Source of the DNA: Dickeya aquatica
Lineage (GTDB): Bacteria; Pseudomonadota; Gammaproteobacteria; Enterobacterales; Enterobacteriaceae
Length of the DNA: 64,000 nt
NCBI RefSeq assembly: GCF_900095885.1
Contig: NZ_LT615367.1
Coordinates: 1,674,001-1,738,000 of the forward strand
Direction of reading: 5' to 3'
A program made the translations under genes and the position numbers. A model generated the notes under the pieces. The model was not told where the DNA came from. It saw nothing but the letters and a program-made list of their open reading frames with translations, and searched no databases. Below are positions 1 through 64,000 of the stretch, in pieces. Every line of letters begins with the position of its first letter. Positions within the stretch are counted from its first letter, which is position 1.

Positions 1-627
1 GCCCCGGACAATGTATTACCCAGTCCGCCGATGTTAAATACGCTAAAAATAAAACCGATGCAGATTGTGTATGGCTGTCTGGGCAAAGACACCCGCATCC
101 TGATGCAAGATGCGACGGAAAAAGCGTTGGGTGAAATACGCACCGGGGAATGGGTGTATGGACGAGATGGCCGAAGATTACGGGTTGAAAACGTCACCAC
201 CGGCCATGAAACGCAGTATCTCGATATCACGGTCAACCACCCGGATCACCCGTTGCAGACGATAACCACCAGCTACGGTCATCCGTTTTATACCTCGACG
301 GGGGTGAAGCTGGCCCGTGAGCTGACGCTGGCTGACCGGTTAATTGGGCGCAGTGGTGAATGCCCTATCATCACCATTACCGAACAGCACCAGCCTATCG
401 CGGTGTATAACCTGCATCTTTCTACCGATGATCCGGCCCGCGATCTGGGTGGCAATCACGGCACGATGTATGCCAACGGTCTGCTGGTGGGCGATAGCCT
501 CGCCCAGCAGCAGTATGAACAGGCCTATAAACGCCGGCCAGTCAATGTGCTCGGTCAACTGCCACCCGAGTGGCAGCAGGACTACCGCAATTATATGGCG
601 ACACGCGCAACCGTTATTCAGCCGTAG
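1..627 (+). CDS. C-terminal Hint (intein/hedgehog-like) module, 5' partial
   Basis: The frame is open from base 1, so the gene starts upstream of the window. The visible 208 residues contain a Hint-type autoprocessing module. It begins at the Cys of YGCLGKDTRI (Cys codon at 76-78, the usual nucleophile position). It has a block B-like TTSYGHPFYT near 268-297 with the expected Thr and His, and ends in a strand of the form YANGLLVGD near 469-495. In active inteins and many bacterial Hint proteins that last strand ends in His-Asn; here it is Gly-Asp. N-terminal thioester chemistry could persist while Asn cyclisation is lost, as in hedgehog proteins. About 44 residues follow the module. The gene ends 34 bp before the next one and is probably cotranscribed with the unknown-family array. 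The protein before the Cys lies outside the window. Confidence 0.75.
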   Translation, partial: APDNVLPSPPMLNTLKIKPMQIVYGCLGKDTRILMQDATEKALGEIRTGEWVYGRDGRRLRVENVTTGHETQYLDITVNHPDHPLQTITTSYGHPFYTSTGVKLARELTLADRLIGRSGECPIITITEQHQPIAVYNLHLSTDDPARDLGGNHGTMYANGLLVGDSLAQQQYEQAYKRRPVNVLGQLPPEWQQDYRNYMATRATVIQP

Positions 628-661
628 CCGCTAATGGTCGCGCAGTCGCGTGAGGCAGACT

Positions 662-2410
662 ATGTATCAGGGTTATCCCGATTTTCAGCACCTGTTCAGT
701 GATGGTCAGCATCGCCTGATAGCGGCCTGGCAGCAGGAGGCGTTGTATTACCTCTATCCCGACTCGGCGGCGATTTTGGCACAAGATCCGCTGGCATTTT
801 CCCTGACGATCATTCGCAGCCAAAGCAGCGGCACAATCTATGGCACACTGGATTTCACCACCGAGCTGCAATTTGCCCGCGATGCGGCGCTGGCGGCATT
901 TAACCAGCAGCATCCGGGAGCGGCGATCCACAGCCTGCCGGTGACGCCCTATAAACTCAGCTTCAGTGCGCCGTTGCACCCGGACTCGATGCTGACCGAC
1001 CAGGCGTTTGACCCAGGCTGGTATGCCGCACAAGCAATACAGTTTCTTATCTCGCTTGATGCACCGGCAACCCAACTGGTGCAAAAAACGCTACTGGATG
1101 ATGTGGTCGGGTTTAATGCCCGGCTGGATGGCTTTATTGATGGCGTATCGCCACAGTTGGGCTATCGCGTTGAGTGCGATCCGCGCGAGCTGGTGGAGTA
1201 TCTGGCGGCGCATGTCAGCGGGGCTCAGCCGATAGCCGCGCAGTATGTTGCGTTTCCCTACATGATGCTGACGCAATATCTGTGGGAGAACCTGGCTTTC
1301 TTGCCGATGTCGATAACCCCGGCATTGACGCTGCAAACACCGGAACGCGGGTTACTGTTCGCTCAGGCTCTGTCAGACCGGTTGTTTAATGCGTTGGGTC
1401 GCCCGTATGTCGGCCCGGCGAGCAGCAACACCCCCTACGTTGCCCTGTTGCAGCCACAGTACCCAGGCCGGTTGATTATCGACCTGAGTACGCTGACCTT
1501 AGCACACCGGCCGCTCTGTTTTCTGCTAGACCCGTTTGCCGCCGCCCGGCAGATAGCGAAAGTCTCGCCGCAGAAGGTTATCCATGAAGCGACGACGCCT
1601 GCGCTACCGGCAGGTAAAAAAGCCATCATGGTGTTCTACGCATTTCCCCAGGGGCTGGATGAGAACGTTTTTATTGACGTCCAACTGACGTTGCCCGCCG
1701 GCAACCTCTACCCTGAAACACAGCAGAAAACGCAAACGCTGGTCGCGGGCAAAAGCTATCTGGTGTTTGAATTTATCAACAACAGCTTGCCGGATAATCC
1801 ACTCTTTTACGCTCAAGTTTGTGTGAATTACCCGACGGATGCGGGCAATGTGGCCATAACCGGCGAGCGGGAAACCGGCCTTGGCAACCTGCTGACACTC
1901 AATTACACCAGCCTGCCGTGCACGTTTTTGACGCTGAACATCGATCCCGGCTTTGCCCGTCATAGCCAGATCCGCGGAACCTATCACACCGCCGGTCTGG
2001 TGGCCGGGGTGGCGTTAAGCCAGTCATCGCCTGATTTCAGCTATCCGGTGCTGGAAGGCGGTGGCTGGGCAACCCTCAGTGCGTATGCGCTGGACGGTAG
2101 CGCCAGTGTGGCGCTGGCGCTGCCGGTGACGCAATCAGCCACCATTGGTGCGTACAGTTTCCCGCAATTTGGCGCGCAAAAAGCCACCATAACCGTGCAT
2201 TTTGCCGCGAATATTCCCTACGAAATCGTGGCCTTTCAGGCACAAGGTGAGGCATCAATACGCGAGCACACCTTCACGCCGCAGAACAATCAATACGCCT
2301 ATACATGGAATGTGACGTCAATCTATACCGCCGGATTTCGTTATCGCACCCGCACTGGCGCATGGTCGGATTATGTCACTGGCGATCAAACCCTCATCAT
2401 TAAGGCATGA
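662..2410 (+). CDS. unknown beta-rich protein, array member 1 (582 aa)
   Basis: I do not recognise a named family. The start is taken at ATG 662, preceded by GAGG about six bases upstream; a GTG lies in frame at 650. There is no signal peptide or membrane segment. Residues 28-33 (LYYLYP) followed by AQDPLAFSL and a GTLDF strand match the N-terminal motif of the proteins at 3916 and 8054 (aromatic-aromatic-x-x-Pro, then Asp-x-Lys/Pro-x-Phe-Ser). That makes this a divergent paralogue. The C-terminal part, from about residue 320, is a series of alternating hydrophobic strands and ends in a sandwich-like stretch with GAWSDYVTGDQ. It lies between the Hint gene and the next array member, with short gaps on both sides. 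A structural or binding role is inference only. Confidence 0.7.
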   Translation: MYQGYPDFQHLFSDGQHRLIAAWQQEALYYLYPDSAAILAQDPLAFSLTIIRSQSSGTIYGTLDFTTELQFARDAALAAFNQQHPGAAIHSLPVTPYKLSFSAPLHPDSMLTDQAFDPGWYAAQAIQFLISLDAPATQLVQKTLLDDVVGFNARLDGFIDGVSPQLGYRVECDPRELVEYLAAHVSGAQPIAAQYVAFPYMMLTQYLWENLAFLPMSITPALTLQTPERGLLFAQALSDRLFNALGRPYVGPASSNTPYVALLQPQYPGRLIIDLSTLTLAHRPLCFLLDPFAAARQIAKVSPQKVIHEATTPALPAGKKAIMVFYAFPQGLDENVFIDVQLTLPAGNLYPETQQKTQTLVAGKSYLVFEFINNSLPDNPLFYAQVCVNYPTDAGNVAITGERETGLGNLLTLNYTSLPCTFLTLNIDPGFARHSQIRGTYHTAGLVAGVALSQSSPDFSYPVLEGGGWATLSAYALDGSASVALALPVTQSATIGAYSFPQFGAQKATITVHFAANIPYEIVAFQAQGEASIREHTFTPQNNQYAYTWNVTSIYTAGFRYRTRTGAWSDYVTGDQTLIIKA

Positions 2411-2424
2411 AAAAGGCATGAAAT

Positions 2425-3876
2425 ATGAACACCACTTCCGCTGATTCTGATGTGTTAAACCCGGCACAAAACCTGACGGATTTTTTTGTGCTGGAGCGTG
2501 CGTTGGGCTTTCATGATCAAACCTTCCCGCCAGCCTGTTATAGCTATGGTTGCGCCTTGCCAGCTATCGTGTATGACGAGTGCGGTGAACCCACTAGCGG
2601 GTTTCGCCTCACCACCAGCCCGGCCGGGGCGAAGGTAACGCTGATTACACCGCTGGTGCCGCTCGATACCGCGCCGATCGCGCACTATATCCACACGGCG
2701 ATAACGCATTCCGATGAGGCCATCACGCTTGAGCTGATACCGACCAAGACCGCGCTGTGGCTGTATTTTGCACCGGGCAATCAGGGGGCATCTGCACCGA
2801 TTGCGTTTGAGAATGGGCAAATCGCACTGACGCACGCGCAAGGGGTCGTCTTAACCGATGCAATCCAGGGGACGCCGGGGCGCGCTTTTCTGCTGGCGAA
2901 GGCCGCTTTTACGGTCTTCGCCAGGGTAACGGTAAGCTTGCAGGCCAACTGGCATGATGTGCTGGTGCAGGCTATCCGTCAGCAAGCCCGTACCGCGCAA
3001 GCGGTCAGCGCGCTGCTGTACCAGCAAATAGAGGCGCGCGTCATTGTGCCGGTGTTGCAGTGCGAGAATGCACCGTCGTGGCAGACACAGCAGAAGGCCA
3101 ACGACGCGGCGATAAAACAGCTCACGCCGATGATAGTCAACACGCTAAAAAACGTGACCACCGTCGAAGACGTCCCCCAGGATCTGAGTTATCGCGTCAC
3201 ATATAGTGAGAGCTATCCTCAAGAGTACCTGCTGGAGCAGTCATACGACATGGCCGTGCTGTTGCGTGATATACCGGCGGCAACCCTGATTTCGTTTACG
3301 CCATTGCCGTTGCCAGAGCCAGAGCCGACACCGGACAAACCGACAGAAAAACACACCTGCCGCGTCTCGCTCGGTTTCAATGCCGCCACGTACCGGATTT
3401 TGTCGATAGAGTTGGCCTGGCGCGATCGTAAAAAAGCGATGCAGTGGCCCAGCTTTCCGGCGCTCACGCTGGAAGCTGAGGGCGACGTGGATGACATCAA
3501 CGTCACGGTGACGTTTGCCGATTACAGCAAATTCTCCGCCAGGCTTGCGTGGGCGGCAAATGTCACGCTGTCGCCGCAGGATATTGGCCTGTATACCGTG
3601 GTGTTTAATGCGGAAAAACTGCAAGCTGAATTTAAGAGTATTTCCGGCTCGGCCACCTATTATTCAGAAAACCAAAAAATAAAACTGCCGTTTAGTTTTT
3701 CGTTTGCTAATCAGCAGTGGAAAATCGCATGGCCAATTAACATCGCCTCTCAGGAATGGAATGGCTGGGTTGAATATCGCTGGCAAGGGAAAATATCAGC
3801 ATTTATATCAAAAAATTATGATTCAGGTGTGCAGAAATCAATAGTGCCTGATATTGAACTGAAATATATAAAATAA
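2425..3876 (+). CDS. unknown protein, array member 2 (483 aa)
   Basis: No named family is recognised. The ATG lies 14 bp after the previous stop, with only a weak AG-rich ribosome site. The protein has no signal peptide. A central strand-plus-helix pattern (ARVTVSLQANWHDVLVQAI, about residues 166-184) resembles VEVKAEFDSIYKEF in the protein at 8054 and FELNAQWQRVYDYL in the one at 6236. This suggests a shared domain. A short Pro/Glu-rich linker (LPLPEPEPTPDKPTEK) near residues 292-310 divides it into two parts. Base composition shifts to AT-rich in the last 300 bp and stays so in the following genes, which hints at acquisition. It is the weakest match to the paralogous set, so its membership is tentative. 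Confidence 0.65.
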   Translation: MNTTSADSDVLNPAQNLTDFFVLERALGFHDQTFPPACYSYGCALPAIVYDECGEPTSGFRLTTSPAGAKVTLITPLVPLDTAPIAHYIHTAITHSDEAITLELIPTKTALWLYFAPGNQGASAPIAFENGQIALTHAQGVVLTDAIQGTPGRAFLLAKAAFTVFARVTVSLQANWHDVLVQAIRQQARTAQAVSALLYQQIEARVIVPVLQCENAPSWQTQQKANDAAIKQLTPMIVNTLKNVTTVEDVPQDLSYRVTYSESYPQEYLLEQSYDMAVLLRDIPAATLISFTPLPLPEPEPTPDKPTEKHTCRVSLGFNAATYRILSIELAWRDRKKAMQWPSFPALTLEAEGDVDDINVTVTFADYSKFSARLAWAANVTLSPQDIGLYTVVFNAEKLQAEFKSISGSATYYSENQKIKLPFSFSFANQQWKIAWPINIASQEWNGWVEYRWQGKISAFISKNYDSGVQKSIVPDIELKYIK

Positions 3877-3915
3877 CTTTCGTGAATGGTTTTTATTGAT
3901 TAAGAGGAAGACACT

Positions 3916-6063
3916 ATGTTGAATACCGCTATACAACAGGCAATTAAAATCAAGACCAGCGCGTATCCGGGTATTTCCGAATATGCCTACACCTGCTACG
4001 GTGACAGTAGCGATAAAAATACGTTCTATATTGTTCCCGAAATTCCGGTTTTTTCTGCACAGGATAAAAAACCGAACTTTATGTTCTACAAATACCGTAG
4101 TGAAGATCAGCAGGGCGGGTATACCCAGTTTACAATTCAATTGCCACAACCGACAGATGACATTAAAGATCAGATAAAAGGCATTCTGTATAAAGACATT
4201 CAGCCACAATTAACCGCACGCTCCAGACTGATCGTACAATATGTGCAGGCCGATCTTGCCTATACGGCTGACCCGGAAAGCAAAGAAAAACAGGATGCCA
4301 TGAATAAAGCTCTGAGCAACACGGGGCTAAGTCAAGAACAGGCGCAAAAATATGTCAGCCTGTATGATCCTAAAGCGGGCGACGCACAATTCCTGGAAAG
4401 TTTAATGCCGGATGGCACGCAGCACATTAAATTACTCACACCGCGTTACACCTCTGCACAGGCCACATTAATTCTTGATGACAACAAAGCGTTTTATCGG
4501 CAAATGCCAGCACCGTTGTCACCCTCAGGCCTTGGCGATAACAACACCGTATTTAGCCTGTCGTTGACCGGTCAAGGGGCCACGTTATTCGAACAGGTAT
4601 TAAAAGGCACCGATAATAATGCCAGCGTGGGGATTCGTTTTGCGCTGGGGTTAGATGCCTCGCTCAATGCGGCAACGGTTACAGTGACATACAACAGCAA
4701 AAAAACCAAAGAGGTGACGCAAACCATCAGCAGGCATACCTGGTCGGCAGATGAAAAAAATATTACCCGAAAATATTATGAATCGGGTGCGATTAAAATT
4801 GATGTACAGACCGGATTAAGTGCCGCCGAAATGGGCATGAGCCAGCAAGATTACAATAGCTGGAAAAGTTCGCTGACGGAGTGGGGGCAAAAACAGGTCG
4901 AGCAGATATTAACCAGCCAGACCGGTCTGGATATGAGTCTCGACTTACTGAATGACGCCGGTGGATTTGATAAATTTCAGGAAAGCCTCGAGAGTACACA
5001 AGATTTTACCCGCGTATACACAGAAAACTCGATAGTGCCGTTTATGATTTTCCCGCAAGCGCAATTACCGTCCATTCGCTCGATTGTGGGAGAGAAAAAT
5101 CTCGATCAATACTTTAAAGAATACGATCTGAACGATCCGTTCTATCAATATATTCAACCTGAGTTCTACGTTTCTCAGGATTTGAAAAAATACAATATCG
5201 AAAACATTGTGGTCACGGCAAAATATGATGACAACAATGTCAGTACACTGGTGTTTGACCAGAAAGATGCCTCATCGAAAAAAACCAACAAATGGTACAT
5301 TGATAAAAAACTGGGCCGTACCTATAGCTACAGTTATCAGGTCAATTTCTCCGGCCTGCATGCCAAGCCCTATCTTTCTGGTAAAATAGAGGTCGTAGAC
5401 AGTCTGGTGCAAAGTATTAACACGGCACAATGCGGTATTGTTTATGCGCAAATTGACGCCCTGCTGTATGAGCAAGGCTGGCAAAAATTCACTCAGGTGG
5501 TGGTAAAAACCCAGTATTCCGATCCGGCGAATAAAATTGAACTGAAGAGTGATACGCAGGTGCTTTCTCCTGCCAATCCGCCGCAACCCTTTATTTACCC
5601 TGTCGGCATGGCACCGGTGAACCCTATCTATTTCTCGGCTGACTATTACACCAAAGACGGTAGCAACTTTACGTATATTCCGGTAGGTATTGAAACCAGC
5701 CCACAATTGCCGGGCTATGGTGCGACGCGGGCGAACCAAATTCAGATATTTAATGCGTTGCCTAAAACACAAACCTACACCATATTTTTTATTGTGCAGA
5801 AAAAAGATGTGCTGGTGATAAGCCTGGATGTGACAGTGAATTACAAGGCGTATAAATTCCAGCAAACACAGTCTGTTAATCTTGAAGAATCAGAATTGGG
5901 TAGCGGTACAATAAAGAAATCGCTCAGTTTCGGCCTGTTACCGGATGGATGTGATGATATTCCTGAAATCAGTTACAGCGGTATCGTGGTTTATAGCGGA
6001 GATAAGGAGCCGCAGGTACTTTCCGGCACCCCAACCAATGGGTCGATTATTATAAAATGCTGA
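3916..6063 (+). CDS. unknown beta-rich protein, array member 3 (715 aa)
   Basis: This is the largest array member and its function is unknown. The start is supported by AGAGGAAG about six bases before ATG 3916. Residues 37-41 (FYIVP), 51-55 (KKPNF) and 65-69 (QQGGY) correspond in order to FWYMP, KPVFS and QQGGY in the protein at 8054. A second shared block is GDNNTVFSLSLTGQG (about residues 206-220) against GNNSAIFSAKLTPEQ. A third is NDPFYQYIQPEF against NDPFFQKIDL. No signal peptide, transmembrane helix or catalytic motif is visible. The rest is a succession of probable beta strands, with a helical insert near residues 100-150. The gene is AT-rich relative to the chromosome. It is followed by the longest gap in the operon, 172 bp with a hairpin. 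Confidence 0.75.
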   Translation: MLNTAIQQAIKIKTSAYPGISEYAYTCYGDSSDKNTFYIVPEIPVFSAQDKKPNFMFYKYRSEDQQGGYTQFTIQLPQPTDDIKDQIKGILYKDIQPQLTARSRLIVQYVQADLAYTADPESKEKQDAMNKALSNTGLSQEQAQKYVSLYDPKAGDAQFLESLMPDGTQHIKLLTPRYTSAQATLILDDNKAFYRQMPAPLSPSGLGDNNTVFSLSLTGQGATLFEQVLKGTDNNASVGIRFALGLDASLNAATVTVTYNSKKTKEVTQTISRHTWSADEKNITRKYYESGAIKIDVQTGLSAAEMGMSQQDYNSWKSSLTEWGQKQVEQILTSQTGLDMSLDLLNDAGGFDKFQESLESTQDFTRVYTENSIVPFMIFPQAQLPSIRSIVGEKNLDQYFKEYDLNDPFYQYIQPEFYVSQDLKKYNIENIVVTAKYDDNNVSTLVFDQKDASSKKTNKWYIDKKLGRTYSYSYQVNFSGLHAKPYLSGKIEVVDSLVQSINTAQCGIVYAQIDALLYEQGWQKFTQVVVKTQYSDPANKIELKSDTQVLSPANPPQPFIYPVGMAPVNPIYFSADYYTKDGSNFTYIPVGIETSPQLPGYGATRANQIQIFNALPKTQTYTIFFIVQKKDVLVISLDVTVNYKAYKFQQTQSVNLEESELGSGTIKKSLSFGLLPDGCDDIPEISYSGIVVYSGDKEPQVLSGTPTNGSIIIKC

Positions 6064-6112
6064 GAGTAGACCAACGTTAACGTATCTAACACGGGCTCTT
6101 TGACGTGTATAA

Positions 6113-6152
6113 CAGGTTGCAGGGCAATGGATAAAAATTGCCCCTGCACCTG
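6113..6152 (+). other. imperfect hairpin in the gap between array members 3 and 4
   Basis: The arms CAGGTTGCAGGGCAAT and ATTGCCCCTGCACCTG pair with small bulges around an A-rich loop (GGATAAAA). The hairpin is not followed by a T-run, so it does not look like a standard Rho-independent terminator. It could be an mRNA processing or stability element that sets expression of the downstream genes. The remaining gap (6064-6235) shows nothing else I can name except a strong GAGGAG ribosome site before 6236. Confidence 0.4.
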
Positions 6153-6235
6153 CATATTATTAATAACGACATCACCAGTCAGGTGTGTTTTTCGATTGTA
6201 GCGAGTGATTCATTATCCTTGCAGAGGAGCCCATT

Positions 6236-8044
6236 ATGGATGAAGACAATAGTAAACAGGATATCTGTTTTATTAATGCATCATTGGGCAGCCATGTTTA
6301 TTATTATTGTGCGGCCGCGCCTGAAATAGTGACGCGTGATAATCAGCCTTGTGTGCAATATCAGGTATTCAGGAATAATGCGCAGCCCGATCAATACTAC
6401 GCTATTCTTTCACTGCAAACTCAATTGCTGACAAGCCTGACTGATGCGCAATATGCTGCACACCATGATACGGATATTCCGGCCGATGCCACACTGCTGC
6501 CTTTGCCGGTGATGGCCAGCACCGCCACGCTCAGTATTCCTGGCATCATGAACGCGAATATTCATAATACGTCTCTTGGCAATAGCCAGTTTTGCTACAT
6601 GATGGTGAGCCTGACACAGGCGCAGGATATTGAACGGCTTGCCGCATTACTCAAAACGCCGCAAGCGGTGCCGATAGCGGTGAGCTATAAAATCGATTAT
6701 TTGCAACAATTGCCCCCCTCAACTTTTGAGCTGAATGCGCAATGGCAGCGGGTTTATGATTATCTGAAAACGAATGTTGGTTTTAATGCCCTGATCTTTT
6801 CCGTCGATATTGAACATATCTCGGAAACCTTGCTGGAGCAGCGACTGGTCACCATTCAATCCACCGACATCGACCCGCAAAGTCATGTCAAAGAGGCCGG
6901 GCTTGAGCTGACGCAAATTCTGATGGCAAATTTCTTCACGCCGGTATTTGGCAAGGTGAATACCGGAGCTGAGCCGCGCTTTGGTTTTTATTTACAGCAG
7001 GTTTCCATTGAGGATATTGAGCAACGCACATTAAGTGCCCGTATTGCCCAGACAAGCGTTGTCCGGCGTTCTTTTTATCCTCAGGCATTATTTACCGGGT
7101 TGATTGGCAATAGCCACTATTCAGCGGAGACTGTCATCAGTTATCACACGCTGGCGGATGAATTTTTCGCCTGTCGCACCGTGAATGCGCAACTGCTGAC
7201 CCCTCAGCTTGATGCGAATATTAAATTCGTGGTGTTAAACCTGACCTACGGCACAACAACACAGTCATTGGTTTTTTCAGCCAGTAAAAGTGGGCCACAA
7301 AAGTTTATTGCGCCGAGTATGATTGACCCGGTGACAAAGCGAATGGTCTGGCCGGTGGAATATTCGTTTACGCTGAATTTTAACCACCCGATAGGGGGTG
7401 TCACCAACGTCACGTCGGCGAAAATGACCACCGCAATGACGGAGCTGTATCTTGATGTTGAATCGTTATATAGCCGCTATCGCTTTATGATTCACGCAGC
7501 AAAAGATTTTGACTGGCAATGGTATAGCGCTATTTTCGTTAAAATTGTCTGTTACCAGATTAATCATGTCGATAATCATATTGCAAAAAGCCTGCTAATC
7601 AATCGTGATAATCCGAGTTGTGAATATGAATTGATGTTGCCGGAGCCGGAAGGTTATCAATTCGAGGTGTTTAAAGAGTACAGCGTGGCGGACAATGCGG
7701 CACATATTGCGGCGAAAATACATGAGCCGACCAGCCAGGATATTACGCTGTTCTCCCGGTTATATAAACAACGCCAGTTATTGATAGTGGCCGGATTTAA
7801 CTGGGAGGAGATTGATCAAGTTATCGTGACGGCACGTTATCTGGCTTCGCCCTCACAGACATTGAAACAGGACTTCTCTTTTTCGATGGGAAGCCCTGCC
7901 GATGCATTATTCAGTGCCGACCAACCGGATGCTGAAGTGACGTCGGTGGATTTAGATATTCTTATTGTAGATAAACAAGGTCAGGTTCATCCCAAAAACA
8001 TTTCTACCGATGCTGACAGCATTGATATTGCTAACCTGTATTGA
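6236..8044 (+). CDS. unknown beta-rich protein, array member 4 (602 aa)
   Basis: Function unknown. ATG 6236 follows a good GAGGAG ribosome site. The N-terminus carries VYYYCAAAP (from residue 21) and RDNQPCVQYQVF. These align with the aromatic/Pro and KPxFSxxKY motifs of the proteins at 3916 and 8054. About residues 115-140 (GNSQFCYMMVSLTQAQDIERL) match the GNNSAIFSAKLTPEQAVIL block. They are followed by a strand plus FELNAQWQRVYDYL, which matches VEVKAEFDSIYKEF. The shared block order supports true paralogy with the 8054 protein. No signal peptide or membrane segment is present. The stop overlaps the ribosome-binding region of the next gene, so the two are very probably cotranslated or at least cotranscribed. 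Confidence 0.75.
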   Translation: MDEDNSKQDICFINASLGSHVYYYCAAAPEIVTRDNQPCVQYQVFRNNAQPDQYYAILSLQTQLLTSLTDAQYAAHHDTDIPADATLLPLPVMASTATLSIPGIMNANIHNTSLGNSQFCYMMVSLTQAQDIERLAALLKTPQAVPIAVSYKIDYLQQLPPSTFELNAQWQRVYDYLKTNVGFNALIFSVDIEHISETLLEQRLVTIQSTDIDPQSHVKEAGLELTQILMANFFTPVFGKVNTGAEPRFGFYLQQVSIEDIEQRTLSARIAQTSVVRRSFYPQALFTGLIGNSHYSAETVISYHTLADEFFACRTVNAQLLTPQLDANIKFVVLNLTYGTTTQSLVFSASKSGPQKFIAPSMIDPVTKRMVWPVEYSFTLNFNHPIGGVTNVTSAKMTTAMTELYLDVESLYSRYRFMIHAAKDFDWQWYSAIFVKIVCYQINHVDNHIAKSLLINRDNPSCEYELMLPEPEGYQFEVFKEYSVADNAAHIAAKIHEPTSQDITLFSRLYKQRQLLIVAGFNWEEIDQVIVTARYLASPSQTLKQDFSFSMGSPADALFSADQPDAEVTSVDLDILIVDKQGQVHPKNISTDADSIDIANLY

Positions 8045-8053
8045 GGAGACGTC

Positions 8054-9769
8054 ATGTTATTACTGAGAGAAAAGACCGCGACTATCAATAATATTACCTT
8101 TTTTGCCGATGATGCCGATGAAAACCAGTTCTGGTATATGCCGGGTGATCTCCATATCGCGCAAAAAGACAGGAAACCGGTGTTCTCGCTAATTAAATAC
8201 ACCGGCGACGGGTCAAACCAGCAGGGCGGCTATCTTAATTTCGAGGTAAATACCGCACTCGATGAAACCACGCTCAACAGCGCGTTTCGCACTTATCTCA
8301 GCCAGATGAAAATCGCTGCCCCGCAAGCCAGAAAAGCCCCGGTCCCTTTTGACAGCGGTACGGTCGATTTCTTTGTGCTGGATGTAAAAAACGGCAATGG
8401 GCAATTGATTAGCGCCCAGAGCCCGAGTCTGTTTGGCAATAACTCGGCGATTTTCAGCGCCAAACTGACCCCTGAACAGGCGGTTATCCTGGAAGCGGCG
8501 TTTAATCAGGCGCAGGCACCGGCAGCGGTGGCCTATAACCTGACCTATACCGGTATTACACCGGCGCTGAAAGTGGAGGTCAAAGCCGAGTTTGACAGTA
8601 TCTATAAGGAATTTGGTGCCAAATTCGGCATCAATATTCCCATACCGGTAGAAACACCGGCCAGCTTCTGGCTGGGGTTTGATGCGGTGATTAAAAAACT
8701 TCAGCAAGATCAAAAACTGGTTATCACGGTGACGGAGAGTCTGCCTGATGAGCAGGCGGCGAAGGAGAAAGAGTGGGCGCTACAGTTTGTTAAAGAGGAA
8801 CTGCTGAAAAGCTTCTTTGATGCCAGCATCAAACCGAATGCTGAAAGCAACGAACAATCCAAATCAGCCAGAGATGCCATTCTGGATGCGCTGATCAGTA
8901 ACCAGAAAAAGGCGCAGGAGAGCGGTGGCGGGAAAAGTGACGAGGGCGGAGAAGGGGGTGGTGGTGAAGGAGGCGGCGGCGGTGAAGCGGGCAAGGGCGG
9001 ACTGTTCCCCTGTGCCTCGCTGGAGCTGAAAGTGGTCAGAATCGAAGAGGTCAAACGACTCAACGTTAACTACACCTCATCGCGCGCCATTACCCAGTCG
9101 GCCGTGCCGCAAAACTTCATTGGTTCTAAGCTGCTGCAAGCGCCGAAAGCGCCGCCTTATTATATTGAGGTCAATGTTAACGACCCGTTCTTCCAGAAAA
9201 TCGACCTGACAGTATTGGGGCCGGATGGCTTTGATGATTACGGTATCAAAGCGGCGTCATTCAAACTGGCCTATAACAACAGCGTCTACACGACGGCGGC
9301 CTTCACACACGATGACAGCCAATGGAGCCAGACGGTCGCGCGCAGCGGCAATGCCAATGAGCTTTTTGATTTGCAAGGCGAATTCGCCTTCAAAACCGCC
9401 AGCACCTCGGGATGGGAAGGCAGCACCAGTTATCTGCAACAGACCCAAACGGCCTCCCAGCTTATCAACCTCGACCCCAGCACATTCCTGAGCTTCAACA
9501 CGATAAACATCATGCTGGATAAAAAGCTGGTGTGGGATAACTACAACCAGATAGTCGTCGAGATAAATTACCAGGACGATAGCCTGCGTAAAAAGACGAA
9601 GAAGTACACGTTTACGGCGGATAACCGTGCGATGCAAACCTTCAAATACCGCTGCCCGACGGAAAAACCGTGGCGGATTGAGTACAGCGTGACCTATTTT
9701 GAGGCTGGTGGCGACACGCGAACGGTGCAGGGGAATCCTAACCCGGCCGCCATTATTGTGTCGGCGTGA
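8054..9769 (+). CDS. unknown beta-rich protein with Gly-rich linker, array member 5 (571 aa)
   Basis: This is the clearest representative of the family. FWYMP is at residues 26-30, KPVFS at 41-45, QQGGY at 56-60 and GNNSAIFSAKLTPEQAVIL at about 128-145. A strand-helix VEVKAEFDSIYKEF lies at about 174-187. Around residues 290-316 a low-complexity linker of Gly, Glu, Ser and Lys (GEGGGGEGGGGGEAGKGG) joins two halves. The second half has YIEVNVNDPFFQKIDL and further beta strands like those of the 3916 protein. There is no signal peptide. ATG 8054 has GAGGAG six bases upstream, within the end of the preceding gene. Only 3 bp separate it from the prenyltransferase-like gene, which implies coordinated production. 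Confidence 0.75.
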   Translation: MLLLREKTATINNITFFADDADENQFWYMPGDLHIAQKDRKPVFSLIKYTGDGSNQQGGYLNFEVNTALDETTLNSAFRTYLSQMKIAAPQARKAPVPFDSGTVDFFVLDVKNGNGQLISAQSPSLFGNNSAIFSAKLTPEQAVILEAAFNQAQAPAAVAYNLTYTGITPALKVEVKAEFDSIYKEFGAKFGINIPIPVETPASFWLGFDAVIKKLQQDQKLVITVTESLPDEQAAKEKEWALQFVKEELLKSFFDASIKPNAESNEQSKSARDAILDALISNQKKAQESGGGKSDEGGEGGGGEGGGGGEAGKGGLFPCASLELKVVRIEEVKRLNVNYTSSRAITQSAVPQNFIGSKLLQAPKAPPYYIEVNVNDPFFQKIDLTVLGPDGFDDYGIKAASFKLAYNNSVYTTAAFTHDDSQWSQTVARSGNANELFDLQGEFAFKTASTSGWEGSTSYLQQTQTASQLINLDPSTFLSFNTINIMLDKKLVWDNYNQIVVEINYQDDSLRKKTKKYTFTADNRAMQTFKYRCPTEKPWRIEYSVTYFEAGGDTRTVQGNPNPAAIIVSA

Positions 9770-9772
9770 TCG

Positions 9773-11767
9773 ATGAACCCGACGATGACCGATGAGTCGG
9801 TTGCGGTTGTCCCGGCGTCGTTAGCGGCGCTGGTGACGGCCTTGTGCGAGTTTGCGCCGCATCAGGCAGAAGCGTTGCGCCAGGATGTGATGCGGGTTGT
9901 GCAGCATCGCATGGCCTCCGGCCTGCTGTCGGCGGCGTTTAATACCAGCCTGCTGGCCTATAACGGCAGTCCGGTCGAGTTTACCGCCTCGACGCTCAGG
10001 CCGCAGGCCATCGCGTGTACGCTGGATCCGTTCGTGCCATTGTTCCGGCAATCGTGCCAGCTATCGGCATTGCAGGCGCTCTATCCGCACCTGTTGCCTG
10101 ATGACACGCTATCACCGGCGGCGCGTACCGCGCTGGCGGCGTTAGCCGACATACAAACGTGCGCCGACGCAGCCCGGCCACTGCGTTTTGGTAGCTGGAT
10201 TGGCCGCAAATACCGCCCGGATGCCGCCAGCACCAAGATTTATGCCGAAATGCCGCCGACCGCGCGCGCATTTGAGGCGTTGCGTCACTCGCCGTTTCCC
10301 CACGCCGCCTGTGCCAGCGACAGGCACGCGCTGGCGAACGCCGGGCTGACGTTATTGATGCTAGGCCACTATCCCGACGAGCCTGATGCACCAACCGAGT
10401 ATTACTATCAATGGCATAGCGCAGAAATTACGCTGGCGGATATCGCGGCGGTCATGCGCTATTTTGGCTGTGAAACGCAGTTTCCCGCACTGCAAGCCTT
10501 GCTCGTGCGGGCGCTGGCAGCGCTGCCGGAAAAAACGGCATTTCCGGCCACCACCTACGGCTTTAGTGTGGTGTACCGGCCATCAGCGCGATCGCAAACC
10601 CATCAGCCCGACAGTGTTAGCCTGTTTACCCTGGCTCCCGGTTTTCTGGGGGGCGTCGCCCCGGCAGCAGAAAAAATGGAGGCGTTGCTCCATCAGGCGG
10701 GTGCGGGCAACACTCAGGGGACGCCGCTGCTGCATCACCTCATCCGTCGTCAGGTGCCGCTACAGTTTAACGTTATCGGTTTTGCGGTGGATGCGGCGGG
10801 CAGAACCGGCATCAGTTACACCTTCAGCCCGCAACAATCGGTATTTAACGAAGTTAACCTGAAAGCCCCGCGCCCGTCAGCCAAGAGCACCGGTGCACCG
10901 CTGACCACCCTGCTCAGGCAACAGCAACAGGCCAGCGGGGCTTTTGCCAGTATGGTCAGAACCCCTGACGGGCGCTGGTATCAGGACGACAATGCCTTTG
11001 TCACTGCGCAGGTAGTAAGAACGCTTGACTACGCACCTGAAACGGCCGGTTATATCGACAAGGCGCTCGATTTTTTGATGCGCTGTCAGGTCAGCGAGGG
11101 GCATTTTAGCTTTTGGCCGCCGGATGCCCACCCCGCGTGGATGGGGGAGCAGACGATAGTGCCGGACATTGATGACACCGCAATTATTACGGAACTGCTG
11201 TATAAATTTGGCCGCATTTGTGCCGGGACGGTACGGCAAACATTGATGCACATGAATGGCTACCAGCTCGAACGCGTGGATGCGCGGCTGGCCGCGCCAC
11301 AGCATCAGTGGGCGAGCTGTCAGGTGTTTCATACCTGGATGAAAGCAGAGAATGACATTCGGCAACTGGATTGCTGCGTGAACACCAATGCACTGATTTT
11401 ACTGCACCGCTATTATGGTGCGCAGGCGAGTACGATCCCGGCGTACCACCGTATTATGACGATGCTGCATAATGCGTTTCGCTGGAGTCAGAATGATTAT
11501 TCGCGCCTCAATACCTTAATACCTTATTACGCGCATCCTAATGAGTGGCGGGTGGCGCTGGAATATGCCCGCGCGCTGGGGGTGGAAAACCTGGACACGC
11601 TGATTGAACCATTAAAAAAATGGCGAGCTACCGGTATTCCAGCCGAAATTCCGCTTTATCGCCGTCATGATGGTTTGTATTTGTGGACATCATCCAGTTT
11701 AGCGCGCTTTCGGTATCTCTCTGTCTGTCATAACCACCGCTCGGCTACTACCACGACGAGGAAATAA
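9773..11767 (+). CDS. ABBA prenyltransferase-like / alpha-alpha toroid (DxDD) fusion protein (664 aa)
   Basis: Two enzyme-like halves are visible. Residues about 50-365 show the strand motifs of DMATS-type aromatic prenyltransferases. NGSPVEF (64-70) places Glu69 where the family has its catalytic Glu (GTPFEL in fungal members). A TLDP turn follows (compare TFEP), then TKIYAEMP (154-161) with the Lys-x-Tyr pattern, and a last strand GISYTF (346-351). Residues about 375-650 form an alpha/alpha barrel. DGRWYQDD (399-406) and KALDFLMRCQVSEGHF (430-445) fit the QW motif of squalene cyclases and protein prenyltransferases. DIDDTA (465-470) is the DxDD acid motif of class II terpene cyclases. Such cyclases normally have two barrels; only one is seen here. 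An activity of attaching or cyclising an isoprenoid is inference. It sits tightly between paralogous unknown proteins (3 bp and 2 bp gaps). Confidence 0.6.
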   Translation: MNPTMTDESVAVVPASLAALVTALCEFAPHQAEALRQDVMRVVQHRMASGLLSAAFNTSLLAYNGSPVEFTASTLRPQAIACTLDPFVPLFRQSCQLSALQALYPHLLPDDTLSPAARTALAALADIQTCADAARPLRFGSWIGRKYRPDAASTKIYAEMPPTARAFEALRHSPFPHAACASDRHALANAGLTLLMLGHYPDEPDAPTEYYYQWHSAEITLADIAAVMRYFGCETQFPALQALLVRALAALPEKTAFPATTYGFSVVYRPSARSQTHQPDSVSLFTLAPGFLGGVAPAAEKMEALLHQAGAGNTQGTPLLHHLIRRQVPLQFNVIGFAVDAAGRTGISYTFSPQQSVFNEVNLKAPRPSAKSTGAPLTTLLRQQQQASGAFASMVRTPDGRWYQDDNAFVTAQVVRTLDYAPETAGYIDKALDFLMRCQVSEGHFSFWPPDAHPAWMGEQTIVPDIDDTAIITELLYKFGRICAGTVRQTLMHMNGYQLERVDARLAAPQHQWASCQVFHTWMKAENDIRQLDCCVNTNALILLHRYYGAQASTIPAYHRIMTMLHNAFRWSQNDYSRLNTLIPYYAHPNEWRVALEYARALGVENLDTLIEPLKKWRATGIPAEIPLYRRHDGLYLWTSSSLARFRYLSVCHNHRSATTTTRK

Positions 11768-11769
11768 TC

Positions 11770-13197
11770 ATGAATGTTTTTCTGAATAATTTAGTGGCAT
11801 TGAATAAAATTATTTTGGAGAATGCGCAGCAACAGTTTATTTCATCACCATCAGCGACCGGGCGGGCATTAGAATCAGGTGCCGCCGCGCTGCCGGATGA
11901 CTTAACCGCCGCCGTTAATACGGAAATCGTTTCAGGAGAAACGCGTTATCAAATTATCACCGAATCGGATGGCACCAGCTGGAGTTTGAGAGTGAATTTC
12001 TCACTTAATCAATCGGTTCCGGTCATTCCTTATGTGGTGCTCAGCTTTAGTCAGTTTGGCCAGTTTAGCGAAATGGTCTTTGATGCGGTCTCTCAACTGC
12101 CCGACCGGCGCTATACGGCCCGGCTTAAATTAACCAGACTTGAGCAGCGCGATGCATTATTACGCGCACTGTCGAATTATGATGCAAAAACCACGCTGGT
12201 GGTATTGATTCGCACGGATGACGATATGCTCAATACCATCACTGACCCGAAAATATTTTATTTTGCTGAAAATTATTACCCCTATATTTATCAGGGTATC
12301 GCGCCACCGCCTGCGCGTCTGGAGTTAATTCTTAAACCGCTAGACTATAATAATGTCTGGTATAATTATTATCAGGATAACCGCAGCAGGGATTATTTTT
12401 ATTATTTGCCCGATAAGTTCATGCTGGCAACCGACAGTGCTAATAATAACAAACCGATGTTGTCCATTTCATTTTCAGTACCGGAAGGGGCAACCGAGCC
12501 GGATCAGGTGAATGTTACCTTTGAATATTTCTTATTGCCGAAAGTCAATCAGCAACGTATTCGTCTCGCTGCCACGGCGTTTTCTGCCGCACAGCCCAAT
12601 AGCACATTAATTCCGTTTGCCAGTGCCAGTCAGCTTGAGCTGCAATTATGGCTCCCGGCAGGAAAAACACCGCAGCCGAATGCGCTGATTAACCTGCAAA
12701 GCGGTATTGCCGATGGTTTTACTGTGCCCTCAGCGCAATTTGGTAAAATCTGGGATGCGTTTTTTGCTACCGCCGCCCAGCATATGTTGTTAAAAGGCGA
12801 ATTGTCGGTCAAACAAGAGGGATTTCCAGCCGATACGCTGGCGGTGCAGCTCACGCTGGATGCGCAATATAAAAACCAACCGGCGTTGTTTATCGACCAG
12901 AGCGCGCCGGTTGATATTACCCGAACGTTAACCTTCGTCAGTCGTAAAGGCAGCTTCGATCCAAACGGGCCGAAACCGATTGAGCGTATTCTGATAAGCG
13001 CTGGCAATAAAACGCGGGTGCTGAGTGCCGAGGTGCTACAACAATCAGTGCAGGTAAAAGTCTCGGCGCTTCAGGTGATCCTCAATCCCGCTGCCACGAT
13101 AACCTACCGATACAGCCTGCAAATTCATTATGCCGATGGCTCGACGAAAAATATCAATGACCAGTCATCCATTTATGAAACGATTTACGTTCCCTGA
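11770..13197 (+). CDS. unknown beta-rich protein, array member 6 (475 aa)
   Basis: The start ATG 11770 follows GAGGAA and lies 2 bp after the preceding stop. Function is unknown. The motif YFYYLP (209-214), followed by NKPML (227-231) and SISFS, matches the FWYMP/KPVFS pair of the 8054 protein. RRYTARLKLTRLEQRDALLRAL (113-134) matches the SAKLTPEQ block. Here the second block comes before the first, so either the domains are permuted or repeats were lost. The C-terminal 150 residues form an immunoglobulin-like run of strands (VDITRTLTFVSRKGSF, then HYADGSTKNIND). No signal peptide or membrane segment is seen. It is the last gene of the array and is followed by short GGGGAC-containing repeats. 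Confidence 0.7.
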   Translation: MNVFLNNLVALNKIILENAQQQFISSPSATGRALESGAAALPDDLTAAVNTEIVSGETRYQIITESDGTSWSLRVNFSLNQSVPVIPYVVLSFSQFGQFSEMVFDAVSQLPDRRYTARLKLTRLEQRDALLRALSNYDAKTTLVVLIRTDDDMLNTITDPKIFYFAENYYPYIYQGIAPPPARLELILKPLDYNNVWYNYYQDNRSRDYFYYLPDKFMLATDSANNNKPMLSISFSVPEGATEPDQVNVTFEYFLLPKVNQQRIRLAATAFSAAQPNSTLIPFASASQLELQLWLPAGKTPQPNALINLQSGIADGFTVPSAQFGKIWDAFFATAAQHMLLKGELSVKQEGFPADTLAVQLTLDAQYKNQPALFIDQSAPVDITRTLTFVSRKGSFDPNGPKPIERILISAGNKTRVLSAEVLQQSVQVKVSALQVILNPAATITYRYSLQIHYADGSTKNINDQSSIYETIYVP

Positions 13198-13235
13198 ATA
13201 AGGGGACAGATGCGTCCCCTGAATGAGGGGACAGA
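13192..13235 (+). repeat. tandem 19-bp repeat with GTCCCCT hairpin at operon end
   Basis: CCCTGAATAAGGGGACAGA (13192-13210) recurs as CCCTGAATGAGGGGACAGA at 13217-13235 with one mismatch. Within it GTCCCCT (13214-13220) and AGGGGAC (13226-13232) form a 7-bp stem with loop GAATG. There is no T-run. It lies between the last array gene and the convergent ybhK and may act as a weak bidirectional transcription barrier. Confidence 0.5.
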
Positions 13236-13259
13236 GGACGAGACACGGGCGGTGGGGCA

Positions 13260-14171
13260 TTACAGCTTGAGCGCGGCAACCGCCTGCTCCAGCGCCTGAC
13301 GCAGTAACGCGCGATCGTGCCGGTACGGGACATCGTGCGCGGCCAGATCGTGTCGAATAATCAGACGGCCATCGGTGTCTTGCGTGTTAATCAAGGGAGA
13401 GACGATAGCGGCGTTTATCGTCCGCTGATGCATCTTCTCCTCCAGCCAGCGTAGCTTCTGCGCCAGCGTCAGGCGGGCGGCGATCGGGCTTTGCTCACGC
13501 CCCAGATTGCCGATATACACCACGGGCGCGCGGGCGTGATGCAGCGCCTGCGCCAGATCGTCAAGCAACAAGAGCGGCATCAGGCTGGTGAGAAAGCTGC
13601 CGGGGCCAATCAGGATCAGTTCGGCGTGTGCGATGGCTTCCAGCGCCTCTCGCGTGGCGCTAACGGCCGGGTAGAGCAGCAAATCTTGCGGCAGGGCAAC
13701 CAGTTGATCGACCTCGACTTCGCCATACACTTCCTGACCCTGGGTGTCGATAGCCAGCAGGTCAACCGGTTGTTCTGACATCGGGATAAGGTGGGCATCG
13801 ACTTTGAGCAGGTCACGAATCAGGTTAATCGCATCCAGCGGGCGCACGCTGAGGTTATCCATCGCTTTGAGCATCAGGTTGCCAAGATTGTGGCCGGAGA
13901 GCTCGCCATTACTGTTAAAGCGGTACTCGAACATGGCGGAGGCGACGCTTGGCGTGGTAATGAGCTGATTCAGGCAGTTGCGCATATCGCCCCAGGCAAT
14001 ACCGCCTTCGGCACGGCGAATCCGGCCGGTGGAACCGCCGTTGTCGGTCGTGGTGACGATACCCGTCAGCCGTGAGCCCAGAAAGGCGAGTGATGACATC
14101 ACGCGCCCGAGGCCGTGGCCGCCGCCCAATGCCACGACACGATCCAGTTGCGCCAACGTGCGATTACCCAT
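13260..14171 (-). CDS. ybhK: YvcK/YbhK-family gluconeogenesis factor-like protein
   Basis: The 303-residue protein belongs to the CofD/YvcK family. Members bind UDP-sugars (YvcK of Bacillus) or related phospholactyl substrates, and they influence carbon metabolism and cell shape. The N-terminal [17 protein letters not shown] is the nucleotide-binding loop. [16 protein letters not shown] and [10 protein letters not shown] are the characteristic downstream blocks, and [17 protein letters not shown] is the conserved C-terminal signature. Length and start ([13 protein letters not shown]) agree with E. coli YbhK, which also neighbours moaA. Here a cytochrome bd operon intervenes. It is a cytosolic protein. 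Identification is firm; the exact biochemical role in enterobacteria is not settled. Confidence 0.92.
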
Positions 14172-14735
14172 AATTCCCCTTATCTTCCAGCGAGCTACCC
14201 GAAAAAGTAGCGGATATATACCACATCCTTTGCTCAGGCAGCATCAGAGCATGCATAAATTTCGCTGAAACCGGCTGTCAGGCATGAAATAAAAGAGAAT
14301 GAATGAGGGTGCGGCAGTAAAGCGCGCGGTATGCCCGCACAATACGCTGGTGGAAAAACAGCCTGGTATTGCGCGATGAGCGTTGCGGGAATATCAACAG
14401 CAGGTGCCATGAAATCGTCATTTCACATGCGGTAAGGTGAAATGAAAAATGCTGTTATGGTTTTTTTATGTTTTTGTTTTTAAATAAATATCTAATGTGT
14501 TTATAGCAGGAAATAATGGCAGTGAATTAATCAATACAAACTGTTATAGCGTAATCGTTCCAGACTGTTTATGTCTATTTTTCCGCCGTCATTTTAAGAT
14601 CCCTCACGCCGTATCCCGGTAGTGGCATACATAGTTCATGCATACGTTTTTAATGCGCCGTTTTTTTCCGCAGGTCTTTTATTCCCAGAGTAAAGTCAAT
14701 TTATAGCAGGGCTGATGACGGCCCAGAGGTAATAC
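14172..14735. other. intergenic region, divergent promoters of ybhK and cio operon
   Basis: This 564-bp AT-rich stretch separates two divergent genes and must hold both promoters. I see no convincing ORF or RNA gene. The part from 14450 to 14720 is strongly AT-rich with T-runs. AGAGGTAA about six bases before 14736 is the ribosome site for the oxidase gene. No clear FNR-type TTGAT-N4-ATCAA site was found by eye. Confidence 0.5.
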
Positions 14736-16118
14736 ATGTTCGGACTCGATGCATTTCATCTGGCGCGGATCCAGTTTGCGTTCACGGTCTCTTTCCACAT
14801 CATTTTTCCTGCCATCACCATCGGGCTGGCCAGTTTTCTGGCGGTGCTGGAAGGGTTATGGCTGAAAACCCAAAATAGCGACTATCGTGCGCTCTATCAT
14901 TTTTGGTCGAAAATTTTTGCGGTCAATTTTGGTATGGGCGTGGTGTCCGGGCTGGTTATGGCCTATCAGTTCGGTACGAACTGGAGCGGATTTTCCAGCT
15001 TTGCAGGCAGTATTACCGGCCCGCTGCTGACGTATGAAGTCTTGACCGCGTTTTTTCTCGAAGCCGGGTTCCTCGGCGTGATGCTGTTTGGCTGGAATAG
15101 GGTAGGGCCGGGTCTGCACTTCTTCGCCACCTGCATGGTGGCGCTGGGTACGATTATCTCGACGTTCTGGATACTGGCTTCCAATAGCTGGATGCAAACC
15201 CCGCAGGGCCACGACATTCAGCAGGGTGTGGTGGTGCCGGTAGACTGGCTGGCGGTTATCTTCAACCCCTCGTTCCCCTATCGGCTGTTGCATATGACAA
15301 CGGCGGCGTTCCTTGCCAGCGCCTTTTTCGTTGGCGCTTGCGCCGCCTGGCACTTGCTGCGTCATAACGACACCACGGCGATACGCAAAATGTTGTCGAT
15401 GGCGTTATGGATGGCGCTGATTGTCGCGCCACTTCAGGCGCTGATCGGGGACATGCACGGCCTGAATACGCTGAAATACCAGCCCGCTAAAATCGCGGCG
15501 ATTGAAGGCCACTGGGACAACCCACCCGGCGAGCCCACGCCGCTGATTCTTTTTGGCTGGCCGGATATGGCGCAGGAAACGACCCGCTACGCGCTGGAAA
15601 TCCCTTATCTGGGCAGCCTGATTCTGACCCACAGCCTTGAGCAGCAAGTCCCGGCGTTGAAAAGTTTTCCGCCGCAGGATAGGCCCAATTCGGCGGTGGT
15701 GTTCTGGTCATTTCGCATCATGGTCGGGCTGGGAATGCTGATGATCCTGCTGGGGGTGCTGGGGTGTTGGCTGCGCCGGGGCCATCGGCTCTATCAGTCG
15801 CGGCCATTTCTGTGGTTTAGCTTGCTGATGGGGCCATCCGGGCTGATTGCCATTCTGGCAGGCTGGTTTACCACCGAAGTCGGCCGCCAGCCGTGGGTGG
15901 TTTATGGTCTGCAACGCACCCGCGATGCGGTATCGGCGCACGGCTCTCTGCAAATGAGTATCAGCCTGTTGCTGTTTATCGCGGTGTATTTGTCGGTATT
16001 TGGCGTGGGGTACGCCTATCTGGTGCGGTTACTTAAGCAGGGGCCGCAGGCTGACGTTGAGCCTCTGGCATCTCTCGGTGGGCCAGCGGTGCAACAGACG
16101 CAGGAAGAGGAGAAATAA
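14736..16118 (+). CDS. cioA: cytochrome bd-type (cyanide-insensitive class) quinol oxidase subunit I
   Basis: This 460-residue polytopic inner-membrane protein is CydA family. It oxidises quinol and passes electrons through haems b and d to oxygen. The N-terminal FHLARIQFAFTVSFHIIFPA includes the conserved His ligand region, and GFWILASNSWMQTP-like text (ILASNSWMQTP) is diagnostic. The periplasmic Q-loop is short: only about 60 residues separate GDMHG from the next membrane helix. That places it in the CIO/short-Q-loop class rather than E. coli CydA. The gene is followed after one base by subunit II and then a DUF2474 small protein, the usual three-gene arrangement of this oxidase class. A charged tail (QQTQEEEK) ends the protein. 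Confidence 0.9.
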   Translation: MFGLDAFHLARIQFAFTVSFHIIFPAITIGLASFLAVLEGLWLKTQNSDYRALYHFWSKIFAVNFGMGVVSGLVMAYQFGTNWSGFSSFAGSITGPLLTYEVLTAFFLEAGFLGVMLFGWNRVGPGLHFFATCMVALGTIISTFWILASNSWMQTPQGHDIQQGVVVPVDWLAVIFNPSFPYRLLHMTTAAFLASAFFVGACAAWHLLRHNDTTAIRKMLSMALWMALIVAPLQALIGDMHGLNTLKYQPAKIAAIEGHWDNPPGEPTPLILFGWPDMAQETTRYALEIPYLGSLILTHSLEQQVPALKSFPPQDRPNSAVVFWSFRIMVGLGMLMILLGVLGCWLRRGHRLYQSRPFLWFSLLMGPSGLIAILAGWFTTEVGRQPWVVYGLQRTRDAVSAHGSLQMSISLLLFIAVYLSVFGVGYAYLVRLLKQGPQADVEPLASLGGPAVQQTQEEEK

Positions 16119-16119
16119 C

Positions 16120-17127
16120 GTGGGTATTGAGCTTTCTGTCATCTGGTTTGCCATCATCATTTTCGCAACACTGATGTATATCGTGATGGATGGGTTCGAT
16201 CTGGGGATTGGGCTGCTGTTTGCCTTCAACCGCCGCGCGGCCGATCGGGATGTGATGGTGAATACCGTTGCGCCGGTGTGGGACGGCAACGAAACCTGGC
16301 TGGTACTGGGTGGAGCCGGTCTGTTTGGTGCGTTTCCGCTGGCCTATGCGGTGATCGTTGATGCGCTGACCATTCCGCTAACGCTGATGCTGGTGGGGCT
16401 GATTTTTCGCGGTGTGGCCTTTGAGTTCCGTTTTAAGGCTACGCCATCGCACCGCCCATTCTGGGACAAGGCGTTTATGTGGGGCTCGCTGGTCGCCACC
16501 TTCTTTCAGGGGGTAACAGTCGGCGCGGTACTCAATGGCTTTGAGGTGACCGATCGCCATTTCTCCGGCCCGGCCCTGGGGTGGCTGACACCCTTTACTC
16601 TGTTCTGCGGTCTTGGGCTGGTGGTGGCATACGCTCTGCTGGGCTGCACCTGGCTTATCATGAAGACCGGGCAGGATTTGCACCGCCGCATGTCAGCGCT
16701 GACGCCGTTACTGTTGCTGGCGCTGCTGGTGGTGATTGCGGTCATTAGCCTGTGGACACCGCTGGCGCATCCGGCTGTGCGGGAACGCTGGTTTTCGTCG
16801 CCCAATCTGTTCTGGTTTGCGCCGGTTCCGTTACTGGTGCTGGCGTGTGCTATCGGTATTATGAGCGGTGTCCGTCGGCAAGCGCATTATTCGCCATTTC
16901 TGTTAACGCTGGGGCTTATTTTCCTTGGTTTCACCGGGCTTGGCATCAGCCTGTGGCCGATGATCATTCCACCGTCGCTGACGCTGTGGGATGCCGCCGC
17001 CCCGGCGCAGGGTCAGGGGTTTATGCTGGTCGGTGCGCTGCTGATTCTCCCGGTGATCCTTGGCTATACCGGCTGGAGCTACTATGTATTCCGGGGAAAA
17101 GTCCAGCCGGATGAGGGCTATCATTGA
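16120..17127 (+). CDS. cioB: cytochrome bd-type quinol oxidase subunit II
   Basis: This is CydB family, about 335 residues with many transmembrane helices. The start is GTG 16120 (VGIELSVIWF), placed by GAGGAGA seven bases upstream and by homology; the frame is open further upstream but that part overlaps subunit I. YIVMDGFDLGIG and PVWDGNETWLVLGG are the diagnostic CydB motifs of the first two helices. It pairs with the preceding subunit to form the quinol oxidase. The ending (SYYVFRGKVQPDEGYH) matches the usual C-terminus. Its stop overlaps the ATG of the next small gene (TGATG), implying translational coupling. Confidence 0.9.
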   Translation: MGIELSVIWFAIIIFATLMYIVMDGFDLGIGLLFAFNRRAADRDVMVNTVAPVWDGNETWLVLGGAGLFGAFPLAYAVIVDALTIPLTLMLVGLIFRGVAFEFRFKATPSHRPFWDKAFMWGSLVATFFQGVTVGAVLNGFEVTDRHFSGPALGWLTPFTLFCGLGLVVAYALLGCTWLIMKTGQDLHRRMSALTPLLLLALLVVIAVISLWTPLAHPAVRERWFSSPNLFWFAPVPLLVLACAIGIMSGVRRQAHYSPFLLTLGLIFLGFTGLGISLWPMIIPPSLTLWDAAAPAQGQGFMLVGALLILPVILGYTGWSYYVFRGKVQPDEGYH

Positions 17128-17327
17128 TGAAATTTTTTACGATTCCTATGCCTGGCAGAGCCAGACACCCTGTTGCAAACCCGGCGAGGCCGGAAAACCC
17201 GGTTCGCTCGCTCTGGCAGCGGTTGTTATGGATGGCGCTGCTATGGGGAGCCAGTGTACTGGCACTCGGCGTGGTTGCGACGCTGTTCCGCCTGCTGATG
17301 ACCGCCGCCGGGCTGAAAGCGCATTGA
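17127..17327 (+). CDS. DUF2474-family small membrane protein of the bd oxidase operon
   Basis: A 66-residue protein begins at ATG 17127, sharing one base with the cioB stop. The N-terminal half is basic and Pro-rich; a single transmembrane helix (about residues 31-58, LWQRLLWMALLWGASVLALG) lies near the C-terminus. DUF2474 proteins occupy this third position in CIO-type operons. They are thought to be the counterpart of CydX, the accessory subunit that stabilises bd oxidase haems; that function is inference here. The N-terminal extension before the helix is longer than in most members (commonly about 40 residues), so an internal start is possible. Confidence 0.75.
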   Translation: MKFFTIPMPGRARHPVANPARPENPVRSLWQRLLWMALLWGASVLALGVVATLFRLLMTAAGLKAH

Positions 17328-17580
17328 GTCTATGCGGTCTGTTTTCATCCTCCTGCTGTCCCGTCTGACACTGATGTGAGCAGGGAGAGATGCGCCATCC
17401 CATGATTCAGGTCACGGAAGTTGGCTGGCTTTTCGTTATGCTGAACGCGAAAATAGTGAATGAAATCCGCTATATATCGAATTATATACCGCATTTTCAG
17501 TGACGGATAATCCGGTTTGGCGATAGACTTCTTCACTATCACGGTTGTCCGGCTGCACCGCATGTGTAGCCTGAGAATCA

Positions 17581-17697
17581 AACTCCTAGCCCTGGAGCCT
17601 ACGTTTGCGCTGATACGCGAATAGGGTTCCTTGGCCGTGGCCTGCGGGCCACCAGGGTGCAGGGTAGAAATGCCCGCATCTCCCGTATTTGGAAAGG
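17581..17697 (+). promoter_or_regulatory. MoCo riboswitch (moco RNA motif) upstream of moaA
   Basis: The leader resembles the E. coli moaA leader closely: CTAGCCCTGGAGCC at the 5' side, then CTGATACG, TTGGCCGTGGCC and GCCACCAGGG in the core. A variable stem (GCAGGG/GAAATGCCCGC) follows, and CTCCCGTAT-TTGGAAAGGTG forms the 3' part containing the ribosome-binding site. This RNA binds molybdenum (or tungsten) cofactor and lowers moa expression when cofactor is abundant. The Shine-Dalgarno lies inside the motif, which fits translational control. Confidence 0.88.
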
Positions 17698-17702
17698 TGT
17701 TT

Positions 17703-18692
17703 ATGGTGAGTCAACTGACTGATGCGTTTGCGCGCAAGTTTTACTATTTGCGCCTGTCGATAACCGACGTCTGTAATTTCCGCTGTACCTATTGCCTGCC
17801 GAATGGCTATCAGCCAAACGGCCATGCTTCCCAGCGCTTTTTGTCCCGCGATGAGATTCGCCGTGTCAGCCGGGCGTTTGCCGCGCTGGGCACCGAAAAA
17901 GTGCGCCTGACCGGCGGCGAGCCTTCGTTGCGCCGTGATTTCACCGACATCATTGCCACCATTCGTGATAACCCCGGTATTCGCCAGTTAGCGGTGACGA
18001 CCAATGGCTATCGGCTGGCGCGTGAGGTGGCAAACTGGCGTGAGGCCGGGCTGACGGCGCTGAATGTCAGTGTGGACAGCCTTGATGCGCGCGCCTTTCA
18101 TGCCATTACCGGGCAGGATAAATTTCGTCAGGTGATGGACGGGATTGATGCCGCGTTTGCCTGCGGCTTTGCGCGCGTAAAAATCAATACCGTGTTAATG
18201 CGAGACATTAACCATCATCAACTGCCTGCCTTTCTTGACTGGATCCGCAACCGGCCTATCCAACTGCGCTTTATTGAACTGATGGAAACCGGCGAAGGGC
18301 GCGAGTTATTTCGTCGCCACCATGTTTCCGGGCAGGTTATCCGCGAACAGTTGCTGCGTGAGGGCTGGCAGCAACAGGCGCGGGCACGCAGCGATGGCCC
18401 GGCGCAGGTGTTCTCTCACCCCGATTATCTCGGCGAAGTCGGCCTCATCATGCCGTATGAGAAAGATTTCTGTCAGAGCTGCAACCGTCTGCGGGTGTCA
18501 GCCATCGGGAATTTGCACCTTTGCCTGTTTGGTGAGCAGGGTATTGCGCTGCGCGACCTGCTGGCGGATGACAGCCAACAGCAGGCGCTGGAGCAGCGTA
18601 TTTCCGGTGGGCTGAGTCACAAACGGCAGGCGCATTTTCTGCATGAAGGCGACAGCGGCATCACCCCCAATCTCGCGTTTATCGGTGGCTAA
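17703..18692 (+). CDS. moaA: GTP 3',8-cyclase MoaA
   Basis: This radical SAM enzyme converts GTP to 3',8-cyclo-GTP, the first step of molybdenum cofactor synthesis. The start at ATG 17703 ([20 protein letters not shown]) matches E. coli MoaA and gives 329 residues, the same length. The N-terminal CNFRCTYC supplies Cys24, Cys28 and Cys31 for the SAM [4Fe-4S] cluster. [21 protein letters not shown] near the C-terminus supplies the second cluster's cysteines and the Arg-rich substrate loop. The essential C-terminal double Gly is present (FIGG). It leads the moaABCDE operon, and its start codon lies just after the MoCo riboswitch. Confidence 0.96.
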
Positions 18693-18762
18693 GGCCACGC
18701 CCGATTTCTCTGTCACGCCAGCGGGCCTGATGTGACAGGAAGACAGACTGTCAGGAGTGTTT

Positions 18763-19281
18763 ATGAGCAAGGTCAGCAGCGAATTTGTTCCGCTAACGGT
18801 GGCGGTGATGACTATCTCGTCGCGCCGGGGAGCCGATGAGGATACCTCCGGCGATTACCTGCGCGAAGCCGCGCAACTCGCCGGTCATCAACTGGTGGCA
18901 AGCGCCATCGTACCGGAAAACCTCTATCAAGTGCGTGCTCAGGTCAGTGTCTGGGTCGCCCGCGACGACGTACAGGTGATTTTGATTAATGGCGGCACCG
19001 GGTTTACGCCGGGCGATGTGGCACCTCAAGCGCTGCGTCCGTTGTTTGACCTTGAAATCGAGGGGTTCGGCGAGCTGTTTCGCATGGTGTCGTATGAAGA
19101 GATTGGCACCGCGACCATTCAGTCGCGCGCGATAGCGGGACTTGCCAATCAGACGGCGATTTTCGCCATGCCGGGCTCGACCCGCGCGTGCCGCACCGCC
19201 TGGGAGCGCATCATTGTTGAACAACTGGATGCCCGGCACAAACCGTGCAACCTGTATCCTCATTTAACCCGTCGTTCTTAA
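18763..19281 (+). CDS. moaB: molybdenum cofactor biosynthesis protein B
   Basis: MoaB is a MogA/MoeA-type molybdopterin-binding protein of about 172 residues. Its precise role in enterobacteria is unclear because Mog carries the adenylyltransferase activity. The ATG at 18763 is preceded by AGGAG (18753-18757). An in-frame GTG at 18757 lies inside that ribosome site and is rejected. DDTSG-like EDTSGDYL, VILINGGTGFTPGDVAP and IFAMPGSTRACRTAWERII are the family's substrate-binding loops. A 70-bp gap separates it from moaA, and 17 bp from moaC. Confidence 0.94.
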   Translation: MSKVSSEFVPLTVAVMTISSRRGADEDTSGDYLREAAQLAGHQLVASAIVPENLYQVRAQVSVWVARDDVQVILINGGTGFTPGDVAPQALRPLFDLEIEGFGELFRMVSYEEIGTATIQSRAIAGLANQTAIFAMPGSTRACRTAWERIIVEQLDARHKPCNLYPHLTRRS

Positions 19282-19298
19282 GCGAAAAGTAAAGCGTT

Positions 19299-19781
19299 AT
19301 GGCACAACTGACACATATTAATGCCGCCGGAGAGGCGGCCATGGTCGATGTCTCTGGTAAGGCTGAAACGGTGCGCGATGCCCGTGCCGAAGCCTTTGTC
19401 GTGATGTCGGGCGAAACCCTCGCCATGATAATGGAAGGCCGTCACCATAAAGGTGATGTGTTTGCCACCGCCCGTATTGCCGGTATTCAGGCGGCAAAAC
19501 GCACCTGGGAGCTGATCCCGCTTTGTCACCCGCTGCTGCTGAGCAAGGTGGCCGTGGAGCTGGAGGCCCAGCCCGAACATAACCGGGTGCGCATCGAGTC
19601 ATGGTGCCGCCTGAGCGGCAAAACCGGTGTGGAAATGGAAGCGCTGACGGCGGCGTCGGTGGCGGCGCTGACCATTTACGACATGTGTAAAGCGGTACAA
19701 AAAGACATGGTAATAGGCCCGGTGCGGCTGCTGTCGAAAAGCGGTGGCAAGTCCGGCGATTTTAACGCGGAGGCACTATGA
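19299..19781 (+). CDS. moaC: cyclic pyranopterin monophosphate synthase MoaC
   Basis: MoaC converts MoaA's 3',8-cyclo-GTP into cyclic pyranopterin monophosphate. The 160-residue length is normal. The conserved [16 protein letters not shown] block is at the N-terminus and [12 protein letters not shown] holds the catalytic His region. [25 protein letters not shown] is the C-terminal signature including the active-site Lys and Asp. The stop overlaps the ATG of moaD by four bases (ATGA), consistent with coupled translation. Confidence 0.96.
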
Positions 19782-20023
19782 TAACCGTGCTGTTTTTTGC
19801 TCAGGTACGCGAGCTGACCGGCACCGGGCGTTTATCGTTGCCGGCGGAATATCCCGATGTGGCTGCATTGCGCGCCGCACTGTGCCTGCGTGGTGAACGC
19901 TGGGCGCTGGCGCTGGAAGAGGGCAAGTTACTGGCGGCGGTGAACCAGTCGCTGGTGGCGATGACTCATCCGCTGGCCGAGGGCGATGAAGTGGCGTTTT
20001 TTCCACCGGTAACCGGGGGCTGA
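19778..20023 (+). CDS. moaD: molybdopterin synthase sulfur-carrier subunit MoaD
   Basis: This 81-residue ubiquitin-fold protein ends in the Gly-Gly tail (PVTGG) that becomes a thiocarboxylate. It donates sulfur to precursor Z within the MoaD2-MoaE2 molybdopterin synthase. [10 protein letters not shown] at the N-terminus and [13 protein letters not shown] at the C-terminus are typical. It overlaps moaC by four bases and is followed three bases later by moaE, keeping the two synthase subunits coupled. Confidence 0.95.
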
Positions 20024-20026
20024 GTG

Positions 20027-20476
20027 ATGCAAACACGTATTCAGGTTGGTGAAGCGCCTTTCAGCGTGGGTGACGAGTATGCCTGGCTTGCCGATGGCGA
20101 TAGCGAAGGGGCGGTCGTCACTTTTACCGGCAAAGTGCGTAACCATAACCTTGGTGACAGCGTCAGCGCATTGACGCTGGAACATTACCCAGGCATGACG
20201 GAAAAAGCGCTGGCGCAAATAGTCGAAGAGGCCCGGCTGCGCTGGTCGTTGGCGCGGGTCAGCGTGATTCATCGCATCGGGGCGCTCTACCCCGGTGATG
20301 AAATTGTGTTTGTTGGCGTCAGCGGTGCACACCGTCACGCGGCCTTTGATGCCGCACAATTCATTATGGATTACCTCAAAACCCGCGCGCCTTTCTGGAA
20401 GCGTGAGGCCACGCCGCAAGGCGACCGCTGGGTGGATGCCCGCGACAGCGACCATCATGCCGCCACACGCTGGTAG
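20027..20476 (+). CDS. moaE: molybdopterin synthase catalytic subunit MoaE
   Basis: MoaE is the large subunit of molybdopterin synthase; it binds precursor Z and inserts two sulfurs delivered by MoaD. GAVVTFTGKVRNHNLGDSV, LEHYPGMTEKAL and FIMDYLKTRAPFWKRE are signature blocks containing the conserved Arg, His and Lys residues. ATG 20027 is preferred over the adjacent GTG at 20024 because it gives the usual 149-residue length. It is the last gene of the moa operon. Confidence 0.95.
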   Translation: MQTRIQVGEAPFSVGDEYAWLADGDSEGAVVTFTGKVRNHNLGDSVSALTLEHYPGMTEKALAQIVEEARLRWSLARVSVIHRIGALYPGDEIVFVGVSGAHRHAAFDAAQFIMDYLKTRAPFWKREATPQGDRWVDARDSDHHAATRW

Positions 20477-20630
20477 CCGCGGCTTGTCAGATAACCGTGG
20501 ATGATTGTGTAGCGAGGGGCATTGATTGCCATCGCTACATGATAAGCGGCATAACCCATCGCACTTCAGATAAAAAAACACAACAAAACAGGCTATTATT
20601 AAAAACACGAAAAAAATTTGTTAAAAAAAC

Positions 20631-20652
20631 GATTAATAAGAATTATTTTTAT
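20631..20652 (+). promoter_or_regulatory. possible Fur-type operator upstream of sfuA
   Basis: The sequence GATTAATAAGAATTATTTTT lies about 90 bp before sfuA, inside a 261-bp AT-rich gap. It only partly resembles the Fur consensus (GATAATGATAATCATTATC). Iron control is expected from the downstream transporter genes, but the site match is weak and the T/A-rich background makes chance similarity likely. Confidence 0.3.
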
Positions 20653-20737
20653 TTCCATTTCTGTGCAACGATAATAGGCTCGCGGTAAACATTCCGCCTA
20701 ACCGCTTTATTGTCATACAGTTAAAAAGGATAAGGGT

Positions 20738-21754
20738 ATGAAACGGCGTATTGCTTCTCTGTTCCCCGCCACGTTGCTGGCGTCTTCTCTGGTGTTAGGT
20801 TTTTCCTTTGGCGCGCAGGCAGAAGATGACGGCATCGTCATTTACAACGCGCAGCACGAAAATTTGGTGAAGTCCTGGGTTGAGGGGTTCACGCAGGACA
20901 CCGGTATTAAAGTCACGCTGCGTAATGGCGGTGACAGTGAGCTGGGTAATCAGTTGGTGCAGGAAGGCAATGCCTCTTCGGCCGATGTGTTCCTGACAGA
21001 GAACTCGCCGTCGATGGTGCTGGTGGATAATGCCAATCTGTTTGCGCCGCTGGATGCAGACACCCTCTCACAGGTGGAGCCGCAATATCGCCCGTCGCAC
21101 GGCCGCTGGATTGGCATTGCCGCGCGCTCGACCGTGTTTGTCTATAACCCGGAAAAATTTACCGAAGCCCAACTTCCCGCCTCGTTGATGGATTTGGCTA
21201 AGCCGGACTGGAAGGGCCGTTGGGCAGCATCACCGTCGGGCGCTGATTTCCAGGCCATCGTCAGCGCGATGCTGGCGCTTAAGGGTGAAAAAGCGACGCT
21301 GGAATGGCTTAAAGCCATGAAGGCTAACTTCACCGCTTACAAAGGTAACAGCACGGTGATGAAAGCGGTGAATGCCGGTCAGATAGACAGCGGCGTCATC
21401 TACCACTACTACCCGTTTGTTGACGGGGCGAAAACCGGTGAAAACAGCAAGAACGTGCGTCTGCATTACTTCAAAAAGCAGGATCCGGGCGCATTCGTCA
21501 GCATCTCCGGCGGTGGCGTACTGGCTTCCAGCAAGCACAAACAGCAGGCGCAGGCGTTCATCAAATGGATTACCGGTAAAAAAGGCCAGGAGGTGCTGCG
21601 CACCAACACGGCGTTTGAATACGCCGTGGGCGTAAATGCCGCGTCTAACCCGAAACTGGTGCCGCTGAAAGAGTTGCAGGCACCGACGGTGGATGCCGCC
21701 AGCCTGAATGGCAAAAAAGTGGTGGAACTGATGACCGAAGCAGGGCTGCTGTAA
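20738..21754 (+). CDS. sfuA: ferric iron ABC transporter periplasmic binding protein
   Basis: This 338-residue protein resembles Serratia SfuA and Yersinia YfuA nearly throughout. It captures Fe(III) in the periplasm and delivers it to the SfuB permease. A signal peptide is evident ([20 protein letters not shown], cleavage after AQA near residue 29). [11 protein letters not shown] provides the conserved early His/Tyr region, and VIYHYYPF contains the paired tyrosines that bind iron in this family. The start follows AAAAGGATAAGG. It is the first gene of the three-gene sfuABC operon. Confidence 0.92.
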
Positions 21755-21788
21755 TGATGCAACGCAGGGCGGGAGTACGATAAAACCG

Positions 21789-23381
21789 ATGGCAGACATG
21801 GAGTGGAAAACGGTGCGGGCAGAAGCAAGCCAACCGGTGCGCTTGCGGCGTCGCTCGGGCCGCATGAGCAGCAGTGGCCTGGCCTTGTGCGCCGTGCTGC
21901 TGTCGTTACTGGCGTTATTGCCGCTCGGCTTTGTGGTGGCGATCACCCTCAATACCGGTTGGCAAACCATTCAGGCACTGGTGTTTCGTGCCCGGGTGGG
22001 GGAGCTGTTATTCAATACCGTGTTGCTGGTGGTTATCACCTTGCCGCTCTGCGCCCTGCTGGGGGTGGCCCTTGCCTGGCTGACCGAGCGCACCACGTTG
22101 CCGGGTCGTCGGGTGTGGTCACTGTTACTGACGGCACCGCTGGCGGTGCCGGCATTTGTGCAGAGCTATGCCTGGATAGGCGTACTGCCGGGTATGCATG
22201 GCCTGAGTGCGGGCGTGTTTGTGTCGGTCATCGCCTATTTCCCGTTCATCTATCTGCCGGCAGCCGCCGTGTTGCGGCGTCTTGATCCCGGTCTGGAGGA
22301 TGTGGCCACCTCACTTGGCACCCGGCCCTGGGGGTGTTTTTTCGCGGTGGTGCTGCCACAGTTACGTCTGGCGGTCTGGGGCGGCTCATTACTGATTGCG
22401 CTGCATTTGCTGGCGGAATATGGTCTGTATGCCATGATCCGTTTTGATACCTTCACCACCGCTATTTTTGAGCAATTCCAGTCAACATTTAATGGACTGG
22501 CGGCCAACATGCTGGCCGGTGTGCTGGTCGTTTGCTGTCTGGCGCTGTTATGGCTCGAGTCGCTCAGCCGGGGCCGGGCACGTTATGCCCGCGTCGGCGC
22601 AGGCAGCGCCCGCAGTCAGTTACCTTGTGTGCTAACACCCGGTAAGGCGCTGATGAGCCTGCTGTTACCCGCGGTGGTGACACTGCTGTCCCTCGGCGTA
22701 CCGCTGGCAACCTTGACACGCTGGCTGTGGCTTGGCGGTGTAGCGGTGTGGCAAAACCCGGATCTGTGGCCCGCGTTATCCCAAACACTGTGGCTTGGCG
22801 TGTCAGGTGCACTGCTGGTGACGCTGTGCGCCTTCCCGATGGCCTGGCTGTCGATACGGCATCCCTCGCGGCTTTATCGGTTGCTGGAAGGCTGCAATTA
22901 CATCACCAGTGCGCTGCCCGGTATTGTGGTGGCACTGGCGCTGGTGACGATTACCATTCATACCCTGCGCCCGCTATACCAGACCGGGTTCACGTTGTTG
23001 CTGGCCTATGTGCTGATGTTTATGCCGCGCGCGCTGGTGAATCTGCGCGCCGGGGTGGCGCAGGCTCCGGTCGAGCTTGAGAACGTGGCCCGCAGTCTGG
23101 GGTGTTCACCGATGCAGGCGCTCTGGCGCGTTACGCTGCGCCTGGCGGCCCCGGGTGCCGCGGCCGGTGCGGCGCTGGTGTTTTTGGCCATCACCAATGA
23201 ATTAACCGCGACACTGCTGCTGGCACCTAACGGCACGCGCACGCTGGCAACCGGTTTTTGGGCGTTGACCAGTGAAATTGATTATATGGCCGCTGCACCC
23301 TATGCACTGATCATGGTGGTGTTATCGTTGCCATTAACCTGGTTGCTCTATTCTCAATCTAAACGCACGGCAGGTTTATGA
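21789..23381 (+). CDS. sfuB: ferric iron ABC transporter permease
   Basis: This 530-residue inner-membrane permease has the two fused BPD_transp_1 domains typical of FbpB/SfuB proteins. Each carries an EAA loop: [20 protein letters not shown] in the first half and [20 protein letters not shown] in the second. These loops dock onto the SfuC ATPase. About a dozen hydrophobic segments are visible. The N-terminal 30 residues are basic and cytoplasmic; the start could alternatively be ATG 21798 or 21865. The stop overlaps the sfuC start (ATGA). Confidence 0.92.
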
Positions 23382-24415
23382 ATACGCTTGAACTTTTTGG
23401 CATCAGCAAGGCGTTTAACGCCACGACGGTGCTCGATAACATTGCCTTGCAGGTCGCGCCCGGCAGCCGAACCGCGATTGTCGGGCCGTCAGGGTCAGGC
23501 AAAACCACGTTGTTGCGCATTATTGCCGGTTTTGATGCGCCAGACCGTGGAGTGGTGCGGTTGCAGGGGCAGGTGGTGGCGGATGAGCATCAGTGGATAC
23601 CGGCACACCAGCGAGGTATCGGCTTTGTGCCGCAGGATGGTGCACTGTTTCCCCATTTTACCGTGGCGCAAAACATCGCCTTTGGCCTTGGCGGCAGTAA
23701 GGCTGAAAAACAGCGGCGGGTGGATGAGCTGATGGAGCGGGTGTCACTGGATAAGCGTCTGGCCGCCCGCTGGCCGCATGAGCTATCCGGTGGCCAGCAG
23801 CAACGGGTGGCGCTGGCGCGCGCGCTGTCACAGCGCCCGGCGCTGATGCTGCTTGATGAGCCTTTCTCCGCGCTCGATACCGGCTTGCGCGCCGCAACGC
23901 GTCAGGCGGTGTCGGCCCTGCTGGCGCAGGCAGGCGTGGCGTCGATTCTGGTCACGCACGATCAGGCCGAGGCGCTGTCATTTGCCGATCAAGTCGCGGT
24001 GATGCGTCAGGGGCAACTGGTACAGGTTGGCACACCCCAGTCGCTCTATTTACGACCGGTAGACGAAGAAACGGCAGCGTTTCTGGGCGATACCCTGGTG
24101 TTGCCTGCCCAACTGCAACACGGGCGTGCTCACTGCGTGTTGGGGGCGGTGGCCGTCGATGATAGGCATTTCCACGGTGACGGACGCATTATGTTGCGCC
24201 CGGAGCAAATTCACATCACGCAGGCCAGCCCGTCATCGTCGTCACCTCAGGCAACGGTGGTGGGTATTGAGTTTGCCGGTTTTGTCTCCACGCTGCGCCT
24301 GCGTCTTGGCGAAAGCGGCCAGGTGATTGAGCTTAAGAGCATCAGTCGGGAAGACGTGGTGTGTGGCAGTCTGGTTAATGTGCAGGTGGCCGGGCTGGCG
24401 CACCGGCTGGATTAA
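23378..24415 (+). CDS. sfuC: ferric iron ABC transporter ATP-binding protein
   Basis: This 345-residue ATPase energises Fe(III) import. The Walker A motif is GPSGSGKTT, the ABC signature LSGGQQQR, Walker B LMLLDEPF, and the H-loop [10 protein letters not shown]-terminal regulatory (TOBE-like) domain follows from about residue 240. It starts by a four-base ATGA overlap with sfuB, so stoichiometric translation is expected. Length and domains agree with FbpC/SfuC. Confidence 0.94.
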
Positions 24416-24540
24416 GCGGGTGCGGCCTGGCCGGTCATTCAGACAAGGCAGGACAACAAACCATGAGGCGTAAAGTCCCTCGTTGTTGACCTGTGGCTTG
24501 TTGCTGACGGCGTTTTTTTCTTGGTATGCGGTGTCCCCCC

Positions 24541-24566
24541 CCAACAGGGACGAATGGCCCTGTTGG
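24541..24566. other. perfect 9-bp hairpin between sfuC and clsB
   Basis: CCAACAGGG (24541-24549) and CCCTGTTGG (24558-24566) form a perfect stem with the loop ACGAATGG, preceded by a run of C (24535-24542). It lies between convergent genes but lacks a T-run on either strand. A bidirectional terminator-like or REP-like role is possible. Confidence 0.5.
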
Positions 24567-24598
24567 GAGTTAAGAGTGGGATAATGATATCGGGGTTA

Positions 24599-25792
24599 TC
24601 AGGGGTCTTGCGATTTTATTCGCGTAAGCGTTGGGCGATGAGCGGGGAGCCAGCCCACCATCGATGGAAAGCGTTTAAGGAAATGGAACACCAGCACATT
24701 TTTTACCACCTGCCAGTAAGTGCGTTTAGGCAAGGCTGACGGTTCAACGCGCACCGAGTGCTGTTCCATCAGCTCGCAGAGATGGCCACGCAGTTGTTGA
24801 TTAAACGCCCGGTCATGAATCACGAGATTGGCTTCCAGATTCAAGGCCAGGCTGAGCGGGTCAAGGTTACTGGAGCCGATGGTTGTCCAGTAATCGTCTT
24901 GTAGCGCCACTTTGCTATGTAGCGGCTGGCGGCGAAATTCATAAATTTCCACCCCGGCCTTCACCAGCCACGGATAAAGTAACCGCGCTCCGACCAACAC
25001 TATCGGGATGTCCGGTTGCCCCTGAATAACCAGTTGCACTCGCACGCCGCGTCTGGCGGCATTGCGCATGGCGCGCAACAGCCGATAGCCGGGGAAAAAA
25101 TAGGCATTGGCTATCACCACCTCGCGCCGTGCCCGGCGCAGCATCTGCACATAGTGGCGCTCGATATCACGCCGGTGCTGGCCATTATCACGCCAGATGA
25201 ACAGCGCCTGTGCATTACCGGGGTGCGGGTTACGGGCCGGGCGGCGAAAACGCTGTCGCCAGCTGCCGTGTGGCTCCTCATCATGCGCCAGTGCAGCCAG
25301 CACAAAGCGGTTGATGTCATCCACCACCGGGCCGCGTATTTTGATGGCATAGTCCTGCCTGGCCTGCGGGCCGTAATCACTGCGGTGATCGTCGCAATAA
25401 TTGATGCCTCCGACCCAGGCCGTTTCGCCGTCTACCACCACGATTTTACGATGCAGACGTCGAAACAAATTGGTTTGCATCAGCCCGAGCAGCGGTTTAC
25501 GTGGGTCATAGAAGTGAACGCGCACGCCTGCATTAACCAGCGCGCGCAGAAACGGTGGCGATAATTCATGTGAGCCGTAGCCGTCGGCGGTGACATCAAC
25601 ACTGACACCGCGCTGTGCCGCGGCAATCAACACCGATTGCAACGCATAACCGACGTTGTCCTCACACCAGATGAAGGTTTCCAGTACCACCCGGCTGTGC
25701 GCCTGCGCAATGGCGCTAAACACGCTCGGGTAGAATTCATCACCGTTGACCAGCAGTTCTATCTGGTTGCCATCACGCCAGTCCGTCTTCAT
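24599..25792 (-). CDS. clsB: cardiolipin synthase B
   Basis: ClsB is a phospholipase D-superfamily enzyme that makes cardiolipin at the inner membrane. The start is set at the ATG at 25792 (MKTDWRDGNQ) by homology with E. coli ClsB and by its ATGA overlap with the preceding ybhP; the frame is open further upstream. Two HKD motifs are present: HRKIVVVDGETAWVGG and HSKVALQDDYWTTIGSSN. The 397-residue length is slightly shorter than the E. coli protein. E. coli has ybhP-clsB-ybhN; here ybhN is not next in line. Confidence 0.93.
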   Translation of the reverse strand: MKTDWRDGNQIELLVNGDEFYPSVFSAIAQAHSRVVLETFIWCEDNVGYALQSVLIAAAQRGVSVDVTADGYGSHELSPPFLRALVNAGVRVHFYDPRKPLLGLMQTNLFRRLHRKIVVVDGETAWVGGINYCDDHRSDYGPQARQDYAIKIRGPVVDDINRFVLAALAHDEEPHGSWRQRFRRPARNPHPGNAQALFIWRDNGQHRRDIERHYVQMLRRARREVVIANAYFFPGYRLLRAMRNAARRGVRVQLVIQGQPDIPIVLVGARLLYPWLVKAGVEIYEFRRQPLHSKVALQDDYWTTIGSSNLDPLSLALNLEANLVIHDRAFNQQLRGHLCELMEQHSVRVEPSALPKRTYWQVVKNVLVFHFLKRFPSMVGWLPAHRPTLTRIKSQDP

Positions 25793-26559
25793 AGCTGCAT
25801 CTCTACCGCCAGCGGGGCATGATCCGACAAATGTAACCACGGCTCGTGCGGCAACAGTGTCGGGATAAGGGGGGAGGCGTTACGCACATAGATGCGATCG
25901 AGGCAAAGCACCGGGAATCGTGCCGGAAAGGTGCGTGCGGGTTTGCCAAAATGGGCGCTGAACACCTCCGTCAGCCCGGCGCGCTGGTGCAGTATGGCCC
26001 CGGCTTTGCCTTGCCAGTCATTAAAATCACCGGCGACCACCAGCGGGGCCTGCGGTGGCAAGGTGTCGATAAAATCACACAATAGCTGCAGTTGCTGCTG
26101 ACGATGTGATGTACCAAGCCCGAGATGGACGCACACCACATGCAGGTAGAGCTCCCGATTAGGCACTTTGACAATACAATGCAACAGGCCGCGCTGGTCG
26201 TCGGTGGCATTCTCCGTATCAAGATGGTGATAGCTGAAAATAGGGAAACGCGACAGCACGGCATTGCCGTGTTCACCTTGCGGGTAAATGACGTTGCGGC
26301 CATAGGCCTCATCATTCCACAGCGTGTGTGCCAAAAACTCGTAGTGGGATGTGTCCGGCCAGTTTTCCACCTGTAAAGGGTGGGTTGCGTGGCGGCCCGG
26401 CACCTCTTGCAAACAGATAATGTCGGCGCGCACCGCGCGCACGGCTTCACGCAGTTCCGGCAGGATAAAGCGGCGGTTCAGTGTGCTAAACCCACGGTGA
26501 GTATTGAGGGTCAGGACGGTGAACGAAAACGCCGATGACGGTGACAAGACAATATCCAT
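25789..26559 (-). CDS. ybhP: endonuclease/exonuclease/phosphatase-family protein YbhP
   Basis: This 256-residue protein has the EEP fold. LTLNTHRGF and CLQEVPG carry the metal-binding Asn and Glu, VVAGDFNDW is the catalytic Asp-Phe-Asn block, and HLSDHAPLAVEM the terminal His. The substrate is unknown. E. coli YbhP also precedes clsB, and the four-base ATGA overlap suggests the phosphatase acts with ClsB in lipid metabolism; that link is inference. There is no signal peptide. Confidence 0.9.
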   Translation of the reverse strand: MDIVLSPSSAFSFTVLTLNTHRGFSTLNRRFILPELREAVRAVRADIICLQEVPGRHATHPLQVENWPDTSHYEFLAHTLWNDEAYGRNVIYPQGEHGNAVLSRFPIFSYHHLDTENATDDQRGLLHCIVKVPNRELYLHVVCVHLGLGTSHRQQQLQLLCDFIDTLPPQAPLVVAGDFNDWQGKAGAILHQRAGLTEVFSAHFGKPARTFPARFPVLCLDRIYVRNASPLIPTLLPHEPWLHLSDHAPLAVEMQL

Positions 26560-26910
26560 AGCGCTCCCTCGTGGCCAGATAACGCAGTTTTCAGTGTAGC
26601 TGGTGGTGCGAAAAACGCCGTGTGGGTTCCGCTGTTGTTGGCAGAATGTTATACAACGGGTTGATATCCATCATAAACCGGCTTTTTCGCCAACAATCTT
26701 AAGGATAACCGCGGCACGATAGATAAAAATTCCTCGAACAGTCGATTTTCTGTTAGAATCGCGCGCAGTCATGCACCGTAGTTTGTGCCCATTCATGCGG
26801 GTTTATCGTTGCCAGGTGCAAACCTCAGCGCCGCGCCAAACCCATCTGTTGTCACCCTAAAAACTGCACCGACGAAGGTCGGGTAGGGTGGTTCTGGAGT
26901 TGTTCTCTTT
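26560..26910. promoter_or_regulatory. divergent intergenic region with long rhlE leader
   Basis: This 351-bp region holds promoters for ybhP (leftward) and rhlE (rightward). Before rhlE lies a GC-rich stretch of about 150 bp containing the small hairpin CCGAC-GAAG-GTCGG (about 26867-26880) and a GGTTCTGGAG ribosome region. A long untranslated leader is common for cold-inducible DEAD-box helicase genes, but a function for this one is inference. I see no ORF. Confidence 0.4.
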
Positions 26911-28302
26911 ATGTCTTTTGAATCTCTCGGCCTGAGTGCCGATATTTTGCGTGCGGTAGACGAGCAAGGTTATCGTGAGCCTACCCCTGTTCAGCGTCAG
27001 GCTATTCCGGTGGTACTGGAAGGCCGTGACCTGATGGCCAGTGCCCAGACTGGCACCGGTAAAACCGCCGGATTTACCTTGCCGCTCTTGCAATTACTGA
27101 GCCAGTCACCCGCGCAGGCCAAAAGCCGCCGCCCGGTGCGCGCACTGATTCTGACGCCGACCCGCGAACTGGCCGCACAGATTGGTGAGAATGTGCAGGA
27201 TTACAGCAAATATCTCCGGCTGCGTTCGCTGGTGGTGTTTGGTGGGGTCAGCATCAATCCGCAGATGATGAAGCTGCGTGGCGGCGTCGATATCCTTATC
27301 GCCACGCCGGGTCGGCTGCTGGATTTGGAGCACCAAAACGCGGTGGATTTGTCGCGGGTGGAGATTCTGGTGCTCGATGAAGCCGACAGAATGCTCGACA
27401 TGGGCTTCATTCACGATATTCGCCGCGTGCTGTCAAAGCTGCCGGCTAAGCGGCAAAACCTGATGTTTTCCGCCACCTTCTCTGATGAAATCAAAACGCT
27501 TGCCAGCTCGTTGCTCAATAACCCGGCGTCGGTGGAAGTGGTGCGCCGTAACACCCCTTCAGAGCTGGTGACGCAGCATGTGCATTTTGTGGATAAAAAA
27601 CGCAAACGCGAACTGCTTTCACACCTGATTGGCCAGCAAAACTGGCAGCAGGTGCTGGTGTTTACCCGCACCAAACATGGTGCGAACCACCTGGCCGAGC
27701 AGTTGAATAAAGACGGCATTACCGCTGCGGCGATCCACGGCAATAAAAGTCAGGGGGCGCGTACCCGTGCGCTGGCAGATTTTAAAGCCGGTGATATTCG
27801 GGTGCTGGTGGCAACGGATATCGCCGCCCGTGGGCTGGATATCGACCAGTTGCCGCATGTGGTGAACTATGAATTACCCAACGTGCCGGAAGATTATGTC
27901 CACCGTATTGGCCGTACCGGCCGCGCCGCTTCGACCGGTGAGGCGCTGTCGCTGGTGTGTGTCGATGAGCACAAATTGCTGCGTGATATCGAACGGCTGT
28001 TAAAACGTGAGATCCCGCGTATTGCAATAGCCGGGTATGAACCAGACCCGAGCATCAAAGCGGAACCTATCCAGAACGGTCGTCAGGGTGGCCGCGGTGG
28101 TGCGACACGTCAGGGTGAACGTGCGCCGGGTGCCCGCACATCGGGCCCGCGCCCGCAAGGCGGGCGTGAAGGAACGGCGTCGCGTTCATCTGGCGAACGC
28201 AGCGGGCCACGCCGTGACGGCGCAGCCAAACCGGCAGGCCAGCGGCCGCAGGGTCAGGCTGCCCGCCGTCGCCCGCCGCGTAAACCGGCCACCAGCGCCT
28301 GA
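26911..28302 (+). CDS. rhlE: ATP-dependent RNA helicase RhlE
   Basis: This is a DEAD-box RNA helicase of 463 residues that unwinds RNA duplexes in ribosome assembly and RNA turnover. The helicase core shows the Q motif ([13 protein letters not shown]), Walker [21 protein letters not shown] in [16 protein letters not shown] in FSATFS, and [18 protein letters not shown] with HRIGRTGRA. The C-terminal 80 residues are a basic, Gly/Arg/Pro-rich low-complexity tail typical of RhlE. E. coli rhlE also sits next to the ybh cluster. Confidence 0.95.
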
Positions 28303-28313
28303 TTTTTGCCGGT

Positions 28314-28340
28314 ACACGCCCGCCGGTTGCGCGGGCGTGT
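28314..28340. terminator. strong GC hairpin between rhlE and the EamA gene
   Basis: ACACGCCCGC (28314-28323) pairs perfectly with GCGGGCGTGT (28331-28340) around a 7-nt loop. No clear T-run follows on either strand. Its place 12 bp after rhlE and before a convergent gene suggests a bidirectional terminator. Confidence 0.5.
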
Positions 28341-28391
28341 GCCACCTCTTGCTGATTTTCTGCCCGTTCATTCCCTGTCTGTTTGATGTGC

Positions 28392-29303
28392 CTATTCCTG
28401 TTTTTGACTGTGCAAAACGGCTGGCACAGGTTGCTCGCGCGGGCGATAGAACATCACCGCGTTGCCGAGCAAAATGAGCACCATTCCGGTAATGGCATTG
28501 CCATGCCATTGATACCCTTCGTAAACCGTTGAGACGGACAACGCAACCAGCGGGAACAATAAGGTGGCATAAGCGGCCTGACTGGCACCGATGCGGCCAA
28601 TCAGCGCGAAATAGGCACCAAAACCGATAACGGAGCCAAACAGCGACAGGTAAAACAGCGAGCCGAGGTAGCGCAGTGAGAGGTCTGGTGCAAAGCGGTA
28701 GCCCAGTATCGCGGCTATCAGGCCCATCACCAGCGTGCTATAGAACATGCCCCAGGCGTTGGTGGTCATGATGTCGCGCCCCTGACGCTGGTGTTGGGTG
28801 CTTATCATGTTGCCGAGCGAAAAGCCGTAGGTACCCAGCAGGCTTAAGCCAATGCCCCAGAGCTGCTGCGGATGACTGTCAAGGTTCAGCAAGTCCTGCC
28901 AGAACAGCAACACCATACCCGTGAGCCCTAATGGTGCGGCCAGCATCACGTTACGTTTAAAACGGGTGGCGAAAAACAGTCGGCCGTTCAGGGCATTAAA
29001 CAGTACGGCCATCGAAAAAATCACCGACTCCAGTCCGCTTGGAATGAAAGCAACGGCGTGATAAAAACACCAGAAGTTGAGGCCAAACACGGTCACGCCT
29101 TGCGCCAGGCACAAGAGGTGCGCCCGCGTGCTCAACGGGCGCAGGCGGTCTGTGAGCATCAAAAATGCCATCAGCAGTGATGAGGCGATGGCAAAGCGCC
29201 AGAAAATAGACACCTCGGCGGCCATGCCGCCTTGCTGTAGACTGATGGCAATCCAGGTGGTGCCCCAAATCAGCACCACGGCACAATAAAGCACAGCATT
29301 CAT
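28392..29303 (-). CDS. EamA-family (DMT superfamily) transporter
   Basis: This 303-residue protein has ten predicted transmembrane helices in two EamA repeats. It starts MNAVLYCAVVLIWGTTWIAI, where WGTTW is the usual repeat start; the second repeat holds GWGMFYSTLVMG-like text (WGMFYSTLVMG). DMT transporters export small metabolites or amino acids; the substrate cannot be read from sequence. It is transcribed divergently from an AraC-family regulator 109 bp away, which probably controls it. Its end is convergent with rhlE. Confidence 0.85.
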   Translation of the reverse strand: MNAVLYCAVVLIWGTTWIAISLQQGGMAAEVSIFWRFAIASSLLMAFLMLTDRLRPLSTRAHLLCLAQGVTVFGLNFWCFYHAVAFIPSGLESVIFSMAVLFNALNGRLFFATRFKRNVMLAAPLGLTGMVLLFWQDLLNLDSHPQQLWGIGLSLLGTYGFSLGNMISTQHQRQGRDIMTTNAWGMFYSTLVMGLIAAILGYRFAPDLSLRYLGSLFYLSLFGSVIGFGAYFALIGRIGASQAAYATLLFPLVALSVSTVYEGYQWHGNAITGMVLILLGNAVMFYRPREQPVPAVLHSQKQE

Positions 29304-29412
29304 TTTTATACTCCCGATATCATCCTGACCTGACTATAGCCGTGCGCGATGGTCAATACTGTCAGCATGTTGCGGTGAGTAACAAAATCTTGCGGTTTTT
29401 GAAGGAGGGGGA

Positions 29413-30303
29413 ATGAAATCAGCGAGCGCCAATCATTACGATGCCTTTGAGGTATTACAGCATCACAAAACCCGGCTGGAGCAGACGGTGACGCTCGATA
29501 ATCAGGTGCAACTGGCGCTCTGGCAGAATGCGCACGACCGCGTCACGCTGGAAAATACCCACCATCACACCCTGAGCATGTATGTGCAAGAGGGCTATGA
29601 AAGCTACCACAAACGCCCGGATGGCTGGTTTAACGGCGGCGCGCCGGGTCGTTTTTGCCTGATGCCGCAACAGAGTCAGTCTTCCTGGGACATTCGCGGC
29701 AGCCTGCGGTTTATGCACTTCTACTGTACTGACCGCCACCTGCGGCATCTGGCGGAGCAAACCTGGGATCGCAGCCCGGCATCCCTGCATCTGGATGAGC
29801 GCATTTTCGTGGCCGACCCGCCATTACAGGCGTTGTACCAGCATTTCTTACTGGGTTGCGACTGGGCAGATCCGGCCAGCCAGCTACTGCTCAGCTCCAC
29901 CTCAACGCTGGTGATGTTGCACATGGTGCGCCACTACAGCCAGCCGCACTGGCAGGCCCCGGCCAGCCGGGGCGGGTTGGCTCCGGCCGTGTTGCAACGG
30001 GTCAAGACGCGGATTGAGGCACATCTGGCCGACGGGCTGACGCTGGCCGAGCTGGCGGCAGAGGCCGGGTTGAGCGAATTCCATTTCGCGCGGATGTTCC
30101 AGCACAGTGAGGGTGTCAGCCCGCATCAGTATGTGATGGCGCGACGGCTGGAGCAGGCGAAACACTGGTTATGCCACAGTCAGCGCTCCATCACCGAGAT
30201 AGCGCTGGGCTGTGGTTTTAGCTCATCGAGCCATTTCAGTCAGCGCTTTCGCGCACAATATGGCATCACCCCGTCGGCACTGCGCCGCCAGCACTTAGGC
30301 TGA
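29413..30303 (+). CDS. AraC-family transcriptional regulator
   Basis: This 296-residue regulator has an N-terminal cupin-like sensor region (AraC_binding_2 type) and a C-terminal double helix-turn-helix. The first HTH is LTLAELAAEAGLSEFHFARMF (split here as LTLAELAAEAG and LSEFHFARMF). The second is SITEIALGCGFSSSSHFSQRF with the typical GF-x-SSSHFSQ and FR-x-YG-x-TPSALR end. A good AAGGAGGGGG ribosome site precedes ATG 29413. It is divergent from the EamA exporter, the likely target. Its 3' end overlaps the convergent pepT end by nine bases. Confidence 0.88.
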   Translation: MKSASANHYDAFEVLQHHKTRLEQTVTLDNQVQLALWQNAHDRVTLENTHHHTLSMYVQEGYESYHKRPDGWFNGGAPGRFCLMPQQSQSSWDIRGSLRFMHFYCTDRHLRHLAEQTWDRSPASLHLDERIFVADPPLQALYQHFLLGCDWADPASQLLLSSTSTLVMLHMVRHYSQPHWQAPASRGGLAPAVLQRVKTRIEAHLADGLTLAELAAEAGLSEFHFARMFQHSEGVSPHQYVMARRLEQAKHWLCHSQRSITEIALGCGFSSSSHFSQRFRAQYGITPSALRRQHLG

Positions 30304-31548
30304 GTGGCTGGCCGCTGGCGTCTGTGCTGCCAGCAGGCACAGCGTGTGTGCCACCTGATACGATTTCACGAACGAAGGCAGCGGCAAAAATTCAAACCGC
30401 GAGTGGAAATTATGCGCACCGGTGAAAAAATTCGGCGTCAAAAATCCCTTGGCTGACAGCGCCGCGCCATCGGTGCCACCGCGCATCGGGATAACGTTCG
30501 GCGTAATTGACAGGGTGTTCATGGCGGCAAACAGCAGCTCAAGCGCACGCCGGTCATCGCCCAGTGCGTTGCTGATATTGCTGTAAATATCGGTGATGGT
30601 GCAGGTTATGTTGCCGGTTGGGTAGCGGGCGGCAATCTGTGCGGCGACATCGCGTATTTGCTGTTTCCGCTGGGCAAAACCGGTCAGGTCGAAATCACGG
30701 ATTGACGCTTTCAGCACCGCGTCGCTGGCGTTGGCATGGATATCGTTAAACCAGACGTAGCCTTGCCGGCCTTCGGTGTGCTCCGGGGTGTGCTGGCGGT
30801 CAAACTGGCTGATGAAGTCATGGGCCATCAGAATCGGGTTCACCAGCACGCCTTTGGCTGACATCGGGTGCGCCGTCACGCCGGTAAAGCGGATTTCCGC
30901 AGCGGCGGCGTTAAAGTTCTCGTACACCACTTCGCCCAGCTCGCAGCAGTCGATGGTATAGGCGAAATCGACATCGAAACGCGCCAGATCCAGCGCCTTG
31001 GCCCCTCGCAGGCCAATTTCTTCATCCGGCACGAATGCTACGACAATATCGCCGTGCAGCGGGGTATCGCGCAGATTTTCCAGCAGGGTCATCACCACGG
31101 TGACAGCGGCTTTGTTATCCGCCCCCAGCACGCTGGTGCCGTCGCTAAACAGGATCTCCTGGCCAAGATAGGGCAGGATTTCCGGGTGCTCGCTCACGCG
31201 CAGCCAGATGTCCAGCTCCGGGTTCAGGCACAGGTCTTCGCCGGTAAAACGCAAGATTTGCGGATGAATATCCGGTGACAGGCCGACATCCACGGTATCA
31301 ATATGGGCGATAAAACCAATGCGCGGCGCGGCTGGCATGTTGCCGGGCAATCGCGCGGTGACGATGGCATGGTCATCAACCCTGACCTGACTAAGCCCCA
31401 GCGTGCGCAGCTCTTCTGCCAGCAATTGCGCCATCGCCTGTTGTCCCGGCGTGCTGGGTAAGGTGGTCGCGCTCGCATCGCTTTGGCTGGTGACTGCCAG
31501 ATAGCGAGAGAAACGATCGGTCAACTGGCGCTCCAGGTTATGACTCAT
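30295..31548 (-). CDS. pepT: peptidase T (tripeptide aminopeptidase)
   Basis: PepT is a cytosolic M20 di-zinc peptidase that removes N-terminal residues from tripeptides. The 417 residues start MSHNLERQLTDRFSRYLAV. IGFIAHIDTVD carries the first zinc His and catalytic Asp, LGADNKAAVTVVM the bridging Asp, and VPDEEIGLRGA the catalytic Glu pair. RGGTDGAALS and FFTGAHNFHSRFEFLP complete the metal and substrate sites. It is divergent from a dipeptide-binding protein gene, a sensible peptide-use pairing. Confidence 0.94.
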   Translation of the reverse strand: MSHNLERQLTDRFSRYLAVTSQSDASATTLPSTPGQQAMAQLLAEELRTLGLSQVRVDDHAIVTARLPGNMPAAPRIGFIAHIDTVDVGLSPDIHPQILRFTGEDLCLNPELDIWLRVSEHPEILPYLGQEILFSDGTSVLGADNKAAVTVVMTLLENLRDTPLHGDIVVAFVPDEEIGLRGAKALDLARFDVDFAYTIDCCELGEVVYENFNAAAAEIRFTGVTAHPMSAKGVLVNPILMAHDFISQFDRQHTPEHTEGRQGYVWFNDIHANASDAVLKASIRDFDLTGFAQRKQQIRDVAAQIAARYPTGNITCTITDIYSNISNALGDDRRALELLFAAMNTLSITPNVIPMRGGTDGAALSAKGFLTPNFFTGAHNFHSRFEFLPLPSFVKSYQVAHTLCLLAAQTPAASHSA

Positions 31549-31590
31549 AGCAGATCCTTATTAGTAAACCGTGTGGGATATTCGGTATTG

Positions 31591-31643
31591 TTTCTGAACT
31601 CGATGTTTCTGAAATAAATATTTCTGAAATAGCTGTTTTTAAA
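31591..31643 (+). repeat. four 15-bp-spaced TTTCTGAA iterons in the pepT/dppA-like intergenic region
   Basis: TTTCTGAA occurs at 31591, 31606 and 31621, with a degenerate copy TTTTTAAA at 31636. The spacing is exactly 15 bp each time. The units lie 43-96 bp upstream of pepT on the other strand and about 65-117 bp before the dppA-like gene. They could be a tandem operator or an expanded short tandem repeat. Confidence 0.7.
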
Positions 31644-31707
31644 CCGAATCAATGACGTCGTTTTACGCAGCGAAGACCACAGAAGTCAATAAAAAGTGAG
31701 GAGAGGG

Positions 31708-33315
31708 ATGAAGCACGCCATAAGACACACCCTGATGCGCAGCGCGCTTGCCAGCCTGATGCTGGCTGCCAGTGCGGCGGCATCAGCCAGTACGCTGGTG
31801 TACTGTTCGGAAGGTTCGCCGGAAAATTTTAACCCGCAGCTCTATACCTCCGGCACCAGCGTCGATGCCAGCGCGGTGCCGGTCTATAACCGGCTGGTGG
31901 ATTTTACCGTCGGCACCACGGAACTGGTGCCAAGCCTGGCCGAGCGCTGGGAAATCAGCCCGGATGGCACGCAATACACCTTTCACCTGCGCCGCGGGGT
32001 GAAATTTCACCACAGCGCCCAGTTTACTCCCAGCCGTGATTTTAATGCTGATGACGTCATCTTCTCGTTTCAGCGCCAGCGTGACCTGAATCATCCCTAC
32101 CACAACGTGTCCGGTGGGACATACGCCAATTTTGAAAGCCTGTCGTTACGTAGCCTGATTACCGCTATCGACCGGGTGGATGATTACACGGTGCGCTTTA
32201 CCTTAAGCCATGCTGAATCGCCTTTCCTGGCCGATCTGGCCTGGTATTTCGCCTCGATTTTATCAGCGGAATATGCCGGGAACATGCTCAAGGCCGGTAC
32301 GCCAGAGAAAGTCGATTTGGAGCCGATAGGTACCGGGCCATTCCAGCTGGTGCAGTATCAAAAAGATGCGCGCATTTTGTATCAGGCTTTCGCCGACTAC
32401 TGGCAGGGCAAAGCCAGCATCGACCGGCTGGTCTTTAGCATCACACCGGATGCGTCGGTGCGTTATGCCAAACTGCGCAAAAATGAGTGTCAGGTGATGC
32501 CGTTTCCGAATCCGGCGGAACTGGCGGAAATGAAAAACAACCCCGACGTGACACTGATGCATAAAGCCGGTTTGAATATCGGTTTTTTGGCGTTTAACAC
32601 CCAAAAAGCGCCCTTTGATAACCTGAAGGTGCGTCAGGCGCTGACGCTGGCCATTAACAAACCGGCCATCATCGACGCCGTCTTTCAGGGCACCGGAACG
32701 GTGGCGAAAAATCTGCTGCCGCCCGGCGTGTGGAGCGCCGCCGCTGACCTGAAGGACGATGAGTACGACCCGGAAAAAGCCAAAGCACTGCTCAAGGAGG
32801 CCGGGCTGGCGGAAGGAACCGCTATCGATTTGTGGGCGATGCCGGTGCAACGGCCCTATAACCCGAATGCCCGGCGCATGGCGGAGATGATTCAGGCCGA
32901 CTGGGCGAAGGTCGGGGTAAAGGCCAATATCGTCAGTTATGAGTGGGGCGAATACCTCAAGCGGGTCAAAGCCGGTGAGCATCAGGCGGCATTGATGGGC
33001 TGGACAACTGCCACCGGCGATCCGGACAACTTCTTCGGCCCGCTGTTTACCTGTTCTTCCGCCAACGGCGGGTCTAATTCGGCTAAATGGTGTTACCCGC
33101 CGTTTGATAAGTTGATTACCGATGCCCGCGCCGAGCCGGACCCGCAAAAGCGCACGGCACTCTACCGTCAGGCACAGTTTATGATGCATGAACAGGCTCC
33201 GGCGGTGATGATAGCCCATTCGACCATTTTTGAGCCGGTGCGCAACACCGTGCGAGGTTATGAGATAGACCCGTTCGGTAAACACATTTTCTATCCGGTG
33301 AAGCTTGAGCAGTAA
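31708..33315 (+). CDS. DppA-like periplasmic peptide-binding protein
   Basis: This extracellular solute-binding protein of family 5 has 535 residues. ATG 31708 is chosen because GAGGAGAGG precedes it and a signal peptide follows directly (MKHAIRHTLMRSALASLMLA, cleavage near ASA-STL). The mature protein resembles E. coli DppA closely: LVYCSEGSPENFNPQL, IGTGPFQLVQYQKD, KNECQVMPFPNP and WAMPVQRPYNPNARRM are all near-identical blocks. No dppBCDF permease genes follow, since dusC is next. It is therefore an orphan binding protein that would have to use a permease encoded elsewhere. Binding of haem or dipeptides is possible. Confidence 0.88.
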   Translation: MKHAIRHTLMRSALASLMLAASAAASASTLVYCSEGSPENFNPQLYTSGTSVDASAVPVYNRLVDFTVGTTELVPSLAERWEISPDGTQYTFHLRRGVKFHHSAQFTPSRDFNADDVIFSFQRQRDLNHPYHNVSGGTYANFESLSLRSLITAIDRVDDYTVRFTLSHAESPFLADLAWYFASILSAEYAGNMLKAGTPEKVDLEPIGTGPFQLVQYQKDARILYQAFADYWQGKASIDRLVFSITPDASVRYAKLRKNECQVMPFPNPAELAEMKNNPDVTLMHKAGLNIGFLAFNTQKAPFDNLKVRQALTLAINKPAIIDAVFQGTGTVAKNLLPPGVWSAAADLKDDEYDPEKAKALLKEAGLAEGTAIDLWAMPVQRPYNPNARRMAEMIQADWAKVGVKANIVSYEWGEYLKRVKAGEHQAALMGWTTATGDPDNFFGPLFTCSSANGGSNSAKWCYPPFDKLITDARAEPDPQKRTALYRQAQFMMHEQAPAVMIAHSTIFEPVRNTVRGYEIDPFGKHIFYPVKLEQ

Positions 33316-33381
33316 GCCTGCGTGCGGGCACGGTAATGATTGCGCACCGCCTTGCTGCAACAGTATATTGCCCGCCTTTGC

Positions 33382-33410
33382 CCGCCTGCGTCACACCGTG
33401 GCGCAGGCGG
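33382..33410. terminator. GC-rich hairpin after the dppA-like gene
   Basis: CCGCCTGCG (33382-33390) and CGCAGGCGG (33402-33410) form a perfect 9-bp stem with an 11-nt loop. There is a short CTGTTGG after it but no proper T-run. It probably ends transcription of the binding-protein gene before dusC. Confidence 0.4.
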
Positions 33411-33443
33411 CTGTTGGCGGTTTCTGTGGAATGTGAGTAAGTG

Positions 33444-34376
33444 ATGCGAGTGTTACTGGCCCCGATGGAGGGCGTGTTGGACTCACTGGTGCGCGAACTG
33501 CTCACCGGGGTGAATGACTACGATCTGTGTATTACCGAGTTTTTGCGGGTGGTGGATAGCCGTCTGCCGGTGAAGGCGTTCTACCGGTTGTGCCCGGAAC
33601 TGCATCACGATAGCCGCACGCCATCAGGCACGCCGGTGCGGGTGCAATTGCTCGGGCAACATCCCCAATGGCTGGCGGAGAATGCCGAGCGCGCGGTTGA
33701 GCTTGGTTCGTGGGGAGTGGATTTGAACTGCGGCTGCCCGTCGAAAATGGTCAATGGCAGCGGCGGTGGTGCCACGCTGTTAAAAGACCCGGACTTAATC
33801 TACCGTGCGGCTAAAGCGATGCGAGAGGCGGTGCCTGCCGCCTTGCCTGTTACCGTGAAGGTGCGGCTGGGCTGGGACTCGCTGGCCGCACAGTTTGAGA
33901 TTGCCGATGCGGTGCAGCAGGCCGGAGCCAGCGAGCTGGTGGTGCATGGCCGCACCAAAGCAGATGGTTACCGGGCAGATAAAATTAACTGGGCGGCAAT
34001 TGGCGAGATTCGGGCGCGTTTGCGCATTCCGGTGATTGCCAACGGTGAAATCTGGGACTGGGCCAGTGCGCAGGCTTGTCTGGCGGCAACCGGTTGCGAT
34101 GCGGTGATGATAGGTCGCGGTGCGCTGAATGTGCCGAATTTAAGCCGGGTGATTAAATACCGCGAAGCGCGCATGGCGTGGGTGGATGTGGTCACGCTGT
34201 TGCAGCGCTACGTGCGGCTGGAAAAACAGGGCGATACCGGCTTGTATCATGTGGCGCGCATCAAACAGTGGCTGGGGTATTTGCGTAAAGAATATGACGA
34301 GGCCAGCGAGCTGTTTAGCCAGGTTCGCGCACTCAATACATCGGCGCAGATAGCACAGGTTATCGATGCCGCGTAG
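33444..34376 (+). CDS. dusC: tRNA-dihydrouridine(16) synthase DusC
   Basis: This FMN enzyme reduces U16 of tRNA to dihydrouridine. The start is ATG 33444 ([19 protein letters not shown]), directly after an in-frame [11 protein letters not shown] is the FMN phosphate loop. [20 protein letters not shown] contains the catalytic Cys, and [11 protein letters not shown] and [10 protein letters not shown] complete the active site. The 310-residue length fits the family, and the N-terminal half is almost identical to E. coli DusC. fosA follows 30 bp later in the same direction. Confidence 0.95.
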
Positions 34377-34406
34377 CGGCAGGGTATGGAGCAGGAGTCA
34401 GCTAAC

Positions 34407-34829
34407 ATGTTATCCGGTTTTAATCATCTGACGCTTTCCGTACGCGATTTATCGCGCAGCCTGGCGTTTTACCAGCAATTACTGGGGTTTGAGCTACAGG
34501 CGCATTGGGCGAACGGGGCATATCTGTCGTTACCTGGGCTGTGGTTATGCCTGTCACAGGAGTCTATGCGAGGTGAGATTAGCGCTGGCTATACCCATTA
34601 TGCCTTGAGTATTGATGCCGGGGCGTTTGTGCCATTTTGCCAGCGCCTGCGTGAGGCGGGCGTCACACAATGGAAAGATAATCGCAGCGAGGGAGAATCG
34701 TTCTATTTTCTTGACCCGGATGGTCATCAGCTTGAAGTTCATGTGGGTGATTTGGCCTCGCGCCTGGACGAGTGTCGGGTCAAACCTTATGCGGGCATGA
34801 AAATTTTTTCAGGTATATCAGAGGGATGA
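34407..34829 (+). CDS. fosA: fosfomycin resistance glutathione transferase FosA
   Basis: FosA is a vicinal-oxygen-chelate enzyme that opens the fosfomycin epoxide with glutathione. ATG 34407 has AGGAG nine to ten bases upstream and gives 140 residues. Numbering from this start, the Mn ligands fall at His7, His64 and Glu110. The substrate and K+ loop residues Lys90, Ser94, Ser98, Tyr100 and Arg119 are also present. These are the positions known for Pseudomonas FosA. The active site is thus complete and the enzyme is probably functional. Chromosomal fosA copies are common in several Enterobacterales. Confidence 0.9.
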
Positions 34830-35004
34830 TGCGCCTTAAAACCGCCGCCTCACCGTGATGGTGTCAGTCGATGACATGAAAGAAAGTGTTACAACAATCT
34901 CTGTATTCTGCCAGCACAATATCATCTTGCAGATTGAATTATTACGTATTCATATCTATACATGATTAGCGAAACCGAATGGTTTTGCTGATAATAATGC
35001 ACCC

Positions 35005-35035
35005 AAGACTGACTATTACGGGTATAGTCAGTCTT
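35005..35035. repeat. perfect 12-bp inverted repeat
   Basis: AAGACTGACTAT (35005-35016) and ATAGTCAGTCTT (35024-35035) are perfect complements around the loop TACGGGT. Neither strand has a T-run next to it, so it is not an obvious terminator. It could be an operator or a hairpin in an untranslated RNA. Confidence 0.65.
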
Positions 35036-35106
35036 GATGCGTTATCTTCATCATGAAGAATAGCGAGGATAAATCCATCGCAATCAATTTGTTGGGTGAG
35101 GAATAT

Positions 35107-35199
35107 ATGGCGGTTTTGCTAAATCGGTTATTTTTCTCCTGCGTGGTGCATGTCTGCCATGTCTTTTATTACACGTTCTTCTGGAGCACAGGCCGATGA
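35107..35199 (+). CDS. possible 30-residue hydrophobic peptide
   Basis: ATG 35107 is preceded by GTGAGGA at a good distance (five bases) and opens 30 codons ending at TGA 35197-35199. The peptide (MAVLLNRLFFSCVVHVCHVF and ten more residues) is hydrophobic, aromatic-rich and has three Cys or His pairs. It is too short for statistical support. It resembles in size small membrane peptides or leader peptides. It is listed because of the ribosome site and its place in an otherwise empty region. Confidence 0.25.
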   Translation: MAVLLNRLFFSCVVHVCHVFYYTFFWSTGR

Positions 35200-35462
35200 A
35201 ATAACGGTGTGTGTAACCTGTTTTTTTATTGTCTGTTTTTTTATTGCCCATGGTATGTCACGGTGGCAGATGAAAAGCTAAACGGGAATGATTATCTCTA
35301 TCTCCGTTTCTATATCCATCCTAAATAATGCTGTGCGTGCGGCGGGCCGGAGTATTGGGTAAAGCTCGCCTTAAGGGTGATTAAAAAACAGACGCTGGCA
35401 AGTTGCGTTGGCCTGACGTATTGCCCTGTCGGGGGCGGCAAGCTGATAAACGGAGAAAAAAC

Positions 35463-36002
35463 GTGCACCGGAATTTCAGAGGAAAATATGAAGTTGAATT
35501 AAAATTTCGTATTCAGGATATTGTCGAATTTCGTGAAAACTTATTCAGCCATCATCCTGAATCTTTTGTATTTGAGAACAGGGAACATGATATTTATTAC
35601 GATGCCGCGGATAAATCGCTGGCCAGAAAAAATATCAGTATGTTTTTGCGCCGAATGGCACCCTCGGGGATCAATCTCTGGATTGTAAAAGGGCCCAGCA
35701 CCCGGCGTCGTGAGACGGTAAATGTCGAGTCATTTGATATGACGGACAGCATGTTGCGCACGCTGGGCTTTCAGCCAATATTTGAAGTCAATAAAACGCG
35801 CAGTATCTATTTTCTCGAACGGTTTCACATTACGCTGGATTATATTGAGTCACTGGGTCACTTCGTGGAAATTTCCTGTATGACTGAAGATGAATCCGAA
35901 CTGGATATACTGGGTGAGCGTTGTACCGATTGCGGGTTACGCTTAGGGTTGAATATGGACAATATTGAAACCCGTTCTTACCGGCAAATGCTCGGCTACT
36001 GA
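35463..36002 (+). CDS. cyaB: class IV adenylate cyclase (CYTH domain)
   Basis: This protein converts ATP to cAMP and belongs to the CYTH superfamily, like Aeromonas AC2 and the Yersinia pestis enzyme. Starting at GTG 35463 gives 179 residues, the same length as the Y. pestis protein, with GGAG upstream; the frame is open further upstream without a good start. The signature ExExK is E10-V-E12-L-K14. Other tunnel residues are in SMFLRRM, INLWIVKGP, RSIYFLERFHITLDYIESLG and the terminal RSYRQMLGY. It is a second cAMP source beside the usual class I CyaA. It stands alone between fosA and pbpG. Confidence 0.88.
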   Translation: MHRNFRGKYEVELKFRIQDIVEFRENLFSHHPESFVFENREHDIYYDAADKSLARKNISMFLRRMAPSGINLWIVKGPSTRRRETVNVESFDMTDSMLRTLGFQPIFEVNKTRSIYFLERFHITLDYIESLGHFVEISCMTEDESELDILGERCTDCGLRLGLNMDNIETRSYRQMLGY

Positions 36003-36123
36003 GCAGGTAGGGTCTGGCAGCGGGCTGTCACATCATGGCAGGGCAGGCGGTGCCTGCTGATGGGGTCGGCTGTCAAACTTTGTCACAAAGCTTTTCCACG
36101 CTGTCGGATGCGCACTATTCTGG

Positions 36124-36141
36124 GGCGCATTATAATGCGCC
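36124..36141. promoter_or_regulatory. 18-bp perfect palindrome containing a TATAAT box before pbpG
   Basis: GGCGCATTATAATGCGCC reads the same on both strands. Its centre includes TATAAT (36131-36136), a consensus -10 element, followed by a GC-rich discriminator. I find no good -35 element 17 bp upstream. It could be the pbpG promoter overlapped by an operator. Confidence 0.45.
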
Positions 36142-36183
36142 GTCTCTTTTTCGTTAACCGTACAGTATTTAATCTATTGAATA

Positions 36184-37104
36184 ATGAATAAAAAAATTCG
36201 GTTTTCCCTGGCTGGCCTGATGTTGCTTTCCTCACCGTTCAGCCTTCTGGCCCCGGCATTTGCCAAGGTGCCGGCCACACAGCAGGTATCCGCACATCAG
36301 GAGATAGCCTCCGGCAGTGCCATGGTGGTGGATTTAGGCAACAGTGAGGTGCTTTATTCCAGTAATCCTGATGTGGCCGTGCCGATTGCTTCCGTCACCA
36401 AACTGATGACGGCGATGGTCGTGCTGGATGCCAACCAGCCGCTGGATGAGCGGATCTCGGTGGATATCAGCCAGACCAAAGAGATGAAAGGGGTATATTC
36501 GCGCGTGCGTTTGGGCAGTGAGATCAGCCGTCATGACATGCTGCTGCTGGCGTTGATGTCATCGGAAAACCGTGCAGCGGCGAGCCTGGCTCATCATTAC
36601 CGCGGTGGCTATGCGGCATTTATTGCCGCCATGAACGCCAAAGCCAAAGCGCTGGGCATGACGCATACCCGTTATGTTGAGCCGACCGGGTTATCGACCA
36701 GCAATGTCTCCACGGCGCGTGATTTAACCAAATTGCTGATAGCCTCGCGCCAGTATCCGCTGTTGAGTCAACTGAGTACCACGCAGGAAAAAACGGCGAT
36801 CTTTACCCACCCGGCTTACAGTGAGCCGTTTCGCAACACTAACCACTTAATCTATCGCTCGAACTGGAACATTCAGTTGACCAAAACCGGCTTTACCAAT
36901 CAGGCCGGGCACTGTCTGGTGATGCGCACGGTGATTAAGGGCAGGCCGGTGGCGCTGGTGGTGCTGGATGCCTTTGGCAAATTTACCCATTTTGCTGATG
37001 CTAACCGCCTGCGTAACTGGCTGGAAACCGGCAAAATCAGCCCGGTGCCTGAAGCGGCACTGAGCTATAAACGCCAAAAAGCGCTCTCTTCCCGTCAGTC
37101 TTGA
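36184..37104 (+). CDS. pbpG: D-alanyl-D-alanine endopeptidase (PBP7)
   Basis: PBP7 is a periplasmic low-molecular-weight penicillin-binding protein that cuts D-Ala-mDAP cross-links in peptidoglycan. The 306-residue protein has a signal peptide ([20 protein letters not shown], cleavage after AFA at residue 27). The three active-site motifs are intact: S70-V-T-K73, S127-E-N129 and K234-T-G236. The length matches E. coli PbpG. pbpG, dusC and bglX are also neighbours in E. coli, though the order differs here. Confidence 0.94.
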
Positions 37105-37111
37105 TAAGGCA

Positions 37112-37132
37112 AGGCCGGGGCATGCCCGGCCT
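37112..37132. terminator. hairpin between convergent pbpG and GST genes
   Basis: AGGCCGGG (37112-37119) and CCCGGCCT (37125-37132) form an 8-bp stem with loop GCATG, eight bases after the pbpG stop. T-runs are missing, but the location between convergent genes supports a terminator role. Confidence 0.45.
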
Positions 37133-37155
37133 GATTCGGTGTGACAGTGGCGGGA

Positions 37156-37842
37156 TTAACGGGTAGCACGCAGATCGGCGGTGATGACGCCACAAGCTGC
37201 CACTTCCTCCTCATGAGCCGGTTCGCGCCAGGTTTCTGCCAGTGCCGCCTGATACCAGCGCTGCATCGCAGGCAGGGCCAGCAGGTGGCGCGCATACGCT
37301 GCTGCGGGCTCTGCCAGTGGTAAGTCGTAGGTTTGCGCGCGGAATACCACCGGGGCAAAAAACGCATCGACCGCACTGAAGGTGTCTCCCGCCAGAAACG
37401 GCCCGCCAAACTGCGCTAACCCGTCCTGCCATAATTGATTGATGCGTTCGATATCACGCGCCAGCGCCGGGCTCAGGTTATGCAGCCGCACGCGCACGCC
37501 GCAGCTCATGCCACACTGGTTGCGCAGCGCATGAAAACCGGAGTGCATTTCCGCCACCGCACTGCGTGCCCAGGCTCGGGCCGCCTTGTCGTGCGGCCAG
37601 ACCGCAGGGTGGCTTTCTGCCACATACTCGACAATCGCCAGCGAATCCCAGACGCGTATCGCACTGTCCACCAGACAGGGCACTTTCGCGGTAGGTGAAA
37701 ACGCTTTAAACGCCGTTTGCTCTGCTCCTGCGGCAAACGGCGTCAGCACCTCTTCAAACGCAATATCCAGCGTGCTTAGCAACACCCACGGGCGCAGCGA
37801 CCAGGATGAGTAGTTTTTATTGGCGATATAAAGCTGATACAT
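37156..37842 (-). CDS. glutathione S-transferase family protein
   Basis: This 228-residue cytosolic protein has a thioredoxin-fold N-terminus (YQLYIANKNYSSWSLRPWVLL with an SS active-site pair). AKVPCLVD and WDSLAIVEYVAE provide the cis-Pro and glutathione-binding Ser region. A helical GST C-terminal domain follows. The start is set at ATG 37842 because AGGAGGAAACC precedes it; an upstream in-frame start is less likely. It resembles YfcF-type GSTs of proteobacteria. The substrate is unknown. It is convergent with pbpG. Confidence 0.82.
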   Translation of the reverse strand: MYQLYIANKNYSSWSLRPWVLLSTLDIAFEEVLTPFAAGAEQTAFKAFSPTAKVPCLVDSAIRVWDSLAIVEYVAESHPAVWPHDKAARAWARSAVAEMHSGFHALRNQCGMSCGVRVRLHNLSPALARDIERINQLWQDGLAQFGGPFLAGDTFSAVDAFFAPVVFRAQTYDLPLAEPAAAYARHLLALPAMQRWYQAALAETWREPAHEEEVAACGVITADLRATR

Positions 37843-37912
37843 GGTTTCCTCCTCAATGAGATGCACACCATCTTGTGTAACATGAAAACGCCGGAGGAGG
37901 CCAGCAGCCCGG

Positions 37913-38689
37913 TTATGCCAGCAAAACCTGGCCGCAGATAGCCTGTAGCGCGGGCAAATCGGCGTTATCGGCGCTTTGATTGTCGGTTATCAGCAGGTCG
38001 ATATCGCCGGGCGCGGCATAAATCACCCGGCTGGTGATACCGATTTTGCTGTTATCCGCCAGCATGATGCGTTGCCTGGCACCGCGCGCCATCGCCCCGG
38101 CAATGGCGGCCTCATGGTGTGAAAAACTGCTGGCACCCGACTGGCTGGCGATGCCAACCGGAGAGAGCAGCGCCACATCGGCGCGATAGCGCTGAATCTC
38201 CGTCACCGTCAGTGCACCGCAGGTGGCCGGCAGCGCAAGGCTCATCTGGCCACCCAGCAAAATCACCTCGTGGGCGGGAAGGGTGTCGGTATCCGGCGGG
38301 GTGAGTGTTAACGCCACCTGCAGGCTGTTGGTAATGATGGTCATGCCTGAAAGGGGCAGTAATGCTTCTGCCAGCAAGGTGGTGGTGCTGCCTGCATCGA
38401 TAAACAGCGTCTGGCCTGCGTGCAATTGCTGTGTGGCACAGCGGGCAATGGCGCGTTTCTCGGGCTCTCTGACGGCATTGCGCACCGCCAGCGGCGGCTC
38501 CGGCTCAGATGCTGTCGCCACGATGCCGCCGTGTACCCGCCGCAGCGCCCCCTGAGCTTCAAGTTTTAGCACATCGCGCCGCACCGTTTCCCGGGACACG
38601 TTCAGATGCTGAATGATCTGTTCAGTGCTGACCCGGTTCAGGGTAGAAAGCAGCTGGCGAATACGGTGCAGACGGGTTTCTTCAAGCAT
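37913..38689 (-). CDS. DeoR-family transcriptional regulator
   Basis: The start MLEETRLHRIRQLLSTLNRV at 38689 begins the DeoR helix-turn-helix: VSTEQIIQHLNVSRETVRRDVLKL followed by the GALRRVHGG wing, all diagnostic. The C-terminal 190 residues form the DeoR sugar-phosphate sensor domain, with IDAGSTTTLLAEAL and ALLSPVGIASQSGASSF. It would bind a phosphorylated metabolite and repress nearby genes. It is divergent from a class III aminotransferase 400 bp away, with TGTGTATTT repeats between, so that gene is its probable target. An upstream extension of the frame is rejected. Confidence 0.88.
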   Translation of the reverse strand: MLEETRLHRIRQLLSTLNRVSTEQIIQHLNVSRETVRRDVLKLEAQGALRRVHGGIVATASEPEPPLAVRNAVREPEKRAIARCATQQLHAGQTLFIDAGSTTTLLAEALLPLSGMTIITNSLQVALTLTPPDTDTLPAHEVILLGGQMSLALPATCGALTVTEIQRYRADVALLSPVGIASQSGASSFSHHEAAIAGAMARGARQRIMLADNSKIGITSRVIYAAPGDIDLLITDNQSADNADLPALQAICGQVLLA

Positions 38690-39088
38690 GTGCGGGATAT
38701 CTCCAGAAAAAGGGCGGCTTATTATAGCGGTCAACCGCCGTACCAACAGCGTGACTCACGGTGCAACTGGCCTCACCGGTGCCGTCACTGATGCAAACTG
38801 ATGTGTATTTTTGTGTATTTAGCATAGATGTATTGTGTCAGCCAGCAAGCATGACCTGATATCCCTGCCGCCCGCATTGCGCAAATCCATCGGCTTTTCT
38901 TTTGGTTATTATCTGATTATTTTGGCTTTTTGTCAGCACTCTTCGGCGGAAATAAAATATGGCGGAAAGTGTTTATTTTTGTATTTGTGTATTTTGTTGC
39001 TTTTGGTGTAGGCTAATTTCATCGGGGGCGGCAACAGCATCACGTCGCCATTATGTATCGGGCTGTTTTACCTTCATCTGGAGTCATT
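38690..39088. promoter_or_regulatory. divergent intergenic region with TGTGTATTT repeats
   Basis: TGTGTATTT occurs at 38802-38810, 38812-38820 and 38986-38994, with a related TTGTATTT at 38979-38986. The first two are 10 bp apart, one helical turn. DeoR-family regulators often bind short direct repeats, so these are candidate operators for the regulator at 37913. The second cluster lies about 100 bp before the aminotransferase start, near its expected promoter. Confidence 0.5.
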
Positions 39089-40426
39089 ATGGCGACACGC
39101 TCAACCATCATGGATACCAACAGTTTTCGCGCCGAACACGCCGCCGCGCTTACGCAAGAGATCCGCACACTCACGGACAAACGCAGCAAGGTGCTGGGGG
39201 ATTCCTACCGGCTGTTTTACCGCAACCCGGTGCATCTGGTGCGTGGTGAGCGCCAGTATCTGTGGGATGCGGCCGGTAATCAGTATCTGGATGTGTATAA
39301 CAATGTCGCCAGCATTGGCCACTGCCACCCGGCGGTCATCGAGGCGGTGCATGAGCAGATGGGCCAGCTCAATACGCACACCCGCTACCTGCATGAGCGC
39401 ATTCTCAATTACACCGAAGATTTGCTGACGACGGTGCCGTCACAAATCACCAAAGCAATGTACATGTGTACCGGCTCGGAGGCCAACGACCTGGCGATTC
39501 GTGTGGCGCGGGCTTACAGCGGCGGCACCGGGATTATCGTCACCCGTGAGGCGTATCACGGCACCAGCGACCTGACATCCGGTGCGTCACCGGCGCTGGG
39601 CAGTGGCCAGCCGATTGCCGCGACCACCCGGCTGGTGCCTGCGCCCGACCGCTATCGCGTCGATGCGCCGGATCTGGGGGCCTGGTTTGCCGCTGAAATT
39701 CAAAAACAGATTGATGACATGGCGGCGCATGGCATTAAGTTTGCCGGTTTCCTGGCCGACTCGATTTTCTCTTCCGATGGCGTGCTGCCGGGCCCGGCCG
39801 GTTATCTGCAAGCGGCGATAGACGTGGTACACGCCAACGGCGGGATTTTTATCGCCGATGAAGTCCAGCCGGGCTTTGGCCGCACCGGTGAGGCGTTCTG
39901 GGGCTTTGCCCGCCACGGTATCGTGCCGGACGTCATCACGATGGGCAAACCGATGGGCAACGGCATCCCGGTGTCTGCGCTGCTGGCGCGCCCGGAAGTG
40001 CTGGCGGCCTTCAGTGATGAAATTCCCTATTTCAACACCTTTGGCGGCAACCCGGTGGCGATGGCGGCGGCACAGGCGGTGCTCAATGTCATTCGTGAGG
40101 AGCAGTTGCAAACGCACAGTCAGGTCGTCGGGGCGCAGTTGCTCAATGAGCTGTCAGGCTTAAAAGCGCGTCACGCCAGCGTGGGCGATGTGCGCGGAGC
40201 CGGGCTGTTTATCGGTTTCGAGCTGGTGAGTGACCGCGACAGTAAAACCCCGGATAAAACGCTGGCGCTGAATGTGATTGAGCATCTGCGGGAGCAGCGG
40301 GTGTTGACCTCGGTGGCCGGGCCGCACGGTAACGTGCTGAAGTTACGCCCGACGCTGGCTTTTCAGGCGCACGACATCGACTGGCTGGTCGGCGCGCTCG
40401 ATAAAGCGCTGACCGCGCTGGCTTAA
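39089..40426 (+). CDS. class III pyridoxal-phosphate aminotransferase
   Basis: This 445-residue protein belongs to the ornithine/acetylornithine/alanine-glyoxylate class III aminotransferases. ATG 39089 has GGAG about seven bases upstream. CTGSEANDLAIRVAR is the PLP phosphate loop. FIADEVQPGFGRTGEAFWGF carries the Asp-Glu-Val-Gln block, and VITMGKPMGNGIPV contains the Lys that binds PLP. The text is closest to the AGXT2/ethanolamine-phosphate-lyase-like subgroup, but the substrate cannot be read from sequence. The divergent DeoR regulator suggests control by a sugar-phosphate-like or amino compound signal. Confidence 0.85.
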   Translation: MATRSTIMDTNSFRAEHAAALTQEIRTLTDKRSKVLGDSYRLFYRNPVHLVRGERQYLWDAAGNQYLDVYNNVASIGHCHPAVIEAVHEQMGQLNTHTRYLHERILNYTEDLLTTVPSQITKAMYMCTGSEANDLAIRVARAYSGGTGIIVTREAYHGTSDLTSGASPALGSGQPIAATTRLVPAPDRYRVDAPDLGAWFAAEIQKQIDDMAAHGIKFAGFLADSIFSSDGVLPGPAGYLQAAIDVVHANGGIFIADEVQPGFGRTGEAFWGFARHGIVPDVITMGKPMGNGIPVSALLARPEVLAAFSDEIPYFNTFGGNPVAMAAAQAVLNVIREEQLQTHSQVVGAQLLNELSGLKARHASVGDVRGAGLFIGFELVSDRDSKTPDKTLALNVIEHLREQRVLTSVAGPHGNVLKLRPTLAFQAHDIDWLVGALDKALTALA

Positions 40427-40437
40427 CGTCGGCAACT

Positions 40438-40461
40438 GTGCGCGGCGGCCCCGTCGCGCAC
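40438..40461 (+). terminator. possible terminator after the aminotransferase gene
   Basis: GTGCGCG (40438-40444) and CGCGCAC (40455-40461) form a 7-bp stem with a 10-nt loop and are followed by GTTTTCG. The T-run is short, so it may be weak. It lies 11 bp after the gene. Confidence 0.5.
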
Positions 40462-40492
40462 GTTTTCGCGCTACCGCGCCGATTTTTTCATC

Positions 40493-40522
40493 TGCGATTG
40501 CACTTGCGATTGCACTTGCGAT
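40493..40522 (+). repeat. 12-bp tandem repeat upstream of bglX
   Basis: TGCGATTGCACT is repeated at 40493-40504 and 40505-40516, and a third partial unit TGCGAT follows at 40517. It lies about 200 bp before bglX. Nothing else is identified in this 297-bp gap apart from the hairpin after the aminotransferase gene. Confidence 0.6.
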
Positions 40523-40723
40523 GGCGTTGACACGCCGCCTGTCGGCGATGCTGCCAGGGCAACCTCACACTCTGGTGCGCTGACATCACACTGTCAGCGG
40601 GAAAATGCGTGATAGTGATGTTGTGGCTACGGGTTTTGTGGCACATTAGCCGCCTTGTCTTATCACTACAGGCAGAGCGCCGCCTGCTGGCTGGCGTCTG
40701 CATACAGGGATTTACCACCACCA

Positions 40724-43057
40724 ATGAAATGCCTTACATCACTGGCGATTGCGGTTGGTTTTGCCTGCAATCCGCTTTGGGCGCAAACCGCAGCCGTCAC
40801 CACGTCCGTCGCCCCTTCGACTCATGCCGCCGCGCAGAGCGCCTCGGCATCATCACAGCGTGATGCGTTCGTTAATGACTTAATGAAGAAAATGACGCTG
40901 GACGAAAAAATCGGGCAGTTACGCCTGATTAGCGTCGGCCCGGATAACCCCAAGCACGCCATCCGCGAGATGATAAAAGACGGTCAGGTCGGCGGGATTT
41001 TTAACACCGTCACCCGCCAGGATATTCGCGTGATGCAAGATCAGGTCATGCAGCTCAGCCGCCTGAAAATTCCGCTGTTTTTTGCGTACGACGTGATACA
41101 TGGCCAGCGCACCGTGTTCCCTATCGGGCTTGGCTTAGCCTCAAGCTGGGATATGAATGCGGTAGAAACCTCAGCCCGCATTGCTGCCTATGAAGCCACG
41201 GAAGATGGTCTGAACATGACCTGGGCTCCGATGGTGGATATCACCCGCGACCCGCGCTGGGGCAGGGTATCGGAAGGGTTCGGTGAAGATACCTACCTGA
41301 CCAGCGAAATCGCCCGCGTCACGGTGAAAGGGTTTCAGGGTGATGACCTGACGGCTCGCCACTCGCTGATGACCAGCGTCAAGCACTACGCGCTGTATGG
41401 TGCCGCCGAAGGTGGGCGCGATTACAACACGGTGGACATGAGCCCGCAGCGCATGTTTCAGGATTACATGCCGCCGTATAAAGCGGCGATTGATGCGGGC
41501 AGTTACGGCGTGATGGCCTCGCTCAATTCGATCAACGGCGTCCCGGCGACGGCGAACCGCTGGCTGCTCAAAGACGTGCTGCGCGATCAATGGGGCTTTA
41601 AAGGCATCACCATTAGCGATCACGGTGCGATTAAAGAGCTTATCAAACACGGTGTCGCCGCCGACCCGAGCGATGCCTCGCGCATTGCCGTGCAGTCCGG
41701 CATCGGCATGAGCATGAGCGATGAGTATTTTGTGCGTTATCTGCCGGATCTGGTCAAGCGCGGTCAGGTCAGCCTGAAAGACATTGATGATGCCTGTCGT
41801 CAGGTGCTGAACATGAAATACGATATGGGGCTATTTGCAGACCCGTATCGTCACCTCGGTGCGGCCAATACCGACCCGGTGGACACCAATGCCGAAAGCC
41901 GCCTGCACCGTGACGACGCGCGCGATGTGGCGCGCCGCAGTCTGGTGTTGCTGAAGAACCGCCTGAACGTGCTGCCGCTGAAAAAGTCGGGCACGATTGC
42001 CGTTGTTGGCCCGCTGGCTGACAGTAAGCGCGACATCATTGGCAGTTGGTCAGCCGCCGGGCGTCCGGCACAGGCTGTGACCGTGTACGAAGGCATTCGC
42101 AAGGCGCTGGGCTATAACGCCCGTGTCTACTATGCCAAAGGCTCGAACGTGACCAATCATCCAGGGCTTATCAAATTCCTCAATGAATATGATGAGTCCG
42201 TGGTGGTAGACCCGCGCCCGGCGCAGGTGATGATCGACGAAGCGGTTGAGGTGGCGAAAAAATCTGACGTGGTGATTGCGGTCGTCGGTGAGTCGCAGGG
42301 CATGGCGCATGAAGCCTCCAGCCGGGCCAAAATCACGCTGCCGCCAGAGCAAAAAGCGCTGATCGCGGCGTTAAAGGCCACCGGCAAGCCGCTGGTACTG
42401 GTGATGATGAATGGCCGCCCGCTGGATTTAAGCTATGAAGACCAGCAGGCGAATGCGATTCTGGAAACCTGGTTTAGCGGCACCGAAGGGGGCAATGCGA
42501 TTGCCGATGTGCTGTTTGGCGATTACAACCCGTCTGGCAAGCTGCCGATGACCTTCCCGCGCTCAGTCGGGCAGATCCCGTTGTACTACAATCCGTTACC
42601 GACCGGTCGCCCCTATTCGGCGGATGCGCCGAATAAATACACCTCGCACTATTTTGATGAGGCAAACGGGCCGCTGTATCCGTTCGGTTACGGCCTGAGT
42701 TACACCACGTTTGAGGTCTCTCCGGTGGCGTTGTCATCGGCGACCATGAAGCGTAACGGCAGCGTGCAGGCCTCGGTAACGGTGACGAACACCGGCAAGC
42801 GAGCAGGTGAAACCGTGGTGCAGCTCTACCTGCATGACGTTGTTGCGTCGGTGAGCCGCCCGATAAAAGAGCTGCGCGGCTTCCAGAAAGTGATGTTGCA
42901 GCCGGGCGAGCGCAAGACGGTGAGCTTTACCATCACACCGGAGGCGCTGAAGTTCTATAACGCCCAGATGCAACAGGTGGTCGAACCCGGTAAGTTTGAT
43001 GTGATGATTGGGCTGGATTCCCAGCGCGTCCAGACCGGCAGCTTTACGCTGTTGTGA
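40724..43057 (+). CDS. bglX: periplasmic beta-glucosidase BglX
   Basis: BglX is a glycoside hydrolase family 3 enzyme of the periplasm that splits beta-glucosides. The start is ATG 40724, giving a signal peptide (MKCLTSLAIAVGFACNPLWA) and 777 residues; an in-frame upstream start would remove it. TISDHGAIKEL carries the nucleophile Asp. VGPDNPK, WAPMVDITRDPRWGR and KHYALYGAAEGG are near-identical to E. coli BglX. A C-terminal fibronectin-III-like domain ends with GSFTLL. The gene stands alone and is followed by a strong hairpin. Confidence 0.95.
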   Translation: MKCLTSLAIAVGFACNPLWAQTAAVTTSVAPSTHAAAQSASASSQRDAFVNDLMKKMTLDEKIGQLRLISVGPDNPKHAIREMIKDGQVGGIFNTVTRQDIRVMQDQVMQLSRLKIPLFFAYDVIHGQRTVFPIGLGLASSWDMNAVETSARIAAYEATEDGLNMTWAPMVDITRDPRWGRVSEGFGEDTYLTSEIARVTVKGFQGDDLTARHSLMTSVKHYALYGAAEGGRDYNTVDMSPQRMFQDYMPPYKAAIDAGSYGVMASLNSINGVPATANRWLLKDVLRDQWGFKGITISDHGAIKELIKHGVAADPSDASRIAVQSGIGMSMSDEYFVRYLPDLVKRGQVSLKDIDDACRQVLNMKYDMGLFADPYRHLGAANTDPVDTNAESRLHRDDARDVARRSLVLLKNRLNVLPLKKSGTIAVVGPLADSKRDIIGSWSAAGRPAQAVTVYEGIRKALGYNARVYYAKGSNVTNHPGLIKFLNEYDESVVVDPRPAQVMIDEAVEVAKKSDVVIAVVGESQGMAHEASSRAKITLPPEQKALIAALKATGKPLVLVMMNGRPLDLSYEDQQANAILETWFSGTEGGNAIADVLFGDYNPSGKLPMTFPRSVGQIPLYYNPLPTGRPYSADAPNKYTSHYFDEANGPLYPFGYGLSYTTFEVSPVALSSATMKRNGSVQASVTVTNTGKRAGETVVQLYLHDVVASVSRPIKELRGFQKVMLQPGERKTVSFTITPEALKFYNAQMQQVVEPGKFDVMIGLDSQRVQTGSFTLL

Positions 43058-43099
43058 TGGTGAGATAAGGCGCGGGCAATCAGTCAGCGCCTTTTAGTA

Positions 43100-43124
43100 A
43101 ACCGGCGGCCAGGTGCCGCCGGTT
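43100..43124. terminator. hairpin between bglX and yohO
   Basis: AACCGGCGGC (43100-43109) pairs perfectly with GCCGCCGGTT (43115-43124) across loop CAGGT. It lies between convergent bglX and the yohO homologue and probably stops transcription from both sides. Confidence 0.6.
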
Positions 43125-43141
43125 AGCGTTTGGCGTGTGCG

Positions 43142-43264
43142 TCAGCCGCCATGCACGATAATGATGTAACCGACCAGCATGACCCCGCCAATCCCGCCCA
43201 GGGCACACAGGGCAAACAGGCCGACTATCCCTGCTTTTTTGATCCCCACTTTTTTGATGTTCAT
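43142..43264 (-). CDS. yohO: YohO-like small membrane protein (40 aa)
   Basis: ATG at 43264 is preceded on the minus strand by AAAAGGATTATCCG. The 40-residue product has a basic N-terminus (MNIKKVGIKKAG) and one transmembrane helix. The core ALGGIGGVMLVGY differs by one residue from the ALGGIGGVML-AGY of E. coli YohO as I recall it. YohO is a 35-residue membrane protein of unknown function. The homology and ribosome site make this a real gene despite its size. It is convergent with bglX. Confidence 0.8.
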   Translation of the reverse strand: MNIKKVGIKKAGIVGLFALCALGGIGGVMLVGYIIIVHGG

Positions 43265-43522
43265 CGGATAATCCTTTTATTCACCCTGGGCTTTATGCCC
43301 TGCCGGGTAGGGCGCAACCTGCCGGACTTGGCGTTGCGATGATAACGTGCGGCGATTATAGAGTCTTCAATACCGGATACAAGTCACTGCGCTGCCTGAG
43401 GCGTGAGCTTATGATTTTTATGGTCGCGCAAGGTTTTAGTGACGGTGTCACTTAAGGTGATGGCTGACGACGACGACGGTCTGTGTGACAATAGCGCCCG
43501 GACTGACTGACAGTGAGATGGC

Positions 43523-45643
43523 ATGACCCTTACCCCCGCATTAAAGCAGCAGATAGGCCAGTGGTATAAAGCGCTGCAACAGCAAATCCCCGATTTTGTC
43601 TCCCGCGCGCCGCAGCGCCAGATGATTGCCGAGGTCGCCAAAGCGCTGGCGGGAGACTACTCACGCCATCTGGCGATTGAAGCGCCGACGGGCGTGGGCA
43701 AAACCTTGTCTTACCTGATTCCGGGCATTGCTATCGGGCGGGCGGAGCTGAAAACGCTGGTGGTCAGCACCGCGAACGTGGCACTGCAAGACCAGATTTT
43801 TAATAAAGACTTGCCGTTGCTGCGCCAGTTTATTCCTGATTTGACCTTTACCGCCGCCTTTGGCCGCAGGCGTTACGTTTGTCCGCGCAACCTGGCCGCA
43901 TTAGCTTGCGATGCCCCGGAGCAGGGCGCGCTGCTGCTGTTTATGGAAGAGATGCAGACCTCAAGTGCCGACGATCGCCGCACCTGCGAGCGTTTACAGC
44001 AGGCACTGCATAGCGGCGGCTGGGATGGCCTGCGCGATCACAATCAGGAGTCGGTTAGCGATGGGCTCTGGCAACAACTCAGTACCGATAAAGCCAACTG
44101 TCTGGCGCGCAACTGCCCTTATTACCGCGAATGTCCGTTCTTTCTCGCCCGCCGGGAAATCGAAGACGCCGATGTGGTGGTCACCAACCATGCGCTGGTG
44201 ATGGCAGCGATGGAGAGCGATTCGGTGCTGCCGGCGGCGAAAAACATGCTGCTGGTGCTCGATGAAGGCCACCATGTGCCGGATGTGGCGCGCGATGCGC
44301 TGGAGATGTCCGGCGAGGTCAGCGTCAATGCGGTGCAATACCAGATGGATAACCTGATACAACAGGTCGGTTTTTGTCTGGCGCAGTTCCCGCCCAAATC
44401 GCCGCCGCGGTTGATGCAGCCCGACCGCTTAGGCGAGCAGTGCGGCGAGGTGCGGGCGCAATTGCAGGCCTTTGAGCGCCTGAGCAGCCTGTTTCTGCCT
44501 GCCAGTCAGCCGGATGCCGATTACCGCTTCCCGATGGGGTGTTGCCCGATGAGATGCGCGAATGCTGCCAACAACCTGGCCAAACTGAGCGACAGCCTGC
44601 GCGGGCTGGCGGAGTACCTGCTAAACGATTTGGCGGAGAAAACCGGCAAGCATGATATGGCGAAGCTGCAGCAGGCGATGCTGCGCATCAGCCGGCTCAA
44701 TGGCTATTGGGAGGCGCAAAGCCACTTATGGCGGCTGGCGGCGCTGGAGAAATCCTCCAATGCGCCGGTATCAAAATGGCTGGTGCGCGAACGGCGCGAT
44801 AACCAGTTACATCTCTATTTGCATTGCGCCGGTATCCGGGTGTGCGATCAGCTTGACCGTTTATTGTGGCGCAACCTGTCGCATGTGGTGCTGACATCGG
44901 CGACGCTGCGCTCGCTTAACAGTTTTGCCCGTTTAAAAGAGCTTTCCGGGCTGGATGAAGACGAGGGCGATACCTTTATCGCCCTCGATTCGCCGTTTAA
45001 TCACTGTGAGCAGGGCAAACTGGTCATCCCGCAGATGCGCTACGAGCCTCTACTTGCTGATGAAGCGCAGCACATTGCCGAAATGGCGCGCTTTTTTCGC
45101 GCCGAGCTACAGCGGGAGGTGCATAAAGGCCTGTTGGTGCTGTTTGCCAGCCAGCGGGCGATGCAGCAGTTCTTAAGTGAGGTGCCCGATTTGCGCCTGA
45201 TGTTGCTGGTGCAGGGGGATAAACCGCGTTACCGGCTGGTGGAGTTGCACCGCCAGCGGGTAGAGCAGGGCCAGACCAGCGTGCTGGTGGGGTTACAATC
45301 CTTCGCCGAAGGGCTTGATCTCAAGGGTGAACTGCTCTCGCAGGTGCACATCCACAAGATAGCGTTTCCGCCGGTAGACAGCCCGGTCATCCTCACCGAA
45401 GGCGAATGGCTGAAAAGCCACAAACGCCATCCATTTGTGGTGCAAAGCCTGCCAAGCGCCTCGTTTAACCTGATCCAGCAGGTCGGGCGATTGATTCGCA
45501 GCCACGACTGCTTTGGCGAAATCGTCATTTATGACCGCCGTTTGCTGACCAAAGGCTATGGTGCACAATTGCTGGCCGCACTGCCGATATTCCCGATTGA
45601 GCAACGCGCCATGCCGGATGACGGCGAATCGTCTTTTCCCTGA
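43523..45643 (+). CDS. dinG: ATP-dependent helicase DinG, with an out-of-frame internal segment
   Basis: DinG is an XPD-like 5'-3' DNA helicase with an iron-sulfur cluster, involved in resolving R-loops and other structures. Walker A is APTGVGKT. The cluster cysteines are in YVCPRNL and CLARNCPYYRECPFF, LDEGHHVPD is the DEAH-like box, and LIQQVGRLIRS is motif VI. The length (706) fits. One stretch is wrong: about 44540-44577 reads GCCPMRCANAANN, whereas a one-base shift gives VLPDEMRECCQQ. The latter matches E. coli DinG (ELPDEVMEICQR). A missing G at the GGGG run near 44537 and an extra C near 44577 would explain it. These are either sequencing errors or tolerated paired indels. Confidence 0.9.
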   Translation: MTLTPALKQQIGQWYKALQQQIPDFVSRAPQRQMIAEVAKALAGDYSRHLAIEAPTGVGKTLSYLIPGIAIGRAELKTLVVSTANVALQDQIFNKDLPLLRQFIPDLTFTAAFGRRRYVCPRNLAALACDAPEQGALLLFMEEMQTSSADDRRTCERLQQALHSGGWDGLRDHNQESVSDGLWQQLSTDKANCLARNCPYYRECPFFLARREIEDADVVVTNHALVMAAMESDSVLPAAKNMLLVLDEGHHVPDVARDALEMSGEVSVNAVQYQMDNLIQQVGFCLAQFPPKSPPRLMQPDRLGEQCGEVRAQLQAFERLSSLFLPASQPDADYRFPMGCCPMRCANAANNLAKLSDSLRGLAEYLLNDLAEKTGKHDMAKLQQAMLRISRLNGYWEAQSHLWRLAALEKSSNAPVSKWLVRERRDNQLHLYLHCAGIRVCDQLDRLLWRNLSHVVLTSATLRSLNSFARLKELSGLDEDEGDTFIALDSPFNHCEQGKLVIPQMRYEPLLADEAQHIAEMARFFRAELQREVHKGLLVLFASQRAMQQFLSEVPDLRLMLLVQGDKPRYRLVELHRQRVEQGQTSVLVGLQSFAEGLDLKGELLSQVHIHKIAFPPVDSPVILTEGEWLKSHKRHPFVVQSLPSASFNLIQQVGRLIRSHDCFGEIVIYDRRLLTKGYGAQLLAALPIFPIEQRAMPDDGESSFP

Positions 45644-45717
45644 CAAATCACCATGATGCCCTTATGATGATGGCCGCTGTTGTCTGTTAACCGTTGCCTT
45701 ACCCGTGAGAGCACACC

Positions 45718-46689
45718 ATGGATTACACCCGAATCATCAAAGAGGTTGGTCGCGGCAAAAATCATGCGCGCGATTTGAGTCAGGACACGGCATACCAGCT
45801 GTATGGGCAGATGCTCAATGGTCAGGTGCCGGAGCTGGAGCTGGGCGGGTTGCTCATTGCTTTTCGCATTAAAGGCGAGTCAGCGGCGGAAATGCGCGGT
45901 TTTATCAGGCGATGCGCGAGCAAACGCTGCCACTGCCGCCCGCCGTCACAACGCCCGTTACCGGTGGTGATCCCAAGCTACAACGGGGCGCGCAAGCAGG
46001 CGAATTTAACGCCGCTGCTGGCATTGTTGCTGCATAAACTGGGGCTGCCGGTGGTCGTACACGGTGTGCGCCAGGACCCGAGCCGGGTGACGACGCTGGA
46101 GATTTTATCGCTGCTTGGTGTGCCGTGCGCGCAAGATGCCGACAGCGCCCAACAGGCGCTGGATCAGCATCAGCCGGTTTTTTTGCCGATAGACGTGCTG
46201 TGCCGCCCGATGGCCCGGCAGCTTGATTTACGCTGGCGTATGGGGGTGCGTAACAGCGCCCACACGCTGGCAAAGCTGGCAACACCGTTTGATGACGCGG
46301 CAGCGCTGCGCCTTGCCAGCGTGTCGCACCCGGAGTATATCGGGCGCGTTGGCGCATTTTTTCATGATATCGGTGGCCGGGCGTTGCTGATGCAGGGCTC
46401 GGAAGGGGAAGTGTATGCCAGCGCGCAGCGCTGCCCGGAGATTCACTTTATTTATCAGCACCAGCAGCAACGGCTGCAACCGCGCCAGGATATCGCGGTA
46501 GCGCAAGACACGCTGGCGCAGGATAAATCGGCGCAGGCAACCGCAGACTGGACGGCCCGTTGTCTGGCCGGCGAGGTGGCCGTGCCACAGGCCATCCGGC
46601 TGCAACTGGCCTGTTGTCTGGTTGCAGCGGGCGAGGCACAGAGCCTCGAGGAGGCGCATACCATGCTCAACCGCCTGCTGGTATCGTGA
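45718..46689 (+). CDS. ybiB: YbiB, anthranilate phosphoribosyltransferase-like protein, with an out-of-frame segment
   Basis: YbiB is a TrpD2-family protein of 323 residues that binds nucleic acids and is SOS-associated; it lies downstream of dinG in E. coli as here. LGGLLIAFRIKGESAAEMRGF, PSYNGARKQANLTPLLALLL, WRMGVRNSAHTLAKL and SVSHPEYIGRV are all family blocks. Between about 45908 and 45948 the frame reads IRRCASKRCHCRPP. Shifting by one base gives YQAMREQTLPLPPA, which matches E. coli YbiB (YEAMQNHTIKLTPP). As in dinG, two compensating single-base changes are implied. Confidence 0.88.
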   Translation: MDYTRIIKEVGRGKNHARDLSQDTAYQLYGQMLNGQVPELELGGLLIAFRIKGESAAEMRGFIRRCASKRCHCRPPSQRPLPVVIPSYNGARKQANLTPLLALLLHKLGLPVVVHGVRQDPSRVTTLEILSLLGVPCAQDADSAQQALDQHQPVFLPIDVLCRPMARQLDLRWRMGVRNSAHTLAKLATPFDDAAALRLASVSHPEYIGRVGAFFHDIGGRALLMQGSEGEVYASAQRCPEIHFIYQHQQQRLQPRQDIAVAQDTLAQDKSAQATADWTARCLAGEVAVPQAIRLQLACCLVAAGEAQSLEEAHTMLNRLLVS

Positions 46690-46754
46690 GTGGCGCTATT
46701 GTATGTGCCTGTCGTTGTGGCGCTGTCAACGGCGACAAGGCCGTGTTAGCCACG

Positions 46755-46788
46755 GCGGGCGGTATGTTTTGAACGCCCGCGTGTTTTT
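46755..46788 (+). terminator. Rho-independent terminator after ybiB
   Basis: GCGGGCG (46755-46761) pairs with CGCCCGC (46774-46780) and is followed by GTGTTTTT. It lies 66 bp after the ybiB stop and ends the dinG-ybiB unit. Confidence 0.65.
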
Positions 46789-46803
46789 CGCAAAGGATAA
46801 ATC

Positions 46804-48642
46804 ATGTCACATTCTCATCACAGCAGCAGATAGCCGACTATTTTGACGCGTTGAACCGCGATTATCTGCATGTGCATCGCAATAAAGAAACCTTGTTCTG
46901 GCAGCGTTACATGGGCACCGGCGATGAGTCTGTCGGCGAGCGTTTTGCCGAAGCGGAAAGCGCCTGGAAGCGTTTTATTGCCAACCCGCAGCGGCTGGTG
47001 GAGCTGCGCGCGCACCTCGCCACGCTTGAGGCGCTGCCGCCCGGTGAACAGCAGCGCGAGCTGTTACACGGTTTAAACGGCTGTATCGTTTTTTTGACTG
47101 CAATGTCATTGAAGATGCCGAGGCGCAGGCGTTGATGGAGGAGATGGTCGCGGCTGAAAATGACCTGTTTAGTCGCCGCAAGCGCTATCAACCCTCGCAC
47201 ATCAATGAACAGGGAGAACGGGTGGCGGCGTCGCTGGGCGAGTTGCTGACCAATCAGGCCACCAACCCGAATGAGCAGCGCGGCAGAGCTCATATCAGGC
47301 ATTACGCGACCTTGAGTGCTGGCTGGTTCAGCATGGTTTCCCCGAGTTGGTGAGCCTGCGTAACCGCTTTGCCCGGCGTATGGGCTATCGCAATTTTTTT
47401 GACTACAAGGTGAATAAAACCGAGCGAATGACGCCGGAGCAACTGTTTGCCATTCTCGACAGCTTTGAGGCGCAAACCCGCGAAGCTAACTTGCGCAGTT
47501 ACGTGAGCTGGCGGCGGATAAAGGCGAGCAGGCGTTGCAGGCATGGAACGTGCGTACGCCAGCGCTGGCGACGTGACGCGAAAGCTTGACCCCTATTTGC
47601 CGTTTTCAGACTCGCTGACGCGCTGGGTCGAGAGCTTCAAACGCCTGCACATCAGTTTTAGCGGGGCGGAGATGCAGCTCGACTTGCTGGTGCCCCGGCA
47701 AATATGAAAACGGGTTTATGCACCAGCCGGTGCCGCCGTTTGTCCATAATGGCCAATGGCTGCCTGCCCAAATTAACTTCACCAGCCTGGCCCGGCCCGA
47801 TCAGGTCGGCAGCGGGGCTAAAGGCATCAATACGCTGTTTCATGAAGGCGGCCATGCGGCGCATTTTGCCAAATTCGCCAGAATGGCCCTGTTTTGCCCA
47901 GGAGTTTCCGCCAACGTCGATGGCGTATGCCGAAACGCAGTCAATGTTTTGCGACAGCCTGTTGCAGGATGCCGACTGGCTGAAACGTTATGCCCGCAAC
48001 CGGCAGGGCGAGCCGATACCCGATGCGCTGATTCAGGCCGATATCGCCTGCCGTCAGCCGATGCGCGCCTTTGATGAACGCCATATCCTGCTGGTGCCCT
48101 ACTTTGAGTGGCAGCTTATAGCATGGATGATGGGGCGCACGCCAGAGGCGATTTTGCAGCTGGCGCGCACCGTTGAGCAGCGCATTCTCGGTATTAATGG
48201 CAGCCCACGCCCGACCATGGCCATTCGCATTTGCTGTCAATGGAGCCGGCGTGCGCTTACCACGGTTATTTGCTGGCGATGATGGCGGTGGAGCAGACGC
48301 GCCATTTCTTCCTGCAACGCGATGGCTACCTGACGGATAACCCGGCGATAGGCCCGGACTTGATGCGCCATTACTGGCAGCCCGGCAATAGCCTGACCCA
48401 TGATGAGACGCTGCGCAGCCTGACCGGTGAAGGTTTAACCCGGACTATCTTGCCCGCGCCTGTAATTTGACGGTCGGGCAGGCCTGGCACGATGCGCAGC
48501 AGAGTATTGAAGCCGCCCGCTGCGCCCGCAGCCAGCGGCCGATTTCCCGCTTGATGCCCGCATTTGCATTGTCGATGGCGACCAGGTATTGGCTGATAAT
48601 GCGCTCGGTGATGAGCACATGTGCCAGCGCTTGCGCAGGTGA
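46804..48642 (+). pseudogene. M3-family metallopeptidase, broken by about ten frameshifts
   Basis: Reading across frames gives one continuous oligopeptidase-like protein. It begins MSHSH, then QQIADYFDALNRDYL, RFFDCNVIEDAEAQAL, ALRDLECWLVQHGFPELVSL, the zinc site FHEGGHAAHF at 47838-47867, FAQEFPPTSMAYAETQSMF, and a C-terminal LDARICIVDGDQ ending at TGA 48640-48642. The HExGH-type motif is intact. Frame changes are visible near 46820, 47088, 47290, 47500, 47565, 47697, 47870, 48225, 48440 and 48540, mostly next to short homopolymers. Between them the residues stay well conserved with no large deletion. That pattern suggests sequence error more than decay. Confidence 0.75.
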
Positions 48643-48901
48643 TTGAAGCAAGCTACCCGGCCAGTTCCTGACCCGCATCGCCAGACGCCACCCGCACGGT
48701 GGCGTCACCCCGTCTGATTTATCCTGCGGTGTTTATCAGCATTTCATATCGCTAAACCGGTACGGCTCTCTCGCGCCGGTGCGGCCTGCGCCTATACTGG
48801 TTTGGCAATACTCGCAGTGAAAGTGCCTGTTATTAAAAAAGTTTCACTTAACTGTCATCCGCACAGGATGATGCAGTTTCTTCTTTGTGACATAACATAT
48901 C

Positions 48902-50156
48902 ATGCGTTACTCTTCTGTGTTTATGGCCGTTGTCTGCGCACTGACGGCGGTACAGGTGCAAGCCGTTTCCCCGACCGACTCTCCGTTGCCGCAGGTGCAG
49001 TTGCTGCAAACCACCATGAGGCCAGCAACAGCGCGCCAGTGATTGAAATGCAGCAAAGGTGCAACAGTTGCTGCAAAAAGCGCTGCAAGGCAATGCGCCT
49101 AAACTGACCCGCGCGGTGCTGGATAAAGCGCCGGATCAGGGTGAACCACAGGGGGATATGGCCTGGCTGAAATCAACCGGTTATGTTTTCAACGCCAAAG
49201 ACCAGCAGCAGGCCAGTGTGAAACTGCTTGAAGGGTTTAAGGCGTTGCCGGATGCGGTGCTGAAAAAAATCTGGCAACGGTTGAGCGCATCAACCTTGAG
49301 GCGACCTTGCCATTGCGCCAGAAGGCGCTGATTGATGCAGAAAATACCCGTTACCTTTACGCCCTGGCCGAAGCGCTGGGGCCGAAACTGGGCAAGGCGT
49401 TTTTGGATGTCTACCAAAAAGGAGACATCGGTAAAGCGGCTGCATTGATTAAGGCGACCAACGTCAGCACCTCGATGGCGAAAAACACCTTTGATTACCC
49501 GCGCCCGTTCCGCCAGAAAGGGAACAGTATTCATCTGGTGGCGGATACCGCGGTTGTTATGGACAATGCGCGCTACACCGCATCCGGTGGTCATTCCCCA
49601 GCGGCCACACCAATGGCGGCTATAACGATGCGCTGTTGCTGGCGCAAATGCTGCCTGAGCGCTTCGTGCCGTTAATCGATCGCGCGCAACGTATGGCTAT
49701 TCCCGGCTGGTGCTGGGCGTGCACTATCCGCTGGATGTCATCGGCGGCGTATGGCGGCACAGCGCAGTGTGGCGCATTTCCTCAATGACCCGAAATACCG
49801 CGTGCTGTTTAATGAGGCCAAAACCCAGTTGCGCAGCGCACTGGAAAAAGCCTGTGGCACCACGCTTGCCGAGTGCGCCAAACCGCAAGGCAAGAATGAC
49901 CCGTACACCGACCCGGCGATGAAAACGTTCTATCGCTACACCATGACTATAACCTGCGGTGGCGAAAGTTCATGCCGACCGGTCACGGTGCCTGGAAGGC
50001 CCGTTGCCGCAATTAAGCGCCGCCCAGCGCCGCGCGTTGATGGCAAAAACCGCGATTGCCGACGGCTACCCGCTCTCGTCAGGTGGCACAGACGCTAACT
50101 TCTGGCAGCGCCTGAACCTGCATGATGCGGTGCTGGAGGGGAAAAAACGGCATTAA
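48902..50156 (+). pseudogene. PAP2/class A acid phosphatase-like gene, broken by frameshifts
   Basis: The pieces join into a secreted phosphatase. A signal peptide comes first (MRYSSVFMAVVCALTAVQVQ, then AVS). VQQLLQKALQGNAPKLTRAVLD and DVYQKGDIGKAAALIKAT follow, and then the PAP2 signature. The signature reads correctly only after a one-base shift near 49591 (GGSFPSGHTNGGYNDALLL). The second His motif is in LVLGVHYPLDVIGG. It ends FWQRLNLHDAVLEGKKRH. Frame changes are seen near 49010, 49050, 49270, 49591, 49690, 49750 and 49950. Active-site residues are preserved in the fragments. As with the upstream peptidase, sequence error is the simpler explanation, so the real gene may be intact. Confidence 0.7.
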
Positions 50157-50187
50157 TTCTCAATGATGAAACACTGAAACAGTAAAA

Positions 50188-50218
50188 CAGGAGAGGCGTG
50201 GGCCTCTCCTGTCGTTTT
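50188..50218. terminator. bidirectional terminator between phosphatase and FnIII genes
   Basis: CAGGAGAGGC (50188-50197) pairs perfectly with GCCTCTCCTG (50202-50211) around loop GTGG, followed by TCGTTTT on the plus strand. On the minus strand it is followed by TTTTACTGTTT, so it can serve both convergent genes. Confidence 0.8.
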
Positions 50219-51102
50219 CAGCGCTTGATGCTGACGTTATCAAAGCTGACGATACCACTGATGCCATGAGGGGCGCTGCCTGAGTGCGATGACAACGTCA
50301 GGCCGACGTAGAGCGTGTCTGGCATGTTTTGATTGATCTGCTTATTTAGCAGACTCCAGTTCACCCCATCGTATGACACCTGCGAAATAAAGGCGTTGCC
50401 GTCACGGGTCAGGCGTAGCCAGAGCGGTTGGCTGCCGTCGTCTGACTTGGCGAAGCGGCCTTTACTGCCGGTGGCGCTGCCATCGCGGCTACGCCACTGT
50501 GACATCGCCCCGGCGGCGGCGGTGTAACCGCTCAGGACATACGCGCTGTTGGCGCTCAGGGCGCTGCGCATCATGATGCCGGTTTTGGCATCCGGTGCGC
50601 TGTAGCGCAGGTCTATCAGGCGGGCGGTGAGGCTGCCGTCGCCTTTCAGCGTCTGGTAGACAAAGTAGGTGTTATCCTCCGCGCTCCACATCTCACCATT
50701 CTGCGCTTCCAGCGTTAGCACGCCGTTCTCTTCATGGCTTTTGCCTGCGTGCGCCGGTTTGCCGATATCCTGGGTTTTCCAGGCCTCGTCTGGTGCCTGT
50801 GCGGGCAGCGTGGTGACACTGACCACATTGGAGTAGGCAGAATCACCGGCCTGATTGTAGGCCTTCACCCGGAATGCGTAAGTGGTGGCCGGGGCGAGCG
50901 TGCCAATCTCAATCGAGGTGCTGCCCGGTGGCAGCGATTCGGCGCTGGTGTAGGCCTCACCGGCGGCATAGTCTTTCGCTACCGTACCGTCAGCGCCTTC
51001 TTCAAAGTGACCGGCATACGAGTATTCCACAATAAAGCCTCGCTCGTTATCTGAGCAATCCAGCCAGTCAAGCTGCACCACGGAGCCTGACGTGACAGCA
51101 GC
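50218..51102 (-). CDS. fibronectin type III / laminin-G-like protein, 5' truncated
   Basis: The open frame covers the last roughly 290 residues of a larger protein. A fibronectin III domain comes first (NLNAAVTSGSVVQLDWLD through LAPATTYAFRVKAYNQ and YSNVVSVTTL). A DUF1349/laminin-G-like beta domain follows from about 50800 to the end, with GIMMRSALS, WLRLTRDGNAFISQVSYDGVNW and GLTLSSHSG. Such C-terminal pairs occur in secreted carbohydrate-active or adhesive proteins. The frame has no valid start: homology to a fibronectin domain stops near 51102, where ppiD sequence begins on the other strand. No frameshifts are seen within it. The function of the whole protein is unknown. Confidence 0.7.
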   Translation of the reverse strand, partial: AAVTSGSVVQLDWLDCSDNERGFIVEYSYAGHFEEGADGTVAKDYAAGEAYTSAESLPPGSTSIEIGTLAPATTYAFRVKAYNQAGDSAYSNVVSVTTLPAQAPDEAWKTQDIGKPAHAGKSHEENGVLTLEAQNGEMWSAEDNTYFVYQTLKGDGSLTARLIDLRYSAPDAKTGIMMRSALSANSAYVLSGYTAAAGAMSQWRSRDGSATGSKGRFAKSDDGSQPLWLRLTRDGNAFISQVSYDGVNWSLLNKQINQNMPDTLYVGLTLSSHSGSAPHGISGIVSFDNVSIKR

Positions 51103-51908
51103 GTTCAGGTTCAGCGGGTGAAAGGGCTGGATGAAGTGCGATCGGCGCTGGCGGAAAAAAGTGAAGCGTGAGAAAGCGTTAGACGCATTTTATGCCCTAC
51201 AGCAGAAAATTAGCGAAGCGGCAGTAATGATAATGAATCACTGGCTTCTGCAGAGAAGGTTGCGAATGTGAAAGCGCAACAGACTGACTGGTTTAACCGG
51301 GATAATGTACCCGCCGCGCTTAATTTCCAGCCGGTCACACAGGCTGTTTTGCGGTTCGCTGGTCGGTGACAACGGTACTCCCGGCAGTAACTCGATGTGA
51401 TTAGCGTTTGACGGTGATAGAGCGTTTGTCTTGCGTGTTGCAGAGCATAAACCGCAAACAACTCAGCCTATTGAGCAGGTTCGCGATCAGGTTTTGCAGG
51501 CGTTGAAACGTCAGAAAGCAGAGCAGCAGGCGACGGTTGATGCAGAGAAAATTCTGGCGGATTTGAAGCAGGGTAAGAGTGATAGTCTGGCGGCTGCCGG
51601 TTGAGCTTTAGCGCGGCGAAAGTGCTTTCTTCCGTCACTCAGAGTGACGCGCTGGGGCAGACCGTGTTCTCCATGCCACAGCCGAAAAAGGATAAACCTG
51701 CTTATGCCGTGGCGCGAGACCAGGAGGGTAAATGTGGTTTTGGTTGCGCTTGATGAGATTAAAGCATGCCTTATCCGACGATCAGAAAAAACAGTTTGGC
51801 AACCAGCTTGAGCAGACCTCAATGGGTGCCCTGTTTGATACGTTGTTAGGCAGCCTGCGTACTCAGGCAAAGATCAAGTACGGCAGCGCAGCGCAGGAAG
51901 TGCAATAA
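51103..51908 (+). pseudogene. ppiD: ppiD C-terminal fragment, frameshifted
   Basis: Joined across frames, the segment encodes the last roughly 265 residues of the periplasmic chaperone PpiD. Blocks include VKGLDEVRSAL, KALDAFYALQQKISEAA, LVGDNGTPGSNS, ISVDGDRAFVLRVAEHKP, KAEQQATVDAEKILADLKQGK, KDKPAYAVARDQEGN and VVLVALDEIK. It ends AKIKYGSAAQEVQ at TAA 51906-51908. The N-terminal membrane anchor and most of the chaperone are missing. The fragment starts abruptly at a GTTCAGGTTCAG duplication next to the truncated FnIII gene. Frame changes occur near 51160, 51215, 51345, 51395 and 51760. It is followed by its terminator and ybaV, the normal neighbour. Confidence 0.75.
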
Positions 51909-51942
51909 GCTTCGCAAAATTTTGCAACCAGCTGTAACACCC

Positions 51943-51965
51943 AAAGGCCGCTTTCGCGGCCTTTT
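51943..51965 (+). terminator. Rho-independent terminator after ppiD
   Basis: AAGGCCGC (51944-51951) pairs with GCGGCCTT (51956-51963) around loop TTTC and merges into a TTTT run. It lies 35 bp after the ppiD stop. Confidence 0.85.
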
Positions 51966-52045
51966 CCACTTTCCTGTTTGCTGTTTGTCGTCTGTGGCTG
52001 GCTCGGGCATTGTAGCCGTGCTGTCAAACACAAGGAGGATACAGC

Positions 52046-52144
52046 ATGAAAAAATCAGGAATTAAAGCGTTATGTCTGATTGTTGGCATGAGTCTGGCCG
52101 GTATTTCTAACGCGCTATGTAGCGTGGCGAAATTTTTCGCATAG
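52046..52144 (+). pseudogene. ybaV: ybaV (ComEA/helix-hairpin-helix family) N-terminal fragment, cut by prophage
   Basis: AAGGAGG precedes ATG 52046. The first 24 codons (MKKSGIKALCLIVGMSLAGI, then SNAL) match the signal peptide of E. coli YbaV (MKHGIKALLI...), the gene that follows ppiD. At 52118 the similarity stops and the frame runs into phage-end sequence, ending at TAG 52142-52144. The helix-hairpin-helix DNA-binding domain is lost or lies beyond the left end of the prophage, outside the window. Confidence 0.75.
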
Positions 52145-52170
52145 ATTTGCAATAGATTTTACACAGCGCG

Positions 52171-52191
52171 AAGGCGCAGATATTGCGCCTT
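52171..52191 (+). other. hairpin near the prophage right end
   Basis: AAGGCGCA (52171-52178) pairs with TGCGCCTT (52184-52191) around GATAT and is followed by TTGC. It lies 30 bp beyond the mom stop and may end mom transcription or belong to the transposase-binding end. Confidence 0.5.
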
Positions 52192-52220
52192 TTGCATTAT
52201 GTAAAACCTTTCGCCGCCTT

Positions 52221-52922
52221 TTAGTTTGTGATTTTCGGGTATGGCTGGATATTAAACAACTTTGTGTTTAGTCTCTTTCTCGCCCGCTTGTTTAGAAACC
52301 TGATATACCGAAACTGCCGGAAGCGATGCGCTGTAGCTCGCTCTTTGTTCTCTCTTAGATATTCACCTCTAGTGCCGCCGCGCTTAATCGCATTCATTGC
52401 AATAGAGTGATAAAACTCACCATCTAACTCATAAAACGTTGAGTAGTGACTGCCGATATATTCAAAATTTGATGCCTGATAGACAACCCCGGAACGGCCA
52501 CAGCGCTCATCAGCAAATGTCTGAACCCATTGAACGCCGGGGTGTAGGAGCTTGATGGTTTTTAGAGAGTAGCTGATCGCTCTTGATTCTGAATTGCGCG
52601 GCATGCAGTCATGTAGCCACATTCTATTTAGCTCCATGTACTCTTTGTTTCCTGTTCCTTCGACGACACGTTTGCCGCTTGCTGGGTTTAGCGCATACCC
52701 CCACTGCAATACGCCAACGATATCTCGCCCGGAAAATACCCCAAGATGCAAATATGAATTATTAACAAACCTGCCTGAATAATGCTTGTTAACAACAATG
52801 GCTCGAGCCAGCCAGGCTGGGATTGTTTCAACCCGCAGTTCCGGTGAGCCATACCCGACAATAGAGCCGTTGTATTTTATGATATCTGGCTTGATTAATA
52901 CGCGCGACGTAAACTTCTTCAT
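52221..52922 (-). CDS. mom: Mom-like DNA adenine-modification protein
   Basis: Mom is a GNAT-fold phage protein that converts adenine in DNA to N6-(carbamoylmethyl)adenine, protecting phage DNA from host restriction. The 233-residue product has the blocks I associate with Mu Mom: [22 protein letters not shown] and [20 protein letters not shown] as two adjacent runs, then [34 protein letters not shown] and a basic C-terminal tail. The start at 52922 gives a length close to Mu Mom. An in-frame ATG at 52991 would add 23 residues. Neither has a good ribosome site, which agrees with the known need for translational activation. No com gene precedes it: only 35 bp separate the longer frame from the fibre assembly gene. 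It is the last gene before the phage end, as in Mu. Confidence 0.82.
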
Positions 52923-52990
52923 CTTTATAAGGCACCAATACGATCGATTTAACAGATCAATATTCAAATATTGATTATCAAATACGATCA
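52923..52990 (-). promoter_or_regulatory. mom upstream region with three GATC sites and a palindrome
   Basis: GATC occurs at 52942-52945, 52955-52958 and 52986-52989. Between them lies ATCAATATTCAAATATTGAT (52956-52975), with 9-bp arms around a two-base centre. In Mu, methylation of three GATC sites by Dam blocks OxyR repression of mom. The arrangement here suggests a similar switch, provided translation starts at 52922 rather than 52991. Confidence 0.45.
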
Positions 52991-53026
52991 TATGGGTGGC
53001 GGGCTCAGAATGTCATATGACCTCGT

Positions 53027-53632
53027 TCAGTGTGCTGGTTCCGTCGGCCAGTCGATATCCGGTGCGGCGGCAGTGTTAATGCGACCTAATTGCACCAGAT
53101 AGATTTTCCACTCTTTCAGTAAGCGCGTTTCCGTCTCTGTCGCCATCGCCAGTTCTTCGGCATAGGTCAGCTCGCTGATGCGCTCACGGGCGGCCTGCCG
53201 CCGTGCATCAAGGTCGCGCTGCGCCGCCAGTACCGTTGTGGCGTGCTGCGCCGCCGTATCCGTCACCCACGTATCGTCTTGCCAGCGGTCAAACTCACCG
53301 GATGGCGGCAACAACGTCAGGTGTTCCGGCAAATCACCGAGCGTGTCAATCACCTGCGGCTGGCGGGTGCGGGTGTCATACGCCGTTTGACCGCGAAAGT
53401 CCGCCACCACCTCCCAGCGCAACCCATCGGCAGCGCGCCGCACTGCCTGCCCGGTCGCTACATCGGCTGGTGGCGCATCGGCATAGCTGTGTGCGGGCAC
53501 GCCCGGTATCAGGTACTCATCGCTGCTGCCGTTATATTCGCCGGTTTGCGTATCAGCGTGATAAACCGTCAGCCAGCCAGTGTTTGACGCCAGTCCATTT
53601 TCGCCTAATACAGCGATTTCATTGGTTTGCAT
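53027..53632 (-). CDS. phage tail fibre assembly protein (Tfa family)
   Basis: This 201-residue protein starts MQTNEIAVLGENGLASNTGW and belongs to the caudoviral tail fibre assembly chaperones (Mu gpU, lambda Tfa). The C-terminal part ARRQAARERISELTYAEELA, with KEWKIYLVQLGRINT and the final DIDWPTEP, is the diagnostic chaperone domain. It helps fold and trimerise the adjacent tail fibre. Its ATG overlaps the TAA that would end the full-length fibre reading frame (TAATG), so fibre and chaperone were coupled. Confidence 0.88.
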   Translation of the reverse strand: MQTNEIAVLGENGLASNTGWLTVYHADTQTGEYNGSSDEYLIPGVPAHSYADAPPADVATGQAVRRAADGLRWEVVADFRGQTAYDTRTRQPQVIDTLGDLPEHLTLLPPSGEFDRWQDDTWVTDTAAQHATTVLAAQRDLDARRQAARERISELTYAEELAMATETETRLLKEWKIYLVQLGRINTAAAPDIDWPTEPAH

Positions 53633-53717
53633 TATGCGGCCCTCACGATGTAGTTAAATGCAACGTTGCGGGGGCGGGTTTCAGATGATACGCGCGGCTG
53701 GCCGCCAGAGATCGCCC

Positions 53718-54329
53718 TTATCGATATACGCCAATCAAATCCCCGCCACCACTAAACGCCCCGCCACCGTCGATGATTGGTAAATTCCCGCCGCTCGCCG
53801 CCTGCCCCGAGTAGCGCATATCGCCATGTCCGTGGTTCTGAATAGCGTCGCCCTGCGCTGACATCAATCCACGCCCCATATCTACCCCGCGTCCATCATC
53901 CCAGCCGCGAATAAACTCGCCGCGCAAATCTGGCAATACGCCAGACTGATACAGCGCCGCCAGCCTGGGATAGAGCGTTTTGTCAAACGCCTGTCCATTA
54001 CATTTCAGCCAGCCTGCGGGCGCGCTAGCCTGCGGCCACGGCAGCGGGATGCCTGCGATATCTGCGATATCCAGTTTCTGAGTCAAGCCGGTTAATTTTG
54101 CATAACGCCAGTCCAGAGCCATCATCAGTTGCGTTGTCGATGATCCGTCTGCATTGATGCCTGCAAACCCCAGCAGTGTCAGCAATTCACTTTGAATGCT
54201 GCGAACAGCGCCTTGCATACTATTCATGTATGCGGCATCTACAATTGTTCCCTCTTCGCCGGTAACTTTATTCTCATCATAAAACGCACCGTCTGACGAC
54301 TGCGTCGTGACAGGAATTAGCGGCTTCAT
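53718..54329 (-). CDS. phage tail fibre protein, C-terminus cut by a frameshift
   Basis: This is a 203-residue short tail fibre of collar type. The N-terminus (MKPLIPVTTQSSDGAFYDEN) matches P2/Mu fibre adapters. IPLPWPQASAPAGWLKCNGQ and LPDLRGEFIRGWDDGRG form the phage collar domain. The frame stops at 53718 after GGGDLIGVYR. A one-base shift continues for about 28 codons (AISGGQPRVSSETRPRNVAF and NYIVRAA) to a TAA overlapping the next gene's ATG at 53632. That ending is the standard fibre C-terminus. The gene was therefore longer, and the shift removes the receptor-binding tip. Confidence 0.85.
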   Translation of the reverse strand: MKPLIPVTTQSSDGAFYDENKVTGEEGTIVDAAYMNSMQGAVRSIQSELLTLLGFAGINADGSSTTQLMMALDWRYAKLTGLTQKLDIADIAGIPLPWPQASAPAGWLKCNGQAFDKTLYPRLAALYQSGVLPDLRGEFIRGWDDGRGVDMGRGLMSAQGDAIQNHGHGDMRYSGQAASGGNLPIIDGGGAFSGGGDLIGVYR

Positions 54330-54892
54330 TTGGCCTCCGTATAATTAAAAACGCACAGTGTGTGTGCAGGTTTCAGCTCGTTAAATACAGATTCAATAAC
54401 AGCGTCCCGCGATGACATTAATCGCTCACCGCAACGACTAATGCCTGTTCTGAAATAGTATTTTTTGACCGAGGATGACCCGACATTGACGCGCCAGACA
54501 AATCGGATGTTCGTCGATGCCAGACGCTGCCCGCAGCGACTGACTCCACACCGAAACGGCATGAGCTCATCAATCGTGATGTCGTACCCCATTTTCTTAG
54601 CAAGCCCCGTGAAGTACGGAATGCTTAGGCCACCCGTCTCAGCGACTTTTATCAGAACATCTTCCAGGCGCTGCTGATACGACAGCCCAACCGCAGGAGC
54701 GATGCCGAGAACGCGCTCCCAGTCCGAAAGCAGCCCGTTTGCACGCAGCGGGGTGACTGCGCCTAATACGTCGTTTGCCCGTGCCTTTGTTGCAGATAGC
54801 GCATCGCCTTCCGCAGTTAATTCGGTGGATAATTGCTCGGCATTGGGGCTATATGAAACTGGAGGTAACAATAATGACAGCAACTCTTTCAT
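54326..54892 (-). CDS. YmfQ/DUF2313-family baseplate protein (Mu gp48 equivalent)
   Basis: This 188-residue protein starts at ATG 54892 (MKELLSLLLPPVSYSPNAEQ), overlapping the stop of the J-like gene by four bases. DUF2313 proteins connect the baseplate wedge to the tail fibre in Mu-like phages. RANGLLSDWERVLGI and RLEDVLIKVAETGGLSIPYF are typical. The C-terminal CGVSRCGQRL and GISRCGERL repeats are a known Cys-containing feature of the family. The end overlaps the fibre start (ATGA). Confidence 0.85.
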   Translation of the reverse strand: MKELLSLLLPPVSYSPNAEQLSTELTAEGDALSATKARANDVLGAVTPLRANGLLSDWERVLGIAPAVGLSYQQRLEDVLIKVAETGGLSIPYFTGLAKKMGYDITIDELMPFRCGVSRCGQRLASTNIRFVWRVNVGSSSVKKYYFRTGISRCGERLMSSRDAVIESVFNELKPAHTLCVFNYTEAK

Positions 54893-55950
54893 AGCATCGC
54901 CACTGTGATATTTCCGGCTCGCAGCCACTCAACAATATTGTTATTTACTGTCGCCGCAATATTACCGGCCGGGCTGACTATAGCGCGGTCAACAACACCG
55001 CCGATTTGCGATATCAGCATCTCAGCCTGACTTCGAATAAATGATTCGCCCGGCTCCAGCGTGTTAAAATAACTCGTCAACGCATCGCGAATATTTTGCG
55101 TAACAGCTTGCACGGTTACGCCACTGACGCTAATTGCGACGGAAATATCAACATTCTTGGGGGTCGGCGCTAATATCATTGTGCTTTTTGCTGTGACCGG
55201 CCTGACGTCGTCGATATACGCCTGCACCTTGTTAATAATTTCAGCGCTCGGCAGCCCGCTGGCTGACGTGATTACCACATCAACAGTTCCCAGCCCCCGC
55301 CGCAGCGGATAAACGTATGCCGCGCTAACGCCGTCAACACTCATTGCCCAGCGTCTGTAATCGTATTTATTGCCACCGGCAGGCGGCCGCCGAATCACAT
55401 CGAGCAGGCGGGCGAGCATCTCAGCATCCGTCTCCCGTTCCGTGCCGCCTGCCATCAAACCTATTGTGACAACACTATCGAACCCTGGCGGCGTGCTGGT
55501 AAATGTCCCTGTAACTGCCGCTGTTGTATTGCCTGCCGTGCCAGCAAGAGAGGGGACGGCAGCGACGCTAAACTTACCGTCAGCGCCTACAGTTACAGCC
55601 TGCGTTGTTGTATACGACAGAGAGCCACGATTTATCGTGCGCCCCACTGCTGACGTCGCGCCGGGTTCACCTGTTCCTGAAATAAATCCTGATGCTGTCG
55701 TTTGTGCCTTGCGCGTTATATTCCGCAGCCGGCAGTGCCATTCGAGATATTCTGTATCCGCCGTGTCAGGAAAAATCTGCCGGACTATCCAGGCTTGATG
55801 ACGATATAATCCTGTAATAACACTCGCGACCGACGACGCACGGATATAAAAATCAGAGTCCTCAGACACGTCAGCCGATGGCAATAAATTTTTAATATCC
55901 GCCAGGATTTTTGCGCGCGTCTCATCAAACGAATCTGTCACGAACGCCAT
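54889..55950 (-). CDS. baseplate J-like protein (Mu gp47 equivalent)
   Basis: This 353-residue baseplate wedge protein has YLEWHCRLRNITRKAQTTASG-like text (YLEWHCRLRNITRKAQT), GGTERETDAEMLARLLDVIRRPPAGG and VDVVITSASGLPSAEIINKV. These are signatures of the J-like/gp47 family. It bridges hub and wedge in the contractile baseplate. It begins one base after the W-like gene and ends with an ATGA overlap into the next gene, giving a tightly coupled baseplate operon. Confidence 0.92.
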   Translation of the reverse strand: MAFVTDSFDETRAKILADIKNLLPSADVSEDSDFYIRASSVASVITGLYRHQAWIVRQIFPDTADTEYLEWHCRLRNITRKAQTTASGFISGTGEPGATSAVGRTINRGSLSYTTTQAVTVGADGKFSVAAVPSLAGTAGNTTAAVTGTFTSTPPGFDSVVTIGLMAGGTERETDAEMLARLLDVIRRPPAGGNKYDYRRWAMSVDGVSAAYVYPLRRGLGTVDVVITSASGLPSAEIINKVQAYIDDVRPVTAKSTMILAPTPKNVDISVAISVSGVTVQAVTQNIRDALTSYFNTLEPGESFIRSQAEMLISQIGGVVDRAIVSPAGNIAATVNNNIVEWLRAGNITVAML

Positions 55951-56367
55951 TTAACTCACCCTTACCGGATATTTAAACAGTTCACGCCCGGCGGGCGCGG
56001 TCACATCAATAATCAGAATCAGCCAGCCGTTATCGCCCGCCTCTGTAGCGACGTCGATTGATGTCGCACGACCGTCATCAATAAGCGGCTGCAACGCTTC
56101 GGCAGCGTATTGACGAGCCAGCGTATAGACGCGACTAACATTCTTTTCGCGCGTCAGCAGATGCAACTTTGAACCCAGCGACGGCACAGCCCAATATGAC
56201 CCATGTGGGGTCATGAGTCGGATATACACAGCATTAGCCAATGTGGCCGTTGCTGTGCCAGCGTAATCGCCGGTTGTTGGGTTCAATAAATTGTCCATGC
56301 AGCCATGATGGCCTGCATGGTGAAAGAGAGTAATGTGACGGGGTTCAGTGGGTATTGCCGGGATCAC
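55951..56367 (-). CDS. baseplate GP46/W-like protein
   Basis: This phage GP46-family protein makes part of the baseplate wedge. LNPTTGDYAGTATATLANAV, RLMTPHGSYWAVPSLGSKLH and YAAEALQPLIDDGRAT are the family blocks. GTG 56367 overlaps the previous stop by four bases and gives 138 residues. ATG 56298 (MDNLLNPTTGDYAG) gives 115 residues and would start right at the conserved domain. I kept the longer call because of the stop-start overlap but regard either as possible. Confidence 0.85.
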   Translation of the reverse strand: MIPAIPTEPRHITLFHHAGHHGCMDNLLNPTTGDYAGTATATLANAVYIRLMTPHGSYWAVPSLGSKLHLLTREKNVSRVYTLARQYAAEALQPLIDDGRATSIDVATEAGDNGWLILIIDVTAPAGRELFKYPVRVS

Positions 56368-56930
56368 ATTGACTGATTTGGTGTGCCGGTTGTGCCGCCG
56401 GAATCGCCAGGGTGGTTATGTCCGTCGTAAATTTCGCGGACGCGACTCATCGTTGATGTTTTATCTGCGATTTCTTCACTTGCCTTTAATAAAGGTGTAT
56501 TAAAATCCGCCCCTTCATTCGCATTGACAATATATTTTTTACAGTTGACCCGATATTCATCGCAATCAACCGTAATTATGCGCCCCTTTTTTAGTGCAAT
56601 TGCCGCGCCTTCATTGGTATAAATCGCAACCTCTCCCGACGAAAGCGCTTTGATTCGATACGACGCCGACTCGGTGGCGACAACGACGCTATGCGACGTT
56701 CTGCCGCCCAGCGGGATCACAACCCCCATAGTGCCTGGCGGCGGGTTTGACGTAAATCCATAATGCTGGAACAACTCAGCATCTTGAATCTGTTCCCCAG
56801 CCAGCCCATTTGCCTGAAACGTCTGCACCGGCCCCACGCTGTTAACACGCGATAAACGCACCCTAAACGCTTGCCTGACGCTGTTCATTGCCCGGCGAAT
56901 CTTTGCTTCAACATTATCCCACATCGACAA
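56364..56930 (-). CDS. baseplate assembly protein V (Mu gp45 spike)
   Basis: This 188-residue protein is the membrane-piercing spike of Mu-like tails. The N-terminal FRVRLSRVNSVGPVQTFQANG starts the OB-fold. Then come VVIPLGGRTSHSVVVATE, a beta-helical repeat region and a C-terminal DGHNHPGDSGG that binds metal at the spike tip. The start overlaps the end of the hub gene by 17 bases. It is followed by the W-like gene. Confidence 0.92.
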   Translation of the reverse strand: MSMWDNVEAKIRRAMNSVRQAFRVRLSRVNSVGPVQTFQANGLAGEQIQDAELFQHYGFTSNPPPGTMGVVIPLGGRTSHSVVVATESASYRIKALSSGEVAIYTNEGAAIALKKGRIITVDCDEYRVNCKKYIVNANEGADFNTPLLKASEEIADKTSTMSRVREIYDGHNHPGDSGGTTGTPNQSM

Positions 56931-58137
56931 TCCCCAGTTGCTGCTTGTTTTTGTGTTTGCGGTGGCGCTTGCGCTTTTTCTTCGGAAACGCGTCAGGTAT
57001 CCAGACGCCGTCTTCTTTCAGTCTCAGCGTCGTGCGCACGCCGTCCTGCCTGCCACCGACGAACTCACGACCCATCAGAAAATACACGGCGTTGATGCCA
57101 TGCACATCACTGATAACGTGAATGCGCTGACCCGGCTCCCACAACCGGCCGTCAGATGTGCGATGCCCTGCAACGACAGCAGTCATGTCGTAACCGGCAA
57201 GGCGCGCATCAGCCATCGCCTTGCGTGCGCGATAGTTCATCTGCTCCTGACTCTCCGCATCCCCGCAGACGATGATTTGCGGCCGGTAATGCGTCACGGA
57301 CGGGTCATATGCCCTGGCGTTCAGGCCGTGCATACCGGTTTCAGCAGTGCCGGTGTACATGTCCAGCTCGTCATCATCGTTGTCTTCATCATCAGACTCA
57401 GACGCGGTTGCTGTCGATGCGTTATCGACATCGACAATCGCCAGCTTTTTTGACTTTTTTGTCGTGTGCGCGTGCCCTTGCGCTAACACCGTCAATTCAG
57501 AGAACGAGCGGTCTTCGCTGCTCTCATCGTCGAGCTGAATCACGTTATTGCCTTTGCCGTCCTGCCGCAAAATCAGTGTCGCAACAGGCGGAGCGGTGTA
57601 ATCCGGGCCGCCGATCATCAGCGTCCCATCCGGGGAAAACCACGGCCACAGCCCGCGCCCGGCGCACGCCCGATGCAGCAAATCCCAGGCGCGCTCACCA
57701 GGTTCTGTTGAAATCTTGTCATTACGCATGGAGCTTTCTGCGTTCAGCTGGATTTTTGTGATGCCGAGCGGGCGAACCACCTGAGCGATAACCTCTTCAA
57801 GCCCAATTTGGCGCGATGTTAACAGCGGGGCGGCACAATCGACCAATATAGACATATTATCGCGACCACTGAGCGAAAGCGTCAAACCGCGCTTGCTTGC
57901 CGCGCGGCGAATGCGATCAATGCGGCCAATCATCACAACGTCTGCACCTATTTTCACTTGTACCGGCGCACCACGCGTGATGCCCGTCGGAAATGCCCCT
58001 TCAGGTAGCCCCAGGCTAACGCTCCATGCATCGGCCGGAACCAGAAAATCACTGTCAATCTGATAGCGCGACCACGCGCTGTGCGCCTTGCCGTTGACGA
58101 TAATTGAGACTGTATTGTTATCACTCTGCGTAGGCAT
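56914..58137 (-). CDS. baseplate hub protein (Mu gp44/P equivalent)
   Basis: This 407-residue hub protein is related to phage late control gene D/gp27. The start is ATG 58137 (MPTQSDNNTVSIIVNG), overlapping the previous gene by 17 bases; an upstream start is less likely. GRIDRIRRAASKRGLTLSLSGRD and GERAWDLLHRACAGRGLWPW (both gp44 blocks) support the assignment. An Asp/Glu-rich insert (SESDDEDNDDDELDMYTG) sits in the middle. The C-terminus is basic (PKKKRKRHRKHKNKQQ). Confidence 0.9.
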   Translation of the reverse strand: MPTQSDNNTVSIIVNGKAHSAWSRYQIDSDFLVPADAWSVSLGLPEGAFPTGITRGAPVQVKIGADVVMIGRIDRIRRAASKRGLTLSLSGRDNMSILVDCAAPLLTSRQIGLEEVIAQVVRPLGITKIQLNAESSMRNDKISTEPGERAWDLLHRACAGRGLWPWFSPDGTLMIGGPDYTAPPVATLILRQDGKGNNVIQLDDESSEDRSFSELTVLAQGHAHTTKKSKKLAIVDVDNASTATASESDDEDNDDDELDMYTGTAETGMHGLNARAYDPSVTHYRPQIIVCGDAESQEQMNYRARKAMADARLAGYDMTAVVAGHRTSDGRLWEPGQRIHVISDVHGINAVYFLMGREFVGGRQDGVRTTLRLKEDGVWIPDAFPKKKRKRHRKHKNKQQLGIVDVG

Positions 58138-59485
58138 TGAGCACGTCTCCCGCGACAAGTCCGTTAGGGTCACACACCTGCGGATTCAGCCGTTGCAACT
58201 CGTCAGCGCGCGTATAGTCGCCATACCAAAGATGCGCCACCAGGTGCAGATTTCCGGGGGCGGCGACAGTGCGTTGAATCAGTTGTGGTTTCGATTCAAT
58301 AACCGCCGCCGCCATCTCTTGTACCAGCAGCGCGACGGCTTTTAGCTGCTCGATAACCGGCTGATATGTCAGCCCCGTTGGTTGTTCGCTACTGCTGATA
58401 TCGTTCATCGCTGGCTCAAAGGCGGTGCGCGTACTGTCAATTGCTGTCTGGATCATCGTGCGCGTATCGCTGGTGATTTTCTCGACGTCATCCGGCGTCA
58501 ATACTGCGGTGATAGCCGCATCCTCAAGTACGGCAGATGCTTCTGCTGCTGCTTCGATTGCAACAACAATGGTGACGACAACAATTAACTCAATGATATC
58601 CGACGTCGTGAGTTGTGGCGGCATCTCAACCGCCGCGTCAACGCTGCCTGTCATAATGTCGGTGGGCATGGCCTGAACGGCGGTCAGCGCGGTTTGCGTA
58701 TTTGACCAGTCGGACATCACAACTGCAGGGGATGCTGTATACGCTGTTGCTGCTGCAGCTTGTTCCGTCGCCGCATCCGCCCCGCTGTACGAGCCGGTAT
58801 AGGACGAGTGCAGGCTGGATTTTGACGCCCCGGTTTTCAGCGATAATGCTGACTGCAAATCACGCAGGAACGCGGCCGGATAATTGACAAAATCTGTGAC
58901 GCTACTGACGAACCCGGAGATATCACTGCGGAAAACCGCAATCATGTTTAGCGCGCCGTTCGCCAGGCCTTTTACCTTATTCATCATCGCCTTTGCCGTG
59001 CGCAATGGCTTTGTGACGTTCTCCAGCATCTTACTTGTGCTGTCAATCAGCGACTGCGAGCGACTGAACAGCTCGTCGGCCTTGGATTGCGGATAGTTTG
59101 TGACAAAAAACGGATTGCCAGGCGTTGACTGCATAAACTGCACATCAACAGTGCAGTAATCTATACTGTCGGCTTCGTGTTCGATGCTAAAATCAGTGAC
59201 CTGCATGGCAGGCATTGAGCCAAACACCGGGTGTATCAACTCTGCCGCACCGCGTTTACGCAGCGCCTCGATAAACGCCTGCAGCCTGACCTCATAGTCG
59301 TCACCAAAAAAAACCGCGCGCACAGCAACAGTGTGTGGCTTTGCCCCCATATCGCGCACGTCTGCGCCGTCAATGTACGGGTATTCGTCTTGTGCAATGT
59401 CGCGTTGCTCGCCGTCTTTGACGTTTACGACATCGAACCTGATACCGCGAAACTTCGCGTCCTGCAAATTGTCAGTCCATGCCAT
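58121..59485 (-). CDS. DNA circularisation/injection protein N (Mu gp43 equivalent)
   Basis: This 454-residue protein begins MAWTDNLQDAKFRGIRFDVV, the start of the DNA circularisation N-terminal domain (Mu gpN). YIDGADVRDMGAKPHTVAVR and FFGDDYEVRLQAFIEAL follow. The family acts in tail/baseplate assembly and is said to travel with injected DNA. A long helical, Ala-rich central region precedes a C-terminal LysM-like DYTRADELQRLNPQV element (about residues 428-442). It shares one base with the tape measure gene. Confidence 0.9.
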   Translation of the reverse strand: MAWTDNLQDAKFRGIRFDVVNVKDGEQRDIAQDEYPYIDGADVRDMGAKPHTVAVRAVFFGDDYEVRLQAFIEALRKRGAAELIHPVFGSMPAMQVTDFSIEHEADSIDYCTVDVQFMQSTPGNPFFVTNYPQSKADELFSRSQSLIDSTSKMLENVTKPLRTAKAMMNKVKGLANGALNMIAVFRSDISGFVSSVTDFVNYPAAFLRDLQSALSLKTGASKSSLHSSYTGSYSGADAATEQAAAATAYTASPAVVMSDWSNTQTALTAVQAMPTDIMTGSVDAAVEMPPQLTTSDIIELIVVVTIVVAIEAAAEASAVLEDAAITAVLTPDDVEKITSDTRTMIQTAIDSTRTAFEPAMNDISSSEQPTGLTYQPVIEQLKAVALLVQEMAAAVIESKPQLIQRTVAAPGNLHLVAHLWYGDYTRADELQRLNPQVCDPNGLVAGDVLNAYAE

Positions 59486-61800
59486 TAGTAGCCACCCCCA
59501 ACTGAACCCCGGACAGCTTGCGTGCCGTTGTACTCGTTCACCGCCTCGGCGAGTACGCGGCTATCCAATTCGATTTTTGTGATGTGAGTGATAGGCGGCT
59601 GAGGCTGAGGGGTGGCAACCGGCTGCTGAGGGATTTGCATCAGATAAGACGACGTGACACCGCCTGCGCCCTGTCCAATTGTTGATGGCTTGCTCCACCA
59701 ACTCCCGCTTTCGTCGCTGACATTATCAGCCAGGTATTTTTTGATCCATTCTTCGTTTTCTTTTGCATACCCACGCCCAACTTGATACCAAGGCTGATAG
59801 CGCTTACGTGCCGCATCAATCGTATCCTGTCCGTAGTTATTTTTTAGCTCATCCCATTTTGCCGGGCCATTTTGCAGCTCATCCTCCTCCTCCGGAGTTG
59901 TCATTGTCGCGATTGACGCAACTGCTAGCGCAAACGCACCGTATGCCGCATACTTGCCAATCCGACCCGGCAGGTCCTTGGCTTTATCAAGCAAGCCGTC
60001 ATCTTTCCCCCCTTGATCTTGCCAATTCGTTACATACACTGGCACTGCACCACTCGCGTTACCACCAGTAATCAAATCCATCGGATTGAAACCGTCAGTT
60101 TTACCACCAGAGCCGGTAATGCCTGGGATTTTTCCACCCCCCAACAATCGCATTCCAGCAAAAACAGCCGCCGCCGCCGCCAACGCTTTAACGCCGACTG
60201 TCGCACCGGATACCGCCGTTGTCAGTGCCGGGTATTCGTTCGCGTAATCGGTCAGAAGCCCAGATATGCGCCCGATCACATCTGCAAGCGGTTTGACAGC
60301 ATCAATCTGACCAAGATCCGCCGCATTACCCAACTGCTCCGCCTTGAAAACCCCAGTGCCTTGTATCAGCTGAAAATTTTTATCGCCCGCCGTTTCGCCA
60401 TCCTGCAAGTAACGCTGTGCGTTAGCATTTTTCGCGATGTCTTTTGCGTACTGCTTGTTACTGCGATACGCCATTAGTGCCATCAATGCCTGACGATCTG
60501 CGACCATCGAACCGACGGCAGATCCCTCTAAAATCTTCGCCATCGACTCAATTATTTCGTGACGCTCGGCGCCTTTTGCTGTAGCCAGTTTTTCCTGTAG
60601 TTTTTTGTACTCTGGGTTGTTTTCGACAACCTTATCAACAATGCCGACAAATGCATCCAGCGCGTTCATGCCTTTACTGCGCGCAGCCGCAATTGAGCCC
60701 GGAAGGTCGATTCCCTTACCGTTGATTTTTATTCGCTTTGCTGCATTAGCGGCGTCCTGACTGTTAATTTTTTGCAATAGGTTCACTGCGTTATTACCAG
60801 CTTCGTCTTTTGTCCCCGCAGTGATCACAGACGCCTGGTTTAACCCCAGCAGCACTGAAAAATCACCCAGCCCCTTCATCCCCGCAGACCCGGCTAACGC
60901 CAATTGCTGAGGCAACCACTTGGCCATGTCTTTTAGTTCAAATCCGCCGCCCTGACCAGCAGAAATAGCCATATTCAGCGCTTTTCCGATGTCCTTATCC
61001 GATATGCCGAATGTCTGCTTTAGCCGTATCGCAATCTGCGCCAGATCTTTTGAGTCAGTCCCTGTCGCTGTCGAGTATTTCTGCAACACCGGCAACATCG
61101 CTTTGGCCGAATCCATTTCGACAGCACCAGACGCCAGCAGCGTATCGAGTGTTTCCGCCGCCCCCTCTTTTGTTCCGCCCCCAAATTTAACAGAGTCACG
61201 AATCACATTATCCAGCTCACCCATACCGGCCTGGCGTCCAGCAATATCCCGGTCTGCATACGCGGTGTTCGCCATATTCGCCAGACGAAACTCATACGAT
61301 TGAGCGTTTTTTATCGGCTGCGACACCACAGCCGCCGCCGCAGCAACACCACCCGCCACTGCCGCTGCGCTGGCCCCGGCATTACGCAGTCGCTCAAACT
61401 TACCCATTGCGCTTGCCGTACCATTCAGCTCAGTGCGCAGCCGCGTCAACTGCTCAGTCATCGCCGCAAACGCACGGCGTTGATCATTCGCCGACAACAT
61501 GCCGCTGCGTGTAAGACGGTTGTAAGCCGACATCGTCTGCTGTATCTCGCGCTGTATCTGCCGTTCCGAACGAATGCCGAGCGTTTCCCTGGCATTTGCC
61601 ACCCGCTGAAACTCAGACGACAGTGCACGCGACGCCTGAATGCCCGTTGTACTCGCTTTCTGCTGTGTGGTAGCCAGTTCAGTTGATGCCCGTTCAGCAT
61701 TTTTCGTTGCCGTCACCGCGTCGGCCATCGCCTTTCGTAGCACTTGTGAGCCAGCATCTTTCGCGGTCAGCGTTAACGCCAGTTGCAGATTGCGCGCCAT
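59485..61800 (-). CDS. phage tail tape measure protein (Mu gp42 equivalent)
   Basis: This 771-residue protein sets tail length. It starts with MARNLQLALTLTAKDAGSQV. A helical coiled-coil N-terminus (AVTATKNAERASTELATTQQ) follows. A tape-measure core then has GNVIRDSVKFGGGTKEGAAE-like text (DNVIRDSVKFGGGTKEG), FGISDKDIGKALNMAISAGQGGG and the hydrophobic AVSGATVGVKALAAAAAVFAG. A Gln/Pro-rich C-terminal linker precedes ITHITKIELDSRVLAEAVNEY. ATG overlaps the TAA of the frameshifted chaperone extension (TAAATG). Confidence 0.92.
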   Translation of the reverse strand: MARNLQLALTLTAKDAGSQVLRKAMADAVTATKNAERASTELATTQQKASTTGIQASRALSSEFQRVANARETLGIRSERQIQREIQQTMSAYNRLTRSGMLSANDQRRAFAAMTEQLTRLRTELNGTASAMGKFERLRNAGASAAAVAGGVAAAAAVVSQPIKNAQSYEFRLANMANTAYADRDIAGRQAGMGELDNVIRDSVKFGGGTKEGAAETLDTLLASGAVEMDSAKAMLPVLQKYSTATGTDSKDLAQIAIRLKQTFGISDKDIGKALNMAISAGQGGGFELKDMAKWLPQQLALAGSAGMKGLGDFSVLLGLNQASVITAGTKDEAGNNAVNLLQKINSQDAANAAKRIKINGKGIDLPGSIAAARSKGMNALDAFVGIVDKVVENNPEYKKLQEKLATAKGAERHEIIESMAKILEGSAVGSMVADRQALMALMAYRSNKQYAKDIAKNANAQRYLQDGETAGDKNFQLIQGTGVFKAEQLGNAADLGQIDAVKPLADVIGRISGLLTDYANEYPALTTAVSGATVGVKALAAAAAVFAGMRLLGGGKIPGITGSGGKTDGFNPMDLITGGNASGAVPVYVTNWQDQGGKDDGLLDKAKDLPGRIGKYAAYGAFALAVASIATMTTPEEEDELQNGPAKWDELKNNYGQDTIDAARKRYQPWYQVGRGYAKENEEWIKKYLADNVSDESGSWWSKPSTIGQGAGGVTSSYLMQIPQQPVATPQPQPPITHITKIELDSRVLAEAVNEYNGTQAVRGSVGGGY

Positions 61801-62042
61801 TTATTTGCCTCGTTGCTTGCGTTTCTTTCTCATCGACTTAATAACGCGAGTGTTACCACCTGACTGTTGCTTATCGGCGGCAGGTTTGCCGCCATTCAGT
61901 ACCGCCAGCGCGTTGAGATACCCATCCAGTTCCGGGCGGGTCATAGCAGCTATTCTTGCTTCTGTGATGCCGTATCGGCCGAGGGCGAGGGTTGCTGCTC
62001 GGTATCCGGCAAGTTGGGATTCTCGCGCATCCGCTTTTTTTT
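61801..62042 (-). CDS. -1 frameshift extension of the tail assembly chaperone (gpG-GT type)
   Basis: From the A8 run at 62035-62042 (minus strand), the -1 frame is open without stops to TAA at 61801-61803. It would read ADARESQLAGYRAATLALGR, then YGITEARIAAMTRPELDGYL and so on, ending KRKQRGK. The slippery heptamer is A-AAA-AAG, the type used in E. coli dnaX. Slippage would give a fusion of about 174 residues, equivalent to lambda gpGT. Conserved frameshifting between tube and tape measure genes is known in tailed phages, including Mu-like ones. If it does not happen here, the last 47 codons from ATG form a separate small ORF. Confidence 0.75.
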
Positions 62043-62324
62043 GATGTTTTCAATCTCCGCGTCAATCACATCAAAATCGTCGTCAGACAGTTGATCAAGC
62101 AGTAGTTCCGGCGTGATTTTTTCAGCATCGACACCCGGCAGGGTCAGCACGCTGGATGTAACCGCGACCCGGTAGAACAGCGAGGCGGCAGGGCCGGCTG
62201 TCGTACCGCGTGCGTCATGCGTCACAGCCAGAGCATCAACGGTGTCGCCGATAACGGGCAGGCGGGCGCTGAACTCAAAATGCAACTGGCCGTCGATTTC
62301 AATTCCGTGCAGTAACTGGGCCAT
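61950..62324 (-). CDS. phage tail assembly chaperone (Mu gp41 equivalent)
   Basis: This 124-residue protein starts at ATG 62324 (MAQLLHGIEIDGQLHFEFSA), preceded on the minus strand by GAGGAATAACA. It is an acidic chaperone that coats the tape measure before tube polymerisation. Its helical C-terminal part (ELLLDQLSDDDFDVIDAEIE) holds the KKK codons of the slippery site. It lies between tube and tape measure, the invariant position of this gene. Confidence 0.85.
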   Translation of the reverse strand: MAQLLHGIEIDGQLHFEFSARLPVIGDTVDALAVTHDARGTTAGPAASLFYRVAVTSSVLTLPGVDAEKITPELLLDQLSDDDFDVIDAEIENIKKKRMRENPNLPDTEQQPSPSADTASQKQE

Positions 62325-62326
62325 TG

Positions 62327-62704
62327 TTATTCCTCTACTACTCTCAAGCACTGAAACGTGATATCGCGCTTCGCTTCGTTGTCAGTTGAGTACTGCGCGC
62401 CGACATCCGTCGTAAAACAGTCCATGTACGTGGTGCGTTTGCCGCCTGAGCCGGATAATGGGTATTGCGTGATTTTCACACCCTCCATGCCCTCCCAGTC
62501 CAGGTCACCATCCAACGGAATCACCACTGTTGCCGCCAGCTGATATTCAGCGATACCCCGAGCGAAGCCCTTCGCACGCCCGGTTTTGTTCATCGTTTTG
62601 ACGAGTTTTCGTCCCGTCTTCGATGTGACCTTCAGGTCAGTACATTCCAGCTCACGGCTGTCAATCTCAAGAACGATTGACCCGACGTATTCCTCAATAG
62701 CCAT
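62327..62704 (-). CDS. phage tail tube protein (Mu gpM equivalent)
   Basis: This 125-residue tube subunit starts MAIEEYVGSIVLEIDSRELE. CTDLKVTSKTGRKLVKTMNK, YQLAATVVIPLDGDLDWEGM and the final DITFQCLRVVEE match contractile-tail tube proteins of Mu and P2 type. It stacks in hexameric rings inside the sheath. It lies 16 bp after the sheath gene and two bases before the chaperone start. Confidence 0.92.
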   Translation of the reverse strand: MAIEEYVGSIVLEIDSRELECTDLKVTSKTGRKLVKTMNKTGRAKGFARGIAEYQLAATVVIPLDGDLDWEGMEGVKITQYPLSGSGGKRTTYMDCFTTDVGAQYSTDNEAKRDITFQCLRVVEE

Positions 62705-62720
62705 TGTTTTTCTCCGTCAG

Positions 62721-64000
62721 TTACAGCAACAGGTCGATGCGGCCCGCAAACACGTGCAACCCATTCACAACATCAACAGGGATGGCAGCATTCAGGCAGT
62801 TCATGTCTTGCGAATCACGCTCAACAATCAGCGCGCCTTTGTTTGCGTCGACGTTCTCGATGATCTCCAGCTCTTCCAGCTTGTAGAGCACATCCAGTAA
62901 CTCGCTGCGAACCTTTGCAGGCGTGCGGGAACTCAGCTTGTCGCGCGGGAAACGCAGCGTGATGCGCTCACGGCAAGCCTTGCGCACATAGTCGAGGGTG
63001 CGAATGGTTGTGATATCCAGCAGGGCCACATCGTCAACACCGGCCGCGCTTTTTGTATAGGTACTGATTGCACGCACTATCTGCACCGTGTCGCCGGGGC
63101 CGATCTCGAAAGGAGCCAGGCCGTTATACAAGGCTTTTTCCTGCTCGGTGCGCATCGGGCGTGACGCCAGCGCGGTCACGTCGAGCGCCGACATTGCCAG
63201 GGTGTTGAGCGGCCGTGCCGGGTCTTCCTCGCTCGCCACCATTGCGGCATACCCTGCCGCGATTTGTGCGACGGTACAGACAGAGTCGCGGTGCCATCCC
63301 GCTGTGATACGTCCGGCATTAATGCTCGACGTCAGCGTGATACCGGTTGACAGCGAGTTTTTCCAGCCAGTGACGCCGATGACACCACGCTGCTCCAGCG
63401 GCCCGGATGCGTTGTCCAGGTGCGAACGCAGTTCGGTTAGCGCATCCTGCGTCGCATACGGACAAACGATGATGCTATGGCCCGCAGAGAACACGTGTGC
63501 CAGCGCGGGTGCGATGTCCGGGTTAATTTCGCCGCCGGTCATTGCCGTTGCTGCAACACTGACGCCCGACGCAGTTGCCGCCGCCCGCAGTACGATTTCG
63601 TTACCCGCCGCCCCTTTGTTTTTGGCCGTGAACGTGATAACGCCATTGGCCGCCACAGCCGTCACCGGTAGCGCCGCCTGTTGATTCAGCGCCGCCACCA
63701 TATCAGTTGCAATGGCAGCAGCGGTGTCACCGGTTGACACAGCAACGTTGACGCGGGCTGTCCCAACCCACACACTCATCGTGCCGTTACCTGCGGCCGG
63801 GCCCGTCACCGTGACCGTACCGGAAGCAGGCTGTGCGCCGGTCGCATCACTGATGCCGATGACCTGTAATTGCAGGTAGCTGTAACAGGTCAGCGCGCTG
63901 ACCACCATCAGATGCGCCATCGAACCCGCGCCGAAATAGGTTTCGGCCTCGTCAGAGGAAAACACATCGACAGCCGTTAATGGCGGCTGCGTGCCAGTCG
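62721..64000 (-). CDS. phage tail sheath protein (Mu gpL equivalent), 5' partial
   Basis: The frame continues through the right edge of the window, reading TGTQPPLTAVDVFSSDEAE at the edge, so the N-terminus lies outside. The visible roughly 425 residues include an inserted immunoglobulin-like domain (TVTVTGPAAGNGTMSVWVGT region). The sheath core follows, with HSIIVCPYATQDALTELRSH and GRITAGWHRDSVCTVAQIAA, and the C-terminal polymerisation domain DYVRKACRERITLRFPRDKL. It is the contractile outer layer of the tail. Confidence 0.92.
   Translation of the reverse strand, partial: TGTQPPLTAVDVFSSDEAETYFGAGSMAHLMVVSALTCYSYLQLQVIGISDATGAQPASGTVTVTGPAAGNGTMSVWVGTARVNVAVSTGDTAAAIATDMVAALNQQAALPVTAVAANGVITFTAKNKGAAGNEIVLRAAATASGVSVAATAMTGGEINPDIAPALAHVFSAGHSIIVCPYATQDALTELRSHLDNASGPLEQRGVIGVTGWKNSLSTGITLTSSINAGRITAGWHRDSVCTVAQIAAGYAAMVASEEDPARPLNTLAMSALDVTALASRPMRTEQEKALYNGLAPFEIGPGDTVQIVRAISTYTKSAAGVDDVALLDITTIRTLDYVRKACRERITLRFPRDKLSSRTPAKVRSELLDVLYKLEELEIIENVDANKGALIVERDSQDMNCLNAAIPVDVVNGLHVFAGRIDLLL

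Follow-up and report, generated by a model that had tools for sequence, protein, structure and literature searches.

A predicted ABBA prenyltransferase–class II terpene cyclase fusion in a Dickeya gene cluster, and its two-gene relatives

What does a protein do whose first half resembles an aromatic prenyltransferase and whose second half resembles a terpene cyclase? The question is raised by a 664-residue open reading frame (enzyme X; positions 9773–11767, + strand) in a 64,000-nucleotide stretch of the Dickeya aquatica genome (the window), where it lies seventh among eight same-strand genes (A–F, enzyme X, G). A sequence-only reading had proposed that the enzyme prenylates a substrate and then cyclises the chain, and had regarded such a fusion as undescribed. 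The reading frame holds, and the motifs named there, NGSPVEF with Glu69, TKIYAEMP, GISYTF (residues 346–351) and DIDDTA, lie at the residues given for them. Enzyme X and 40 homologues make up a family of 41 proteins that cover at least 92% of its length, the nearest homologue (85% identity) being from Dickeya lacustris. Neither Pfam nor NCBIfam holds a model of the family's own.

The predicted fold of the first half is an alpha-beta-beta-alpha barrel, in which residues 8–358 (9794–10846, +) match ABBA prenyltransferases of the DMATS type, namely PriB, Streptomyces coelicolor 5-DMATS, FgaPT2, TleC and MpnD, at about 9–17% identity. No relevant match was found when the PDB was searched by sequence with enzyme X alone, with the 41-protein profile or with the first small half-profiles. 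A 40-row N-half profile matched FgaPT2 (E 0.0036) and TleC (0.023), and a 19-row subset matched MpnD (0.038), TleC (0.12) and FgaPT2 (0.47), with unrelated chains at E 0.12 and 0.13 interspersed among the prenyltransferases. The Pfam model Trp_DMAT was matched by 3 of 40 N-half members (best E 0.0029). In the alignment of the N-half profile (A5) to FgaPT2 (3i4x), a family Glu falls on Glu89 and a family Arg on Arg100, which are chain positions 95 and 106 by our own count (offset 6). The Glu is Glu69 of NGSPVEF (residues 64–70; 9962–9982, +), present in 41/41 fused proteins and 33/33 separate N halves; the short P0118 and P0124 were omitted from A5. Lys155, Tyr157 and Glu159, all within TKIYAEMP (residues 154–161; 10232–10255, +), and Tyr211 are invariant in the same 41 and 33 rows, and Glu209 is present in 40/41 and 33/33.

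The second half (residues 367–656; 10871–11740, +) is predicted to be a class II terpene-cyclase beta domain, a DxDD alpha-alpha toroid, so that in prediction neither half lacks the fold first proposed for it. Against the PDB, a 54-row C-half profile matched squalene-hopene cyclase at E 0.0032 over the whole chain, with DVDDTAV aligned and no single stretch significant alone. Further matches were a bifunctional diterpene synthase (0.19) and drimenol synthase (1.1), the latter ranking below unrelated protein A chains at E 0.03 and 0.16; a 19-row subset matched squalene-hopene cyclase at E 0.0011. For both halves the profile matches are weak, yet the two families that they indicate agree with the predicted folds. 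The C-half alignment (A4) omits P0069, P0076, P0083 and P0097 and carries P0049 in place of its longer twin P0046. All 54 of its rows, fused and separate, are identical at Asp465, Asp467 and Asp468 of the acid motif (DIDDTA, residues 465–470; 11165–11182, +), at Asp533, Asn537 and Asn539 of DCCVNTN (residues 533–539; 11369–11389, +), and at Pro584, Tyr586, Trp638 and Arg647. Glu69, Lys155, Tyr157 and the three Asp of the acid motif are likewise unchanged in 41/41 fused rows, and such invariance (41/41 plus 33/33 for the N-half residues, 54/54 for the DxDD Asp) is far beyond chance. The canonical QW motif assigned to residues 430–445 (11060–11107, +) fared less well: the stretch fits a loosened QW-like pattern, with Phe allowed at its end, but the pattern recurs in only 2/41 fused rows and 1/54 C-half rows, and Gln439 in 3/41 fused rows. 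The QW motif is known from triterpene cyclases and is not known to mark every beta domain.

The explanation that we favor, by a little better than an even chance, is that a DMATS-type ABBA barrel is joined to a single class II DxDD cyclase domain, and that the enzyme prenylates, or binds in prenylated form, an aromatic acceptor and then cyclises the chain. The first half would bind a long prenyl chain on the acceptor or attach it there, and the second half would fold that chain into rings. By analogy with indole binding by Glu89 of FgaPT2, Glu69 may hold the N-H or O-H of the acceptor ring. Asp467 would protonate the terminal double bond of the chain, as suggested by the middle Asp of AsDMS (D333); according to excerpts of the reports on that enzyme, the variants D331A, D331N and D333N abolish all activity (PMC12365925; PMC9128629). 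Phosphate and proton relay in AsDMS involve Y373, R378, Y426 and Y427. The order originally suggested for enzyme X, prenylation followed by cyclisation, is plausible.

Is the transferase site intact? In FgaPT2, Arg100, Lys187 and Lys259 bind DMAPP, and Glu89 is the partner of the indole N-H, according to passages of PMC11443524. The equivalent of Arg100 is Arg in 32/33 separate N halves but in 0/41 fused proteins, which have Ala (19), Ser (18) or Tyr (4) instead. Similarly, the Arg in the terminal GLRPP is retained in 32/33 separate N halves and replaced by Ser in 41/41 fused proteins, while position 213 is Arg in 25/33 of the former and Gln (39) or Leu (2) in the latter. With all three positions changed throughout the fused proteins, the diphosphate site of their ABBA half looks altered. 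By strand order rather than residue alignment, the invariant Lys155 may occupy the place of Lys187; by the same guide, enzyme X would have no Lys in the place of Lys259, and its strand 208–214 contains none. As every fused protein has lost two Arg residues, one of them the counterpart of Arg100, transferase activity is not secured. One may therefore imagine that the fused ABBA half has retired from transfer and only binds a pre-prenylated acceptor, presenting it to an active cyclase half in which the cyclase residues are kept. We judge this unlikely, at perhaps one chance in four. Against it, retention of Glu69, Lys155, Tyr157, Glu159 and Tyr211 in 41/41 and of Glu209 in 40/41 would be unusual for a dead site, and Lys146 (41/41 fused rows) and Arg145 (37/41) could replace the lost charge. 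The cyclase half, unlike the ABBA half, shows no drift between fused and separate forms. Given that its residues are kept whereas the Arg100-type donor residues are absent from the fused rows, cyclase function is the safer call from sequence, and the case for prenyl transfer by the fused proteins is weaker.

The two halves also occur as separate neighboring genes, across four phyla. A genome scan yielded 17 loci, 14 of them near relatives and 3 distant (a Calothrix plasmid, Hymenobacter and a Caldilineaceae MAG), and in all 3 distant loci the halves are encoded by two frames that adjoin or overlap. Plasmid AZO_p5 of Azospirillum lipoferum 4B carries a fourth separate pair. Protein searches returned 51 C-half and 35 N-half hits (query rows partly included), among them proteins from Sorangium, Pyrinomonadaceae, Phytomonospora, Mycobacterium, Moorena, Xenococcus and Paenibacillus. 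Twelve separate C/N hit pairs come from contigs of equal length, which suggests that they are neighbors; a thirteenth looks like a single interrupted fused copy. Its apparent pieces, P0048 and P0098, were treated separately, P0098 being tallied among the fused rows of the A5 table and P0048 among the 54 rows of A4, and both were left outside the trees. The 41 fused proteins lie on one side of a single branch both in the N-half tree (74 rows; branch support 100/100) and in the C-half tree (88 rows, FastTree; branch support 100). One fusion therefore suffices to account for them. Fused rows with a named organism come from Enterobacterales, Chromobacterium, a Colwelliaceae bacterium and one record named Pseudomonas lundensis.

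How does enzyme X compare with known systems? The belief that the fusion was undescribed does not hold. A 2026 review describes NctPC as an ABBA P domain fused to an MstE-like C domain; the enzyme places a C20 chain on tryptophan (geranylgeranylation) and then cyclises it, work that the review credits to Hubrich et al. 2024, Chem (PMC13290415). The two-domain architecture was thus already known, and NctPC, by its description, has the same two folds in the same order as those predicted for enzyme X. It differs in acting on tryptophan and in being discussed among peptide prenyltransferases, whereas enzyme X has large-protein neighbors, no visible precursor gene and a lost Arg100 position. Enzyme X shares the two-domain logic of NctPC and apparently belongs to a sequence family of its own. 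The DMATS-type enzymes named above differ from enzyme X in that it carries the cyclase fusion and keeps neither Arg100 nor, by strand order, Lys259. AsDMS (HAD-TC beta) is similar in having a single class II TC-beta domain, with an Asp acid motif (DxDTT, versus DxDDT in enzyme X), C-terminal to a catalytic domain; in AsDMS, however, that partner is a HAD phosphatase rather than the ABBA prenyltransferase matched by residues 8–358. MstE, known here from papers, resembles the C half as a monodomain class II cyclase (PMC12365925, in excerpt) but stands alone, and it is absent from the fold matches listed for enzyme X. Literature searches confined to open-licence papers listed no description of the enzyme X family or its cluster. 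What is new here is the occurrence of split and fused forms, the gene neighborhood and the altered donor site.

The neighbors of enzyme X are large. Gene A (557 residues, +) has a C-terminal Hint domain (PF07591, 4.5e-8) and starts upstream of the window, of which it occupies positions 31–627 (full frame L019:2955-4628). It is followed on the + strand by gene B (586 residues; 650–2410), gene C (483; 2425–3876), gene D (715; 3916–6063), gene E (602; 6236–8044) and gene F (571; 8054–9769), the last directly upstream of enzyme X; gene G (475; 11770–13197, +) lies directly downstream. Family searches with B–G gave no family above noise. Distant kinship links D, E and F (blastp 7.6e-6 for D–F), although E is related to F only weakly (0.003–0.004). 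The model of F, of moderate confidence (pLDDT 74.8, pTM 0.41), consists mostly of strands and resembles Ig-like strand arrays with no specific match, and the large neighbor proteins are probably beta-rich. Genes F and G flank enzyme X in 12/12 near-relative loci (L002–L013; F is partial in L009). Two more, L014 and L015, contain pieces of the whole cluster with many interrupted frames, reflecting either assembly error or decay; they were excluded from the neighbor-gene alignments.

The distant pairs, too, have relatives of the D, E and F proteins beside them. A profile of these proteins, searched against the open reading frames of four loci, found members in Azospirillum (3.5e-35), Hymenobacter (2e-25 and 1.1e-14) and Calothrix (2e-11), all of them absent from the profile itself, and a single-sequence search found a Caldilineaceae relative of F (E 8.6e-57). 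The triad of two halves plus a member of the D/E/F superfamily therefore recurs in 5/5 contexts examined, a count that takes the near relatives as one context and sets other standalone pairs aside. The distant loci have contents of their own. In Azospirillum, a gene annotated as HBL/NHE enterotoxin family (L022:6406-7788; PF05791, E 2.2e-12) is found upstream of the split pair; of the two genes that separate it from the pair, one is the D/E/F relative. At L016:12508-14514 and L017:12413-14464, the pair is followed by two genes with stretches reminiscent of endonuclease/exonuclease/phosphatase folds, and then by a gene of about 1500 residues; the two Calothrix genes have no Pfam match. The Caldilineaceae cluster includes trypsin-like protease genes (L018:8877-9926 and L018:18760-19833; PF13365/PF00089), one with an effector-associated EAD1 domain, and beside the pair two genes (L018:11915-12658 and 14170-15384) with N-terminal VRDHRG-like repeats, possible substrates or linkers.

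These neighborhoods bear on the acceptor. MstE acts on a prenylated aromatic acid, and enzyme X could by the same token be a small-molecule meroterpenoid synthase whose large neighbors are unrelated or serve in export. DMATS-type enzymes do accept a range of aromatic substrates, according to passages of PMC11443524. However, none of the genes A–G was recognised as serving tailoring or the building of aromatics, and in each of the five contexts examined the pair is found together with related large proteins. We regard this reading as rather improbable, at about one chance in five. Still less probable is a RiPP maturase of the NctPC kind (PMC13290415, in part), which would geranylgeranylate Trp of a short precursor peptide and cyclise the chain: the two folds do come in the same order, but no precursor gene is visible between A and G or in the five contexts, the gaps between A–G are at most 172 bases, and the gap that is widest here measures 24–75 bases in the 11 near-relative loci with both flanking frames, leaving no conserved room inside the cluster for a precursor gene of ordinary size. 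Both readings are special cases of the favored explanation, and hence the chances given here overlap. The 387 bases that precede gene A wholly contain one 83-residue frame (frames of at least 60 residues were listed). Under the favored explanation of transfer or binding followed by cyclisation, the absence of a recognised tailoring enzyme among A–G and the lack of room for an ordinary precursor gene suggest that the acceptor would be another cluster product or a side chain on a protein encoded alongside enzyme X, the most tentative step of the scheme; enzyme X may modify its large neighbors.

The cluster is an accessory insert. Its flanking genes are presumably uvrB and ybhK, named after the E. 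coli order uvrB-ybhK-moaA. Of 9 genomes of the genus, 7 have no detected enzyme, and in these the matches to the two genes are separated by about 60 to 580 bases, compared to 14.7 kb in the window's genome (4.50 Mb, a single contig); it is this difference that indicates an insert. In G001, the other carrier, the enzyme directly precedes ybhK where the contig starts, with uvrB near the far end. The cluster is rare, occurring in 1/369 sampled genomes of the class and 1/394 of the order, in both cases the window's own genome.

A wider reading, to which we give only a slim chance, is that enzyme X does the lipid writing for a cluster that is widespread but undescribed, attaching a cyclised terpene to a large beta-sandwich protein encoded with it, that the enterobacterial form is a single fusion with a remodelled donor site, and that the Hint domain of gene A cuts or joins the modified product. 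Fused prenyltransferase-cyclases have been reported only recently, for ribosomal peptides, and here the same pairing, encoded by one gene or by two, appears in four phyla and in surroundings that look different. Separate pairs that keep an Arg100-type donor site, set against a fused clade that does not, offer a natural experiment. Were a protein of the cluster to be the acceptor, this would amount to bacterial protein lipidation of a new kind and, if the cyclised-terpene reading is true, a ring-closed terpenoid modification of full-size bacterial proteins.
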